The notes below the pieces were generated by a model. The model ran no database searches. It was not told where the DNA came from and was given only the letters and a program-made list of their open reading frames with translations. From assembly GCA_017941355.1 (NCBI GenBank), contig JAGAWN010000256.1, positions 1 through 47,515 on the forward strand: a DNA stretch of 47,515 nt, written 5' to 3'. This stretch comes from Ruminiclostridium sp. (GTDB lineage: Bacteria > Bacillota > Clostridia > Oscillospirales > Ruminococcaceae). Position 1 is the first letter of the stretch; every line of letters begins with the position of its first letter. Position numbers and translations under genes: made by a program. This document shows, piece after piece, positions 1-47,515 of this stretch.

Positions 1-2
1 AG

Positions 3-35
3 CTCTATTCCTGGAACGAAGAGGAAGACAAGTAA
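3..35 (+). CDS. 3' end of an upstream gene (partial)
   Basis: The window opens inside what looks like the last ten codons of a gene in frame 3, with an acidic tail ending in Asp-Lys before a TAA stop. A hairpin follows about 40 bases later. The fragment is too short to identify; coding status is inferred from its position and the downstream terminator-like hairpin. Confidence 0.35.
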   Translation, partial: LYSWNEEEDK

Positions 36-77
36 GCTTCACCCGTATCATTAAAAAACAAAACTTGAGATTTTCTT

Positions 78-108
78 GCGGCAGCAGACTGTTTGTCTGC
101 CGCCTGTT
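78..108 (+). terminator. terminator-like hairpin before comF
   Basis: GCGGCA (78-83) pairs with TGCCGC (98-103), with an inner GAC/GTC extension across a small bulge, and TGTTTT follows. It probably ends the preceding transcript. It also lies immediately before the comF start, so comF may depend on read-through. Confidence 0.5.
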
Positions 109-117
109 TTATAAGCT

Positions 118-804
118 ATGGCGATTGACAGACCAAAACTGCATAGATTCTATCGTTATATGATCGACTGGCTGTATCCGAATGTGTGTCCGTGCTGCGG
201 TAAATATATAGATCATGACGCGGATTTCTGCAACGACTGCAAAAACAATATCACGCCTTACACCGGGGATTCGGTTCCTCGCGGTCTTGACGGATTTGCC
301 GCATACTGTGAATACGATCACAACATAGATGACGCGATACTGCATTTCAAGAAAGATCCGGACGGGAACAGCTACTACGCATTCGCCTGCGGGATCGCGG
401 AAGCTTTGCGCAAAAACGGTATTATACCGGATATAGACATGATCGTGCCGATACCCATAACAAAGGCGAAAATGAAAAGCCGTGGATATAACCAGACAGA
501 GCTGATCGCGAGAGAACTGCGTTTTCTTATTGACAAGCCCTATGAGAACCTGCTTTTGAAGATCAGGGACACAAAGGATCAGAAGAATATGCTCGGTAAA
601 GACAGGTCTGAAAACGTAAAAGATGTTTTCGCAGTTGATCCGCGGGTTTCTGATCTTACCGGAAAACGGCTGCTTGTGATAGACGATGTATGTACAACAG
701 GAAGTACGCTTTCCGAGGCGGCTAAAGTTCTGAAAACCGGCGGTGCGGCAAAGGTGTATGCTGCCGCATTTGCAAAAACCCCGTTCAGAAAGAGAGGACA
801 ATGA
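118..804 (+). CDS. comF: ComF family protein (phosphoribosyltransferase fold)
   Basis: A 228-residue ComF-type protein. The N-terminal zinc-binding segment has CPCCG near residue 25 and a second pair, CNDC, near residue 38. The C-terminal half is a PRTase type I fold whose PRPP-binding loop reads VIDDVCTTGST, and the family motif RGYNQ is present. ComFC homologues act at the cytoplasmic face of the DNA-uptake machinery in competent bacteria, but the gene is also widespread in species not known to be competent, so uptake is not proven here. No convincing Shine-Dalgarno precedes the ATG, which sits just after a hairpin. The stop overlaps the next start (ATGATG at 801), so the two genes are probably translationally coupled. 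Confidence 0.88.
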   Translation: MAIDRPKLHRFYRYMIDWLYPNVCPCCGKYIDHDADFCNDCKNNITPYTGDSVPRGLDGFAAYCEYDHNIDDAILHFKKDPDGNSYYAFACGIAEALRKNGIIPDIDMIVPIPITKAKMKSRGYNQTELIARELRFLIDKPYENLLLKIRDTKDQKNMLGKDRSENVKDVFAVDPRVSDLTGKRLLVIDDVCTTGSTLSEAAKVLKTGGAAKVYAAAFAKTPFRKRGQ

Positions 805-1616
805 TGTTTGGTGCATTGTACGGTGATGTCATCGGTTCCTATTACGAGGTACATTCTACCAAGGATCACGATTTTCTGTTTATGCGTGAAAGCACTTTTA
901 CCGATGACAGTGTTATGACTGCGGCTGTGTGCAGAACTATCATTGATGAACCTGCTGAGATAACAAGATCCGGGCTTAAAGAGCGTGCAAAGCAATACGC
1001 TGTGAATTACAAACAGTTTTACTCATACTATCCCCACGCGGGTTACGGAAAAATGTTCTCGGACTGGGCTTCCGAACGCGGTACGGTGCGCCGGCAAAAC
1101 AGTTTCGGCAACGGCGGAGCAATGCGCGCCTGTCCGATAGGATATGCGTACAATGATATGGAGCAGGTGCTTTTGCAGGCGAAAGCAAGCTGTCTTTATA
1201 CACATTCTCACCCGGAGGGGATAAAAGGCGCACAGGCTGTGGCTGCGGCAGTGCGTCTGGCACTTGACGGGGCAGGGAAGTCGGATATACGCAGCTTTAT
1301 TGCCGGGAAATTCGGGTATGATCTTTCAAATACGGTAAATGATCTGCGTCCGTTCGTGCGCTTTGACAGCAGCGCGCAAGGGAGTGTTCCGCTCGCTCTG
1401 ATAGCTTTTCTGGATTCGGAGGACTATGAAAGCGCGGTAAGGAACGCTGTTTCACTCGGCGGTGACGCAGATACTCTCGCTTGCATAGCGGGAGGCATTG
1501 CGGAAGCGTTTTATGGGGAGATACCGCCGCATATAAAGAAGTTCTGTGATATCAGGCTTGACTCCACTATAAGGCTCACTGTAAACGAGTTTGAAAAAAA
1601 CTTTAAAAAAATATGA
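801..1616 (+). CDS. ADP-ribosylglycohydrolase family protein
   Basis: A 271-residue DraG/ARH-like protein. The N-terminal GALYGDVIGS segment and FTDDSVMT near residue 32 match the family's metal-coordinating Asp cluster, and GGDADTLACIAGGIAEA near residue 220 is the second metal-binding signature. Members remove ADP-ribose from proteins or small molecules using a binuclear Mg centre; the substrate cannot be read from sequence. The start overlaps the comF stop, and two consecutive ATG codons (801 and 804) are both possible. Co-transcription with comF is likely. The adjacent gene pair recurs in gut Clostridia as far as I recall, but its biological link is unknown. Confidence 0.88.
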   Translation: MMFGALYGDVIGSYYEVHSTKDHDFLFMRESTFTDDSVMTAAVCRTIIDEPAEITRSGLKERAKQYAVNYKQFYSYYPHAGYGKMFSDWASERGTVRRQNSFGNGGAMRACPIGYAYNDMEQVLLQAKASCLYTHSHPEGIKGAQAVAAAVRLALDGAGKSDIRSFIAGKFGYDLSNTVNDLRPFVRFDSSAQGSVPLALIAFLDSEDYESAVRNAVSLGGDADTLACIAGGIAEAFYGEIPPHIKKFCDIRLDSTIRLTVNEFEKNFKKI

Positions 1617-1635
1617 AAAATTTTCAAAATACCTA

Positions 1636-1664
1636 TTGACAAGATAGGAAAAGTATGATATAAT
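1636..1664 (+). promoter_or_regulatory. consensus promoter for the metY leader
   Basis: TTGACA at 1636-1641 and TATAAT at 1659-1664 are separated by 17 bases. The inverted repeat CCTAT (1632-1636)/ATAGG (1644-1648) overlaps the -35 box and could be an operator for a repressor, possibly of the Rrf2/CymR type (inference). Predicted start of transcription is near 1671. Confidence 0.8.
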
Positions 1665-1704
1665 ACGCACATAACCTACTAAACAGATATAATTTGGAGG
1701 GAAT

Positions 1705-1767
1705 ATGCAGGATTTTGAAAAACTCGTAAGAGCCAACTTCCGGTTCGGACGAATGTGCCGATGTTGA
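1705..1767 (+). CDS. 20-residue leader peptide ending Met-Cys-Arg-Cys
   Basis: A short ORF with a strong Shine-Dalgarno (GGAGGG, 6 bases before the ATG) lies between the promoter and the sulfhydrylase gene. It is Arg- and Phe-rich in the middle and ends MCRC directly before TGA. The last codons, GATGTTGA at 1760-1767, are perfectly complementary to TCAACATC at 1801-1808. AATACA (1767-1772) could instead pair with TGTATT (1818-1823), and the two pairings exclude or knot each other. This arrangement resembles Cys-codon attenuators known in mycobacteria. Ribosome stalling at Cys codons under cysteine limitation would change the leader fold upstream of a sulfur-assimilation gene. The regulation is inference; the ORF and the complementarity are visible. 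Confidence 0.62.
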   Translation: MQDFEKLVRANFRFGRMCRC

Positions 1768-1843
1768 ATACACATACATTTACGCGAACACAAAACCATA
1801 TCAACATCAACAACATTTGTATTACTGAAAGGAAGTAACTATT

Positions 1844-3127
1844 ATGGCAAACTATAAATTTGAAACATTACAGCTCCACGTAGGACAGGAACAGCCCGAC
1901 CCCGCTTCTGACGCAAGAGCGGTCCCGATATACGCAACAACATCGTATGTGTTCAAGAACTCCGCTCATGCTGCGGCACGTTTCGGACTTGCCGATGCCG
2001 GCAACATTTACGGCAGACTTACCAACTCCACACAGGATGTGTTTGAGAAGAGAATTGCCGCTCTGGAAGGCGGCGTAGCAGGACTTGCTCTCGCTTCAGG
2101 TGCCGCTGCTATCACATATACCATTCAGGCTCTCGCTTATGCGGGTGAGCATATCGTAGCTCAGAAGACTATTTACGGCGGCTCGTACAATCTGCTTGCG
2201 CACACACTGCCGCAGTACGGTATAAAGACAACTTTCGTTGACGCGCATGACCTTGCAGAAGTCGAGGGTGCTATCCAGCCCAACACAAAGGCTATATACC
2301 TCGAAACTCTCGGCAACCCGAACAGCGATATCCCGGATATCGACGCAATTGCCGAAATAGCACACAAGCATGGTCTGCCGCTGGTCGTAGATAACACTTT
2401 CGGTACTCCGTATCTGTTCCGTCCTATCGAGCATGGTGCAGATATCGTAGTTCATTCGGCAACAAAGTTCATAGGCGGTCACGGAACCACTCTCGGCGGT
2501 GTGATCGTGGATTCCGGCAAATTCGACTGGAAGGCAAGCGGAAAGTATGCACCTATCGCCGCTCCGAATCCCAGCTACCACGGCATTTCTTTCGCGGACG
2601 CAGTTGGCCCCGCTGCATTTGTTACATACATAAGAGCAATACTGCTCCGTGATGAGGGCGCAACGATATCTCCGTTTGCGGCATTCCTGCTGTTACAGGG
2701 TACAGAGACACTTTCTCTGCGTCTCGAACGTCATGCGGAGAATACCAAGAAAGTCGTTGAATACCTTTCCAAGCACCCGCTTGTTGAGAAAGTCAATCAC
2801 CCGTCGCTTCCCGATCATCCCGACCATGCGCTATATCAGAAATACTTCCCGAACGGCGGCGCAAGCATCTTTACTTTCGATATCAAGGGCGGTCAGGCTG
2901 AGGCTCATAGGTTTATCGACAACCTTGAGATATTCTCTCTGCTCGCGAACGTCGCAGATGTTAAGTCCCTCGTTATTCACCCGGCAACTACAACTCACAG
3001 CCAGCTCACAGACGAAGAGCTTGCAGATCAGGGCATCAGGCAGAGTACTATTCGTCTTTCGATCGGTACAGAGCACATCGACGATATTATCGCAGACCTC
3101 GAAAAGGGTTTTGCAGCACTCAAATAA
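1844..3127 (+). CDS. metY: O-acetylhomoserine sulfhydrylase (Cys/Met metabolism PLP enzyme)
   Basis: A 427-residue cytoplasmic PLP enzyme of the Cys/Met-metabolism family. It combines O-acetylhomoserine with sulfide to give homocysteine, and some members also make cysteine from O-acetylserine. The N-terminal HVGQ and IYATTSYVF segments and the PLP-lysine motif SATKFIGGHGTT (Lys near residue 209) are typical, and GNPNSDIPD near residue 158 is the usual cofactor-binding loop. Length is standard for MetY rather than the shorter cystathionine synthases. SD is AAAGGAAG. It is transcribed from its own consensus promoter through a leader encoding a Cys-ending peptide, which fits control by sulfur-amino-acid supply. 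It ends at a perfect palindromic terminator shared with the converging gene. Confidence 0.92.
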   Translation: MANYKFETLQLHVGQEQPDPASDARAVPIYATTSYVFKNSAHAAARFGLADAGNIYGRLTNSTQDVFEKRIAALEGGVAGLALASGAAAITYTIQALAYAGEHIVAQKTIYGGSYNLLAHTLPQYGIKTTFVDAHDLAEVEGAIQPNTKAIYLETLGNPNSDIPDIDAIAEIAHKHGLPLVVDNTFGTPYLFRPIEHGADIVVHSATKFIGGHGTTLGGVIVDSGKFDWKASGKYAPIAAPNPSYHGISFADAVGPAAFVTYIRAILLRDEGATISPFAAFLLLQGTETLSLRLERHAENTKKVVEYLSKHPLVEKVNHPSLPDHPDHALYQKYFPNGGASIFTFDIKGGQAEAHRFIDNLEIFSLLANVADVKSLVIHPATTTHSQLTDEELADQGIRQSTIRLSIGTEHIDDIIADLEKGFAALK

Positions 3128-3164
3128 GAACTTACAACCATTGGAACTCCTTTTATTGCCATTG

Positions 3165-3201
3165 AATATCCCGCTTCCGAAATTCGGAAGCGGGATATTT
3201 G
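3165..3201. terminator. bidirectional terminator between converging genes
   Basis: A near-perfect palindrome with 17-base arms (3165-3181 and 3183-3199), based on CCCGCTTCCG/CGGAAGCGGG and with A/T-rich outer ends. It sits between the converging metY and the SUKH-like gene. Confidence 0.85.
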
Positions 3202-3205
3202 TCGG

Positions 3206-3754
3206 TTATGGAATAAGCATTGTTAGTTCCCGACAGCGTTCATAAGTGATGAATCCGCCGGTCTCATCGAGTGGTGACGATATGATCTCTTCAAGTACCG
3301 AAACTTGTTCGTCAGAGAGATATTCTCCGAACGCACTGCGGCAGCTGCGGATCATATCCCGTGCCTCGGACTCTGAAATATAGTCCTGAGCGTCAGATTC
3401 GTCCATATCCGCTTTTTCACTGTCAGTGCATAGCTCGGCGTACTCTCCTGCCGCGAACTCGATAATTCTTCGGAATAACGCGTCCGCCAGACTACGCGCG
3501 AACAGTGTTTTTACACCGGTATCGTGCTCGGCGAAATACACCATGTCACTGCTGTCCCATACAAACATATCTCCGCCGCCGTTTACCGCAAACACGGTCA
3601 TTCCTTCAAGGTCACATATATCCTGCCATCGCTTTTGGCGTTCACGCGCTTCCTGCTCTGAAATGAATTCCATTTCCGGCAGCCATATATAGTTTTTGCT
3701 TTTGGGTTTTATATATCCCGATCTGTAAAGACTACAGAATACTTCGTTGTTCAT
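3206..3754 (-). CDS. SUKH/SMI1-KNR4-like protein (putative)
   Basis: A 182-residue acidic protein with no signal peptide or TM segment. The middle part (WQDICDLEGMTVFAVNGGGDMFVWD, then a VYFAEHD strand and an FARSLADALFRRIIEFAAGEY helix) has the layout of SUKH-superfamily proteins, which are often immunity proteins to contact-dependent or secreted nuclease toxins. This is a fold-level impression, not a motif proof. SD GGAG lies before the ATG. The gene follows the DUF6678-like gene by only 9 bases on the same strand, so the pair shares the promoter at 4165-4193. No toxin gene is visible nearby, which leaves the immunity role open. Confidence 0.55.
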   Translation of the reverse strand: MNNEVFCSLYRSGYIKPKSKNYIWLPEMEFISEQEARERQKRWQDICDLEGMTVFAVNGGGDMFVWDSSDMVYFAEHDTGVKTLFARSLADALFRRIIEFAAGEYAELCTDSEKADMDESDAQDYISESEARDMIRSCRSAFGEYLSDEQVSVLEEIISSPLDETGGFITYERCRELTMLIP

Positions 3755-3763
3755 AGATTCTCC

Positions 3764-4144
3764 TTATCTGTAACCGTAAACAGTGAACACCGCTCCGTCA
3801 CGTTCATACGGGATATTGTACTTTTCAAGCAGCCCGGCAAGCCTGTCCGAAGCATCAACAGCCGATTCACCGCGTCTCTTGTACCGCGGCCGTATCTTTA
3901 TCCACTCGATGTCAGCGGTGCTGCCGAAGTAGTACCAGTCGCCAAACTCGTTTGAATCCGATAAGATCTCGTCTTCGATACGGCAGCTCTCACTGAGCAG
4001 CGACTTTATGACGTACTGAGGCGGGAAAGGCATTTCCTCCAGCATCGCGTAACGCAGCTCGTTCCATTTTGTGTTGTTCATACAGCTGTACAGACCGCGT
4101 TCGCGTTGGATCAAAAGAACTTTATCCTTCAAATTTACTGACAT
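3764..4144 (-). CDS. DUF6678-like protein
   Basis: A 126-residue protein. The segment MNNTKWNELRYAMLEEMPFPPQ near residue 22 and the later GDWYYFGSTADIEWIKI match what I recall of DUF6678 proteins, whose function is unknown. The ATG at 4144 is chosen because it has GGGAGG 5 bases upstream and lies just downstream of a consensus promoter; the longer reading frame would begin upstream of the predicted transcript start. It forms a two-gene unit with the SUKH-like gene. A possible immunity or small-molecule-binding role is speculation. Confidence 0.65.
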   Translation of the reverse strand: MSVNLKDKVLLIQRERGLYSCMNNTKWNELRYAMLEEMPFPPQYVIKSLLSESCRIEDEILSDSNEFGDWYYFGSTADIEWIKIRPRYKRRGESAVDASDRLAGLLEKYNIPYERDGAVFTVYGYR

Positions 4145-4164
4145 TTTACCGCCTCCCGCATTCA

Positions 4165-4193
4165 ATTCTATCATAACTGCCAATTTATGTCAA
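4165..4193 (-). promoter_or_regulatory. consensus promoter for the DUF6678-like/SUKH-like pair
   Basis: On the minus strand TTGACA (4188-4193) and TAGAAT (4165-4170) are 17 bases apart. It is back-to-back with the MATE promoter, whose -35 box begins 18 bases away. Confidence 0.75.
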
Positions 4194-4210
4194 GCGAATA
4201 AAAATATCTC

Positions 4211-4238
4211 TTGACAAACGTTAAAAACGTGATATAAT
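4211..4238 (+). promoter_or_regulatory. consensus promoter for the MATE gene
   Basis: TTGACA (4211-4216) and TATAAT (4233-4238) have a 16-base spacer. The spacer carries the inverted repeat ACGTT/AACGT, a possible operator. Confidence 0.75.
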
Positions 4239-4269
4239 ACATAACAGTTATTTCACGAAAGGCATTATT

Positions 4270-5616
4270 ATGAATACATATACCAGAACCATGACCGAGG
4301 GCAGCGAGTTCAGACGGATAATACTTTTCACGCTTCCGCTTTTGCTCGGAAACCTGTTTCAGCAGTTCTACAACATTGTAGATTCCGTAATTGTAGGACA
4401 GGTACTCGGCAAAAACGCCCTTGCTGCTGTAGGCGCTACCGGTTCCATAACATACCTGTGCTACACGCTTTGCATAGGTATCTCACTCGGCACCGGGATA
4501 TTGATTGCCCAGCATTTCGGGGCAGGCAACAGCGATCAGGTCAAACGTCTTATTGCTAACTCGGCTTATGTCGTCGCGGTATTCGGTATCATTCTGACAG
4601 CATTGTCGGTAACATTTGCTCCGGATCTGCTCAGGCTTCTGGAAACACCGGACACCATTTTTGACGAGGCAGTGGGTTATATGCGGATCGCCTGCGCCGG
4701 TACAGTCGCGGTCGCCGCATACAACTGGATAAACGCGGTAATGCGCTCACTCGGAAATTCCTCCATACCGCTGATATTCCTTATCGTAGCAAGTGTTATC
4801 AACGTCGGACTTGACCTGCTGTTTGTTCTCGGTTTCGGAATGGGAGTCGGAGGTGCGGCACTTGCAACGATCATAGCGCAGGGTGTTTCGGCACTCGGCT
4901 GTATCGTCTTTGCTTTTCTTAAATTTCCGCAGTTCAGAATGAACCGTTCACATGCTTGTCCCGACGGCAAAGTGATGAAAAACTGCATTTCTAAGGGAGT
5001 TCCGATAGCGCTGCAGAACGCGTTTATCTCGATATCTATGATATACCTGCAAAGGACAGCCAACACTTTCGGTGATACGGTCATTGCGACATATACCGCA
5101 ACAATGCGTGTTGAGCAGCTTATCCAGCAGCCGTTCATTTCGCTCAGCACAGCAGTTTCTACTTTCACCGGTCAGAACCTCGGCGCGGGAATGCTTGACC
5201 GATGTATCCGCGGTTATCGGAAATCCATGATAGCAATGGCGGGATTTTCGGTATTCATGCTCGGAGTGTTCATGCTTTGCAGCGGTGCAATTGTGGGATT
5301 TTTCGTAAGTGACCCCGATGTTATAGCAATAGGCGATACTGCGCTCAAACTCTCGTCATGCTTCTACCTGTTTCTCGGGACGATCCATGTTACGCGAGGC
5401 TTGCTGAACGGTGCGGGCGATGTAGGCTACGCTATGGTCAACGGCTTTGTGGAAGTCATAGGACGTATCGGATTTGCCACGGTGCTTGCGGGCATCCCGG
5501 AGATAGGCTGCTGGGCAGTATGGGCGACCTCCGGACTTACATGGTTTATAACAGGTGTTATGAGCGTTATCCGTTATAAAGGCGGACGCTGGAAAACGCA
5601 CGGTATCAGAAATTGA
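4270..5616 (+). CDS. MATE family efflux transporter
   Basis: A 448-residue polytopic membrane protein with about 12 hydrophobic helices and the two-fold repeated MATE arrangement. The N-terminal segment LPLLLGNLFQQFYNIVDSVIVGQ with VLGKNALAAVGATG is the classic start of the family's first helix pair. Members exchange cations or drugs for Na+ or H+ across the cytoplasmic membrane; the substrate is not predictable. SD is GAAAGG. It is monocistronic: it has its own promoter, with an inverted repeat in the spacer, and a strong terminator directly after the stop. Confidence 0.92.
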   Translation: MNTYTRTMTEGSEFRRIILFTLPLLLGNLFQQFYNIVDSVIVGQVLGKNALAAVGATGSITYLCYTLCIGISLGTGILIAQHFGAGNSDQVKRLIANSAYVVAVFGIILTALSVTFAPDLLRLLETPDTIFDEAVGYMRIACAGTVAVAAYNWINAVMRSLGNSSIPLIFLIVASVINVGLDLLFVLGFGMGVGGAALATIIAQGVSALGCIVFAFLKFPQFRMNRSHACPDGKVMKNCISKGVPIALQNAFISISMIYLQRTANTFGDTVIATYTATMRVEQLIQQPFISLSTAVSTFTGQNLGAGMLDRCIRGYRKSMIAMAGFSVFMLGVFMLCSGAIVGFFVSDPDVIAIGDTALKLSSCFYLFLGTIHVTRGLLNGAGDVGYAMVNGFVEVIGRIGFATVLAGIPEIGCWAVWATSGLTWFITGVMSVIRYKGGRWKTHGIRN

Positions 5617-5622
5617 ATCAGG

Positions 5623-5660
5623 CTTTCCCGGATATCGGTTTCCGGGAAAGTTCTTTTTTA
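5623..5660 (+). terminator. terminator after the MATE gene
   Basis: CTTTCCCGGA (5623-5632) pairs with TCCGGGAAAG (5641-5650), followed by TTCTTTTTT. Confidence 0.9.
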
Positions 5661-5690
5661 TGATTAAACCAAATTTTTTCCAAAAACCTC

Positions 5691-5719
5691 TTTATTTTGT
5701 CCGGCATTTGTGATATAAT
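5691..5719 (+). promoter_or_regulatory. extended -10 promoter for the phoH operon
   Basis: TGATATAAT is an extended -10 (TATAAT at 5714-5719). The -35 position holds TTTATT, a weak match. The expected transcript start near 5726 rules out the in-frame ATG at 5725 as the translation start of phoH. Confidence 0.65.
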
Positions 5720-5757
5720 ACAAAATGTATGACTATATCCGTGAAAGGAAAGGATCA

Positions 5758-6717
5758 ATGACAGAGCTTACTGTACAGGTAGATGATCTCGAAAAGCTTC
5801 ACGCGCTTTTCGGAGACTTTGATTCCAACATCAGCATAATCCAGAAAGAGTACGGCGTTTCGGTTTTCAGCCGGGACGGAGTTGTGAAGATCGTAGGTCA
5901 GGAAGATAAAGCCGCAGGTGCTTTGAAAGCAGTCGAAGGTCTGCTTGATCTGATAGAGCGCGGCGAAACCATAAACGATATGAGCGTGCGTTACGTCATA
6001 GGATTGGTGAATGACGGCGCGGAAGAACAGGTCACTGAGATCGGCGGTGACACTGTATGTGTGACATTTACCGGAAAACCGGTAAAAGCCAAGACCTTGG
6101 GTCAGAAGAAATATATAGACTGCATAAAGAAAAACACTATCGTATTCGGTGTGGGCCCCGCAGGTACCGGCAAGACATACCTCGCGGTCGCAATGGCAGT
6201 AAAGGCTTTCAAGGCGCATGAGATCAACCGCATCATACTTACGCGTCCCGCTGTGGAAGCAGGAGAAAAGCTCGGATTTCTGCCGGGTGATCTTCAGAAC
6301 AAGGTCGATCCGTATCTGCGCCCGCTGTATGATGCGCTTTTCGATATGATGGGAGCCGAAAGTTATCAGCGCAACCTCGAAAAGAACTGCATTGAAGTCG
6401 CACCGCTGGCGTATATGCGCGGAAGAACGCTCGATGACAGCTTTATAATACTCGATGAGGCTCAGAACACGACTCCGGAGCAGATGAAGATGTTCTTAAC
6501 ACGTCTTGGCTTCAACAGCAAAATGGTGATAACCGGAGATGTAACGCAGATAGATCTTCCGGACAACAAGCGTTCCGGATTGGTGGAAGCTGTAAAGATA
6601 CTCAAAAACATAGATGATATTGCAATTACGCGCTTTTCGGAAAAGGACGTTGTCCGCCACAAACTGGTGCAGGACATAGTAAAGGCTTACGAAAAGTTCA
6701 GCGAAAGACATTCATAA
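5758..6717 (+). CDS. phoH: PhoH family ATPase
   Basis: A 319-residue cytoplasmic P-loop protein. An N-terminal KH-like region (about 1-100) precedes the PhoH ATPase domain with Walker A GPAGTGKTY near residue 139 and Walker B FIILDEAQN near residue 240. PhoH proteins are linked to RNA metabolism and phosphate stress but their activity is poorly defined. The ATG at 5758 is preferred because the upstream in-frame ATG coincides with the predicted transcript start. It heads a run with ybeY, dgkA, era and recO, the same neighbours as in Bacillus, consistent with a ribosome/RNA-maturation operon. The spacing to ybeY is 12 bases. Confidence 0.92.
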   Translation: MTELTVQVDDLEKLHALFGDFDSNISIIQKEYGVSVFSRDGVVKIVGQEDKAAGALKAVEGLLDLIERGETINDMSVRYVIGLVNDGAEEQVTEIGGDTVCVTFTGKPVKAKTLGQKKYIDCIKKNTIVFGVGPAGTGKTYLAVAMAVKAFKAHEINRIILTRPAVEAGEKLGFLPGDLQNKVDPYLRPLYDALFDMMGAESYQRNLEKNCIEVAPLAYMRGRTLDDSFIILDEAQNTTPEQMKMFLTRLGFNSKMVITGDVTQIDLPDNKRSGLVEAVKILKNIDDIAITRFSEKDVVRHKLVQDIVKAYEKFSERHS

Positions 6718-6729
6718 GGAGGAGAAGAA

Positions 6730-7209
6730 ATGATAACAGTCAGAGTATTCGGAACGAACAGGCAGAGGATCGTTCCTGTAACAAAAGAATTAAGAACATT
6801 GGTGAAGCGCAGTGTAAGCGAAACGCTGTATGAAGAGGGTTACAAAGGGGATTTCGAGGTTTCCGTGACATTTACCGACAATGCGGGGATCCGCGAGATA
6901 AACAAGGAATACCGGGATATCGACAGGGAAACGGACGTGCTTTCGTTCCCTATGACGGGTGAGGGAGAGGAGTTTACCGTAAATCCCGAAACAGATTGCT
7001 ATATGCTCGGCGATATTGTCATATCGCTGGAAAAAGCACTTGCACAGGCTGAAGAATACGGTCACAGCTTCAGACGAGAGGTGGCATTCCTCACCGTTCA
7101 CTCTATGCTGCATCTTCTCGGCTATGACCACGAGCGCAGCGAAGAGGAAGAGCGCGAAATGTTCGGAAAGCAGGACATAGTGCTTGAAGCAATGGGACTC
7201 GACAGATGA
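6730..7209 (+). CDS. ybeY: endoribonuclease YbeY (16S rRNA maturation)
   Basis: A 159-residue metalloprotein. The zinc site H-S-M-L-H-L-L-G-Y-D-H-E (three His near residues 125-135) is intact. EYRDIDRETDVLSFPM and the GDIVIS strand are also diagnostic. YbeY acts in 16S rRNA 3'-end processing and late ribosome quality control with Era, which is encoded two genes downstream. SD AAGGAGGAG lies 6 bases before the ATG. The end overlaps dgkA by 4 bases (ATGA). Confidence 0.95.
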   Translation: MITVRVFGTNRQRIVPVTKELRTLVKRSVSETLYEEGYKGDFEVSVTFTDNAGIREINKEYRDIDRETDVLSFPMTGEGEEFTVNPETDCYMLGDIVISLEKALAQAEEYGHSFRREVAFLTVHSMLHLLGYDHERSEEEEREMFGKQDIVLEAMGLDR

Positions 7210-7709
7210 GAAACAAGCTTTCGGGACTGCTTAAAAGCTTTTACTGCGCTGGACGCGGCATAGCTTTCTGTCTGCGGCATGAACGGCATTTCAGGATACA
7301 TCTCTGTGCGACGGTGTATGTGATGTATTTTTCATCGTTCTATGACCTTTCGCGCGGGGATTACGCTGTACTTGTGCTGACCTGCGCATCTGTGATAGCC
7401 GCCGAGATCTTCAATACCTCGATAGAAGTGGTAATAGACAAGGTTTCACCGAGGTTCAATGTTTTTGCTATGATAGGCAAGGATCTTGCAGCGGGAGCGG
7501 TTCTGGTGGCAGCAGTAGGAGCAGTCGCAGTCGGAGTGTTCATATTTTGGAATATTGCGAAATTCGTGTATATCTTTGAATATTTCACGGCGGAATGGTA
7601 CAGGATCCCGCTGCTGCTCGCAAGCGCGGCTCTCGCAGTATGGTTCATAATGAGCGCAAAACCCCGGAAGACAGGAAATAAACGAAGCAAAGGAAATGAT
7701 GCGGAATGA
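7206..7709 (+). CDS. dgkA: diacylglycerol/undecaprenol kinase family membrane protein
   Basis: A 167-residue integral membrane protein. RGIAFCLRHERHFRIH followed by EIFNTSIEVVIDKVSP is the DgkA signature, with the Glu residues that bind Mg-ATP. Gram-positive homologues phosphorylate undecaprenol for the cell-wall lipid carrier. After the usual three helices the protein carries an extra hydrophobic segment (RIPLLLASAALAVWFIM) and a Lys/Arg-rich tail, making it longer than the usual ~120-130 residues. It overlaps ybeY and era by 4 bases at both ends, so translation is coupled. Confidence 0.9.
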   Translation: MRNKLSGLLKSFYCAGRGIAFCLRHERHFRIHLCATVYVMYFSSFYDLSRGDYAVLVLTCASVIAAEIFNTSIEVVIDKVSPRFNVFAMIGKDLAAGAVLVAAVGAVAVGVFIFWNIAKFVYIFEYFTAEWYRIPLLLASAALAVWFIMSAKPRKTGNKRSKGNDAE

Positions 7710-8608
7710 CAAGATCGGTTTTTGTAGCAATAACAGGCAGACCCAACGCGGGCAAATCTTCGCTTACCAATCTGCTTGTGGGCGAAAAAATAGCAATAGT
7801 AAGCCCTAAACCCCAGACCACGCGCACACGCATTAACGGCGTGCTTACAAAAGGAGAAACACAGTTTGTGTTCATAGATACGCCGGGAATGCACAAGCCC
7901 CGCACAAAGCTTTCGGAGCAGATGGTAAAAGCGATAGACGACAGCATAGCAGATGTTGAAGTGTCTCTGCTGGTCGTTGACGCTACCAAAAAGCCGGCTG
8001 CGTACGAGGAAAAGCTCATTCAGGATTTCAAAGCAAAGAAGTGCGATGTTATACTGCTTATAAACAAGGTGGATCTGATAAAAGACAAAAGCGCGCTGCT
8101 GGGCATTATTGACACATACTCAAAGATGTATGATTTTGCGGAGATAATCCCTATAAGTGTGCTTAAACGCGACAATACGGACATTATTCTGCCTGCGGTC
8201 GAGAAATACGCGGTCGAGTCACCCCATTTCTTCGACGATGATCTCCCGACGGATCAGCCGGAAAAGGTATGGCTTTCCGAGATAATCCGTGAAAAACTGC
8301 TGAACAACCTGTTTGACGAGATACCTCACGGAATAGCCGTTCAGGTTGAATCACTGGAATATTCAAAAACAACAAAAGGCGCGGATATCGTGGATATCGG
8401 TATTGCCGTGATATGTGAAAAGCAGTCGCACAAGGGCATGATAATCGGCAAAGGCGGTTCTATGCTGAAGAAGATCGGCGCGCTTGCCCGTGAGGAAATG
8501 GAAGAATACTTCGGTATGAAGGTCAATATGAGCCTTTGGGTAAAGGTAAGAGAGGATTGGCGGAACAACGAGAACGCAATTGCCGATTTCGGATTGAAAT
8601 TCGAGTGA
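7706..8608 (+). CDS. era: GTPase Era
   Basis: A 300-residue GTPase. G1 is GRPNAGKSSL near residue 11, the switch region holds TTRTR, G3 is DTPGMH, and G4 is NKVD near residue 119. A C-terminal KH domain includes IIGKGGSMLKKIG near residue 247. Era binds the 3' end of 16S rRNA and chaperones small-subunit assembly. It overlaps dgkA by 4 bases and is 32 bases from recO. Length and domain order are standard. Confidence 0.97.
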   Translation: MTRSVFVAITGRPNAGKSSLTNLLVGEKIAIVSPKPQTTRTRINGVLTKGETQFVFIDTPGMHKPRTKLSEQMVKAIDDSIADVEVSLLVVDATKKPAAYEEKLIQDFKAKKCDVILLINKVDLIKDKSALLGIIDTYSKMYDFAEIIPISVLKRDNTDIILPAVEKYAVESPHFFDDDLPTDQPEKVWLSEIIREKLLNNLFDEIPHGIAVQVESLEYSKTTKGADIVDIGIAVICEKQSHKGMIIGKGGSMLKKIGALAREEMEEYFGMKVNMSLWVKVREDWRNNENAIADFGLKFE

Positions 8609-8640
8609 TGTTCACAAAATAAATCGAAAGGAACAGATTT

Positions 8641-9402
8641 ATGCTTGTTACCGTTGACGGCATTGTTATCGGACGCCGCTCAATAGGCGAAAACAGCTGT
8701 TATATAGATGTTCTTACCGACGAATTCGGGGTTATAGAAGCTACCGCGCACGGCGTAAAAAAGCTGACCAGCAAGAATGCCGGAGCAGTAACGCTGTTCT
8801 CGTACTCTAAATTCTGTTTTTCAAAAACCGGCGTGAAATATACTCTTAACAGCGCAGAGCCGAAATACAGCTTTCACGGCATTTCGTCCGATATCGAGTA
8901 TTTATCGCTTGCGGTCTATTTCGCTGATGTGATGAAAGATACCTCCGCTCCCGAACAGGAATCGGAGGGTTTTCTGCGGTTTATGGCTATAACCTTGTTT
9001 GAACTCGATAAGAAGAGGGTACCTATTGAGCTTATAAAGGCGGTGTTTGAGCTGCATATCTGCACGATGCTCGGATTCTCGCCGGATCTGCGTGCGTGCA
9101 GAGTCTGCGCGAGGTATGAACACGAAAAGATGTATTTCGATATCGACAACGCCTGCATCGTGTGCGGGGACTGTGCTGACGGATACGGAAAACCACTTTC
9201 CGGGCTTTTTATGCTGTCGTCAGGATTGCTTTACACAATGAGACATATTGTGTTTTCTCCTGTTGATAAGCTTTACAAGATATCGGTTTCGGACTGCGAT
9301 ATGCGTACTCTCAGTGCCTTAACAGAAAAATATCTGCTGAAACAGCTTGACAGGGGTTTCAGAAGTCTTGATTACTATTATTCCGTTCATCATAATTATT
9401 AA
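8641..9402 (+). CDS. recO: DNA repair protein RecO
   Basis: A 253-residue protein with an N-terminal OB fold (VDGIVIGRRSIGENSCYIDVLTDEFG, then TAHGVKK) and a central helical domain carrying a Cys cluster, CRVC near residue 152 and CIVCGDC near residue 172. This is the zinc-binding form of RecO. It promotes loading of RecA and annealing of ssDNA in the RecFOR pathway. SD is GAAAGGA. It is the usual downstream partner of era in Firmicutes. Confidence 0.93.
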   Translation: MLVTVDGIVIGRRSIGENSCYIDVLTDEFGVIEATAHGVKKLTSKNAGAVTLFSYSKFCFSKTGVKYTLNSAEPKYSFHGISSDIEYLSLAVYFADVMKDTSAPEQESEGFLRFMAITLFELDKKRVPIELIKAVFELHICTMLGFSPDLRACRVCARYEHEKMYFDIDNACIVCGDCADGYGKPLSGLFMLSSGLLYTMRHIVFSPVDKLYKISVSDCDMRTLSALTEKYLLKQLDRGFRSLDYYYSVHHNY

Positions 9403-9452
9403 CTGTTCATAAAATAAATCGTTATGTTCGCATTTTTGAAAGGTAAAATGAA

Positions 9453-11831
9453 ATGAATTTAAAATACAGAAAGCTTGAACTTGACAAAATACTTGAAATG
9501 CTCCGGAACGAAGCCTGGAGCGACATGGCGAAGGAGAAGCTTGAAAAGCTTGAACCATCGTTCGACATTGATACAGTCCGGAAAGAACTGAAAAAATGCG
9601 ATGACGCGTTTGTTTTTGCCGGCAAATTCGGAACACCGCGTTTTTATAACATAAAGGACGTTTCTTCCAGCGCGAAACGTGCTTCACAGGGTGCTGTTCT
9701 TTCTCTGCGGGAATTGCTCGATATCGGTCTTGTACTCAGGGAAACAGACGGACTTGTACAGTGGTACGATCAGTGCGGCGGTTCCGAAAACAGCCTTAAC
9801 GAGTACTTCGCAATGCTCAGCTGCAACAAGACGCTCGAAAGCACGATCACAAACTCCATAATATCCGAGAATGAACTGTCTGACGGCGCGAGCGCTGAAC
9901 TTGCGCGGATACGCAAAGCAATAATCAGACAGGGTATGCGGATAAAGGAACAGCTTGACAGTCTCATAAAGAGCAAGACGACCCAGAAATACTTGCAGGA
10001 AGCTCTTGTTACACAGCGTGACGGGCGATATGTCGTACCCGTGAAATCCGAGTATCGTTCACAGGTCAGCGGTCTTGTGCATGATACATCTTCTACCGGC
10101 TCAACACTGTTCATAGAGCCTATGAGCGTTGTTGACGCAAACAACGAGATCCGTATCCTCAAAAGTGAAGAGCAGGCGGAGATCGAACGCATCATCACCG
10201 CAATGTCGGAACAGGTCGGAATGTTCTCGAAACAGCTGAATGTGAACATAAGCAGCCTTGTTAAGCTGGAGGAATACTTTGCAAAGTCTAACCTTGCAGC
10301 CAGAATGAACGCGGTAACTCCGGAGATCACCGAGGAACCGGTATTGAAACTCAACAAAGCGCGTCACCCGCTTATCCCGAAAGAGAATGTAGTTCCAACT
10401 ACCATTGAAGTCGGTGAAACATACACAAGCCTTATAATAACCGGTCCGAATACCGGCGGAAAAACAGTCTCTCTGAAAACCGCGGGACTGCTGACGCTTA
10501 TGACCATGTGCGGAATGATGATACCGGCAGGTGACAGAAGCGTTGTGGGAATTTTCTCAAAAATACTTGTTGATATCGGTGACGAGCAGAGCATCGAGCA
10601 GAGCCTTTCCACTTTCTCCTCGCACATGACAAATATAGGGCGCATCATAAAAGCCGCTAACGATCACTCACTCGTCATTCTCGACGAGCTTGGTTCCGGT
10701 ACTGACCCGATAGAGGGCGCGGCTCTCGCTGTTGCGATCCTCGATCATCTTCGCCGTAAGAACAGCCGTGTTATGGCGACAACTCACTATCAGGAAGTAA
10801 AGCTGTATGCCGTTGAACAGGACGGAGTTGAGAATGCAAGCTGTGAATTTGATGTCAACACGCTTCGTCCGACATATAAGCTGATAATCGGAGTTCCGGG
10901 AAAGTCAAACGCTTTTGCTATAGCCCGGAGGCTCGGTATCAACGACGAGATCATAGACGAGGCAAGTTCGCTGGTCACAAATGAAAACAAGCGTTTCGAG
11001 AATGTTATCGAAAGTCTCGAAAAGACGCAGTATGAGCTTGACCGACTCCGCGAGGAAGCCGAAAAAGATGCCCGTGACGCAAAAGAAAACTCGGAACGTA
11101 TCGAAAAGGAACGCGAAGAGCTTGAAAAACAGAAAGAATATGAGCTTGAAAAGGCTCGCACAAAAGCACTGAGCATTGTCGAGCAGACCCGCTTCGGCGC
11201 GGACAGGCTTATGAACGAGTTGGAGGAGATGAAGAAAGAGAAAGATAAGAAAGACTTCTCTGAACGCGTCAAGGCTTCTCAGTCAAAGGTGAACAACACG
11301 CTCGACAGCCTTTACGACAAGGCTAATCCCGTTATTCAGAAGAAAAAGTCCAAATATGTGCTTCCGCGGGAACTGAGGATAGGCGATACGGTACGGCTCA
11401 TGGACGTCGGCAGCAAAGGAACCGTCATTTCGCTGCCGGACGCGGGAGGGAACTGCACCGTTCAGACAGGTATGATAAAGACCCGCACTAAACTCGATAA
11501 CCTTGAACTTATCACCGAAGCGCCGGCTGCACAGAAAAAGAAGACCGGCGGTGTCCGCAAGTCTCTCCAGTCGAATATGAACCGCAAAAGCAGTATGGAA
11601 CTTGATATCCGCGGAATGATGACCGACGAGGGCATCATGGAAGTTGACAGATTCATCGACAACTGCCTTATCGCCGGTATCGAAACTGTGACGATCATAC
11701 ACGGAAAGGGAACAGGTGCGCTTCGCGCGGCGGTCCACCAGTTCCTGAAACAGCACAAGAACGTCAAAAGCTACCGTCTCGGCGAATACGGCGAAGGAGA
11801 AGCCGGCGTTACCGTCGCGGTCCTTAAATAA
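9453..11831 (+). CDS. mutS2: MutS2 (ribosome quality control ATPase/endonuclease)
   Basis: A 792-residue MutS2. Walker A GPNTGGKTVSLKT lies near residue 331 and Walker B with the dimer signature near residues 405-425 (VILDELGSGTDP). A long charged coiled coil covers about 510-620, and a C-terminal Smr domain starts with LDIRGMMTDEG near residue 717 and HGKGTGAL near 750. MutS2 of Firmicutes senses collided ribosomes and splits them; older work links it to suppression of recombination. The LDxRG form of the Smr motif is the variant associated with ribosome splitting more than with RNA cleavage (my recollection). SD is GAAAGG. A strong terminator follows the stop. Confidence 0.95.
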   Translation: MNLKYRKLELDKILEMLRNEAWSDMAKEKLEKLEPSFDIDTVRKELKKCDDAFVFAGKFGTPRFYNIKDVSSSAKRASQGAVLSLRELLDIGLVLRETDGLVQWYDQCGGSENSLNEYFAMLSCNKTLESTITNSIISENELSDGASAELARIRKAIIRQGMRIKEQLDSLIKSKTTQKYLQEALVTQRDGRYVVPVKSEYRSQVSGLVHDTSSTGSTLFIEPMSVVDANNEIRILKSEEQAEIERIITAMSEQVGMFSKQLNVNISSLVKLEEYFAKSNLAARMNAVTPEITEEPVLKLNKARHPLIPKENVVPTTIEVGETYTSLIITGPNTGGKTVSLKTAGLLTLMTMCGMMIPAGDRSVVGIFSKILVDIGDEQSIEQSLSTFSSHMTNIGRIIKAANDHSLVILDELGSGTDPIEGAALAVAILDHLRRKNSRVMATTHYQEVKLYAVEQDGVENASCEFDVNTLRPTYKLIIGVPGKSNAFAIARRLGINDEIIDEASSLVTNENKRFENVIESLEKTQYELDRLREEAEKDARDAKENSERIEKEREELEKQKEYELEKARTKALSIVEQTRFGADRLMNELEEMKKEKDKKDFSERVKASQSKVNNTLDSLYDKANPVIQKKKSKYVLPRELRIGDTVRLMDVGSKGTVISLPDAGGNCTVQTGMIKTRTKLDNLELITEAPAAQKKKTGGVRKSLQSNMNRKSSMELDIRGMMTDEGIMEVDRFIDNCLIAGIETVTIIHGKGTGALRAAVHQFLKQHKNVKSYRLGEYGEGEAGVTVAVLK

Positions 11832-11839
11832 CAACAAAA

Positions 11840-11866
11840 CCCCCGGAGAATATCCGGGGGTCAGTT
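11840..11866 (+). terminator. terminator after mutS2
   Basis: CCCCCGGA (11840-11847) pairs with TCCGGGGG (11853-11860) around GAATA. It is also placed to serve the converging small Cys-rich gene, with an A-rich stretch upstream acting as the U-tract in that direction. Confidence 0.85.
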
Positions 11867-11874
11867 TATGTACG

Positions 11875-12093
11875 TCAGAACGCTATCTTGTTTACGTCGG
11901 AATTAGCAAGAAGAACTTCTTTCTTCGGTATGCGCATAAGCGGGTTGTAGCTGAACTTTTTGCACGCATCGTACGCCTTGACATCTCCGAACTTGGAACA
12001 TGAGAATTTCTCGCCGTTTTCGTCGGGAGTGCAGAGCAGACAATACTTGCACGCGGGCTTGATGTTGTTGCCAAACAGCTTTTTCTTTGCCAT
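11875..12093 (-). CDS. small Cys-rich conserved protein, probably zinc-binding
   Basis: A 72-residue protein with CKYCLLC near residue 15, a third Cys in the FSCSKFG stretch and a fourth in DACKKFSYNP. Spacing suggests a small zinc ribbon. Lys/Arg-rich ends could contact nucleic acid. Very similar short proteins occur across Clostridia, to my knowledge without assigned function. SD AAGGAGG lies 9 bases before the ATG, and a TATAAT -10 box on the minus strand (12131-12136) is 37 bases upstream. Its terminator is shared with mutS2. Confidence 0.75.
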   Translation of the reverse strand: MAKKKLFGNNIKPACKYCLLCTPDENGEKFSCSKFGDVKAYDACKKFSYNPLMRIPKKEVLLANSDVNKIAF

Positions 12094-12156
12094 TCTGAAA
12101 ACCTCCTTGATCCCTGTTTCTTTCCGTTACATTATAGCACATTTATTATAAAAAAG

Positions 12157-13203
12157 CTATACTTTTTTGAGAATTTTGTCGGATTTGTGAAAAATAATTA
12201 TGCACATTGCTATAAGTATCAGCACAATAACCTTGTTTGCGCTGAAAGTATAGGTATATTCCGATGACAGAGTCGATACGGAGACCGAAATATCGAAGAA
12301 TTGCAATAATATCCACGATATAAGCGCGCTGAGCGCAGCACAGGGAATACGGGCTATAATGAACCGCTTAACAGGGAATGCCCCCTTTACGACTGCCGTG
12401 CATTGCAACAGTACGCAGATGCCGCCGGCGGAAGCTATAGCAGAGACTATGGGTATAAGGTTTACCGACGGTTCCCGCAGTTTCAGCAGATTGCTGATCT
12501 CAAGAGCGCCCGCAAACAGGGGAGGAAACGTTATGCCGAACAGAGCGGCAAATGCACCGAGACAGGCGATAAGCGTGTTGAATGCTACTATAACGGTGCA
12601 TACCGTGAACAATGCGCGTGAAGCGGAATTCACCGCGTCAACGATCCCGCCGTTTACCGATGTCCCCACCTGTCCGGCTTTCAGTTTGCAAGAGCGGGAT
12701 ACTGCGGCTGACGTAATGATACAGGCAAGAACATTTGATATGTATATGACCGCTCCGGCTCCGGTGCTGCCGAAAACCCCATTCCCAAGCATTATCAGCG
12801 CGAATGTCGGTGAGATGCAGTAACAGAACATTGAAGAGTCCCGGCAGCAGTTCACAGCTTCGGGAGAATTTTTATTTTCCGCAATTATTTCTTTCAACAG
12901 CTTCACTCCGATAGGATAGCCGCCGAAAAGACTCAGCAAAAATACCGAAAGAATACGATCGTCGGCTTTGACGATCTTTCGCGCAAGCCACAGAACGGGA
13001 CGGAATATGACCCTGTAAACCCCGGAGGAAAGTATGTATGTGGTTATTGCCATGAACGCGAACATTGACGGTATTATAGTACCCAGACATACATCTATAC
13101 TGTTTACAGCAGATGCTGCGGCTTCATTCGGAAAGAATAGGGCAAGCGCACCGGCGGTAACGGCTGCCGCGGATCTCAGAATTGTTACAGATCTAACTTT
13201 CAC
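12157..13203 (-). CDS. ylbJ: YlbJ-like sporulation integral membrane protein
   Basis: A 348-residue membrane protein with about eight hydrophobic helices. The motif LFGGYPIGVKLL near residue 95 is characteristic of YlbJ, a gated-pore (nucleoside-recognition 'Gate' domain) protein needed for spore cortex formation in Bacillus. The start is GTG at 13203, preceded by AAAAGGAAG; no in-frame ATG is better placed. It diverges from yqfC-yqfD across a 103-base spacer, which groups three sporulation genes. In Bacillus these genes belong to the sigma-E regulon; I see only weak candidate boxes in the spacer. Confidence 0.82.
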   Translation of the reverse strand: MKVRSVTILRSAAAVTAGALALFFPNEAAASAVNSIDVCLGTIIPSMFAFMAITTYILSSGVYRVIFRPVLWLARKIVKADDRILSVFLLSLFGGYPIGVKLLKEIIAENKNSPEAVNCCRDSSMFCYCISPTFALIMLGNGVFGSTGAGAVIYISNVLACIITSAAVSRSCKLKAGQVGTSVNGGIVDAVNSASRALFTVCTVIVAFNTLIACLGAFAALFGITFPPLFAGALEISNLLKLREPSVNLIPIVSAIASAGGICVLLQCTAVVKGAFPVKRFIIARIPCAALSALISWILLQFFDISVSVSTLSSEYTYTFSANKVIVLILIAMCIIIFHKSDKILKKV

Positions 13204-13306
13204 TTTTCTTCCTTTTCATTTCGTAAAACTAAAATTATCCCGCAATTATAATGTTCATTCATTTATCACGGACTTATAACATATATATTAACGGGACGGT
13301 GATAAA

Positions 13307-13579
13307 ATGAATATATACAGGATATCGGAAAAATACGAAAATCTGAAAGACTCTGCCGTTCGTCATTCGCTGATCCAGATAAACGACAGCGGTAAAATGA
13401 CTGTCGAAGACTGCAAACAGGTTTTGCTGTTCGATGAGAACACGATAAGGCTGAAGATCGCCGGGAGCATTGTGACAATAAACGGTCTTGATCTGAAAAT
13501 GCGGAACTACAGCGACAGGGGAGTAATAATAACCGGCTCGCTCCATTCGATAGGTTTTGAGGACAACGGAAAGGAATGA
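13307..13579 (+). CDS. yqfC: YabP/YqfC family sporulation protein
   Basis: A 90-residue protein. The core, with segments VEDCKQVLLFDENTIRLKI and GSIVTINGLDLKMRNYSDRG, matches the YabP/YqfC family. YqfC is expressed in the mother cell and is needed for efficient spore formation; the mechanism is unknown. SD is GGGACGGTGA. The following yqfD start is 4 bases after the stop, as in other spore formers. Confidence 0.88.
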   Translation: MNIYRISEKYENLKDSAVRHSLIQINDSGKMTVEDCKQVLLFDENTIRLKIAGSIVTINGLDLKMRNYSDRGVIITGSLHSIGFEDNGKE

Positions 13580-13583
13580 CAAA

Positions 13584-14741
13584 ATGAGATTACCGGGAAA
13601 AGTAACATTCGCCATGATCGGCGCATACTGCGAGGAATTCATAGGCGAGCTTATGAAAAGGAACATTCTGCTCGACAATATACACAGCGAGAGCGGGATC
13701 GTTTATGCAGACATAAACGCGGCGCATTATCCGGCAGCTGCGCGTATCTCCCGCAGATTCGGAGTTCGCATACGGGTAGAGAGCCGGAAAGGTCTGTATT
13801 TCAGGATCCGTCCTTTCAGAAAACGTCCGGGACTGATCATAGGAACTCTGTTTTCTGTGGCAGCCGTGCTGACTCTGCGTATGTTCGTGTGGCATATCGA
13901 CATACACGGCAACAGTCAGCTGAGCGATGACTATATGCTGGGACTTCTTGAACAGTACGGTTTTACTGCGGGGGTGTTTGCAAACAATACAGACGCACTG
14001 GACGCAGAGCGGAGAATAATGCTTTCATCGGACATTATCAAATGGATAAACATCGAGGTCAATGGCAGCCGTGCAGACGTTTATATGAGCGAAAAAAGCA
14101 GTGATGACCGCGCCGTGCCGGACATGAAAACTCCCTGTAATATAGTTGCCGCGCGCTCCGGGATAATTACCGATACCAATGTTTCCTCCGGAAAGCTTAT
14201 GTATGAGAAAGGAAGCGGAGTTGCGGAGGGAAGCGTGATCGTCAGCGGATTTGTAAGCTCCGGCGACGCTCTGATAACCGTTCACTCCGACGCTGAGATA
14301 ATCGCTGAATTTACCGAGACACCGGAGTTTTCCATGAATTACACGACTGTGGAGAAAGTTCCCACCGACAGCACGTTCACACACCGGCAGCTTATGCTGC
14401 TCGGAATTGTCATACCGCTCGACGGCAATGATTCCGACACGGAAAACACGATATGCACCGAGTCGTCGGAGAAGCTGAGACTGTTCGGATTTGAACTTCC
14501 CGCAGCGATCAAGACCGAGAATTACCGCAGATACGGAGAGACGACTGTTACCCGCAGTGCGGACGATGTGCGCCGGCTGCTTGAACAGCAGCTTGAACTT
14601 TACATACAGAACTTTCTCGGTGATTACGAGGTGCTTGATGTCAGCAAAAGCTTCTCTGAAACGAATGATGGTCTTGTGCTGAATGCGCGTATAAAGCTGA
14701 AAGGCGATATCGGGGTAAAAAAACCGATCTATGAGCATTGA
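13584..14741 (+). CDS. yqfD: sporulation protein YqfD
   Basis: A 385-residue protein. The N-terminal soluble part, a single TM segment near residues 88-105 (PGLIIGTLFSVAAVLTL) and a long extracytoplasmic part with repeated short beta segments follow the YqfD layout. YqfD is a mother-cell sporulation protein whose mutants are blocked in spore development. The ATG at 13584 is chosen because AAAGGA lies 7 bases upstream and the reading frame before it is not conserved-looking. It is co-transcribed with yqfC. The -35 box of the next gene's promoter overlaps its stop codon. Confidence 0.85.
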   Translation: MRLPGKVTFAMIGAYCEEFIGELMKRNILLDNIHSESGIVYADINAAHYPAAARISRRFGVRIRVESRKGLYFRIRPFRKRPGLIIGTLFSVAAVLTLRMFVWHIDIHGNSQLSDDYMLGLLEQYGFTAGVFANNTDALDAERRIMLSSDIIKWINIEVNGSRADVYMSEKSSDDRAVPDMKTPCNIVAARSGIITDTNVSSGKLMYEKGSGVAEGSVIVSGFVSSGDALITVHSDAEIIAEFTETPEFSMNYTTVEKVPTDSTFTHRQLMLLGIVIPLDGNDSDTENTICTESSEKLRLFGFELPAAIKTENYRRYGETTVTRSADDVRRLLEQQLELYIQNFLGDYEVLDVSKSFSETNDGLVLNARIKLKGDIGVKKPIYEH

Positions 14742-14766
14742 CAAAACAGCTTCGGAATGATATACT
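14738..14766 (+). promoter_or_regulatory. promoter for the alpha/beta hydrolase gene
   Basis: TTGACA (14738-14743) overlaps the yqfD stop, and TATACT (14761-14766) follows at 17 bases. Confidence 0.75.
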
Positions 14767-14801
14767 GTTATTAGATTCTCAGCGGAAAGAAGTGTTTGGC
14801 A

Positions 14802-15692
14802 ATGAAGAAAATTATTGCGGGAATAATTGCGCTGCTGTCCGTTTGCACAGGCGCGGCGGTTTACCTTGAACGCAAATATCTGCGGACAGACCGGCAGAAG
14901 TTCAGCAGCGGCGTTACGGAGGAGAACATAAACTGGATTAATTCCACACCGCACAAGGACGAATATATGATAACCCGCGACGGTTACTGTATGCACGGTC
15001 TTGTGTTCGATAACAACTCCGATAACTGGATAGTCGCTGTCCACGGGTATGATTCCGAATCGCGCGGAATGGTGAGATACGCCAAGAAGTTCCTCGAAGC
15101 GGGATACAGCGTGTTTATGCCCGACCTTCGCGGAATGGGAAACAGCGATGACAATTCAACAACAATGGGTCACCTCGAAAAGCTCGATATCATCGACTGG
15201 ATAAGAAAGCTGAACGCTGAATATGAGCCGAAGAACATAGTTCTTTTCGGCGTTTCTATGGGTGCCGCGACCGTAATGCTCGCCTCGGGGGAGAATCTTC
15301 CGGAGAATGTGCGTGCAACAATCGAGGACTGCGGTTATTCCTCCGTGCGTGAGGAGTTTGAATACAATATGCTGCATCTCATTCATTTACCGCCGTATCC
15401 GGTACTTTGGATATGCGATGTGATAACGAGACTGAACAAGGGCTGGAGCTTTCTGAATGACGCCGACTGCATTAAGGCAGTAAAGCGTTCGCGTATCCCG
15501 ATCTGCTTTATTCACGGCGCGAACGATACCTTTGTACCGTTCGCAATGCAGGAGAAGCTTTACAGCGCGTGCAGGCACAAGGATAAGGAGATACTCGTCA
15601 TTGACGGCGCGGAGCATACGGAAGCCTGCGTAAAAGAACCCGAACTGTACTGGAACACGGTATTCAGCTTTATAGAAAAGCATATTATATAG
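14802..15692 (+). CDS. alpha/beta hydrolase, membrane-anchored
   Basis: A ~296-residue alpha/beta-hydrolase. The N-terminal KKIIAGIIALLSVCTGAAVY is a membrane anchor or uncleaved signal. The nucleophile elbow is GVSMGA near residue 150, the acid is in GANDTFVP and the His in GAEHTEA. WIVAVHGYDSESRGM near residue 70 is the oxyanion region. Related clostridial proteins are annotated as serine aminopeptidase S33/BEM46-like hydrolases; the substrate is unknown. The ATG at 14802 is 15 bases past GGAAAG, and a TTG at 14796 has better SD spacing, so the start is uncertain by two codons. It has its own promoter and a downstream terminator. Confidence 0.85.
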   Translation: MKKIIAGIIALLSVCTGAAVYLERKYLRTDRQKFSSGVTEENINWINSTPHKDEYMITRDGYCMHGLVFDNNSDNWIVAVHGYDSESRGMVRYAKKFLEAGYSVFMPDLRGMGNSDDNSTTMGHLEKLDIIDWIRKLNAEYEPKNIVLFGVSMGAATVMLASGENLPENVRATIEDCGYSSVREEFEYNMLHLIHLPPYPVLWICDVITRLNKGWSFLNDADCIKAVKRSRIPICFIHGANDTFVPFAMQEKLYSACRHKDKEILVIDGAEHTEACVKEPELYWNTVFSFIEKHII

Positions 15693-15833
15693 TGCAAAAA
15701 CGAATACATTGATATTTTTAATGCAGCAATTAAATAGTTTGACCCTTTGTTCTCTAACCTCCGACGGCGAGAAAACGTAATGTGCCAAGTTTTATGAGCC
15801 AATTATTATATTGCCGAAGTAATAAAGCTTTCT

Positions 15834-15865
15834 GACACAGATGTTACGGCATCTGTGTCTTTTTA
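15834..15865 (+). terminator. terminator after the hydrolase gene
   Basis: GACACAGATG (15834-15843) pairs perfectly with CATCTGTGTC (15850-15859), followed by TTTTT. The 140 bases between the hydrolase stop and this hairpin contain nothing I recognise. Confidence 0.9.
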
Positions 15866-15897
15866 TCGTGTTTTTTTCATACATTTTCAAAAATTTA

Positions 15898-15926
15898 TTG
15901 ACATTTTTAACAAAATGCACTATAAT
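15898..15926 (+). promoter_or_regulatory. consensus promoter for the GHKL-like/pfk/GH2 unit
   Basis: TTGACA (15898-15903), a 17-base spacer, then TATAAT (15921-15926). Confidence 0.85.
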
Positions 15927-15971
15927 ATTATAGTATGGAATTGTCATAACTACACTGAAAGGAAACATATT

Positions 15972-16580
15972 ATGAAAACTGACATCTATAAATTCCGCAA
16001 AGACGAACATGAACTCGGCAACTGCCTTGACGCAGCAAGACGCGTTGCCGCATATAACGGGCTGGACAAGAAGAGCACGCTGAGACTGGAACTGCTTACA
16101 GAGGAGCTTGTCGGTATGCTTCCGAACCTGCTGAAATACGGTGACGGCGAATTCTGGATCGAAAACAAAGGGGACTGCTACGAGATACACTCGGTAGTTG
16201 ACGCAGACAGTCTGCTTTCAAGCGACAAGAGAGAGAAGATCCTGGACGTTTCAAGTTCGGGCAAGAATTCCGCGTCTGTGGGAATTATGAACAAGATCCG
16301 CATTGCGGCTGAGATAATGCTTGCAAATTACGCACTCACGGCATCTGTTACAACTTCCGCCTATCCGGACTCGCCCTATTCGTTCTATGACGTGGGCTGC
16401 TATGCGGACCCGACAGGGTATTCAAACGCGTGGTCACTTTCCAACTACCGTTCGGGAACAAAGGAAGAAACAAAAGAATGGGACGAACTTGAAAAATCCA
16501 TTATCGCCAAGCTTGCTGACGATGTTATTGTAGGTATTATAGGCGAAAAGGTCGAGATCGTAATAAAGAAGAAATTCTGA
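15972..16580 (+). CDS. GHKL-like ATP-binding protein (putative)
   Basis: A 202-residue cytoplasmic protein. LRLELLTEELVGMLPNLLK near residue 38 resembles the N-box helix of histidine-kinase-like ATPases (E-E-x-x-x-x in place of the usual E-x-x-x-N), and DGEFWIENKGDCYEIH looks like the following strand pair. The later SSSGKNSASVGIMNKIR segment could be a degraded ATP lid. Similar proteins occur in gut Clostridia, often called ATP-binding proteins; anti-sigma-factor-type kinases are the nearest known type. Function is not established. The ATG follows AAAGGAAAC and a consensus promoter 45 bases upstream. pfkA begins 21 bases after the stop. Confidence 0.6.
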   Translation: MKTDIYKFRKDEHELGNCLDAARRVAAYNGLDKKSTLRLELLTEELVGMLPNLLKYGDGEFWIENKGDCYEIHSVVDADSLLSSDKREKILDVSSSGKNSASVGIMNKIRIAAEIMLANYALTASVTTSAYPDSPYSFYDVGCYADPTGYSNAWSLSNYRSGTKEETKEWDELEKSIIAKLADDVIVGIIGEKVEIVIKKKF

Positions 16581-16601
16581 TGTATAAACGGGAGGTCAAA
16601 A

Positions 16602-17687
16602 ATGGCAAAACTTAAAGTCGGTATCCTGACAAGCGGCGGAGACTGCCCCGGACTCAACGCAACGATCCGCGGCGCTGCCAAAGGCTGTTATCAGCTTTTC
16701 GGAGAAGATAAGGTCGATATCATAGGCATTCACAACGGTTACTACGGGCTTATCCACAACGACTGCGAAAAAATGTCGCCCTACGATTTTGCGGGTATCC
16801 TCACCCGCGGCGGCACTATCCTCGGTACAAAGCGAACACCGTACAAGATGATGCAGGTGGTGGAGGAGGATAACATCGACAAAGTATCCGAAATGAAGAA
16901 AACATATAAGGAGCAGAAGCTTGACTGTCTGCTCACTCTCGGCGGCAACGGTACGCACAAGACCGCGAATCTGCTGTCGGAAATGGGACTGAACGTGATC
17001 GGACTGCCCAAGACCATAGACAACGATATCTGGGGTACAGACGTTACTTTCGGATTCCACACGGCGGTGGATATTGCAACAGATGTTATTGACCGCATAC
17101 ACACAACAGCCGATTCCCACGGACGTGTTATGGTAATCGAGATAATGGGAAATAAGGCGGGCTGGCTGACGCTGTATTCTGGGATAGCCGGCGGCGCGGA
17201 CATCGTGCTTATCCCGGAGATACCCTATGATATCGAAAAGGTAGCCGGAGCCGTGAAGAAAAGAGCAGAGAACGGCAAGACTTTCTCTATCATTGCCGTT
17301 GCCGAGGGTGCAATGGACAAGGAAGAAGCGGAGATGAAGAAGAAACTTCGCGTTAAGGCAAGAGCCGAGCAGGGCTATACAACCGCTACCGCTCGTATTG
17401 CAAAGCAGGTCGAGGAGATCACAGGCTTTGAGACGAGAACCGTTGTTCCCGGACATATGCTGCGCGGCGGAAGTCCGTCCGCTTACGACAGAGTGCTTGC
17501 CACAAAGTTCGGCGTAAGAGCGGCTTCGCTTATAAAGAACGGAAAGTTCGGCTATACCGTGGCAATGGTTGACGGAAAAATAACCGACAACAGACTTTCC
17601 GATGTTGCTATGAAAACAAAATTCGTTCTTCCGGACGATGAACTTGTAATTACCGGAAAGAACATGGGAATATCATTCGGCGATTAA
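16602..17687 (+). CDS. pfkA: 6-phosphofructokinase
   Basis: A 361-residue PfkA-type phosphofructokinase. GILTSGGDCPGLNA (residues 7-20), the PKTIDND substrate motif near residue 137 and MGNKAGWLTLYSG near 183 (from the MGRxxGW motif) are all present. It phosphorylates fructose 6-phosphate in glycolysis. The phosphoryl-donor loop reads GGNGTHK with Asn116 where ATP enzymes have the GGDG Asp and PPi enzymes GGDD. This looks like a subgroup variant, and the donor (ATP or PPi) cannot be decided. SD is GGGAGG. It follows the GHKL-like gene by 21 bases and precedes the GH2 gene by 10, suggesting a carbohydrate-use operon. Confidence 0.92.
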   Translation: MAKLKVGILTSGGDCPGLNATIRGAAKGCYQLFGEDKVDIIGIHNGYYGLIHNDCEKMSPYDFAGILTRGGTILGTKRTPYKMMQVVEEDNIDKVSEMKKTYKEQKLDCLLTLGGNGTHKTANLLSEMGLNVIGLPKTIDNDIWGTDVTFGFHTAVDIATDVIDRIHTTADSHGRVMVIEIMGNKAGWLTLYSGIAGGADIVLIPEIPYDIEKVAGAVKKRAENGKTFSIIAVAEGAMDKEEAEMKKKLRVKARAEQGYTTATARIAKQVEEITGFETRTVVPGHMLRGGSPSAYDRVLATKFGVRAASLIKNGKFGYTVAMVDGKITDNRLSDVAMKTKFVLPDDELVITGKNMGISFGD

Positions 17688-17697
17688 CGGAGTTTAT

Positions 17698-20355
17698 ATG
17701 AACAGAATTGACCTGAGCGGAAACTGGAAGCTTTTTATGGACAAGTCCTGCGGTACGACTATACCGCAGGACTATAATGATGAGATTTTTCTTCCGGATA
17801 CGACATCTCACGCTTCAAAGGGAAACAGGAGCGACTGGCGTGCGGACGGATATCTGACGGATCCTTACTTCTTTGAGGGAAACGCGTGGTTCCGGCGTGA
17901 ATTTGAAGTTACCGGCGATATGTACGGGCGCGAACTTTATCTGCGTCTCGAACGCACACGCATGACCGAAGTTTATATTGACGGCGAAAAGTGCGGCGAA
18001 AACGATTCGCTTTGTACTGCGCACATATACAGGCTGCCGGAACTTTCAGCCGGTTCGCACAGACTCGATATCTGCGTAAAGAACACCGGTTATCCCACAA
18101 GAGGCGGCCACATGACCTCCCCGGATACACAGACTAACTGGAACGGTATCACAGGAGCGGTTGAACTGCTGATACGCCCGCGCGCTCATATCGACGATAT
18201 CACGATATTGTCTGAAACCGATACGAGCAAGCTGGTCTTTTCATGTACGGCAGCGGACAACTGCGAAGCCTATGTTACCGCAGCAGACGGTAAGACTGTA
18301 ACGGTAATGCTCACAAAGGGCGCAAACACGGTAACATACATTCCCGATAAGCCGTTTGCGCTTTGGGACGAGTTTTCGCCTAACCTGTATGAACTGTGCG
18401 TCTCGGTGAACGGCGAACGTCAGACCGTAAGATTCGGAGTAAGAAACCTTGCAACGCAGGGAAGAAAGCTTCTTGTAAACGGCAGGGAAGTGTTCCTGCG
18501 CGGAAAGCACGACGGTATGTTGTTCCCGCTGACCGGCTATGCACCTACCGATGTTGAGAGCTGGCTGAAAGTTATGAGCACGGCGAAAGAATTCGGTATC
18601 AACCACTACCGCTTCCATACCTGCTGTCCGCCGGACGCGGCATTCACTGCGGCAGATATGCTCGGTATCTATATGCAGCCGGAACTTCCGTTCTGGGGTA
18701 CTATCGAAGAGGAAATGAATGACGAACAGCGCTATCTTGTCGAAGAAGGCTCACGGATCCTCCGCGAGTTCGGCAATCACCCGTCATTCGTTATGATGTC
18801 CCTTGGAAATGAACTGTGGGGCAGTCAGAAAGTTCTGAACGAGATACTTGCACGGTACAAGTCCGAGGACGACAGACATCTCTATACCGACGGCTCAAAC
18901 AACTTCCAGTTTTTCCCCTCTGTTCTGGAAAACTCGGATTTTCTCAGCGGCGTTCGTTTGTCGAGAGACAGGCTGTACCGCGGTTCATACGCAATGTGTG
19001 ACGCTCCGCAGGGCTTCATTCAGACAGATGAGCCCAACACTGTTCACAACTATGACAGGATAATCGTTCCGGAATCCCTCGGTGAAGCTTCCGAGGGCGG
19101 AAAGATACTGATACAGTACGGTACGGGAGTCAAGGAAGTCGAAGCCGGCAGCGGCGAGATGTTCATTCCGGAAGTCCCCGTCATATCACATGAAGTCGGG
19201 CAGTATGAAACTTACCCGGACTACAGCGAGATCGAAAAGTACACCGGCGCGCTGAAAGCGGAAAACATTTCGCTTTACAGAGAAAAAGCCGCACAGAAAG
19301 GTATGCTGTATCACGCAGGAAGATTCTTCCGTGCTTCGGGAGCACTCGCCGTTGATTGCTATAAGCGCGAGATCGAAGCTGCTCTCAAATCCGGGGAGCT
19401 GTCGGGATTCCAGCTTCTTGATATTCAGGACTTCACGGGGCAGGGAACTGCTCTGGTAGGAGTTCTCAACTCTCTCATGGAGCCGAAAGGCACTGTAACG
19501 GCAGAAGAGTGGCGTCAGTTCTGCGCTCCGACAGTCGTTATGGCGGAGTTTGAAAAGTTCGTGTTCTCCGCAAACGAGGATATCAGCTTCGGTGTCACAT
19601 TGTTCAATACAGACCCGCTGTTCGCAGCTGAACGCGTCAGCTATACTGTCGAGTGCAGCGGTTCGGTCGAGCAGTACGGTCACGTCCACGTCAAGACAGA
19701 AAACCGCGTAAACAGGCTCGGCAGCATCTCTTTCAGGGCTGATGATATAAAAAAGCCGTCTGTTTATAAACTGACACTTTCTGTTGAAAAGACCGAAATC
19801 CGCAACACCTATGAGTTTACCGTATATCCGGATATCAATGTTACTGTAACAAATGAAAGGATCGTAAGCGGTGACAGGATCATAAAGATAGCCCATACCG
19901 AGGAAAGCGCAAAGGACGCTCTTGAAAAGGGAATAAAAGTAATATACATTCCCGAAGCCGACGGAAAGCTTCCCGGAACTTACTGCACTGATTTCTGGTG
20001 CTATCCTATGTTCCGCTCGATTTCAGAGAGTATGAACAAACCTGTTCCGATAGGCACAATGGGACTGCTGACAGATAACGGGGATCCGCTGCTCAAAGAC
20101 TTCCCGTGCAGCGACCACACAACTCCTCAATGGTACAATATCGTTATGCACTGTCATTGCGAAAACCTCGACAGCACTGATATCATTCCCACTGTCTGGG
20201 TCATCGACAATCCCGCGAGAGCGGAAAGGCTTGGACTTCTGTACAAGGTAAAGACCGGATTCGGAGCGCTGACTGTCTGTACATCGAGACTATGGGAGAT
20301 AGCTGATAAGCCGGAAGTAAAGTGGTTTGTCAAGAGCCTTGCGGATAATATTTGA
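17698..20355 (+). CDS. glycoside hydrolase family 2 protein
   Basis: An 885-residue intracellular GH2 enzyme. Domain order is a jelly-roll sugar-binding domain (1-180, WFRREFEVTGD typical), an Ig-like domain (180-275), a TIM barrel (about 280-600) and C-terminal beta domains. The acid/base Glu is E372 in SLGNELWG and the likely nucleophile E499 in ISHEVGQYE. There is no signal peptide, so it acts on imported oligosaccharides. Specificity (galactosidase, glucuronidase, mannosidase or other) is not decided; it lacks the length and end domains of LacZ. SD is GGAG. Placement directly after pfkA suggests feeding of released sugars into glycolysis. Confidence 0.88.
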   Translation: MNRIDLSGNWKLFMDKSCGTTIPQDYNDEIFLPDTTSHASKGNRSDWRADGYLTDPYFFEGNAWFRREFEVTGDMYGRELYLRLERTRMTEVYIDGEKCGENDSLCTAHIYRLPELSAGSHRLDICVKNTGYPTRGGHMTSPDTQTNWNGITGAVELLIRPRAHIDDITILSETDTSKLVFSCTAADNCEAYVTAADGKTVTVMLTKGANTVTYIPDKPFALWDEFSPNLYELCVSVNGERQTVRFGVRNLATQGRKLLVNGREVFLRGKHDGMLFPLTGYAPTDVESWLKVMSTAKEFGINHYRFHTCCPPDAAFTAADMLGIYMQPELPFWGTIEEEMNDEQRYLVEEGSRILREFGNHPSFVMMSLGNELWGSQKVLNEILARYKSEDDRHLYTDGSNNFQFFPSVLENSDFLSGVRLSRDRLYRGSYAMCDAPQGFIQTDEPNTVHNYDRIIVPESLGEASEGGKILIQYGTGVKEVEAGSGEMFIPEVPVISHEVGQYETYPDYSEIEKYTGALKAENISLYREKAAQKGMLYHAGRFFRASGALAVDCYKREIEAALKSGELSGFQLLDIQDFTGQGTALVGVLNSLMEPKGTVTAEEWRQFCAPTVVMAEFEKFVFSANEDISFGVTLFNTDPLFAAERVSYTVECSGSVEQYGHVHVKTENRVNRLGSISFRADDIKKPSVYKLTLSVEKTEIRNTYEFTVYPDINVTVTNERIVSGDRIIKIAHTEESAKDALEKGIKVIYIPEADGKLPGTYCTDFWCYPMFRSISESMNKPVPIGTMGLLTDNGDPLLKDFPCSDHTTPQWYNIVMHCHCENLDSTDIIPTVWVIDNPARAERLGLLYKVKTGFGALTVCTSRLWEIADKPEVKWFVKSLADNI

Positions 20356-20362
20356 GGATAGT

Positions 20363-21037
20363 ATGATCGAGATACCCGATTTTGACAGAGTTTATCTGAA
20401 ACAGCTGCACGACGATGCGGTAAAAATGAAAGAAAATACGTCATTCCGTAAGATCATGCCCGAAGAGTGCGACATAAGCTATATGCGGGCGATGCACCGA
20501 GGGGCGCACGCTTTGCAAAGCGGATTGAGCAATGTCTATACGCGCATTACCTACAAAATGAATGAGCGTCCGACTCTTCGCAAGGGGTCGAAAAACTACT
20601 TCATTCTTTACCGGCAGAACGGAAAGCTGGTGCAGACAGAGCTTTACAGCGACGGAGAGCGGTATTTCGACTTTTATCAGATGCGCTATGAGGGAAACAG
20701 ACGTTACAGCATTCCGTTCTGTTCGTATGACGGAGTGTCGCTTTCCGAAAGCTACGGCGATATCTATGTGACCGTGACGGATGGTGACTTTGTTACCGAG
20801 GAATACCAGATCCAAAATAGTCTGATCGTTTATGAGCGATACACTAAAGTTGATGAAAACAGAGTAGATTACTACTGCATACACTTTTTTACGCTCGACG
20901 ATGAAACCAGTGATACGAAAGGACTGCTCGGACTTTATGACGGATATATAACTCTTGACGGAGCGCGTCCCGAATTTCACAGGATCGGCGGTTGGAGCTT
21001 GTACGAGGATCATTACAAACATAAATATTCACAATAG
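20363..21037 (+). CDS. hypothetical protein
   Basis: A 224-residue soluble protein of unknown family, rich in aromatic residues (many Tyr and Phe) and in predicted beta strands in its second half. The ATG at 20363 is chosen because GAGGAT lies 6 bases upstream and the start falls 8 bases after the GH2 stop; the longer frame would overlap the GH2 gene. It is probably the last gene of the pfk-GH2 unit, as a bidirectional terminator follows. I see no catalytic motif or membrane segment. Confidence 0.7.
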   Translation: MIEIPDFDRVYLKQLHDDAVKMKENTSFRKIMPEECDISYMRAMHRGAHALQSGLSNVYTRITYKMNERPTLRKGSKNYFILYRQNGKLVQTELYSDGERYFDFYQMRYEGNRRYSIPFCSYDGVSLSESYGDIYVTVTDGDFVTEEYQIQNSLIVYERYTKVDENRVDYYCIHFFTLDDETSDTKGLLGLYDGYITLDGARPEFHRIGGWSLYEDHYKHKYSQ

Positions 21038-21045
21038 TAAAATAA

Positions 21046-21075
21046 AAACCGGAAACATCATGTGTTTCCGGTTTA
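21046..21075. terminator. bidirectional terminator between converging genes
   Basis: AAACCGGAAACA (21046-21057) pairs with TGTTTCCGGTTT (21063-21074), with A-rich and T-rich flanks suited to both directions. Confidence 0.9.
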
Positions 21076-21078
21076 TTG

Positions 21079-21627
21079 CTATTTCAGCTTTGCGGATATC
21101 TTCGGCTGTATCACTTTGATATATGCCTGCTTGATCGTTTTCATGCAGAGATCATAGATTATAAACGCGACATTTCCGGCTGCCCAGAAAACATAAACCG
21201 CAAGTTCACCGAGAAACTCCATGCCCTCAAGCATTTCCTCAGCCGAAATAAGAAACACGAGCAGCTGATACGCTATGACTACGGCAGCGTTGAAAATAGC
21301 AAGCTTTACGATGAATTGCAGAACTTGATTCTTTATCTTTTCAAGTACATTGCATAGGGTAGGGTAGTACCCGAAAAAGAAGATGAAGAACAGGTTCGCT
21401 TCCGGTTCCGGTATCAGCATAAGCGCAAGCAATGAAGCGGCGGCATAACACATATACGCCCATTTAGCACTCATGTGACGCGTCACTGTCCATATCACCA
21501 TTCCGGCAAAAGCGGGAACAACATACGCAAACGAGGGTATTATGCTAAGAAACAGAAACACCGTTGCAAGCGCGGTGACAATGCCGCAGAACGCAACATT
21601 GAACGCAAGTTTGTTGGTTTTGCCCAT
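21079..21627 (-). CDS. hypothetical membrane protein (ECF S-component-like?)
   Basis: A 182-residue integral membrane protein with five or six hydrophobic helices. The N-terminal basic residues and LAFNVAFCGIVTALATVFLFLSI resemble the first helix of small ECF substrate-binding subunits, and FFGYYPTLCNVLEKIKN is a conserved-looking loop. No ligand can be named. The ATG at 21627 follows AGGTG. It overlaps the 3' end of the upstream prephenate dehydrogenase gene by nothing and lies 7 bases after its stop, so the two share a transcript. Family assignment is tentative. Confidence 0.7.
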   Translation of the reverse strand: MGKTNKLAFNVAFCGIVTALATVFLFLSIIPSFAYVVPAFAGMVIWTVTRHMSAKWAYMCYAAASLLALMLIPEPEANLFFIFFFGYYPTLCNVLEKIKNQVLQFIVKLAIFNAAVVIAYQLLVFLISAEEMLEGMEFLGELAVYVFWAAGNVAFIIYDLCMKTIKQAYIKVIQPKISAKLK

Positions 21628-21634
21628 TCCGCAC

Positions 21635-22480
21635 CTACTTGTTGTATATCTCGATGCTCTTTTCTTTGAGCACACGTCCGTCGCGCAGTATTTCGGTCAG
21701 CTTTTCGGTATCATTGTTCACTATCGCGTCACGGTATTCGGTAATGTGTTCGAGTATGCAGTTTATCTCGTTAAGCAGCGCTGTCTTGTTGCACATGAAT
21801 AACTCCGACCACATATACTCGTTGAGCTTTGCGACACGGGTGAGATCCTGGAAGCTGCCCGCGGAGAATCCGTCGTAATTCAGCATTACCGGGCTTTTCA
21901 CATAGGCGTTCGATACAACGTGGGCAAGCTGTGAAGTATATGCGATAACTTCGTCATGCTTCTGCGGAGTCGATACCACCGCTTTTCCGAATCCGACGCT
22001 GCCGGCGAGGGTCTGAAGAAGATCGACGGCTATCTGCGGAGTGTTTTCCGTGGGAGTGATGATAAAGCTTGCGCCTTTGAAAAGATCTTCCTGCGAATAG
22101 TCAAATCCGGAAAACTCGCGTCCCGCCATGGGGTGAGTCCCGACGAAGATAACGCCCTGTTCGTCAAGCACCGGGGTACATTCGTTCACGACAAATTCTT
22201 TGATACCGCAGGAGTCGATAACGATGCTGCCCTTTTTGAAAAACTGCGCATATTCCTTTACGAAGTTCACTATAGCGTGCGGATAGAGGCAGATGATAGT
22301 GAGGTTTGCTTCACCGAGTCTGCCGGGAGTTATCTCCTCGTCTATCGCGCCGCATTCAAGTGCTTTGCTGACAGCTTCACGGTTAGTGTCTATACCCATT
22401 ATGTGATGAAATGTGTTCTTTTTGAGGGCTTTACAGAACGAACCTCCTATAAGTCCCAGACCTACGACTGCAATATTCAT
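21635..22480 (-). CDS. tyrA: prephenate dehydrogenase
   Basis: A 281-residue TyrA-type dehydrogenase of tyrosine biosynthesis, converting prephenate to 4-hydroxyphenylpyruvate with NAD(P). The Rossmann glycine motif GLGLIGGS sits at residues 6-13. GTHPMAGRE near residue 122 supplies the catalytic His and substrate contacts. Length matches the stand-alone form without a fused ACT or chorismate mutase domain. The ATG at 22480 has AAAGGCAG upstream; the longer frame lacks an SD. A good promoter lies 50-75 bases upstream. No other shikimate genes are next to it. Confidence 0.93.
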   Translation of the reverse strand: MNIAVVGLGLIGGSFCKALKKNTFHHIMGIDTNREAVSKALECGAIDEEITPGRLGEANLTIICLYPHAIVNFVKEYAQFFKKGSIVIDSCGIKEFVVNECTPVLDEQGVIFVGTHPMAGREFSGFDYSQEDLFKGASFIITPTENTPQIAVDLLQTLAGSVGFGKAVVSTPQKHDEVIAYTSQLAHVVSNAYVKSPVMLNYDGFSAGSFQDLTRVAKLNEYMWSELFMCNKTALLNEINCILEHITEYRDAIVNNDTEKLTEILRDGRVLKEKSIEIYNK

Positions 22481-22528
22481 AATAACTGCCTTTCTTTTTA
22501 CAATCACACTTTAAAGTAATTTTTTACC

Positions 22529-22557
22529 ATTATAACATATCACTGCGATAAAATCAA
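22529..22557 (-). promoter_or_regulatory. promoter for tyrA
   Basis: On the minus strand TTGATT (22552-22557) and TATAAT (22529-22534) are 17 bases apart. Confidence 0.75.
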
Positions 22558-22571
22558 GTGTTTTTGAAAAA

Positions 22572-23582
22572 TTATTCGTTTTCGTCATCATCTGACGGTG
22601 CCTTTTTGGTTTCAATATTGGCAAGCGGATTCATATACATCGCGTTTCGTATCTGCTCATTCGCAACGTGAGTGTAGATCTGTGTGGTATCGAGGTTTTC
22701 GTGTCCGAGTACCTCTTTCAATGCTCTCACATCGACGCCGTTCTGATACATGAGCGTTGCCGCGGTGTGACGGAGCTTATGCACAGAGAAACCCATTCCG
22801 CTGAGTCCCGACAGTTTCAGCTTTTCGTCGATGATCTGCTCAACCCGGCGGTTGGAGATGCGTGTCAGGCGCTTGCTTATGAACAGCGCTTTTTCCCGTG
22901 TTTCCGGGCGCACTTTTATATAATTCTCATAAGCGGACACACAGGCTGGATTCAGATAGATTATACGCTCCTTGCTGCCTTTGCCGAGTACCTTTATGCG
23001 CGAGACGCTCATTCCGCCCTCAACGGTGGATATGTAATCATGGGTGTTGATCCCGACAAGCTCGGAAAGTCTCATTCCGCAGTTCAGGAAGAACGTGATT
23101 ATGCAGTAGTCCCGGTAATCGCTCCAGTCCCGGAAATCGGAACAGGATCTCAGAAGCTCGGTAGCCTGCTCGACCGTGAGATGCTTCGGCAGTGTCTTTT
23201 TAGGCGAGGGGAGTTCGAGGTTCTGTGCGGGGCTTACTTCAAACCACATCTTCTTAACGGTAAGATACTTGAAGAACTGACGCAGCGCAACAGCTTTCCG
23301 GGCACGCGCCTGTGCGTGATTCGAGCGTTCCGAGGAAGTGAACGAAAGGAATGATATCAGATCATTAAGTGTAACTTTCTTCACAAGCGATTCCGGAACG
23401 TCGGCGATCGTTACGCTGTCAAAGTCTTTTTCGTCGGCAAGCCCGCCGTTGATTTTTATATACCGCAGAAACAGTCTGATATCGGTGTAGTAGTTCTTGA
23501 CTGTAAGCTGTGAGCGCAGTTTAATGGTTTCGATATAGTTTAAGTATTCCTGCAGATAAAACGGGCAATCATCAAATTTCAT
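22572..23582 (-). CDS. xer: tyrosine recombinase of the XerC/XerD type
   Basis: A 336-residue tyrosine recombinase. The N-terminal SAM-like core-binding domain (about 1-110) is followed by the catalytic domain with Arg in NCGMRLSEL near residue 190, HKLRHTAA near residue 270 (H-x-x-R), GHENLDTTQIYTHV near 295 supplying the second His and the nucleophilic Tyr. All key residues are intact. It is stand-alone, with its own promoter and no integrase-type neighbours, so a housekeeping chromosome-dimer-resolution (Xer/dif) role is the best guess. Filamentous phages often use such host recombinases, which is of interest given the phage-like cassette at the right end. Confidence 0.88.
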   Translation of the reverse strand: MKFDDCPFYLQEYLNYIETIKLRSQLTVKNYYTDIRLFLRYIKINGGLADEKDFDSVTIADVPESLVKKVTLNDLISFLSFTSSERSNHAQARARKAVALRQFFKYLTVKKMWFEVSPAQNLELPSPKKTLPKHLTVEQATELLRSCSDFRDWSDYRDYCIITFFLNCGMRLSELVGINTHDYISTVEGGMSVSRIKVLGKGSKERIIYLNPACVSAYENYIKVRPETREKALFISKRLTRISNRRVEQIIDEKLKLSGLSGMGFSVHKLRHTAATLMYQNGVDVRALKEVLGHENLDTTQIYTHVANEQIRNAMYMNPLANIETKKAPSDDDENE

Positions 23583-23614
23583 GCTGCACCTCTTGGAATA
23601 TAGAATATGACTAT

Positions 23615-23643
23615 ATTATATCACACACTTCCCGTAATGTCAA
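23615..23643 (-). promoter_or_regulatory. consensus promoter for the Xer-type gene
   Basis: On the minus strand TTGACA (23638-23643), 17 bases, then TATAAT (23615-23620). Confidence 0.85.
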
Positions 23644-23698
23644 ATACGGATATGCTGACGATCACGGCATTTTTTCTGAATAAAATTTATAAAAAAGC

Positions 23699-23727
23699 TT
23701 GAAATTCAGATAGGATTGTGATATACT
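23699..23727 (+). promoter_or_regulatory. promoter for the iron-type ABC operon
   Basis: TTGAAA (23699-23704) and TATACT (23722-23727) have a 17-base spacer. A loose inverted repeat CTGAA/TTCAG flanks the -35 region. I see no clear Fur box. Confidence 0.7.
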
Positions 23728-23775
23728 GTTTTATGCTGAATATATACAGTTTAAGCAAAAGAAAGGATCAGAACT

Positions 23776-24837
23776 ATGAAAAAGAAAATACTTGCGTGTC
23801 TTGCAGCAGCAGCTATGACTTTCGGAATTGCGGGCTGCGGTCAGTCTTCAGGCACTTCCGGTGAAACCGGCGGTAATACGAACACCAACACAGATGTTTC
23901 CGGAAAGATCGTTATTTACACGTCAATGTACGAAGACATTATAGACGATATGGAAACCGCGCTTGAAAAGGAATTTCCTAACCTCGACATCGAATTCTTC
24001 CAGGGCGGTTCGGGTACTATCCAGTCAAAGATAGCCGCGGAAAAGGATTCCGGGAAGCTTGGCTGCGACGTGCTTATGGTCGCGGAGCCGTCATACTCTC
24101 TGGAACTGAAAGAAGCCGGCATACTGCACCCGTACAATTACTCGGAAACCGACAAGCTGGTGTTCGACTATGACCCGGAGGGTTACTGGTATCCCGTTCG
24201 TGTGTGCAATATGGTGCTTGCGTACAATCCCGAAAAGTACAGCAAATCGGAAGTTCCGAACTCGTTCAAGGATTTTGCCGAGAATACCTCGATGAAAGAT
24301 TCTCTTTCAATGAGCAATCCGCTTACTTCCGGAACAGCTTACTCCTCAGTCGTGGGACTTCTCGACAAGTACGGAGAGGATTATTTCAAGGCTCTCGGAA
24401 CGCAGAACGTTGCGATAGAGTCCGGTTCTGTGGCTCTTACAAAGCTTGAGACAGGCGAATGCAAGGAAATAATGGTTCTTGAGGAATCCGTACTCAAGAA
24501 GAGAGAAGAGGAAAGCTCAAAACTCGAAGTTATTTATCCCGAGGACGGCTGCATTGCTATCCCGTCCACAATTATGATAGTTGACAACAAGTACAGTGCA
24601 AACGCAAATACCGCTGCTGCCGAAGCAGTCGAAGAATTCTTCCTTTCTCCCGAGGGACAGAAGCTTATCGTAAAGGGCTGGATGTACGCTGTAAGAAGCG
24701 ACGTTGAGGAATATCCTTATGACGCGATCCCGCTTTCACAGCTCCTCGAAAACACGATCCCCGTTGACTGGGAGAAATCCTACAAGCAGAGGGAAGAGAT
24801 CCGCACCAAGTTCCAGGAATATGTTACAGTTCCGTGA
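23776..24837 (+). CDS. ABC transporter substrate-binding lipoprotein (ferric-iron type)
   Basis: A 353-residue extracellular solute-binding protein. The lipobox IAGC places the lipidated Cys at residue 21, followed by a Ser/Thr/Gly linker. The mature part starts with IVIYTSMYEDIIDDM and has GGSGTIQSKI, as in the type II periplasmic-binding fold of FbpA/FutA/AfuA iron and related phosphonate or spermidine binders. Together with the double-length permease and FbpC-like ATPase it forms a complete importer. Metal-binding tyrosines are plausible but not verifiable here, so the ligand remains inferred. A UUCG-capped hairpin after the stop may stabilise this part of the mRNA. Confidence 0.85.
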   Translation: MKKKILACLAAAAMTFGIAGCGQSSGTSGETGGNTNTNTDVSGKIVIYTSMYEDIIDDMETALEKEFPNLDIEFFQGGSGTIQSKIAAEKDSGKLGCDVLMVAEPSYSLELKEAGILHPYNYSETDKLVFDYDPEGYWYPVRVCNMVLAYNPEKYSKSEVPNSFKDFAENTSMKDSLSMSNPLTSGTAYSSVVGLLDKYGEDYFKALGTQNVAIESGSVALTKLETGECKEIMVLEESVLKKREEESSKLEVIYPEDGCIAIPSTIMIVDNKYSANANTAAAEAVEEFFLSPEGQKLIVKGWMYAVRSDVEEYPYDAIPLSQLLENTIPVDWEKSYKQREEIRTKFQEYVTVP

Positions 24838-24854
24838 TATGAATATCCGATCTT

Positions 24855-24884
24855 GTGCTTTCTGTGCTTCGGCGCAGGAAGCAC
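24855..24884 (+). other. UUCG-capped intergenic RNA hairpin
   Basis: The left arm (24855-24867) pairs with the right arm (24872-24884) around a TTCG loop, with two G-U pairs. There is no T-tract after it, so it looks like an mRNA stabiliser or processing site rather than a full terminator. Such elements commonly allow more binding protein than permease to be made. Confidence 0.65.
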
Positions 24885-24912
24885 ATTGTGTATAATAAAT
24901 GAGGATACCGTT

Positions 24913-26598
24913 TTGAAAAGAGAAAAGAAATTCTATTTTGATGTCAAATGGCTGTTCATAATAGCAATTGTCGGGTTTCTGCTGGTATTTCAGGTTTTTC
25001 CGCTGATCTACCTTGTGATCCGCGCGTTCATTTCGGAGGGAAGCTTTTCGCTGAGTTCCTTTGAGCGGATCTATTCCGTTCCGCTCAACTGGACGTGTGT
25101 CACAAACACTCTGATAACCGCAACGCTGTCCATGATATTCGGCGTTTTGCTCGCATTCCCGCTGGCGTGGCTCGTGGGACGCACCAATCTGTACGGAAAG
25201 AAGCTGTTCAGAACGCTGTTTCTTATGACGTACATGGTGCCGCCTTATGTGGGAGCTATGGCATGGCTGAGACTGCTGAATCCTAAAGTCGGCACTCTGA
25301 ATGTCTTTTTGCAGAACATATTCGGTCTTGCGGAAGCTCCGTTTGATATCTATTCTATAGGCGGACTGGTATGGGTACTTACCACGTTCTACTATCCCTA
25401 TGCGTTCATCACCCTTTCAAGGGCAATGGAAAACATGGATCCCTCTCTGGAGGAAGCTTCGCGGATATCCGGAGCGTCCCCGATAAAAACACTGCTCACC
25501 GTGACACTTCCGCTGATGCTGCCGTCGATCGCGGCATCGGCGCTGCTGGTATTCGTTGCGGCTGCTTCGTGCTACGGCATACCGTCGATCATAGGCGCAC
25601 CCGGCAAGATATACACGATAACTACCCGCATAGTGGATTATGTCTATATAGGCTCGGACGAGGGGCTTACCGACGCTACCGTTCTTGCGGTATTCCTTAT
25701 GGTAATGGCGCTGCTGATACTTTTCATTTCAAACTTTGTGATCGGTAAGAAAGACTACATCACCGTTTCGGGAAAGTCCGTGCGTCCCGCCGTTGTTGAC
25801 CTCGGACGCTGGAGGATCCCGATAACTATTCTTGTGGGTCTGTTTGCTCTGGTTGTGGTCATAATCCCGTTTGCGACTGTATTTGCCACATCTGTTACCA
25901 TGAATATGGGCAAGTCTGTATTTGAACCCGGAAACTTTACATTAAAATACTGGGAAACAATTATCTCACGCAGCTCGATACTCAGATCCGCTCAGAACAG
26001 CGTTGTTTCGGCTGTATGGGCAGCATCGCTCGGTATGATCGTCTGCATCATTATGGCATATTTGCTGAAACGCACAAATGTCAGGGGAAGAAAGATACCG
26101 GATTTTCTTATAACCGTCGGTTCCGGAACTCCGAGTGTTGTAATTGCGCTTGCGCTTATAATGACGATGTCCGGACGTTTCGGCATAAACATCTACAATA
26201 CAATGGCGATCATGGTTATCGCGTACATGATAAAGTATATGCTTATGGGAATGAGAACTGTTGTATCCGCTCTTTCCCGCGTCAGTCCCTCGCTGGAGGA
26301 AGCTGCGCAGATATCCGGCGCGGGTTGGCTCAGACGGCTGAGAGATGTTGTTCTGCCGCTGATCGTGCCGTCGATTGTGGCAGGCTGGTTCCTTATATTC
26401 ATGCCGTGCTTCTACGAACTTACAATGTCAAATCTGCTGTATTCAAACAACATAAAGACTCTCGGTGTTGAGCTGTACAATTATCAGACATATCACAGCC
26501 AGCAGACCGCGTCTGCGCTGGCGAGCGGTATCCTGATACTTGTAGCTGTTGTCAACTTTGCGCTGAGCAAACTTACAAAGGGAAAATTCTCTATCTGA
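24913..26598 (+). CDS. ABC transporter permease, two fused permease domains
   Basis: A 561-residue membrane protein with about 12 TM helices, a tandem fusion of two BPD_transp_1 domains as in FbpB-type ferric-iron permeases. The two EAA loops are visible as LEEASRISGASPIKTLLTVTLP near residue 195 and LEEAAQISGAGWLRRLRDVVLP near residue 465, each contacting one ATPase subunit. The TTG at 24913 is taken as start because GAGGAT lies 7 bases upstream and the residues before it would sit inside the intergenic hairpin. The ATPase gene begins 14 bases after the stop. Confidence 0.88.
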   Translation: MKREKKFYFDVKWLFIIAIVGFLLVFQVFPLIYLVIRAFISEGSFSLSSFERIYSVPLNWTCVTNTLITATLSMIFGVLLAFPLAWLVGRTNLYGKKLFRTLFLMTYMVPPYVGAMAWLRLLNPKVGTLNVFLQNIFGLAEAPFDIYSIGGLVWVLTTFYYPYAFITLSRAMENMDPSLEEASRISGASPIKTLLTVTLPLMLPSIAASALLVFVAAASCYGIPSIIGAPGKIYTITTRIVDYVYIGSDEGLTDATVLAVFLMVMALLILFISNFVIGKKDYITVSGKSVRPAVVDLGRWRIPITILVGLFALVVVIIPFATVFATSVTMNMGKSVFEPGNFTLKYWETIISRSSILRSAQNSVVSAVWAASLGMIVCIIMAYLLKRTNVRGRKIPDFLITVGSGTPSVVIALALIMTMSGRFGINIYNTMAIMVIAYMIKYMLMGMRTVVSALSRVSPSLEEAAQISGAGWLRRLRDVVLPLIVPSIVAGWFLIFMPCFYELTMSNLLYSNNIKTLGVELYNYQTYHSQQTASALASGILILVAVVNFALSKLTKGKFSI

Positions 26599-26612
26599 AC
26601 GGAGGTTTGTAT

Positions 26613-27680
26613 ATGTCGAAGATCACACTCGATCATGTAACAAAAAAGTACGGTGATGTGACCGTACTGAATGATTTTTCGGCCGAGTTCCGCGACGGCG
26701 AATTTATAACGCTGCTGGGTCCCTCCGGCTGCGGCAAAACAACGATGCTGCGAATGATAGCGGGATTTGAGAAACCTACTTCCGGCGAAATACGGATAGA
26801 CGGTGTGACGGTAAGTTCAGCCGATGTCTTTGTACCGCCGGAGAAACGCGGGCTTGGCATGGTGTTTCAGTCCTATGCTGTCTGGCCGCACATGAACGTT
26901 TTCAAAAATGTTGCATATCCGCTGAAGCTCCGAAAGACTCCCAAAGCAGAAATAGACGAAAAAGTCCGCAAAGTGCTTGGTATCGTTCATCTCAGCCAGT
27001 ACGCGGAGCGTATGCCCTCGGAGCTTTCCGGCGGTCAGCAGCAGCGTGTTGCGCTTGCGAGAGCGCTGGTGGCGGAACCTAAGGTACTGCTGCTCGACGA
27101 ACCGCTGTCAAATCTTGACGCAAAGCTGCGGGAGCGAATGAGGTTTGAGATAAAGGAAATACAGCACAGACTGAATATAAACGTAATATATGTCACGCAT
27201 GACCAGGGCGAAGCAATGACCATGTCTGACCGTGTTTTCGTGATAAACTCCGGAGTTCTGCAGCAGGTGGGAGATCCGGTAGATATCTACAGACACCCGA
27301 GCAATCAGTTTGTCGCGGATTTCGTAGGAAAGGTGAACTTCCTCAAAGGTCATTCCGAAAACGGCAGAATAAAACTTGAGGGTATAGACGATATCCTCGA
27401 TTACAGCGGAGAGTTAACCGGAACCGTAGATGTTGCGATCCGCCCCGAAAACATACGTCTTGTATCGGGAAACGCACATCTGAACGGCAGGATAGTTTCC
27501 GAGTATTTCAACGGTGATGTGAACGATTGCCGTGTTCTGACGGGAGATAAGGAACTCCGGGTCATTGCCGAAGCTTCAACTTACGGCAAGTTCGGGAAGG
27601 ACAGTACAGTGGGTCTTGAGATCGCAGATTTTCTTGTATTCCCGGAAAGCGATAATGACTACAGAAAGATCATGACATGA
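26613..27680 (+). CDS. ABC transporter ATP-binding protein (FbpC/PotA-like)
   Basis: A 355-residue ATPase. Walker A GPSGCGKTT near residue 36, Q-loop VFQSY, signature LSGGQQQR near 134, Walker B VLLLDEPLSNLD and the switch His in VTHDQ are all intact. The C-terminal ~120 residues form a TOBE-type regulatory domain (VAIRPENIRLV), as in iron, polyamine and sugar importers. SD GGAGG precedes the ATG at 26613. It is the third gene of the importer operon, ending at a terminator shared with ispG. Confidence 0.92.
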   Translation: MSKITLDHVTKKYGDVTVLNDFSAEFRDGEFITLLGPSGCGKTTMLRMIAGFEKPTSGEIRIDGVTVSSADVFVPPEKRGLGMVFQSYAVWPHMNVFKNVAYPLKLRKTPKAEIDEKVRKVLGIVHLSQYAERMPSELSGGQQQRVALARALVAEPKVLLLDEPLSNLDAKLRERMRFEIKEIQHRLNINVIYVTHDQGEAMTMSDRVFVINSGVLQQVGDPVDIYRHPSNQFVADFVGKVNFLKGHSENGRIKLEGIDDILDYSGELTGTVDVAIRPENIRLVSGNAHLNGRIVSEYFNGDVNDCRVLTGDKELRVIAEASTYGKFGKDSTVGLEIADFLVFPESDNDYRKIMT

Positions 27681-27701
27681 TTCGTCTGTTTCCGCAAAAT
27701 A

Positions 27702-27736
27702 AAAACCGGTGCGTGTTTTGCAGCACCGGTTTTGTT
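27702..27736. terminator. bidirectional terminator between the ABC operon and ispG
   Basis: AAAACCGGTGC (27702-27712) pairs with GCACCGGTTTT (27723-27733), with A- and T-rich flanks. Confidence 0.9.
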
Positions 27737-27739
27737 GTA

Positions 27740-28774
27740 TTACGGGAGTTTTTCTATTTCCTCCATAAGCGCGTCCAGAACGTTTTCCTCCGGAACAGTG
27801 CGCAGTATCTCACCCTTGCGGAAGATCACAGCTTTCCCGTTTCCGCCGGTAATGCCGAGATCGGCTTCACGCGCTTCTCCGGGACCGTTCACCGGACAAC
27901 CCATTACCGCGATCTTTATGTTTTTGTTTATGCCGGAAACTGCCTTCTCCACTTTGTCAGCAAGTGAGATCAGGTCTATCTGCGTGCGCCCGCAGGTGGG
28001 ACAGGCTACTATGTTCACACCGCCGCCGATACCGCAGGCTTTCAGGATATCCTTAGCCGCTCTGACTTCCTCAACCGGGTCTGCGGTAAGCGAAACGCGT
28101 ATCGTGTCGCCGATACCGTCGCACAGCAGGGAACCGATACCTATCGCGGACTTTATTATCCCCATGTGCGCTGTTCCTGTCTCCGTTACTCCGAGATGCA
28201 GCGGATAGTCCGTCTGTTCGTGCAAAAGCCGGTATGCTTCGATAGTTGTCTTTACATCAGATGACTTTATCGAGATAACAATGTCGTCAAAGTCGTACAT
28301 ATTCAGCAGTTTCACGTTTTCCAGCGCACTCTCGACAAACGCCGCCGGTACAGGCGCACCGTATTTCTCCAGCACCTTCTTTTCAAGGGAGCCGGAATTT
28401 ACGCCTATGCGTATCGGTATGCCGCGCTTTTTGCAGGCTTCCGCAACAGCTTTTACATTCTCTCTCGCACCGATGTTGCCGGGGTTTATGCGTATCTTGT
28501 CAACTCCCAGTTCCGCGCATTTCAGCGCTATGCGGTAGTCGAAATGTATGTCCGCGACTATCGGCACGTTCACAGCTTTTTTCAGTGCCGGTATCAACTC
28601 CGCGTTCTCTATGCGCGGAACAGCCGCGCGTATTATCTCGCAGCCGGCTTTTTCAAGCGCGACAGCCTGTTTTACACTTCCCTCGATGTTGTCAGCACGA
28701 ACATTCAGCATGGACTGTATGTAAATATGTCCGTCGCCGAGTGTCAGATCTCCGACTTTTACCTGTTTTGTCAT
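27740..28774 (-). CDS. ispG: 4-hydroxy-3-methylbut-2-enyl diphosphate synthase (IspG)
   Basis: A 344-residue IspG/GcpE of the MEP isoprenoid pathway. The TIM-barrel part begins near KVGDLTLGDGHIYIQSML. The C-terminal [4Fe-4S] ligands are CPTCGRT near residue 262 and GCPVNGPGEA near residue 296, the latter with the catalytic Glu. It uses a reduced ferredoxin or flavodoxin to make HMBPP in the cytosol. SD is AAGGTGAT. It is the last gene of a four-gene minus-strand unit, 4 bases after thiN, and ends at the shared terminator. Confidence 0.96.
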   Translation of the reverse strand: MTKQVKVGDLTLGDGHIYIQSMLNVRADNIEGSVKQAVALEKAGCEIIRAAVPRIENAELIPALKKAVNVPIVADIHFDYRIALKCAELGVDKIRINPGNIGARENVKAVAEACKKRGIPIRIGVNSGSLEKKVLEKYGAPVPAAFVESALENVKLLNMYDFDDIVISIKSSDVKTTIEAYRLLHEQTDYPLHLGVTETGTAHMGIIKSAIGIGSLLCDGIGDTIRVSLTADPVEEVRAAKDILKACGIGGGVNIVACPTCGRTQIDLISLADKVEKAVSGINKNIKIAVMGCPVNGPGEAREADLGITGGNGKAVIFRKGEILRTVPEENVLDALMEEIEKLP

Positions 28775-28778
28775 AGTA

Positions 28779-29399
28779 TCACCTTGTTTCGTAGTATATA
28801 CAGAGCGTTCCGCTTTTTACCGAGATCTCAGCGGGCTTTCCGATAAATTCGTTGCTTACTCCGAGAGCAAAATCGTTTTTCAGCGCCGCATTTTCCGCTT
28901 CGTAGAACAGCCCTTTTATCGTGACTCCTGTGCATCTGTCACTGTGCGCGAATACCGACACAAACCCGCCGTCCTGCGCGGGGAGCATGATCCCCGAATC
29001 GGTGATCGCCGTGATAACGTAATTACCGCCGTAGATGTACGCTTTTCTCCCGTTTTGTGACAGCTGCGCGGCAAGCTGGATATTCGCAAGCGTGTGGTCA
29101 AGTCGTCCGCCTGTCCCGCCGTAGATGTGAAACTCCGTGCAGCCTTCTTTTATTCCGATCTGCACGGCTTCAAAGGTGTCCGTGGTGTCCTTGACGTGCG
29201 GGAGCAGGGTGAAATTGCCGCTGTCCGGCGCTTTTTCAAGGGAATCAAGATCGCCTATCACCCGGTCGGGAACTATACCAAGCGCGTTCAGCTTGTTCAA
29301 ACCGCCGTCCGCGGCTATGAGCAGCCGCTTTTCCGGTAGTTTTATCTCTGCGGGAAACTCGGTTCCCGCACCGAAGATCACACATATTCTTTCTGCCAT
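28779..29399 (-). CDS. thiN: thiamine diphosphokinase
   Basis: A 206-residue thiamine pyrophosphokinase. AADGGLNKLNALGIVPDRVIGDLDS (about residues 29-53) and KDTTDTFEAVQ near residue 70 hold the conserved Asp cluster that binds Mg-ATP; GGTGGRLDHTLAN near 95 is the second family signature. It converts thiamine to thiamine diphosphate. The ATG shares its first base with the stop of the upstream phosphopantetheinyl transferase gene (TAATG), so translation is coupled. The longer frame upstream has no SD and is not used. Confidence 0.93.
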   Translation of the reverse strand: MAERICVIFGAGTEFPAEIKLPEKRLLIAADGGLNKLNALGIVPDRVIGDLDSLEKAPDSGNFTLLPHVKDTTDTFEAVQIGIKEGCTEFHIYGGTGGRLDHTLANIQLAAQLSQNGRKAYIYGGNYVITAITDSGIMLPAQDGGFVSVFAHSDRCTGVTIKGLFYEAENAALKNDFALGVSNEFIGKPAEISVKSGTLCIYYETR

Positions 29400-29989
29400 T
29401 ATGACTCCCCGCAAACGCTGATGAAATAATTGTCCCTGCGGACCCAGCGGATTTTTCCCGCAGCTGCCAGCGAGTCCGCTTCAAAACCCGTGAATCCCTC
29501 ACCGAAACCCTTTCCGGTGAATTTCCCGTAGCTTTCCTTGATGCACCATAGCCTGCACAGCTCGGCGTTCAGTTTATTCTCATCGGTTATCCCGGAAACT
29601 GCCGAAAACTCTCCCGCTGTGAGGAACTTCTCCGCAGTGCGCAGATTCATCTTCCGGATATCCTGTATGTCCGCGCCCACGGGAGAGCGGGAAACTGCAC
29701 AGACGACTCGCTCCGCCGCATGGCTCATGTTGAAGTAAATGCCCTCAGCGCCGCACAGAAAGGGCTTGCCGTGTTCGTTGTATGTGAACCGCGGGATATC
29801 GGTGATACCGAACTCCTGCTTCAGAGCGTATCTCAGCAGCAGAAACGCATAAGCGGAGCATAGCCCCGCTTTCACGCTCTTCATTTTTGCGCAGTATTCA
29901 AACCTCTGTTCTCCGAGAAGGTATTCGAGATCGGTAAGACTGTGGTCATCGCAGGAAAAATTGTATAGATACACTTTCGGAAGTGTCAT
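29399..29989 (-). CDS. 4'-phosphopantetheinyl transferase (Sfp type)
   Basis: A 196-residue Sfp-superfamily enzyme. VGADIQDIRK near residue 97 supplies the Mg-binding Asp residues and LWCIKESYGKFTGKGF near residue 145 holds the W/F-x-x-K-E-S/A-x-x-K motif. It transfers phosphopantetheine from CoA to carrier proteins; such stand-alone members serve fatty-acid, polyketide or nonribosomal peptide synthases. It may be the cell's general transferase or be dedicated to a pathway elsewhere. It overlaps pyrB by 4 bases (ATGA) and thiN by 1 base. Confidence 0.92.
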   Translation of the reverse strand: MTLPKVYLYNFSCDDHSLTDLEYLLGEQRFEYCAKMKSVKAGLCSAYAFLLLRYALKQEFGITDIPRFTYNEHGKPFLCGAEGIYFNMSHAAERVVCAVSRSPVGADIQDIRKMNLRTAEKFLTAGEFSAVSGITDENKLNAELCRLWCIKESYGKFTGKGFGEGFTGFEADSLAAAGKIRWVRRDNYFISVCGES

Positions 29990-31062
29990 ATCAGGATTCT
30001 CTCGTCACAGTATTCGCACTCCAGCACATCACCGGACTTGCGGAAGCTGTGGGGGAGATACTTTTCTTTCTGAGTTATGCAGCGAGGGTTGGTGCAGCAC
30101 ACGTCTTTCATAACGGTTCCCGTGAGGAGCGGTTTGGATTCCAGCTTATAGTCTATCATGCAAAGGATAAGTGCCATACGGACGTACATTCCGTAGTTTG
30201 CCTGTTTGAAGTACATGGCGCGCGGGTCGTCATCTACCTCAACCGCGATCTCGTCAACACGGGGCAGGGGATGAAGAACTATAAGATCGGGTTTTCCCAG
30301 CTTCATTTTCTGGGCATCGAGGCAGTAAACGTTCTTTTGCTGCTCATACTCCTCCGGAGAGTTGAAACGCTCCCGCTGTATTCTCGTCATGTACAGAACA
30401 TCGAGCTTCGGCATTACTTCTTCGAGTGTGGTGTATTCCTCGTAGCTCTTGCCGCTGGCGGAAATATAGTCCTTGATATATGTGGGAACTTTGAGTTCCT
30501 GCGTAGAAACGAAAATGAAATGATTGTTTTCAAAGCATGAAAGAGCTTTCAACAGGGAATGGACAGTGCGTCCGTTTTTGAGATCTCCGCAGAAGCCCAC
30601 TGTCAGGTTGTCGAGCCTGCCCTTTTCTTCACGCAGTGTCAGCAGGTCGGTGAGTGTCTGAGTAGGGTGAAGATGCCCGCCGTCTCCGGCATTCACAACA
30701 GGGCAATCAGCGGTAAGTGCAGCCGCCTTTGAAGCACCCTCCAGCGGGTGCCGCATAACAAGTATGTCCGAATAGCCGCTTACTATCTTGGTTGTGTCTT
30801 TGAGGTTCTCGCCCTTTGCAACAGATGAGGTGGAGGGGTTGTCAAATCCGATTATCCCGCCGCCGAGCCGCAGCATTGCTGTCTGAAAGCTCATCTGTGT
30901 ACGGGTGGACGGCTCATAGAACAGCGTTCCCATTATCTTGCCCCTGCACGCGCCGGCATAGACCATAGGTGCGGACATGATCTCATGTGCGAGGGAGACT
31001 ATCGTGTTCCACTGCGCCGGGGTAAAGTCGTTTAAGTCGATAAGATGCGATATTTTGTCCAT
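29986..31062 (-). CDS. pyrB: aspartate carbamoyltransferase with fused PyrI-like zinc tail
   Basis: A 358-residue protein. Residues 1-305 are a normal PyrB catalytic chain: FYEPSTRTQMSF carries the carbamoyl-phosphate STRT loop and HPLPRVDE the HPLPR motif. It catalyses the first committed step of pyrimidine synthesis. The last ~45 residues add a zinc-ribbon with Cys323-x4-Cys328-x20-Cys349-x2-Cys352, the spacing seen in the zinc domain of PyrI, the regulatory chain of E. coli ATCase. The PyrI nucleotide-binding domain is absent. So the zinc module that docks regulatory to catalytic chains seems fused alone. It is the first gene of the operon, behind its own promoter. Confidence 0.92.
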   Translation of the reverse strand: MDKISHLIDLNDFTPAQWNTIVSLAHEIMSAPMVYAGACRGKIMGTLFYEPSTRTQMSFQTAMLRLGGGIIGFDNPSTSSVAKGENLKDTTKIVSGYSDILVMRHPLEGASKAAALTADCPVVNAGDGGHLHPTQTLTDLLTLREEKGRLDNLTVGFCGDLKNGRTVHSLLKALSCFENNHFIFVSTQELKVPTYIKDYISASGKSYEEYTTLEEVMPKLDVLYMTRIQRERFNSPEEYEQQKNVYCLDAQKMKLGKPDLIVLHPLPRVDEIAVEVDDDPRAMYFKQANYGMYVRMALILCMIDYKLESKPLLTGTVMKDVCCTNPRCITQKEKYLPHSFRKSGDVLECEYCDERILI

Positions 31063-31090
31063 TGTACTGCACTTCCTTGAAATTTTTTCT

Positions 31091-31119
31091 ATTATACCAC
31101 ATATCTGTAATTATTTCAA
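31091..31119 (-). promoter_or_regulatory. promoter for pyrB
   Basis: On the minus strand TTGAAA (31114-31119), 17 bases, then TATAAT (31091-31096). It is back-to-back with the plus-strand promoter 18 bases away. I see no PyrR-type leader. Confidence 0.8.
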
Positions 31120-31136
31120 GTAGAGTGTGCAAATTA

Positions 31137-31165
31137 TTGCATTTTGGAGTTATATGTGGTATAAT
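31137..31165 (+). promoter_or_regulatory. promoter for the Y-polymerase unit
   Basis: TTGCAT (31137-31142), 17 bases, then TATAAT (31160-31165), 25 bases before the first start codon. No LexA-type operator is evident. Confidence 0.75.
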
Positions 31166-31189
31166 AGTTTTATTATCGGAGGTGAGAAA

Positions 31190-31816
31190 ATGCCGTTTCG
31201 ATTTGTTCCTTTTGTGGTAACTCCGGCTGAGTTGGAGGAAATTCTTGCTCCGTTCACGTTGTTTGTCGGGAGTGTTCATGTACCCGCGGATTATCGATCC
31301 ACACCTGCAAGCGAGTTTGCAGGGAACTACAATGCTGTTTACTCGCTTTTGTGCAGCGGTGAACGAGTTGATATCCGCAGCAGTTCTAAGCTTCTGACAG
31401 ACTTTTTTGTCACGACGGACATAGATTCTGTTGTTTTCGGAAATCCTCATGAATACGACGGTGAGCAGTACAAGATGTACACCGGCACTTCAAGAGGTTA
31501 TGCGCCATACCTCGCACCGTTTTCTTTTTCCGCAAGAGAAGAATATGATCGTATTATTGTGAGTACGAGAGAGTCGTATCTTATCGAAAAAGCTGCCATA
31601 ATGGGCTTTCAGCTTGTTTTTTCAAAGGAAGCGGAGAAAGACGACTCCGCCGCTGATTTCAAGCTTTTCAAGGACAGACTTGCCAAGCACACAAAACCAC
31701 TGAGGTTCACAATGAACGGCTTTGAAAAGAAGACAGTCATACGGGTAAGTGACGAAGCGAAAAAGGATCTGCGCGGATTTTACTGTGTAAAATGTATGAA
31801 TATCGAAATTCTTTAG
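31190..31816 (+). CDS. hypothetical protein upstream of Y-family polymerase
   Basis: A 208-residue soluble protein that I do not recognise. It has no signal or TM segment; the N-terminal third is hydrophobic and proline-rich, and a CVKC pair close to the C-terminus could bind metal. SD GGAGGTGAG precedes the ATG. The gene is 46 bases ahead of the Y-family polymerase on the same strand and behind the only good promoter, so it probably forms an operon with the polymerase and the YolD-like gene. A role as polymerase accessory or damage-response protein is only suggested by position. Confidence 0.7.
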   Translation: MPFRFVPFVVTPAELEEILAPFTLFVGSVHVPADYRSTPASEFAGNYNAVYSLLCSGERVDIRSSSKLLTDFFVTTDIDSVVFGNPHEYDGEQYKMYTGTSRGYAPYLAPFSFSAREEYDRIIVSTRESYLIEKAAIMGFQLVFSKEAEKDDSAADFKLFKDRLAKHTKPLRFTMNGFEKKTVIRVSDEAKKDLRGFYCVKCMNIEIL

Positions 31817-31862
31817 GTTACCTCTAAAAACCGCTTTGAAAAGAGAAAAAGGGGGCGAAGAA

Positions 31863-33383
31863 ATGCCGGAAGAGCAGCGCGCATACATAGCAATAGACCT
31901 GAAATCATTCTACGCATCGGTAGAGTGCGCGGAGCTGGGACTTGACCCGCTTACCACAAATCTTGTTGTAGCCGACCTATCCCGCACAGAAAAGACTATC
32001 TGCCTTGCGGTTTCGCCGTCGCTGAAAGCATATAAGATCAGCGGCAGGGCGCGGCTTTTCGAGGTGGTGCAGCGTGTAAAGGAGGTAAACTCCGAGCGTC
32101 TGAAAAACGCTCCCGGAAAGCATTTTACCGGCAAGTCGAGCAATGCTCCCGCTCTTGCGGCAGACCCGTCCCTGGAACTTGACTACATTGTGGCAAGACC
32201 GAAAATGGCGCACTACATGAAAGTCAGCACCGACATTTATAAGATATACCTGAAATACATTGCAGCCGAGGATATCCATGTTTACTCGATAGATGAGGTC
32301 TTCATCGACGCTACGGCGTATCTGAAGACCTACAAGATGACAGCACACGAACTCGCGCGCAAAATGATAAGCGACGTGCTGAATCAGACCGGTATCACCG
32401 CTACTGCCGGTATCGGCACGAATATGTATCTTGCGAAAGTCGCTATGGATATAGTGGCAAAGCATATTCCCGCCGACAAGGACGGTGTGCGCATCGCCGA
32501 GCTTGATGAAATGTCGTACCGTCAGAGACTTTGGGAGCACACTCCGATAACCGATTTCTGGCGGGTGGGCAAAGGCTACGCGGGCAGGCTGGAAAGTATC
32601 GGGATACGCACAATGGGCGATGTTGCGCTGTGTTCTGTCGAGAATGAAGAAGCGCTGTACAGGCTCCTCGGTGTGAACGCGGAACTGCTGATAGATCACG
32701 CGTGGGGCTGGGAACCCTGCCGGATCTCCGATATTAAGGCTTACAAGCCCGAAAACAACAGCATCAGCGCAGGTCAGGTCTTACAGGAGCCGTATCCGTT
32801 TGACAAGGCAAGACTGATAGTGCGTGAAATGACAGACGGACTTGCGCTTGACCTTGTATCAAAACGGATCGTCACTGACCAGATCTGGCTCACTATCGTT
32901 TATGAAACACTTGCAAATATGCCCGGCAAATACTCCGGAGAGGTCAAAGCTGACCGATACGGACGTATTGCGCCGAAGCCGGTACATGGTTCTGCTAATC
33001 TTCCGAGATATACTTCGTCATCGAGAATCATGACAGAAGCGGCTGACGGAATATTCTGCCGAATTGTGAACAGGCAGCTGAAAGTACGGCATATCTATGT
33101 TGTTGCAAATCATGTCATACCCGAAGATATGGCAGATAAAGCGGACGAGAAACCGGAGCAGACCGGTCCCGTTCAGCTTGATTTTTTCTCGGAACCGGAA
33201 CCCCAAAAGGAAAAAACAGTCACCGAGGAAGATATCAGACTGGAACGCGAGAAGAATATGCAGCTCGCTCTGCTTGACATAAAAAACAAGTACGGCAAAA
33301 ACGCTGTTGTGAAAGCAATGGATTTGCAGGAGGGCGCTACCGCTATGGAGCGAAATGCGCAGATAGGCGGTCACAGGGCATAA
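31863..33383 (+). CDS. Y-family DNA polymerase (UvrX/UmuC-like)
   Basis: A 506-residue translesion polymerase. The catalytic motifs are IDLKSFYASVE (Asp12) and YSIDEVFID near residue 150; TATAGIGTNMYLAKVAMD holds the fingers/palm signature. The C-terminal region has a beta-clamp-binding motif, QLDFF, near residue 440, followed by a charged helix tail. Size and an insertion of about 35 residues before the SIDE motif match the UvrX/YqjW group rather than DinB. These enzymes copy damaged DNA at low fidelity. The ATG at 31863 is preferred over a TTG nine codons upstream, which lies before the GGGGGCGAAG purine stretch. A YolD-like gene follows at once, the usual partner. Confidence 0.9.
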   Translation: MPEEQRAYIAIDLKSFYASVECAELGLDPLTTNLVVADLSRTEKTICLAVSPSLKAYKISGRARLFEVVQRVKEVNSERLKNAPGKHFTGKSSNAPALAADPSLELDYIVARPKMAHYMKVSTDIYKIYLKYIAAEDIHVYSIDEVFIDATAYLKTYKMTAHELARKMISDVLNQTGITATAGIGTNMYLAKVAMDIVAKHIPADKDGVRIAELDEMSYRQRLWEHTPITDFWRVGKGYAGRLESIGIRTMGDVALCSVENEEALYRLLGVNAELLIDHAWGWEPCRISDIKAYKPENNSISAGQVLQEPYPFDKARLIVREMTDGLALDLVSKRIVTDQIWLTIVYETLANMPGKYSGEVKADRYGRIAPKPVHGSANLPRYTSSSRIMTEAADGIFCRIVNRQLKVRHIYVVANHVIPEDMADKADEKPEQTGPVQLDFFSEPEPQKEKTVTEEDIRLEREKNMQLALLDIKNKYGKNAVVKAMDLQEGATAMERNAQIGGHRA

Positions 33384-33387
33384 GGAG

Positions 33388-33816
33388 GTGTTCGCTACGG
33401 ACAGCAGATATGAACGGATAATCCGGTTGGAACACCATGTTTCTGCGACACATGAACCTATGCCGATGAGAGAGCGTGCTGCGCAGTTCTCACCGTTTGC
33501 CGCACTTACAGGGTATGACAGCTGTGTGACGGAAGCGGCGAGACTCACGGACAGGAGGGAACTGCTCGGTGAGGACGTGAGAGAGCGCCTTGACAGGTGT
33601 ATAGCGGCACTTGCGGCGAATACCGGACTGCACCCGGAGATAACTGTGCGGTACTTTATCCCGGACGAACGAAAGGAAGGCGGAAGGTATGAAGTGATCG
33701 CCGGAAGCCTGAAACGCATTGACAGCACAGGACGGGTGCTGGTATTCACGGACGGCGCGGAGATCGGGATAGATGATATATATGAGATCGGCGGAGAATT
33801 TTTCGGAAATGAGTAA
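33388..33816 (+). CDS. YolD-like family protein
   Basis: A YolD-like protein of about 139-142 residues. RYERIIRLEHHVSATHEPMPMRERAAQF and SPFAALTGYD form the family core. YolD proteins accompany UvrX-type polymerases in Bacillus and Clostridia and are thought to modulate mutagenesis. The start is odd: the GTG at 33388 lies within the Shine-Dalgarno AAGGAGG and cannot use it, while an in-frame ACG at 33397, exactly 8 bases after that SD, sits where ATG occurs in relatives (ACG-GAC-AGC-AGA-TAT). Either an ACG start is used or a point change has weakened expression. Coordinates given are for the GTG. Confidence 0.85.
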   Translation: MFATDSRYERIIRLEHHVSATHEPMPMRERAAQFSPFAALTGYDSCVTEAARLTDRRELLGEDVRERLDRCIAALAANTGLHPEITVRYFIPDERKEGGRYEVIAGSLKRIDSTGRVLVFTDGAEIGIDDIYEIGGEFFGNE

Positions 33817-33820
33817 ATAA

Positions 33821-33975
33821 TTTTAAGTTTCCCCAAAAATTGAACGTAAAACTCGACTAAACGCCTTAAACACGCTATTTGTAAGCGCTGACAAATTGAA
33901 AATCCCATTTATTTTGAAAACCGCATGAATAAACGCTTTTAGAGCTGTCGCGGGAAATTTTGGGGAAACTTAAAA
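33821..33975. mobile_element. MITE-like element with 18-bp terminal inverted repeats
   Basis: The ends, TTTTAAGTTTCCCCAAAA at 33821-33838 and its exact reverse complement at 33958-33975, enclose 119 bases with no ORF. A 155-bp non-coding unit with perfect termini suggests a miniature inverted-repeat transposable element or a decayed IS. ATAA on both flanks may be a target duplication, but the flanks are AT-rich so this is weak. No transposase is nearby. Confidence 0.6.
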
Positions 33976-33983
33976 ATAATCTC

Positions 33984-34012
33984 TTTACATAACGGTCAAA
34001 ATGTGGTATAAT
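33984..34012 (+). promoter_or_regulatory. promoter for nfnAB
   Basis: TTTACA (33984-33989), 17 bases, then TATAAT (34007-34012). It lies immediately beside the MITE-like element's right end. Confidence 0.75.
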
Positions 34013-34053
34013 AATTTGATAAATTATCAGACTGCACAAAGAAGGGTAGTAGA

Positions 34054-34905
34054 ATGAACAGAATAATAAGCAAAAAGGAACTGAACCCGACGGTCACGCT
34101 TATGGTCATAGAAGCTCCGCTCATTGCAAAAAAAGCGGAACCGGGACAATTCATTATCATCCGTTCACACGAGGACGCAGAGAGAATACCGCTGACAGTT
34201 TCGGATTTCGACAGGGAAGCCGGGACCGTAACGATCATATTCCAGATAGTCGGTGCCGCAACAATGCGTCTCAACACGCTCAGAGAGGGAGAATTCGTTG
34301 AAAGCTTTGCGGGTCCTCTCGGTAAGGCAACACACACCGAGGGACTGAAAAAGGTCGCTGTCGTCGGCGGCGGAGTGGGCTGCGCTATCGCGTATCCCGT
34401 AGCCAAGAAGCTGTTTGAGCAGGGAGCGGAAGTCCATTCTATCGCGGGATTCCGCAGCAAGGATCTTGTTATCCTTGAGGACGAGTTCCGCGCGCACTCC
34501 GCAAAATTCTTCCCTATGAGCGACGACGGTTCGTGGGGAGAAAAGGGGCTTGTCACCGACGCGCTCAGAAAGCTTATTGAATCCGGAGAACAGTATGACG
34601 AAGTTATCACTATCGGTCCTCTGATAATGATGAAGTTCGTCTGTATGCTCACAAAGGAGTACGGCGTCAGGACTATAGCGAGCATGAATCCGATTATGAT
34701 AGACGGCACGGGAATGTGCGGGTGCTGCCGTCTGACAGTCGGAGGAAAAACTCGTTTCGCCTGTGTTGAGGGACCTGAGTTTGACGGACATGAGATAGAT
34801 TTTGACGAAGCTATGTCACGAAGCAGAATGTATGCGGATTTCGAGAAGCGCGAACGCGAGGAGACCTGCAATCTGCTGAAAGCTGCGGAAGGGGGCAATG
34901 CGTAA
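34054..34905 (+). CDS. nfnA: NADH-dependent ferredoxin:NADP+ oxidoreductase, small subunit (NfnA type)
   Basis: A 283-residue ferredoxin-reductase-like protein. An N-terminal FAD-binding beta barrel (RIPLTVSDFDREAGTVTIIFQ) is followed by an NAD-binding fold (KKVAVVGGGVGCAIAYPVA near residue 103). The C-terminal Cys cluster, GMCGCCRLTVGGKTRFACVEG near residue 225, binds a [2Fe-2S] centre. With the next gene it makes the electron-bifurcating Nfn complex, which couples NADPH, NADH and ferredoxin pools in anaerobes. The same family includes dihydroorotate dehydrogenase electron-transfer subunits, but the partner gene decides for NfnA. The SD is weak (GAAGGG), and the stop overlaps nfnB by one base. 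Confidence 0.9.
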   Translation: MNRIISKKELNPTVTLMVIEAPLIAKKAEPGQFIIIRSHEDAERIPLTVSDFDREAGTVTIIFQIVGAATMRLNTLREGEFVESFAGPLGKATHTEGLKKVAVVGGGVGCAIAYPVAKKLFEQGAEVHSIAGFRSKDLVILEDEFRAHSAKFFPMSDDGSWGEKGLVTDALRKLIESGEQYDEVITIGPLIMMKFVCMLTKEYGVRTIASMNPIMIDGTGMCGCCRLTVGGKTRFACVEGPEFDGHEIDFDEAMSRSRMYADFEKREREETCNLLKAAEGGNA

Positions 34906-36323
34906 TGGCTGCGAGAGAACCGAAAAAGCACGAAATGCCGACTCAGAAGCCGGAAGTACGCGCACACAACTTTAACGAGGTAGCCCTCGGTTATACCGCC
35001 GAAATAGCGGCATCCGAAGCTCAGCGATGTCTCGGCTGCAAAAACAAGCCGTGTATGCAGGGCTGCCCGGTGAACATAGATATACCGGAGTTCATTTCTC
35101 ACATAAAGCAGAACGACATCGAGGGAGCGTATGATGTGATAACGAAAAGCTCGTCGCTTCCTGCGGTATGCGGGCGCGTATGTCCGCAGGAAAGCCAGTG
35201 CGAGCATGAGTGTACCCTTGCCGTAAAGCTGAATATGGAACCTGTGGGAATAGGCAGACTGGAACGCTTTGTCGCCGACACTCACCGTCTGAACAAGACC
35301 GGTGAAACGGTCAGACCGGAACCAAACGGTCACAGAGTAGCGGTTGTAGGCTCCGGTCCCTCCGGACTTACCTGCGCGGGTGACCTTGCCAAGAAAGGAT
35401 ATGCCGTAACGGTGTATGAGGCGCTTCATACCGCGGGCGGTGTTCTGGTTTATGGTATCCCGGAGTTTCGTCTGCCCAAAAGCATTGTTGCGGACGAGGT
35501 AAACACGCTGAAAGAACTGGGCGTGGAGATAGTGACCGATGTTGTGATAGGGCGCACTCTTACCATAGACGAACTGTTTGAGCAGGGATTTGAAGCTGTG
35601 TTCATAGGTTCCGGCGCGGGACTTCCGAACTTTATGAATATCCCCGGAGAATCGCTTAACGGCGTGTATTCCGCAAATGAGTTCCTTACACGTTCAAACC
35701 TTATGAAAGCCTACAGTGACAGCTCCCGCACACCTATTATGAAAGGCGGGAACGTCGCAGTCGTCGGCGGAGGAAACGTGGCAATGGACGCGGCAAGAAC
35801 AGCGCTGCGTCTCGGAGCTGAAAAGGTGTACATCATATACCGCCGTTCTATGGAGGAAATGCCCGCGCGTAAAGAGGAAGTCGAACACGCGATGGAAGAG
35901 GGTATCGATTTCCGTATTCTCTGCAATCCTGCCGAGATACTCGGATACAGGAACCCCGACAATCCCCGTGACCCGAAGAACGGATTCGTCCGTGCGATAC
36001 GCTGTGTCAGAATGGAACTCGGTGAGCCTGACGAGCGGGGCAGACGTTCGCCGCATGAGATACCGGGATCGGAATTCGAGCTTGATACAGATACCGTTAT
36101 CATGGCTATAGGTACTTCTCCCAACCCGCTTATCAAATCAACCACAAAAGGACTTGAAGTCAACAGGCGCGGGGGGATCATAGTCAACGAGAACGGACTT
36201 ACCACCCGTGAGAACGTTTATGCGGGCGGCGATGCCGTAACAGGCGCAGCTACGGTCATATCCGCAATGGGAGCCGGAAAGACTGCCGCAAAAGCTATCG
36301 ACGAAGCACTCGGTTCAAAATGA
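34905..36323 (+). CDS. nfnB: ferredoxin:NADP+ oxidoreductase, large subunit (NfnB / GltD-like)
   Basis: A 472-residue flavoprotein of the glutamate-synthase small-subunit family. The N-terminal Fe-S domain has CLGCKNKPCMQGCPVNIDIPEF near residue 43 and VCGRVCPQESQCEHECTLA near residue 88. The FAD site is VAVVGSGPSGLTCAGDLA near 145, and the NADPH site VAVVGGGNVAMDAARTA near 284. In Nfn it holds the bifurcating FAD and two [4Fe-4S] clusters. It could otherwise be read as a GltA homologue, but fusion-free tandem with nfnA is the Nfn arrangement. It ends at a strong terminator. Confidence 0.92.
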   Translation: MAAREPKKHEMPTQKPEVRAHNFNEVALGYTAEIAASEAQRCLGCKNKPCMQGCPVNIDIPEFISHIKQNDIEGAYDVITKSSSLPAVCGRVCPQESQCEHECTLAVKLNMEPVGIGRLERFVADTHRLNKTGETVRPEPNGHRVAVVGSGPSGLTCAGDLAKKGYAVTVYEALHTAGGVLVYGIPEFRLPKSIVADEVNTLKELGVEIVTDVVIGRTLTIDELFEQGFEAVFIGSGAGLPNFMNIPGESLNGVYSANEFLTRSNLMKAYSDSSRTPIMKGGNVAVVGGGNVAMDAARTALRLGAEKVYIIYRRSMEEMPARKEEVEHAMEEGIDFRILCNPAEILGYRNPDNPRDPKNGFVRAIRCVRMELGEPDERGRRSPHEIPGSEFELDTDTVIMAIGTSPNPLIKSTTKGLEVNRRGGIIVNENGLTTRENVYAGGDAVTGAATVISAMGAGKTAAKAIDEALGSK

Positions 36324-36330
36324 ACATTAT

Positions 36331-36368
36331 GGCAGCGAGACTGTAAAACACAGCCGCGCTGCCTTTTT
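36331..36368 (+). terminator. terminator after nfnB
   Basis: GGCAGCG (36331-36337) pairs with CGCTGCC (36357-36363), with an inner CTGT/ACAG helix, followed by TTTTT. Confidence 0.85.
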
Positions 36369-36382
36369 GTATGAAAAAAAGC

Positions 36383-36411
36383 TTGCATTTCCGGCAGAAA
36401 TATGATATAAT
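36383..36411 (+). promoter_or_regulatory. promoter for the membrane-protein unit at 36.4 kb
   Basis: TTGCAT (36383-36388), 17 bases, then TATAAT (36406-36411). Confidence 0.75.
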
Positions 36412-36442
36412 AAAACGAAATATGTTTTCTGAACGAGGTGAG

Positions 36443-37504
36443 ATGGTGTCAGAGTTAAAAGATGCACTGTACGACAATACCGAAACCGGAACAGAAGCGG
36501 ATAATGCAGCCGAAACCGAAAACGGAGATGAAACGGAATCGTCTTTCCGATCCTCCGCAGACAGTGAGGCAAGCGGACATGATATGCTCTCTGACGCATT
36601 TGAACCTGTCATCACGGATATTTCCGACGATGACGACGAACCTGCTCCGTCACCGGAGGAAATGATCCGTGACAGTATGAGTGCAGTCCGGCGTATGAAG
36701 CTGGAAATAGAAGCGGAAAACGCAAACCTGGATCAGCGGTTCGCGGGCAGAAACAATGTGCAGGGTGCGCAGGCTGTGCAAAGACGCCGTCCCACCTATG
36801 TTATCGGAGTCCTTTCATGTGCAGCTTCGCTGGTTTTCATGGGAGTTGCGCTTCTGATATCGGTCATGACTTCTCCCGTGGGTGCTTACGCGGCAATAAG
36901 ACTTTCTCCGCTGATGCTTGTATTCCTGGGTGCCGAGATCATTTACGCCGTTATCAGAAAACACTCGCTCCGTATCAGAATAGATATAAGAAGCATAGTT
37001 ATCATCGTCTGCCTCATGGTGATATCCGCGATTCTTTCAACGGTCTCGGTAGTTGCTTCTTCCGGAAATGGAGAGCGCCTTTACGCTGAACAGCGTATCC
37101 AGAATATGCTTGCAAGCGAACTGCATGACACTATTGCCAAGGACTACATACGCAGCGTTGATATCGAAACGCAGCTTTTCGGCGAATACGCGGATATGTA
37201 TAACACTCCCGCCGATCTTACCGACGGAGACATTATAAACCTTACCATAAACTTCTCCGATGCACAGATGACTATACGCGAGTTTGCCAAGGACTGCAAA
37301 GATGTTATCGACGATATACACAAGCTTCCTTACAATTTCGGAACCATCAGCTTCGTGGCGGACGACAGGGTAAATCACTATGTTCTGAACGTGGACTGGC
37401 ATTACCAGTCGGATTTCAGCGCGGATAAGCTTGCGGGGCTGGTTAATTATTTCGGCGACGGCATTTCGGATATGGATATTCCGGATTCCGTTGACGATGA
37501 ATAG
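36443..37504 (+). CDS. hypothetical membrane protein with acidic N-terminal region
   Basis: A ~353-residue protein with three parts. Residues 1-100 are highly acidic and low-complexity. Three hydrophobic helices follow (near YVIGVLSCAASLVFMGVALL, LSPLMLVFLGAEIIYAVI and IRSIVIIVCLMVISAIL). The last ~150 residues are a soluble domain ending in an acidic tail. The family is not recognised. The ATG at 36443 (or GTG at 36446) is preferred for its GAGGTGAG; the upstream ATG at 36422 falls next to the predicted transcript start. The promoter starts a unit that may include the three following genes. Confidence 0.75.
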   Translation: MVSELKDALYDNTETGTEADNAAETENGDETESSFRSSADSEASGHDMLSDAFEPVITDISDDDDEPAPSPEEMIRDSMSAVRRMKLEIEAENANLDQRFAGRNNVQGAQAVQRRRPTYVIGVLSCAASLVFMGVALLISVMTSPVGAYAAIRLSPLMLVFLGAEIIYAVIRKHSLRIRIDIRSIVIIVCLMVISAILSTVSVVASSGNGERLYAEQRIQNMLASELHDTIAKDYIRSVDIETQLFGEYADMYNTPADLTDGDIINLTINFSDAQMTIREFAKDCKDVIDDIHKLPYNFGTISFVADDRVNHYVLNVDWHYQSDFSADKLAGLVNYFGDGISDMDIPDSVDDE

Positions 37505-37562
37505 AACAAAAGAAAGTAAAATTCGGGACACAGTCCCGGGAGATATTTTGGAGGTCATAACT

Positions 37563-38540
37563 ATGAAGCTTAGAAGGATTTGCGGAGTTCTGCTTGCGGC
37601 GTGCCTGTCGGCTGGCAGTTTTACGGCGTTTTCGGCAGTACCGGTCTCTGCGGCAGGTTCCCTGAAATATATGCTGTATTACACCGATGATTATACCGCG
37701 GTAAAAGCGGAACCTGTGAATGCCGGCGATAAGATATACTACACGATCGACGGCTCCGAGCCGGACACAAACTCGGCTGTGTATTCAAAGAAGCTGGGAT
37801 TTCTTGAAGCGACAACATTAAAGCTTGCTGAATACGACGCTGCCGGCAATGTTGTGGGGAAGATTAAAACAGTCGAGATACAAAGGATCCTCCCAAAACC
37901 CAAGTTCCTTTCTACCGATAAGTTTGACGGTACCGTCGAGGTGCAGATCACAGATGCCAAAGAGGGTGCAAAGATACACTACACTATCGACGGCAGCGAT
38001 CCCACAGAAAACTCTCCGGTTCTCGAAGGACACAATCTGCTGGTCAAGGGTGACAGTGTTATCAAGGCTATAGCTGTTATGGACGGCTGGAAAACAAGCG
38101 ATATTGCAAAAACAGAGCCTCTCAGCATTGTTACCGAATCGTCTTATGAAGACTATCTTCTTAAATGTCTTGAACTTACAAACGCCGAGAGAGCAAAGAA
38201 CGGACTGCCCGCTCTTAAAATGAATCAGAAACTCTGCGATGCTTCTCTCCTGCGCGCAAAGGAACTTTCCACAAACTATGACAACGGACATACCCGTCCC
38301 AACGGGAAACGCTGGGTGACCACGCTTGACGAATACGGATATGTTTACAGATACGCTTCCGAGAACTACGGAAAGCTTGACAGAACCGGCGTTAATCCGG
38401 AGATGATAATAGAGTTATGGATGAACTCGGAAAATCACCGTGCAGCTATTCTGAACGAGCTTGGTTCGGATATCGGTATGGGCTTCTATCAGGTTGACGG
38501 ATACTGCTACTGGATCCAGATATTCGGTGAACTAATGTAA
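37563..38540 (+). CDS. secreted CAP-domain protein with chitobiase-type repeats
   Basis: A 325-residue secreted protein. A signal peptide (to about residue 30, ending VSAAG) is followed by two CHB_HEX_C-type beta-sandwich repeats; the repeated YYTIDGSEPDTNSAVY and HYTIDGSDPTENSPVL, about 80 residues apart, mark them. A C-terminal CAP (SCP/PR-1-like) domain starts near LKCLELTNAERAKNGLPAL and has NGHTRPNGKRW, SENYGK and NSENHRAAIL, the usual CAP signatures. CAP proteins in bacteria are secreted with unclear function, sometimes spore- or wall-associated. SD GGAGG precedes the ATG. It is 58 bases after the upstream membrane protein gene. Confidence 0.88.
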   Translation: MKLRRICGVLLAACLSAGSFTAFSAVPVSAAGSLKYMLYYTDDYTAVKAEPVNAGDKIYYTIDGSEPDTNSAVYSKKLGFLEATTLKLAEYDAAGNVVGKIKTVEIQRILPKPKFLSTDKFDGTVEVQITDAKEGAKIHYTIDGSDPTENSPVLEGHNLLVKGDSVIKAIAVMDGWKTSDIAKTEPLSIVTESSYEDYLLKCLELTNAERAKNGLPALKMNQKLCDASLLRAKELSTNYDNGHTRPNGKRWVTTLDEYGYVYRYASENYGKLDRTGVNPEMIIELWMNSENHRAAILNELGSDIGMGFYQVDGYCYWIQIFGELM

Positions 38541-38582
38541 GAAAACAAAGCTTAGATCAATTCAAAGGAAGGTTTTGATAAA

Positions 38583-39452
38583 ATGGCATTTGAAGCATTG
38601 TCCGGACTTATGCTTCCGGTAAGTCAGAACGACCGCACTTTTGTTATAGGCGATTATTTTGCGGTATTCGACGATGATACGGATATTCCCGAAGTGTATG
38701 AGTGGAAGTCCGTGATAGGATACGCCGAGACTTCAGATTCCTTTGAGGTGGATTTTGAGCGCGAAAAATACATGATACCCAAAAACGCGTTCATTGACAA
38801 TATGCAGATCATACATTTCCGTACAATTGTTGAGGGTATGCTGTCTGGAGTCAAGGGAGTACAGATAAGGATCAGGGACAGGATAATCCCGCCGAAGTTC
38901 AATTACTCAAACGCCGATCTTTCAACAAGCGTATTTACCGCAACAGGTATCTATGCTGAAAAAGAGATCAATACCGGAAGTGTTTCGCACATCTACAGCA
39001 AGCTGAAATTCCCAATCTGGCTGATCGCGGCGCTTACGGCAGTCGGTTCATTCCTTGCTATGTGGGGGATAGGGCGCGATCTCGACAAGAACTACATATT
39101 CTATCTTGTGATCGCGTTTTTTATCGGTCTCGGCACAGGCATAGTCATTTATCTTATCATGTGTATCTTTGCCAGATACAGATATTCCGGATTCCTCAAG
39201 CGCGACGTATCAACCGTTGAGAACATAGTTTTCATAGTTGCGCCGGACGGTTTCGGTGCTATCGAGCAGTGCATCTACTGCGGAAAAGAGCTGATACCGT
39301 GGTCTTTCGCCAAGTATTACTACGAAACCAAACATTCGATATCCATAGTATGCCGGGACAAATCGGTGTGCTGTATTCCTAAACATCTTTTCCAGAAGAA
39401 CGAACAGAATGACCTTGCGGAATACATAGCTGCGCGTGTTGCTCAGGACTGA
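38583..39452 (+). CDS. membrane protein with YcxB-like domains (putative)
   Basis: A 289-residue protein with two central TM helices (PIWLIAALTAVGSFLAMWGI and YLVIAFFIGLGTGIVIYLIM). Both soluble halves carry a similar pattern: YEWKSVIGYAETSDSF ... YMIPKNAF in the N-terminal half and IPWSFAKYYYETKHSI ... CCIPKHLF at the C-terminus. That pattern recalls the YcxB-like fold, and suggests an internal duplication around the membrane segment. YcxB proteins have no defined function. SD is AAGGAAGG. It sits between the CAP-protein gene and a large unknown with short gaps, so is probably co-transcribed. Confidence 0.7.
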   Translation: MAFEALSGLMLPVSQNDRTFVIGDYFAVFDDDTDIPEVYEWKSVIGYAETSDSFEVDFEREKYMIPKNAFIDNMQIIHFRTIVEGMLSGVKGVQIRIRDRIIPPKFNYSNADLSTSVFTATGIYAEKEINTGSVSHIYSKLKFPIWLIAALTAVGSFLAMWGIGRDLDKNYIFYLVIAFFIGLGTGIVIYLIMCIFARYRYSGFLKRDVSTVENIVFIVAPDGFGAIEQCIYCGKELIPWSFAKYYYETKHSISIVCRDKSVCCIPKHLFQKNEQNDLAEYIAARVAQD

Positions 39453-39472
39453 CCGCGAAAGGAACGGAAAGT

Positions 39473-41002
39473 ATGAAAACCAATGTTTCAATTGAATCAC
39501 TGAAAGGCTCTGCAGGTGAATTCATTCTTGCCAGCGTCACTTCAAGCGACAGCATCATCGGCATCTGTGACACCTCGGTAAAGAGCGGAGTCTGCCGCAA
39601 AACGATGTACGCGGGTTCGGAGAGCCTGGTAAACATACAGTACCGTGAGAATAACCTTGAATCCAATCGTGTTATCTGGCAGACTTCTTCTATAGATAAA
39701 GCCCGCGGAATACTGGGAACAAAACTTGTCAAATCCTGCGAGAACTATTTCAGCGGTGCGGCTCCGCTCACAAAAGCGATACTTCCGGTGCTGGAGCTGC
39801 TATCCGACGGACTTTATGTTATTCATGTCGGAAAGGTCTATCCAACGGACGGGGCAGGGAACTTTTTCTGGGATTCCTATACTGTAAAGCATGAGATAAT
39901 GGGTTCGGCTCCTTACAATCCTTTGATCGGTGCAGGGAAGTGTTTTTCGCCTCCTTTTTTGGTACCTACGCAGTCTTTTTCAGGCTATACGGAGGTCGCT
40001 GTCGGAGCGGCTGCCGAAAAACTTGTTTCCGGCAAGAAGCTCGGAGGGATAGCTCTGCATCTTACGGGAATGTTTTCGGCACTGCTCGAAGGACATATCA
40101 ACGCTGCCGCCTGCATTGCAAACAACTATGATTTCAACTGCATTATAATAGAGCCTCTGAACAAGGTCATATACGGTGAACCGGGCGGTGTTGATGAGAA
40201 CAAGATAGTTGCGCTGTCTTGTCCTTTCGTAAAGATCTCCTTTTCAGACATCTCACGCAAGATGCTGGAAAACTTCTTTATAAACAGAAGTGTTACCATT
40301 CCGAGAGACTATGATGAGATCAAGTGGAAAGCGGATAAGATGCTGAGCAACGGCGTTCTCTCAAGGAAAGTATCTTCTATGATCGACAGAAATGTTGAGG
40401 GATATCCAGACGCTGAAATGATGGCATCAGCTTTTGCGATCAACGATCTCAGCGATAACGATCTGAACACGCTGCTGAGCGGTTCCACTACCGATGATGA
40501 GGGCAATGTTGTTATCTCGCAGAATTATTACGAGAGCATCACTTACGCTGTAAACTATCTTCAGCTGAAAGACAAACGGCGCTTTATCGAATTTGCGGGC
40601 GCTATACTGAAAAACCCGGATCTTTCCGCGGCTTACGGATATGTTGCCAACAGACTTAAATACATTATGGACGCGAAAGTAAACGAGATATTCAAGTTTA
40701 TCTCCGAATCGGAGGATCAGAACTATAACAGTCTGAAAAGCATAGCGGAAAAGTATTCACAGTTGTACAGTGATTATACAGAGGGAACTGTCAAACGTTT
40801 CCTGAACACAAACGTGATCGCAGGTCAGCCGCAGACTTCTCAGCAGTCGTCACTTGCCGGTCTCGGCGGACTCACCGGCGGTCGTTCGGCTGCCGACGCG
40901 CTGATAGATTTTGCCGCGGAAAGACGCGGAGCGCAGGTTCAGTCGAGAGGCGGAGACCCGTCGCTGTCATCGCTTGAACTATCGAAACAAGTTAACAAAT
41001 AA
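39473..41002 (+). CDS. hypothetical protein, 509 residues
   Basis: A 509-residue protein with no signal peptide or clear TM helix, so probably cytoplasmic. I do not recognise the family. The N-terminal two thirds are mixed alpha/beta; a helical region follows (about 330-450), and the last 60 residues are a Gln/Ser/Gly-rich low-complexity tail. SD AAAGGAACGG precedes the ATG, 20 bases after the YcxB-like gene. It is the last gene before a strong terminator, so is likely expressed with the membrane proteins upstream. Confidence 0.75.
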   Translation: MKTNVSIESLKGSAGEFILASVTSSDSIIGICDTSVKSGVCRKTMYAGSESLVNIQYRENNLESNRVIWQTSSIDKARGILGTKLVKSCENYFSGAAPLTKAILPVLELLSDGLYVIHVGKVYPTDGAGNFFWDSYTVKHEIMGSAPYNPLIGAGKCFSPPFLVPTQSFSGYTEVAVGAAAEKLVSGKKLGGIALHLTGMFSALLEGHINAAACIANNYDFNCIIIEPLNKVIYGEPGGVDENKIVALSCPFVKISFSDISRKMLENFFINRSVTIPRDYDEIKWKADKMLSNGVLSRKVSSMIDRNVEGYPDAEMMASAFAINDLSDNDLNTLLSGSTTDDEGNVVISQNYYESITYAVNYLQLKDKRRFIEFAGAILKNPDLSAAYGYVANRLKYIMDAKVNEIFKFISESEDQNYNSLKSIAEKYSQLYSDYTEGTVKRFLNTNVIAGQPQTSQQSSLAGLGGLTGGRSAADALIDFAAERRGAQVQSRGGDPSLSSLELSKQVNK

Positions 41003-41005
41003 AAA

Positions 41006-41045
41006 ACGAACTGCCCGGAAATCGCTTCCGGACAGTTCGTTTATT
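41006..41045. terminator. bidirectional terminator between the unknown gene and the sirtuin gene
   Basis: ACGAACTG...CCGGAA (41006-41020) pairs with TTCCGG...CAGTTCGT (41026-41040), with A-run before and T-run after. Confidence 0.88.
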
Positions 41046-41784
41046 TTGTCAGCTTACTCAATCCGTGAACAACATTTACAACATCATCATATATTGCAAG
41101 ATCTGCGTTGCTGTCATACGGAGTTGAACTCTTGTTGATAAGAACGAGGTTTTTTCCGCGGAAATATCTGACGTAAGATGCCGCGGGATAAACGATCAGC
41201 GATGTGCCAATGATTATAAGAGTCTCAGCCTCTGATATGCGTTCTATAGCTTTCAGTGTCGATGTTTCATCAAGCGGCTCCTCATACAGCACTACATCGG
41301 GCTTTACGATACCGCCGCATTTGCATCTCGGTACACCGGTGCAGTTTTTCACAAATTCCATATCGTAAAAAGCTCTGCAATTCATACAGTAATTACGGTG
41401 AACGCTTCCGTGCAGCTCGATCACTTCGGAGCTTCCGGCAGCCTGATGAAGCCCGTCTATGTTTTGTGTTACGACGCTTACCTTTTTTCCTTGCTTTTCA
41501 AGTTCCGCAAAATAAATGTGAGCATCGTTCGGTTTTGCGTCCGGGTACAGCATCTTATCTCTGTAGAACTCATAGAAAAGTTCTGTCTCACGGACAAAAA
41601 CGCTGTGGGAGATTATCTGCTCAGGCGTGTAAGTACTGTTGGTTTTTTCGTTATAGATACCGTTAGCTGATCTGAAATCCGGTATTCCTGACGGAACGCT
41701 TATCCCGGCACCGGTGAATACGCATATACGTTCGGTGCTTTGAATCATTTCCAAAAGCTGTGAGATTTTTTCGTTATCGTTCAT
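41041..41784 (-). CDS. cobB: NAD-dependent protein deacylase, Sir2 family
   Basis: A 247-residue sirtuin. VFTGAGISVPSGIPDFRS near residue 22 binds NAD, TQNIDGLHQAAG near 105 and catalytic His in IELHGSVH near 123 are intact. The zinc site is CMNC near residue 131 and CKCGG near 152, and GTSLIVYPA closes the nicotinamide pocket. It removes acyl groups from protein lysines in the cytosol. SD GGAGG lies 5 bases before the ATG. No clear promoter lies directly upstream; 50 bases upstream is the terminator of a ~615-nt structured RNA read in the same direction, so sirtuin transcripts may arise by read-through. Confidence 0.94.
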   Translation of the reverse strand: MNDNEKISQLLEMIQSTERICVFTGAGISVPSGIPDFRSANGIYNEKTNSTYTPEQIISHSVFVRETELFYEFYRDKMLYPDAKPNDAHIYFAELEKQGKKVSVVTQNIDGLHQAAGSSEVIELHGSVHRNYCMNCRAFYDMEFVKNCTGVPRCKCGGIVKPDVVLYEEPLDETSTLKAIERISEAETLIIIGTSLIVYPAASYVRYFRGKNLVLINKSSTPYDSNADLAIYDDVVNVVHGLSKLTK

Positions 41785-41824
41785 TGTTTACCTCCGTCGG
41801 CGGGGAAGTGGAACTTCCTTTTTC

Positions 41825-42440
41825 AAACAAAATGGACTGCATTTCTGGTGCAGTCCACTGTTTTTATTCAATTTTAGTTTAGAGTACAGATTAATTTTCC
41901 ATTGGAGTAATTACCTTTCATTTTTATTTGAAATGCGCGGTAATCTTCATTTTAACCACATCCGCTCCAATTAATATTAATTTATATCAAGCCATTCGGC
42001 GTTAAGTCAACTGCAACAGTTGTAAGTCTATACAGTTGAAAGAAGGGGATTCCGATACCCTTTGGACACCGAAGAAAGATCATCAGCATAAGTGCTTCTC
42101 TGTGACTCACATTTCGCAATTAACATTCTTATGACCGTCTCATAACCGGCTGCGAAAGAAACGTCTTCGTTTAACCTACGATCAACGGCAAGTCCTGTCC
42201 GGATACCGAAATATTAAATTGTGTGATCTCTGCGTCCATGGGACTCGCATCCTTTCCGGTTAAATTTACATTGAACATATACGGTCGTCAATGCATTTCA
42301 GTGATGCTCAAAGCTTACTGTATAGAACTAATTGCAGGCAAGTACGGATCAAGCTTTCGACTGAGAACCCTGGGAAAGATAACCACCGTCTTTTGACGAT
42401 CCTGTTAGCTTTACTGCTTTTTTATTGCTTTATCTTTCCT
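41825..42440 (-). ncRNA. large structured non-coding RNA, ROOL-sized
   Basis: A ~615-nt stretch on the minus strand with no sustained ORF, bounded by a promoter (TTGACT-17-TATATT at 42448-42476) and a terminator hairpin at 41833-41857. Its predicted folding is rich. The 5' end GGAAAGATAA pairs with TTATCTTTCC about 60 bases on, enclosing a CGTC-AAAA-GACG hairpin. TTTCGCA pairs with TGCGAAA around an inner TTATGA/TCATAA helix, CATTGA with TCAATG, CAACTG with CAGTTG, and near the 3' end ATTGGAG with CTCCAAT enclosing GATTACC/GGTAATT. Size, ornate structure and host type fit ROOL-class RNAs (average ~580 nt), but I cannot align it to that family, so the class is inferred. Confidence 0.6.
41833..41857 (-). 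terminator. terminator of the large RNA
   Basis: On the minus strand TGGACTGCA and TGCAGTCCA form a 9-bp stem with a 7-base loop, followed by TTTTGTTT. Confidence 0.85.
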
Positions 42441-42447
42441 TGAATAT

Positions 42448-42476
42448 AATATAACACATTTTGGAAGAAAAGTCAA
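42448..42476 (-). promoter_or_regulatory. promoter for the large RNA
   Basis: On the minus strand TTGACT (42471-42476), 17 bases, then TATATT (42448-42453). The predicted start is near 42440, which places the first helix right at the 5' end. Confidence 0.75.
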
Positions 42477-42573
42477 TACCTTTTTCTTAGTCATTTTGTA
42501 TAATATTTTCAACCACAATATGTTGATATTATCAGAAATGTGAATTTGCACCGTAATTTTCCATAAATTTATA

Positions 42574-42602
42574 TTGACAAATGAGGCGGATTATAGTATA
42601 AT
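42574..42602 (+). promoter_or_regulatory. consensus promoter for the DUF1292 gene
   Basis: TTGACA (42574-42579), 17 bases, then TATAAT (42597-42602). Confidence 0.85.
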
Positions 42603-42641
42603 ATTACTGTTGAATACAGAAATCAAAGGGAGGTGCTTCCG

Positions 42642-42983
42642 ATGGCACAGAAGAACAACGTCAACGAGGAGGCAGAAGATCTTTTCGGATTTGAAACCGG
42701 AGACGATACTCCCGAGGACGAAGATGAAGTCGCAATCATCGAACTGGAGGGCGAGCGTTATGAGGTCATTGATAATGTGACGCTTGACGGAAGAAACTTC
42801 GTTGCATTGCTGCCGTTTGAGGAGAACGAAGAGTTTGCCGAGGAAGCCGAGTTTACGCTTCTTGAGATCACAGATGATCCGGATAATGCGGATAACTGTA
42901 TTTTGAAAACGGTAGATGATGAAGAACTTTACCAGCGTATAGGAGATGCTTTTCTGGAGCATTTCGGCGCGGACGAAGATTGA
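42642..42983 (+). CDS. DUF1292 family protein (YrzB-like)
   Basis: A 113-residue very acidic protein. VAIIELEGERYEVIDNVTLDGRNFVALLPFEE and the following VDDEELYQRIGDAF are the DUF1292/YrzB core; function unknown. The ATG at 42642 is preceded by AAAGGGAGGTG. It sits behind a consensus promoter. A structured RNA starts within about 20 bases of the stop, so the mRNA may carry it as a 3' part or the RNA may have its own start. The gene is flanked on both sides by non-coding RNA. Confidence 0.85.
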   Translation: MAQKNNVNEEAEDLFGFETGDDTPEDEDEVAIIELEGERYEVIDNVTLDGRNFVALLPFEENEEFAEEAEFTLLEITDDPDNADNCILKTVDDEELYQRIGDAFLEHFGADED

Positions 42984-42998
42984 CAGGTAATTTTACTG

Positions 42999-43150
42999 CT
43001 GCGTTCGGGTTAGCATGGACAATATGATCCAACACATTTTAAAAGGGATTTCTCCACGACAGGGGATTGCAGACCTCCCGTACTGCGGAAGAAGGGAGCG
43101 TGAAACTGTCGGGCGATCTTACCCACCCTGCTTAACGCGGGTTTTATATT
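42999..43150 (+). ncRNA. structured RNA, possibly 6S RNA
   Basis: About 150 nt of non-coding sequence closed by CTGCGTT (42999-43005) with AACGCGG (43134-43140) and continued by GTTAGCA/TGCTTAAC. A separate inner domain is CGACAG (43057-43062) with CTGTCG (43106-43111) enclosing CTCCC/GGGAG. The 5' strand between the two domains is long and A/U-rich, as in the open bubble of 6S RNA that mimics a promoter. A GTTTTAT follows. I recall similar clostridial sequences labelled 6S but cannot confirm it. Neither a tRNA nor an SRP RNA signature is present. Confidence 0.42.
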
Positions 43151-43173
43151 CCATGTGCGGCGCGGCGGTTAAA

Positions 43174-43207
43174 TAAAGGGCTTTCGGTGACGAGAGCCCT
43201 TTATTTT
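43174..43207. terminator. bidirectional terminator
   Basis: TAAAGGGCTTTCG (43174-43186) pairs with CGAGAGCCCTTTA (43191-43203) around GTGA, with T-run after and A-run before. It ends both the plus-strand RNA and the converging phosphatase gene. Confidence 0.9.
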
Positions 43208-43215
43208 TATATTTA

Positions 43216-43671
43216 TCAAATCCCAAGATATCTCAAAAGCCCATCGCAACCGGCTTTAATATCATCATAAGTTTCATCGAAATTCCCGGTGAACCAAGGA
43301 TCGGCAATGCTTTTGCTGCTGCCGGAAAACTCCGGGAGTTTATAAACTTTGTGCATCTCATCGCCGCCAACGATTCGCACAATATTACGGATATTTGCAT
43401 CGTCCATTCCGATAATCAGATCGTATCTGTCATAATCGGAGCGTTTCAGCTGCTCGGCATATTTGTTTTTCGGAACTATACCGAATTGCGCCAGCTTTCT
43501 CATAGTACCGTGATGCGGAGGATTACCGATCTCTTCGGTGCTTGTTGCGCGCGATTCTATCAGATACATATCATCAAGCCCGCGTTCTTTCAGCATATCC
43601 TTGAACAGGAACTCTGCCATCGGTGAGCGGCAGATGTTACCGTGGCATACAAAACAGATTCTTTTTATCAT
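43216..43671 (-). CDS. low-molecular-weight protein-tyrosine phosphatase
   Basis: A 151-residue LMW-PTP. The catalytic P-loop is CHGNICRS at residues 9-16 (C-x5-R-S) and the general-acid Asp sits in DPWFTGNFDETYDD near residue 125, as in the family's DP motif. Members act on Tyr-phosphorylated proteins, often of polysaccharide synthesis, or on arginine phosphate (YwlE type); the residue after the first Cys of the P-loop is His here, so the type is undecided. It is alone on the minus strand between two RNA loci. Confidence 0.92.
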   Translation of the reverse strand: MIKRICFVCHGNICRSPMAEFLFKDMLKERGLDDMYLIESRATSTEEIGNPPHHGTMRKLAQFGIVPKNKYAEQLKRSDYDRYDLIIGMDDANIRNIVRIVGGDEMHKVYKLPEFSGSSKSIADPWFTGNFDETYDDIKAGCDGLLRYLGI

Positions 43672-43834
43672 TTCTGTACCTCAATTTTCTAATACGCCTA
43701 ATTTCGTAAAATAAAAAGTTTGACCGTAAAGAATAATGCTTACAGCTTAATGCATAGAATGGAACTTATACCGAAATAACCTTTCGTGCATCGGATCCGG
43801 TCAGATCGGAAATCTCTCCCGCGTCTTTTCTCTA

Positions 43835-44090
43835 TCAGGGTAAAAAGTCCCCCGCGTAGGGGGACCGGCAGCAGTTACAAAAATACAACCAAAGCCATTC
43901 GTTAAGTGTACACTATAGGTCTTTACGATAGCTCCTCCGTGAACGCTGCCGAGGGGACGACGAATGAAAGCCCGCTAAGGTGTATCTGTTCTATATGACG
44001 AGAAGGTGCAGCGCCCTGAATCGAGTACGTGAACAAAATGAACAATTTGAAGAATCCCCGGAACTCAGCAGAGTAGCCCGGGGTTTTTGC
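43835..44090 (+). ncRNA. pseudoknotted RNA with own terminator, possibly raiA-type
   Basis: Four helices are visible. P1 is TCAGGG (43835-43840) with CCCTGA (44014-44019). P2 is GTCCCCC/GGGGGAC (43847-43865). CGGCAGC (43866-43872) pairs with GCTGCCG (43945-43951), and CATTCGT (43896-43902) with ACGAATG (43960-43966); these two cross, giving a pseudoknot. A terminator follows at 44056. Length (~185-250 nt) and complexity recall the raiA RNA of Firmicutes, but no raiA gene is adjacent and I cannot align it. The 163 bases upstream (43672-43834) hold no clear promoter or gene. Confidence 0.48.
44056..44090 (+). terminator. terminator of the pseudoknotted RNA
   Basis: CCCCGG (44056-44061) pairs with CCGGGG (44078-44083), with an inner CTC/GAG step, followed by TTTTT. 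A further 7-bp hairpin, ACCCACG/CGTGGGT, lies at 44092-44115. Confidence 0.82.
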
Positions 44091-44169
44091 TACCCACGTT
44101 CGGTAATACGTGGGTTCATTGTACAGAGTGTCTAGCCCTCGCGCCTTTGCTGATGCGGGTTTGCGGCAG

Positions 44170-44200
44170 TTGTTAGAGATAATGTTTAATAGTCTAACAA
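44170..44200. repeat. 8-bp perfect inverted repeat near the phage-like segment's left side
   Basis: TTGTTAGA (44170-44177) and TCTAACAA (44193-44200) flank a 15-base AT-rich spacer. It could be a protein-binding or recombination site; no direct duplicate is present in the window. Confidence 0.5.
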
Positions 44201-44217
44201 TAATGAGTATTTATATG

Positions 44218-44242
44218 AAAAAGCCCCGCGAACGGGGCTTTT
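44218..44242 (-). terminator. terminator of the coiled-coil gene
   Basis: AAAGCCCCG/CGGGGCTTT with a 4-base loop directly after the stop codon of the minus-strand gene; TTTTT follows in that direction. Confidence 0.85.
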
Positions 44243-44243
44243 A

Positions 44244-44507
44244 TTAACTTATCTTTCTTGGCTCTTCCGGAATAGGGTATGGACGGTCTTCTTTAAAGTA
44301 GAAGTCTATCCATTCACCAATAGAATTAGTAACATCTCTTGTGATCTCGGTATCTTCTTTGAGCTGAGCGATATCTTCTTTCATATCTGATACTTCGTTT
44401 TTTAACTGCTCAATGTCAGCTTTCATCTGCGCGATGTCTTTTTTTATTGGTTCGGTTTCTCCTTGAATAATCGCCTTTATCGCCTGTAAGTCCTGCTGAT
44501 CTAACAT
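44244..44507 (-). CDS. small coiled-coil protein
   Basis: An 87-residue protein made almost wholly of charged heptad repeats (EPIKKDIAQMKADIEQLKNEV, then SDMKEDIAQLKEDTE), a dimeric or trimeric coiled coil, with a short C-terminal segment carrying Trp and Phe. Similar small proteins are common in clostridial chromosomes and near mobile elements; function unknown. It has its own consensus promoter overlapped by an inverted repeat and a terminator directly after the stop. SD AAAGGACGG is 9-10 bases from the ATG. Whether it belongs to the phage-like segment is uncertain. Confidence 0.75.
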   Translation of the reverse strand: MLDQQDLQAIKAIIQGETEPIKKDIAQMKADIEQLKNEVSDMKEDIAQLKEDTEITRDVTNSIGEWIDFYFKEDRPYPIPEEPRKIS

Positions 44508-44539
44508 ATTATGTACCGTCCTTTCTTTGAGGTATCATC

Positions 44540-44568
44540 ATTATATCATAAACTTGTGTGTATGTCAA
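44540..44568 (-). promoter_or_regulatory. promoter of the coiled-coil gene with overlapping operator
   Basis: On the minus strand TTGACA (44563-44568), 17 bases, then TATAAT (44540-44545). The inverted repeat GTGTGTAT (44556-44563)/ATACACAC (44576-44583) overlaps the -35 box and suggests repression. Confidence 0.78.
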
Positions 44569-44590
44569 GCGATATATACACACCTTTTTT

Positions 44591-44635
44591 ATCTCCGAAT
44601 TATGGCTGATCTTTCAATCAGCCATAACCGGAGAT
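44591..44635. other. long perfect-arm hairpin, candidate packaging or replication signal
   Basis: ATCTCCG...TTATGGCTGAT (44591-44610) pairs with ATCAGCCATAA...CGGAGAT (44617-44635): 18 base pairs with a small internal loop and a 6-base loop. Neither side has a U-tract after the hairpin, so it is not a plain terminator. In filamentous phages such a hairpin in the intergenic region is the packaging signal or part of the origin; here that is an inference from context. Confidence 0.55.
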
Positions 44636-44648
44636 GATTTGATAAAGA

Positions 44649-44744
44649 TTAATGATTAAATTTGTCTTTAATTCTTAGTATTAATCCTTTTATTGTTGCA
44701 CCTAGCAGTACAAATAAAAGTATTGGTATTAAATATTCAATCAT
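44649..44744 (-). CDS. 31-residue membrane protein
   Basis: A short ORF of 31 codons whose first two thirds are a single hydrophobic helix (EYLIPILLFVLLGATIKGLIL) followed by a basic tail (RIKDKFNH). The ATG overlaps the end of the repressor gene by 8 bases, with GGATGTGA upstream, so it is likely translated with the repressor. Size and layout resemble tiny phage coat or lysis/superinfection-exclusion proteins; no specific function can be assigned. Confidence 0.55.
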   Translation of the reverse strand: MIEYLIPILLFVLLGATIKGLILRIKDKFNH

Positions 44745-44985
44745 TTTTATCACATCCTTTTACAATTATTTTCTTTATATCAGATAATCTTGCAATATAA
44801 TCTAAAGATACTTGATAGTAATTTGCATAAATTTTGGCAATATCAAGTGGTAGCGATCTTTCATCTGTTTCGTATCTGATATATGAATTTTTTGAAATAT
44901 GACCTATTTCTGCACATTCTGCTTGCGTTAGGTCATTATCCTCTCTCAAATCTCTTAATCTTGTTTCAAATAATCTTGTCAACAT
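44737..44985 (-). CDS. XRE-family transcriptional repressor (phage-type)
   Basis: An 82-residue protein that is little more than a Cro/C1-type helix-turn-helix (LRDLREDNDLTQAECAEIGHISKNSYIRYETDERSLPLDIAKIYANYYQVSLDYIARLSD). SD is GAGGTGA. It is transcribed away from the coat-gene operon; between them lies a promoter region with two inverted 12-bp repeats, the likely binding sites of this protein. The arrangement is a typical lysogeny or copy-control switch. It overlaps the 31-residue membrane protein gene by 8 bases. Confidence 0.88.
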   Translation of the reverse strand: MLTRLFETRLRDLREDNDLTQAECAEIGHISKNSYIRYETDERSLPLDIAKIYANYYQVSLDYIARLSDIKKIIVKGCDKND

Positions 44986-45003
44986 TCAAATCACCTCAAA
45001 AAA

Positions 45004-45009
45004 ATTATA
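45004..45009 (-). promoter_or_regulatory. -10 box of the repressor promoter
   Basis: TATAAT on the minus strand, 19 bases before the repressor start codon. The -35 position is poor, and the nearest operator copy lies in the spacer region, so autoregulation is likely. Confidence 0.5.
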
Positions 45010-45017
45010 TCAAAATG

Positions 45018-45058
45018 CTCCATATGGGGTTGACAAAATACCCCATATGGAGTATAAT
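45018..45058 (+). promoter_or_regulatory. operator-flanked consensus promoter of the coat operon
   Basis: TTGACA (45030-45035) and TATAAT (45053-45058) are 17 bases apart. CTCCATATGGGG (45018-45029) and its exact reverse complement CCCCATATGGAG (45041-45052) flank the -35 box and fill the spacer, so bound repressor would block RNA polymerase directly. Confidence 0.88.
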
Positions 45059-45106
45059 TGTTTTTGGATAGTTGTTTCTATCTAAAAATTATAGGAGGAT
45101 ACCAAT

Positions 45107-45361
45107 ATGAAAGTTACGTTGGTAGGATTCAAGTCCCTCGACTTTACCAGCAATGAGGGCAATCAGGTAAAAGGTGTTAAGTTATTTTATGCGTATCCTG
45201 ATGCAGATGTAAGCGGTAACGCAACCGATGATGTGTTTCTTGCTCAGAATGTGTTTGACAGCTTCGGCGTGAGCATGGAGCAGCTGAACGATTCAGTTGA
45301 TTGCATAATAGAATTAGAGTTCGGCAAGCGCGGCAAAGTCGTTGGTCTAAAGGTGGCTTAA
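45107..45361 (+). CDS. small ssDNA-binding-like protein (putative)
   Basis: An 84-residue protein, all predicted beta structure: MKVTLVGFKSLDFTSNEGNQ, VKGVKLFYAYP, then a C-terminal VDCIIELEFGKRGKVVGLKV pair. This has the look of the small OB-fold ssDNA-binding proteins (gpV type) that coat filamentous phage DNA, and similar proteins occur in Gram-positive mobile elements. There is no signature motif, so the call is structural. SD AGGAGGAT is strong. It is the first gene after the repressor-controlled promoter, and its stop overlaps the next start by one base. Confidence 0.58.
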   Translation: MKVTLVGFKSLDFTSNEGNQVKGVKLFYAYPDADVSGNATDDVFLAQNVFDSFGVSMEQLNDSVDCIIELEFGKRGKVVGLKVA

Positions 45362-45606
45362 TGGGTGGTAATACGATTATTCAATGCGATTGTCCGGATT
45401 ATACGGAGTATCTGCAATCTATTCTGGATAATCAAGAAGCTGAGATAGAACAGCTTGAACACCATACTGAAATACTCATGGAAGAGATCAACGGATTAAG
45501 TCTGATCGTAAACTATCAATTTGCAACAATAGGAATAGTGGTTATCTTTTCGGTGGTATTGGCTGCCTGGAAGATACTCAGTAAATGGTTCTTCGGCGGT
45601 GTCTGA
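45361..45606 (+). CDS. small single-TM protein of the phage-like operon
   Basis: An 81-residue protein. The N-terminal half is hydrophilic with two Cys (QCDCPDY) and a heptad-like stretch (QEAEIEQLEHHTEILMEEI); the C-terminal third is a TM helix (FATIGIVVIFSVVLAAWKIL) ended by a basic/aromatic tail. The ATG shares a base with the preceding stop (TAATG). By position it could be a minor coat or assembly protein; sequence alone does not tell. Confidence 0.65.
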   Translation: MGGNTIIQCDCPDYTEYLQSILDNQEAEIEQLEHHTEILMEEINGLSLIVNYQFATIGIVVIFSVVLAAWKILSKWFFGGV

Positions 45607-45640
45607 CCGTCTGAACATAAATTATAAAGGGGGTTTTAAA

Positions 45641-45943
45641 ATGTTTGAGAAGATCAAGGAAGCTGCTAAGAATGTAAAATTCAAAGCTAAGTACGCTATA
45701 GCTCCTGCTGCTGCCGGTGTTTCCGGTGTCGCTATGGCTGTAGCTGCTGGCGCAGAAGGTGAAACCGGTGCTGGTACAACGTTCTCCGTTCCGCTTATCA
45801 GTGAAAGTATTACAACTGGAATGATGTCCGGGATCATGGCTCAGATCACAAGTCTTCTTCCGGTAATACTGCCGGTGCTGGTTGGTGTTCTTGCTTTCCG
45901 CAAGGGACTCTCATTCTTCATCGGAATGATTCGCGGTCTCTGA
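45641..45943 (+). CDS. major coat-like protein (inovirus type, putative)
   Basis: A 100-residue protein. The basic N-terminal EKIKEAAKNVKFKAKY, an Ala/Val-rich hydrophobic core and an AGA-type cleavage site form a signal peptide of about 37 residues. The mature part is short: an acidic, small-residue N-terminus, a long hydrophobic helix (ITSLLPVILPVLVGVLAF) and a basic end (RKGLSFFIGMIRGL). That is the pattern of filamentous phage major coat proteins, where the basic end faces the DNA. The ATG at 45641 has GGGGG upstream. A terminator follows directly, as after gene VIII in Ff phages. A VirB2/TrbC-like pilin is the alternative. Confidence 0.68.
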   Translation: MFEKIKEAAKNVKFKAKYAIAPAAAGVSGVAMAVAAGAEGETGAGTTFSVPLISESITTGMMSGIMAQITSLLPVILPVLVGVLAFRKGLSFFIGMIRGL

Positions 45944-45970
45944 TCTGTAAGATGTCTGCACAAAAATAAG

Positions 45971-45999
45971 TGGGCGAAGCGAACCGCCCATTTATTTTA
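45971..45999 (+). terminator. terminator after the coat-like gene
   Basis: TGGGCG (45971-45976) pairs with CGCCCA (45985-45990) around GAAGCGAAC-type loop bases, followed by TTTATTTTA. It is short and may be leaky, giving more coat protein than downstream products. Confidence 0.72.
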
Positions 46000-46018
46000 C
46001 AATATAAAAGGTGTGTAT

Positions 46019-46258
46019 ATGAAAAAAAGATATAATATAATGCTCAATCCTGCGATAGTTGCGAAGATAGATTATCATGCAGATAAACTTGATATCTCAA
46101 GGTCTGATCTTATAAACAGAATATTGTTCGATGAGCTTTCAAATTATGGAGATGTTCCTGATCTGTCGGATCCGGAGCTTGACGGACAGGTTGATTTCTC
46201 GGAGGTTTACAATGAAGAAAATAATCTCGATACTGCTTGTATTGACAGTGCTTGTTAA
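46019..46258 (+). CDS. ribbon-helix-helix DNA-binding protein
   Basis: A 79-residue protein whose first 40 residues are an Arc/CopG-type ribbon-helix-helix: strand KRYNIMLN, helix PAIVAKIDYHADKLD, turn ISRS and helix DLINRILFDELSN. The remainder is acidic. The ATG at 46019 has AAAGGTG upstream. Its last 47 bases overlap the start of the long secreted protein gene, so the two are translated together. It is a likely phage-encoded regulator of replication or transcription. Confidence 0.75.
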   Translation: MKKRYNIMLNPAIVAKIDYHADKLDISRSDLINRILFDELSNYGDVPDLSDPELDGQVDFSEVYNEENNLDTACIDSAC

Positions 46259-47515
46259 TGTTATAGGGTTCGGTTTCTTTAATGTTCATTCAGAAGCTGT
46301 TTTTGTCGAAGTTGCAAGCGGTGTAGTTTTATCCTTAGTTGCCGGTGCAATTCTCGGAGGTCTTTCCGGTCTTGCTGCAGATGCAATTGAATCCAATCAA
46401 TACAAGTTCTTCCAGGAGCATGAGAACTTGATTGAAAAAATAAACAATCACGCTATTGAAAACGGAGATTTGATACAGGTTAACGAACGTAGGAACTCTG
46501 ACGGCAGTTACACATACTGGATCGAACCGGTATCAGGTCTTAGTGATGATGAGCAGGAGTTTGTACAGGATATATGTGATAGTGTTAATAACGGTTCCGG
46601 TCTTGATAGTCTGGTTACATCTTATCTTGCTTACAACTCCGGAGAAGATTTGGATCATGGAGCAAAGGCTTCCGCAAGCTCATATGCTGCTTTCAAAAGT
46701 GATGTAACAAACGCTTTCTGTGATTATGTAAATAAGAAAGCCCTGGGAGACGCTTTCACATCGGAGATGATTTCAGATTATCAGCTTGATTGGAAGACCG
46801 GCGGAGTACCAACAATAAAGCTACCGTCTGTAGCACAATACATGGAATCAACGTACAGCGGTTATACTATTTCTACTCCAATAGTTCTTGAACGAGACGA
46901 CGGGTATTTTATGAATGATAATTTAGGTAGTCAGTTTGGATGTACATTAAATTGGTTTTCGGGTAATGATAAAGACGGTTATAAATATGAGTGGAAATTT
47001 GATACTTCTAAAGGCGCTTATGGATATGGTGCTTATATAATTTACAATAATAAGCTCTATTTCTGCGGTCGAGGCGCCGTTTATGATTATTATACTTCTT
47101 CTCAATTTTATAGTGATGATACATTTACTAAATCAATAGTTGATAGGGGTTATTTTGTATCAGCTGACGGCGAGAACCTGAAAGATGTGTATAATGGTAG
47201 TATTGCCGGGCTTCGTGCCGGTCTTTATTTCGTAAAAGATAAGAATAATCCTCTTAATCCGTCGATTACTATTAACGGTTCTGATCTTGAAACTGATGTC
47301 GGCGGCGGTGTGGTAGGTATACCGCTTACAGATGACGAACAAACAGTAGCAGCTGCAATGTCGTTACCGATCTTGTCAGCCGATCCGGTTCTTACGATCG
47401 GATCGGACGGCAAAATAACAGCTGTTGACGGAATAGATACATCTACATTGGAGGGAATAGTTGATAATATCGCTGAAAACGGCGATGAAATAAGCTTTGC
47501 AAACAACAAGGAAGC
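46212..47515 (+). CDS. large secreted protein, candidate phage attachment/minor coat protein (partial)
   Basis: An open frame of at least 434 codons that continues past the window. The start has GGAGG 6 bases upstream, inside the RHH gene. An N-terminal signal peptide (KKIISILLVLTVLVNVIGFGFF) precedes a second hydrophobic Gly/Ala stretch (VVLSLVAGAILGGLSGLAADAI). The rest is polar and rich in Asp, Ser, Tyr and Gly, with several Tyr-rich beta-like segments (near residues 255-310). In filamentous phage order a long secreted protein after the major coat gene is the receptor-binding pIII equivalent; this fits, but no homology is recognised. No frameshift is seen. Confidence 0.7.
   Translation, partial: MKKIISILLVLTVLVNVIGFGFFNVHSEAVFVEVASGVVLSLVAGAILGGLSGLAADAIESNQYKFFQEHENLIEKINNHAIENGDLIQVNERRNSDGSYTYWIEPVSGLSDDEQEFVQDICDSVNNGSGLDSLVTSYLAYNSGEDLDHGAKASASSYAAFKSDVTNAFCDYVNKKALGDAFTSEMISDYQLDWKTGGVPTIKLPSVAQYMESTYSGYTISTPIVLERDDGYFMNDNLGSQFGCTLNWFSGNDKDGYKYEWKFDTSKGAYGYGAYIIYNNKLYFCGRGAVYDYYTSSQFYSDDTFTKSIVDRGYFVSADGENLKDVYNGSIAGLRAGLYFVKDKNNPLNPSITINGSDLETDVGGGVVGIPLTDDEQTVAAAMSLPILSADPVLTIGSDGKITAVDGIDTSTLEGIVDNIAENGDEISFANNKE

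Follow-up and report, generated by a model that had tools for sequence, protein, structure and literature searches.

At its right-hand end, the window, a stretch of 47,515 nucleotides of contig JAGAWN010000256.1 from Ruminiclostridium sp. (genome G000, assembly GCA_017941355.1), carries what would be the left ~3.8 kb of a prophage, running from 43701 to the contig end at 47515. The series opens at 43701 with a half-site of hybrid dif type, after which come 0.5 kb of non-coding DNA holding a predicted nick hairpin, an accessory gene and the gene for an HTH repressor with an operator/promoter; the genes beyond encode an RstB-like ssDNA-binding protein, a protein with one TM, a coat-like and an RHH protein, and finally a pIII-like secreted protein that is cut by the contig end. 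The initial annotation had proposed a temperate filamentous phage (inovirus) from a series of repressor, operator-promoter, ssDNA-binding, one-TM, coat, terminator, RHH and secreted elements, every one of which is present. It placed the start of the element at 44244; because the conserved non-coding region and the dif-type half-site come before this position, we move the start to ~43701. The eight phage ORFs comprise seven of 34-100 aa and the one cut at 434 aa, and those with homologues are open over their full length as far as the contig end. This arrangement goes beyond chance, for genomes of the same genus carry homologues of the repressor, SSB, coat, RHH and secreted genes in a similar order. 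The AT-richer composition ascribed to the element holds for ~44250-45250 (G+C 0.29-0.34 in 500-base steps) but not for its remainder, whose 0.36-0.47 compares with the 0.37-0.48 of host DNA between 40 and 43.7 kb.

The candidate left attachment site, attL (43701..43728, + strand), was recognized by alignment to the hybrid sites of three relative loci, L011 (from 5070), L010 (13827-13854, - strand) and L008 (from 11939). It consists of the arm ATTTCGTAAAA (43701-43711), the centre TAAAAA (43712-43717) and a phage-type other arm (43718-43728). Set against these three sites, the window has the same centre, a single base change in the dif arm and 1, 2 and 5 changes, respectively, in the phage-type arm. 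Only the hybrid form occurs in the window; a half-site alone is not rare, and a second copy with one mismatch lies at 12869. Homology to syntenic host relatives ends between 43671 and 43692, directly after a gene for a low-molecular-weight protein tyrosine phosphatase (43216..43671, - strand; PF01451, 111.1 bits), whose homologue is near dif in two relatives, at 1.2 kb in G032 and 2.2 kb in G014. The host Xer-type tyrosine recombinase (22578..23582, - strand) is the orthologue of the gene that adjoins dif in relatives, 87% identical to that of L011, and scores 207.2 bits with the XerC model, below its cut-off of 335. In G000 this gene is 20 kb away from the att site and has no dif adjoining it. 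Searching the whole of G000 with up to three mismatches returned no complete dif, as expected if the complete site sits at the unseen right end, and no empty orthologous attB was found for this genome. No recombinase was seen among the phage ORFs of the window, nor did reading through the translated ones of L010 and L011 by eye reveal any.

The intergenic region that follows (43729..44240, + strand) can be aligned with L008, L010 and L011 at a mean column identity of 68% and is likely a replication/packaging region. It contains a hairpin, CCCCC-GCGTA-GGGGG (43849..43863), that is identical in all four aligned phages, and a stem-loop, ACCCACGT-tcggtaat-ACGTGGGT (44092..44115, + strand), which we predict to be the rolling-circle nick site (dso). 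A search pattern for this stem-loop, set after the first examples had been seen, gave seven matches in the 946,166 bases on both strands of 27 sequences, all seven in phage loci, against a mean of 0.05 in 20 mononucleotide shuffles; the pattern is absent from the phages of L083, L097 and L126. The stem covaries in two of eight pairs with 56/56 cells paired, two of five covariation measures failing to exceed shuffles.

The next three ORFs lie on the opposite strand. The Cro/CI-type HTH repressor (44737..44985, - strand) matches HTH_3 (PF01381, 43.8 bits) and is 61% identical over 64 aa to its homologue in L097 and 48% over 66 aa to that in L011. It may act on the operator-promoter found by promoter scan at 45018..45058 (+ strand), CTCCATATGGGG-TTGACA-aaata-CCCCATATGGAG-TATAAT, in which a 12/12 sigma-70-type promoter (45030-45058) lies within a 12+12 bp inverted repeat (45018-45029/45041-45052); promoter-like sites in total are not above expectation (13 vs 11.6 in shuffles). 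The accessory gene (44244..44507, - strand) has its own 12/12 promoter (44568-44540, - strand) and encodes an 87-aa coiled-coil-like protein, for which the 25 Pfam matches listed include only coiled-coil families below their curated cut-offs; a search of 29 relative loci at E 0.05 gave no homologue. Between these genes, an uncertain 34-aa peptide with one hydrophobic, possibly transmembrane stretch (44649..44753, - strand) is likewise without a homologue in the 29 relative loci.

The 84-aa ssDNA-binding, RstB-like protein (45107..45361, + strand) has homologues in six of 198 other genomes, all of the same genus. Its predicted structure (pLDDT 92.5) matches a protein of Inoviridae sp. ctsTh7, an RstB-like protein and, more weakly, the SSB of Thermus phage OH3, and its sequence is 34% identical to the RstB-like protein of bajarodino virus 60. 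The next gene (45361..45606, + strand) encodes an 81-aa protein, probably a minor structural one, with one TM by hydropathy; its identity is 48% with L009 (69 aa), 45% with L083 (73 aa) and 32% with L097 (73 aa). The 100-aa major-coat-like protein (45641..45943, + strand) shows by hydrophobicity a basic leader, a signal-like segment, a TM and a basic end. It matched no Pfam or PHROGs family, and its identity reaches 49% over 102 aa with L083, 65% over 54 aa with L009, 64% over 56 aa with L097 and about 30% with L008 and L010. A terminator-like hairpin 3' of the coat gene (45971..45990) was called on the - strand and is followed by a T-rich stretch on the + strand too; such sites number 8 against 2.7 in shuffles. 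Structural proteins of 30-90 aa with a single TM, and short genes that are uncharacterised or resemble other inoviruses, are among the inovirus features given by Roux et al. 2019 (PMC6813254) and are found here, the coat exceeding 90 aa only prior to its assumed processing.

The 79-aa ribbon-helix-helix regulator (46019..46258, + strand) overlaps the next gene and is assigned through relatives, with 76% identity over 63 aa to L010 and 77% over 62 aa to L011; RHH_1 gives 15.1 bits, under the cut-off of 20.5. The secreted adsorption-type (pIII-like) protein is represented by its first 434 residues (46212..47513, + strand), 36% identical over 440 aa to the 607-aa protein of L010, which has a TM segment at 580-598. 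Its homologues occur in four of 70 other genomes of the genus, each time in a phage adjoining dif, and it has no match in the phage collection searched.

The same criteria of Roux et al. 2019 include a pI/Zot-type ATPase with one or two TM segments and a replication initiator in the same cluster (PMC6813254). The initial annotation advised looking for such an ATPase, a rolling-circle or Rep_trans initiator and a right attachment repeat downstream of 47515, where the contig ends. Neither PF05707 nor PF02486 nor the L083 ATPase had a match when G000 was searched; it is in relatives that ATPase, initiator and right repeat are seen. PF05707 reaches 73.6, 77.9 and 77.9 bits in L010, L011 and L012 (cut-off 20.3), and 21.9 and 23.6 bits in L083 and L097, an AAA family scoring higher in L083 (23.2); in L082 and L009 it stays below the cut-off, at 18.8 and 19.7 bits. 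By hydropathy the L010 ATPase has no TM segment, and those of L083 and L009 have an N-terminal one; the open frame of the L009 ATPase ends early. Rep_trans (PF02486) is present in L009-L012 at 111.6-121.5 bits (cut-off 29.6) and also in L082, L083 and L097, and the initiator motifs RxD, YxKxxE and W/LxRxE, taken from PMC5714925, were found in all eight initiators examined. In L010 and L011 Zot and Rep_trans are clustered with homologues of the SSB, RHH and secreted genes of the window, and in L010 also with a weak coat match. Zot there lies between the RHH and secreted genes. This place is empty in the window, where the RHH gene continues into the frame that the end of Zot uses and the secreted gene directly follows the RHH codons; therefore the ATPase of the window phage either lies downstream or has been lost. 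The former arrangement is found in L009 and L083, which have no Zot between the two genes and carry an ATPase after the secreted gene instead. Conjugation machinery, which the initial annotation had named as evidence for an ICE or plasmid, did not turn up next to these genes in the inovirus-type relatives, whose translated ORFs were inspected and in part profile-searched.

Across the genus, 32 of 71 genomes have a single palindromic dif-type site each (pattern with up to two mismatches), the other 39 lack the pattern, and the backward control gave 0 matches. The spacing between xer and dif is 53-125 bp in 22 of the 32, an arrangement not shared by G000. In the one-contig genome G014, dif lies at mid-genome, where the cumulative GC skew has its broad maximum. 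Rep_trans was detected in 11 of the 71 genomes (12 copies), and in nine of these 11 its 3' end faces dif at 308-1463 bp. In G029 there are two copies, separated by an att half-site; in G020 a perfect diverged dyad lies between xer and the Rep_trans gene next to it; and G032 is an exception, its Rep_trans being located elsewhere with its own recombinase. L010 and L011 have dif-type att sites at both ends, complete at one and hybrid at the other, as does L082 with two mismatches, and L009 yielded the complete dif alone. The landing site looks like the chromosome's dif site. The Xer system may possibly work with one recombinase: the XerD equivalog cut-off is reached in none of the 71 genomes, but a second XerD-like gene outscores the dif-type one in G000, G014, G005, G061 and G029, among others.

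Taking the gene set, the hybrid att site, the covarying hairpin and the predicted SSB fold together with Zot, Rep and dif in relatives, we consider it very probable that the stretch starting at 43701 is the left part of a Clostridia inovirus prophage, cut off by the contig end and apparently integrated at dif by the host Xer. The proposed temperate filamentous phage is thereby supported as far as the contig extends. A decaying inovirus remnant that has lost Zot, and perhaps Rep, and no longer makes virions, its repressor and structural genes being relics, would account for the empty Zot place and for the lack of an ATPase or Rep in the rest of G000. We regard it as unlikely, as Zot is missing there in L009 and L083 too, which have their ATPase after the secreted gene, the window ORFs with homologues are open with promoter and operator intact, and the missing part starts at the contig end.

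That the contig ends inside the phage, in a bin with 3.97% contamination, might suggest that binning or assembly wrongly joined phage DNA to a host contig. Such an artefact is very improbable, since the xer of the genus and the phosphatase gene whose homologues are close to dif in G014 and G032 are on this contig as well, and other genomes of the genus have related phages at dif. Even harder to credit is a small integrative mobilizable element with a MobT-type relaxase that borrows a conjugation system. PF02486 is common to MOBT relaxases and Rep_trans initiators (PMC6499999) and the L010 initiator distantly matches the MobT model NF041493 (70.8 bits, cut-off 600), but coat-like, pIII-like, RstB-like SSB and Zot-type ATPase genes share clusters, and the Zot and Rep of L010 match circular Inoviridae records. 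Among these records are bajarodino viruses 24 and 34, which like bajarodino 60 come from rodent faeces and are filed under Inoviridae; Dulem viruses match too. Bajarodino 24 and 34 have the order small genes, long hypothetical gene, small gene, Zot and then Rep, and bajarodino 24 is 44% (Rep) and 42% (Zot) identical to L010; however, 24 and 34 show no convincing match to the SSB, one-TM, coat, RHH or secreted protein of the window, and neither a dif half-site nor the ACCC hairpin was found in the three genomes.

For an inovirus prophage at dif, the following cycle can be proposed. A phage circle with a dif-like attP would be recombined with dif by the host Xer; the left end would then be the hybrid attL, and at the right end, by rep, a complete dif would preserve chromosome dimer resolution. 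The HTH repressor, bound to the inverted repeat around the 45030-45058 promoter, would keep the structural operon off. Upon derepression, the Rep_trans initiator may nick the 44092-44115 hairpin and start rolling-circle replication, the RstB-like protein would coat the ssDNA, and at the membrane a Zot/pI-type ATPase would swap that protein for the coat protein and extrude the filament, with the secreted protein serving as tip/adsorption protein.

In CTXphi, RstB is the SSB and Zot the ATPase. CTXphi/VGJphi-type inoviruses and other Proteobacteria IMEX are likewise small filamentous prophages that use Xer at dif and leave dif intact (PMC5357621, PMC2731167, PMC3025954), and the CTXphi initiator is also of the Rep_trans type (PMC5714925). 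The Gram-positive inoviruses described here appear, from their att sites, to exploit host Xer as CTXphi does, but differ in their host, in a dif that adjoins xer, possibly in the use of one Xer enzyme, and, for the phage of the window, in a secreted protein unmatched among the phages searched. In the single-recombinase modules XerS/difSL and XerH/difH, xer adjoins a palindromic dif as in this genus (PMC2731167, PMC5357621), whereas the present enzyme is not of the XerS family (XerS model 127.9 bits, cut-off 267) and its dif has an 11+6+11 layout. Also close, by description, are the Enterocloster/Hungatella inovirus prophages of gut Clostridia, of 6.5-8.5 kb (one of 16 kb) with direct-repeat flanks, for which secretion was shown in Enterocloster; the available text of that report does not name dif or Xer as the site, and counts only two earlier Gram-positive producers of filamentous phages (PMC10061712).

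Gram-positive filamentous phages are little known, and one genus now has a definite address for them, at dif adjoining xer. This address is the new part: the dif/Xer link, missing from the initial annotation, is of more interest than the inovirus identity, and among the titles and abstract openings listed by searches of the open-access literature, a set in which subscription papers mostly do not figure, none reports a dif-integrated inovirus in a Gram-positive host. Tentatively, and with the balance falling a little short of even, the xer-linked single-recombinase dif module of this Clostridia genus could be the standard landing site of diverse mosaic filamentous phages, sometimes in tandem and with a complete dif kept at the rep end, outside the XerCD Gram-negative world. 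A definite address means that carriers can be found by checking one site per genome, and that even a draft genome can be recognized as that of a lysogen by its hybrid att site. Should one Xer enzyme suffice, the genus would offer a simpler system for how phages use the dimer-resolution machinery without destroying it.

The phage part of the window opens at 43701 with a hybrid attachment site (43701-43728), made of one dif arm and one phage-type arm, and runs to the contig end. By itself such a half-site is no rarity in 47.5 kb (another one-mismatch copy lies at 12869); the copy at 43701 is convincing because the next 0.5 kb can be aligned with L008, L010 and L011, three stretches around phage-type genes in related genomes. 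Since the window is an entire 47,515-base contig of the G000 assembly (4.52 Mb, 300 contigs, 99.0% complete, 3.97% contamination), the phage part is truncated at an assembly break and not at a biological end. As far as this contig allows, the initial annotation was right to propose an inovirus, and each piece that it listed is found in the sequence. Its proposed start at 44244 does not stand, and the boundary is shifted to 43701. The operator-promoter surpasses the initial description, with a perfect TTGACA flanked by two 12-bp arms, CTCCATATGGGG and CCCCATATGGAG, that adjoin a perfect TATAAT; the structural-operon promoter scored 12/12 in a scan of the window. Another 12/12 promoter (44568-44540, minus strand) is directed to the 87-aa accessory gene; promoter-like sites in total are not in excess (13 versus 11.6 by chance). 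The accessory genes beside the repressor (window 44244-44507, L008:12905-13540, L011:5565-6059, L012:12175-12762, L097:15975-16577) vary among the phages in the manner of a cargo slot, and by eye some of them resemble one another and nucleases.

Two other readings were set aside. An ICE or plasmid is disfavored by translated ORFs nearby, in which no conjugation machinery was seen by eye, and by the presence of Zot and coat-type proteins; chance ORFs are ruled out by homologues in like order. An Rfam search of the phage part gave no matches. Upstream, a 6S RNA-like match (RF00013, 43000-43175, plus strand) reached 34 bits, below the gathering score of 46.4, and was cut at the start of the searched stretch; RF00013 was not reported at the gathering threshold when the search began at 42700. 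The DNA near this match (query 1-209) has matches in many genomes of the genus.

The 84-aa candidate single-stranded DNA-binding protein (SSB) was modeled with AlphaFold from an eight-row alignment (mean pLDDT 92.5, pTM 0.77); the model has five strands and two short helices. When it was compared with predicted viral structures by Foldseek, 1068 matches at E<=10 were returned, five of them reaching E 0.001. The second-ranked is a protein of "Inoviridae sp. ctsTh7" (36% identity, TM 0.79) and the fifth an "RstB-like protein", ranks 1, 3 and 4 carrying no name; rank 6 (E 1.3e-3, TM 0.54) comes from Thermus phage OH3, described as filamentous, and is its single-strand DNA binding protein. By sequence, the SSB is 34% identical to the RstB-like protein of bajarodino virus 60, and its profile found nothing convincing among PDB sequences (best E 0.48).

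Among 199 genomes searched, SSB homologues occur in the window's own genome and in six of the 198 others, each a member of the same genus. Five of the corresponding stretches (L008-L012) are inovirus-type clusters. The sixth, L013 in genome G044, was rejected as the same kind of phage, being a weak match (33% over 43 aa) in surroundings unlike this phage type. The L008 contig stops short of any ATPase or Rep. Complete clusters are present in L010 and L011, which share the order SSB, one-TM protein, coat, RHH regulator, Zot-type ATPase, secreted protein, 88-90-aa TM protein and Rep_trans initiator, the roles of the small proteins being assigned from position and hydropathy. The Pfam Zot domain scores 73.6 bits in L010, 77.9 in L011 and 77.9 in L012 (cut-off 20.3), and Rep_trans 121.5, 116.6 and 118.3 bits, respectively, with 111.6 in L009; in PHROGs, the L010 ATPase is grouped with Zot-like proteins and M13 protein I.

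We compared the window proteins across 29 relative loci. The coat is 49% identical over 102 aa to that of L083; over shorter stretches it reaches 65% with L009 (54 aa) and 64% with L097 (56 aa). Its identity to the L008 and L010 coats is about 30%, and no homologue was found in L011. The one-TM protein matches L009 (48%) and L083 (45%) and has no homologue in L010 or L011 in this comparison; the SSB is 41-57% identical to L008-L012 and has none in L083. RHH is closest to L010 and L011 (76-77%), and the repressor is 61% identical to that of L097. The secreted protein shares 36% identity over 440 aa with L010, 30% with L083, 28% with L011 and 24% with L009. Because these homologies split among different relatives, the window phage is a mosaic of their types. 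Secreted-protein homologues occur in four of the 70 other genus genomes (G011, G059, G002, G015), in all four less than 4 kb from dif; the L010 protein has 607 aa with a TM segment at 580-598, the window copy comprising 434 residues. This protein had no match in the phage collection, and scanning viral_contigs with one protein at a time (coat, secreted protein, SSB) gave no hits. An alignment-based scan of viral_contigs gave seven loci, matching the first 39 residues only; the three that were translated resemble Gram-negative inoviruses by eye.

The right part of the window phage was sought in three ways in the rest of G000 and not found. In L083 and L009, whose coat and one-TM proteins are of the window's types, the secreted gene is followed by genes for a TM-type protein of 102-104 aa, for an ATPase whose N terminus bears a TM segment, and for Rep_trans; the open frame of the L009 ATPase ends early. 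In L010 and L011, Zot lies between RHH and the secreted gene, and the same place is empty in the window, suggesting from gene order that a Zot cassette may have been gained or lost at this junction. The window RHH gene (46019-46258) adjoins the secreted gene and overlaps its start, as the end of Zot does in L010. RHH residues 62-79 were considered as a possible relic of Zot; as this overlap explains the match equally well, only the empty junction was used. Our preferred guess for the window phage is the L083/L009 layout, in which the ATPase follows the secreted gene, combined with a Rep of the first of two groups distinguished below. The alternative is that the phage is defective, a reading to be set beside the empty junction and the missing right part on one side, and the contig break and the L083/L009 gene order on the other.

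The assignment of a first-group Rep draws on a predicted nick hairpin, which may resemble the transfer origins of ICEBs1 and Tn916. Rep_trans and MOBT enzymes are described as having conserved nick sites (PMC12614216), exposed in hairpins (PMC5714925). The hairpin, ACCC-NNNN-loop with TAA-NNNN-GGGT, lies in a non-coding region of the window, L008-L012 and L082. The pattern, written after the first examples had been seen, has seven hits in 946,166 bases (27 sequences, both strands), all in these phage loci, compared with a mean of 0.05 in 20 mononucleotide shuffles (1-kb blocks). In the stem of eight pairs, all 56 cells pair and six show double changes; both values and the covariation score exceed all 500 shuffles, but variation is confined to two of the eight pairs. 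Two more measures, the number of pairs with double changes and the number of additional pair types, are no higher than in the shuffles (reached by 247 and 188 of 500). Pairing in slid versions of the stem is <=50%, a control that favors a structure read off the same sequences. Where a Rep is visible beside the hairpin (L009-L012, L082), the Reps are 37-73% identical. Those of L083, L090 and L097 form a second group (28-35% among themselves, 21-29% to the first); the pattern is absent in L083 and L097, and L090 is cut short. It is also absent in L126, a further dif-side phage whose Rep is not assigned to either group. Because the hairpin follows the first group, its presence in the window suggests that the window phage would encode a Rep of that group.

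The complete site in L011 is a perfect 11+6+11 palindrome, ATTGCGTAAAA-TAAAAA-TTTTACGCAAT, with a hybrid at the opposite end, and L010 carries the same pair. In these two genomes (G002 and G011) the same two genes, one for a hydrolase and the other, xer, for the host tyrosine recombinase, flank the phage, which has opposite orientations in the two, with the dif centre turned accordingly. L082 has dif at one end and a half-site with two mismatches at the other, and in L009 the complete site alone was found. With <=2 mismatches, the pattern TTGCGTAAAATNNNNATTTTACGCAA occurs exactly once in each of 32 of the 71 genus genomes (backward control, 0). It is exact in 16; among the other 16, arm changes are mirrored in six (G014, G032, G013, G025, G046, G042) and not in ten. 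The pattern is absent at this tolerance from 39 genomes and so does not explain the whole genus; among them is G020, where a dyad with different arms occurs. In 22 of the 32 the matched part of xer (threshold E 1e-30) lies 53-125 bp from dif; the other ten comprise single genomes with distances of 556 bp, 1270 bp and 7661 bp (the last with an intervening prophage), five with xer on another contig and two without a hit. In the single-contig genome G014, dif is at 1.447 of 2.695 Mb, within the broad top of the cumulative GC skew (0.56 at 1.08 and 1.22 Mb, 0.53 at 1.49, 0.51 at 1.76) and thus near the terminus, the sampling in 20 stretches being coarse. The genus site therefore looks like dif. 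No gene in the 71 genomes reached the XerD cut-off, and in several a second XerD-like gene scores above the dif-type xer. No complete dif was found in G000, either at <=3 mismatches with a single centre or at <=2 with any centre, as would be expected if its dif lay at the prophage's right end, past the contig break. The 190 bases before its xer (22578-23582, minus strand) hold no dif-type site, so xer and dif are separated in this lineage.

Rep_trans (PF02486) is present in 11 of the 71 genomes, in 12 copies. In nine it lies close to dif, always with its 3' end toward the site (distances measured from the matched stretch: G015 308 bp, G028 507, G049 567, G029 665, G002 857, G059 892, G046 945, G007 1330, G011 1463). 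A second Rep of G029 lies 7.9 kb from dif, with a perfect 17-nt attachment half between the copies, and we read the pair as tandem phages; in L097:8900-20000, from this genome, a complete inovirus-type cluster at dif is followed by the end of a second, the half-site copy lying between them at 17330. G020, without a pattern match, has a perfect 28-nt dyad with other arms between Rep and xer; no ATPase or coat was recognized on its contig. The inovirus-type cluster of G032 (L012:6044-12762) is not at dif, and a tyrosine recombinase gene of its own directly follows Rep. The contigs of G000 and G063 (L008) end before Rep. An initiator at dif or xer in 10 of 11 genomes, the sole exception having an integrase, is the strongest evidence, on genomic position, that these phages would use the host Xer.

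Inoviruses have been recorded from nearly all bacterial phyla in a 2019 survey (PMC6813254), and in Clostridia they are secreted by Enterocloster strains (PMC10061712). Proteobacterial filamentous phages use Xer at dif, which is kept intact (PMC3025954, PMC5357621, PMC2731167), and xer adjoining dif is established for XerS and XerH (PMC5357621, PMC2731167). Among the best matches in the open-access literature we found no report of a Gram-positive inovirus at dif, or of any inovirus at a xer-linked dif. Inoviruses in Clostridia, Xer/dif use and xer beside dif are thus each already known, and what would be new is the Gram-positive inovirus together with a xer-linked dif. The link of these phages to dif and Xer across the genus is the part worth pursuing.
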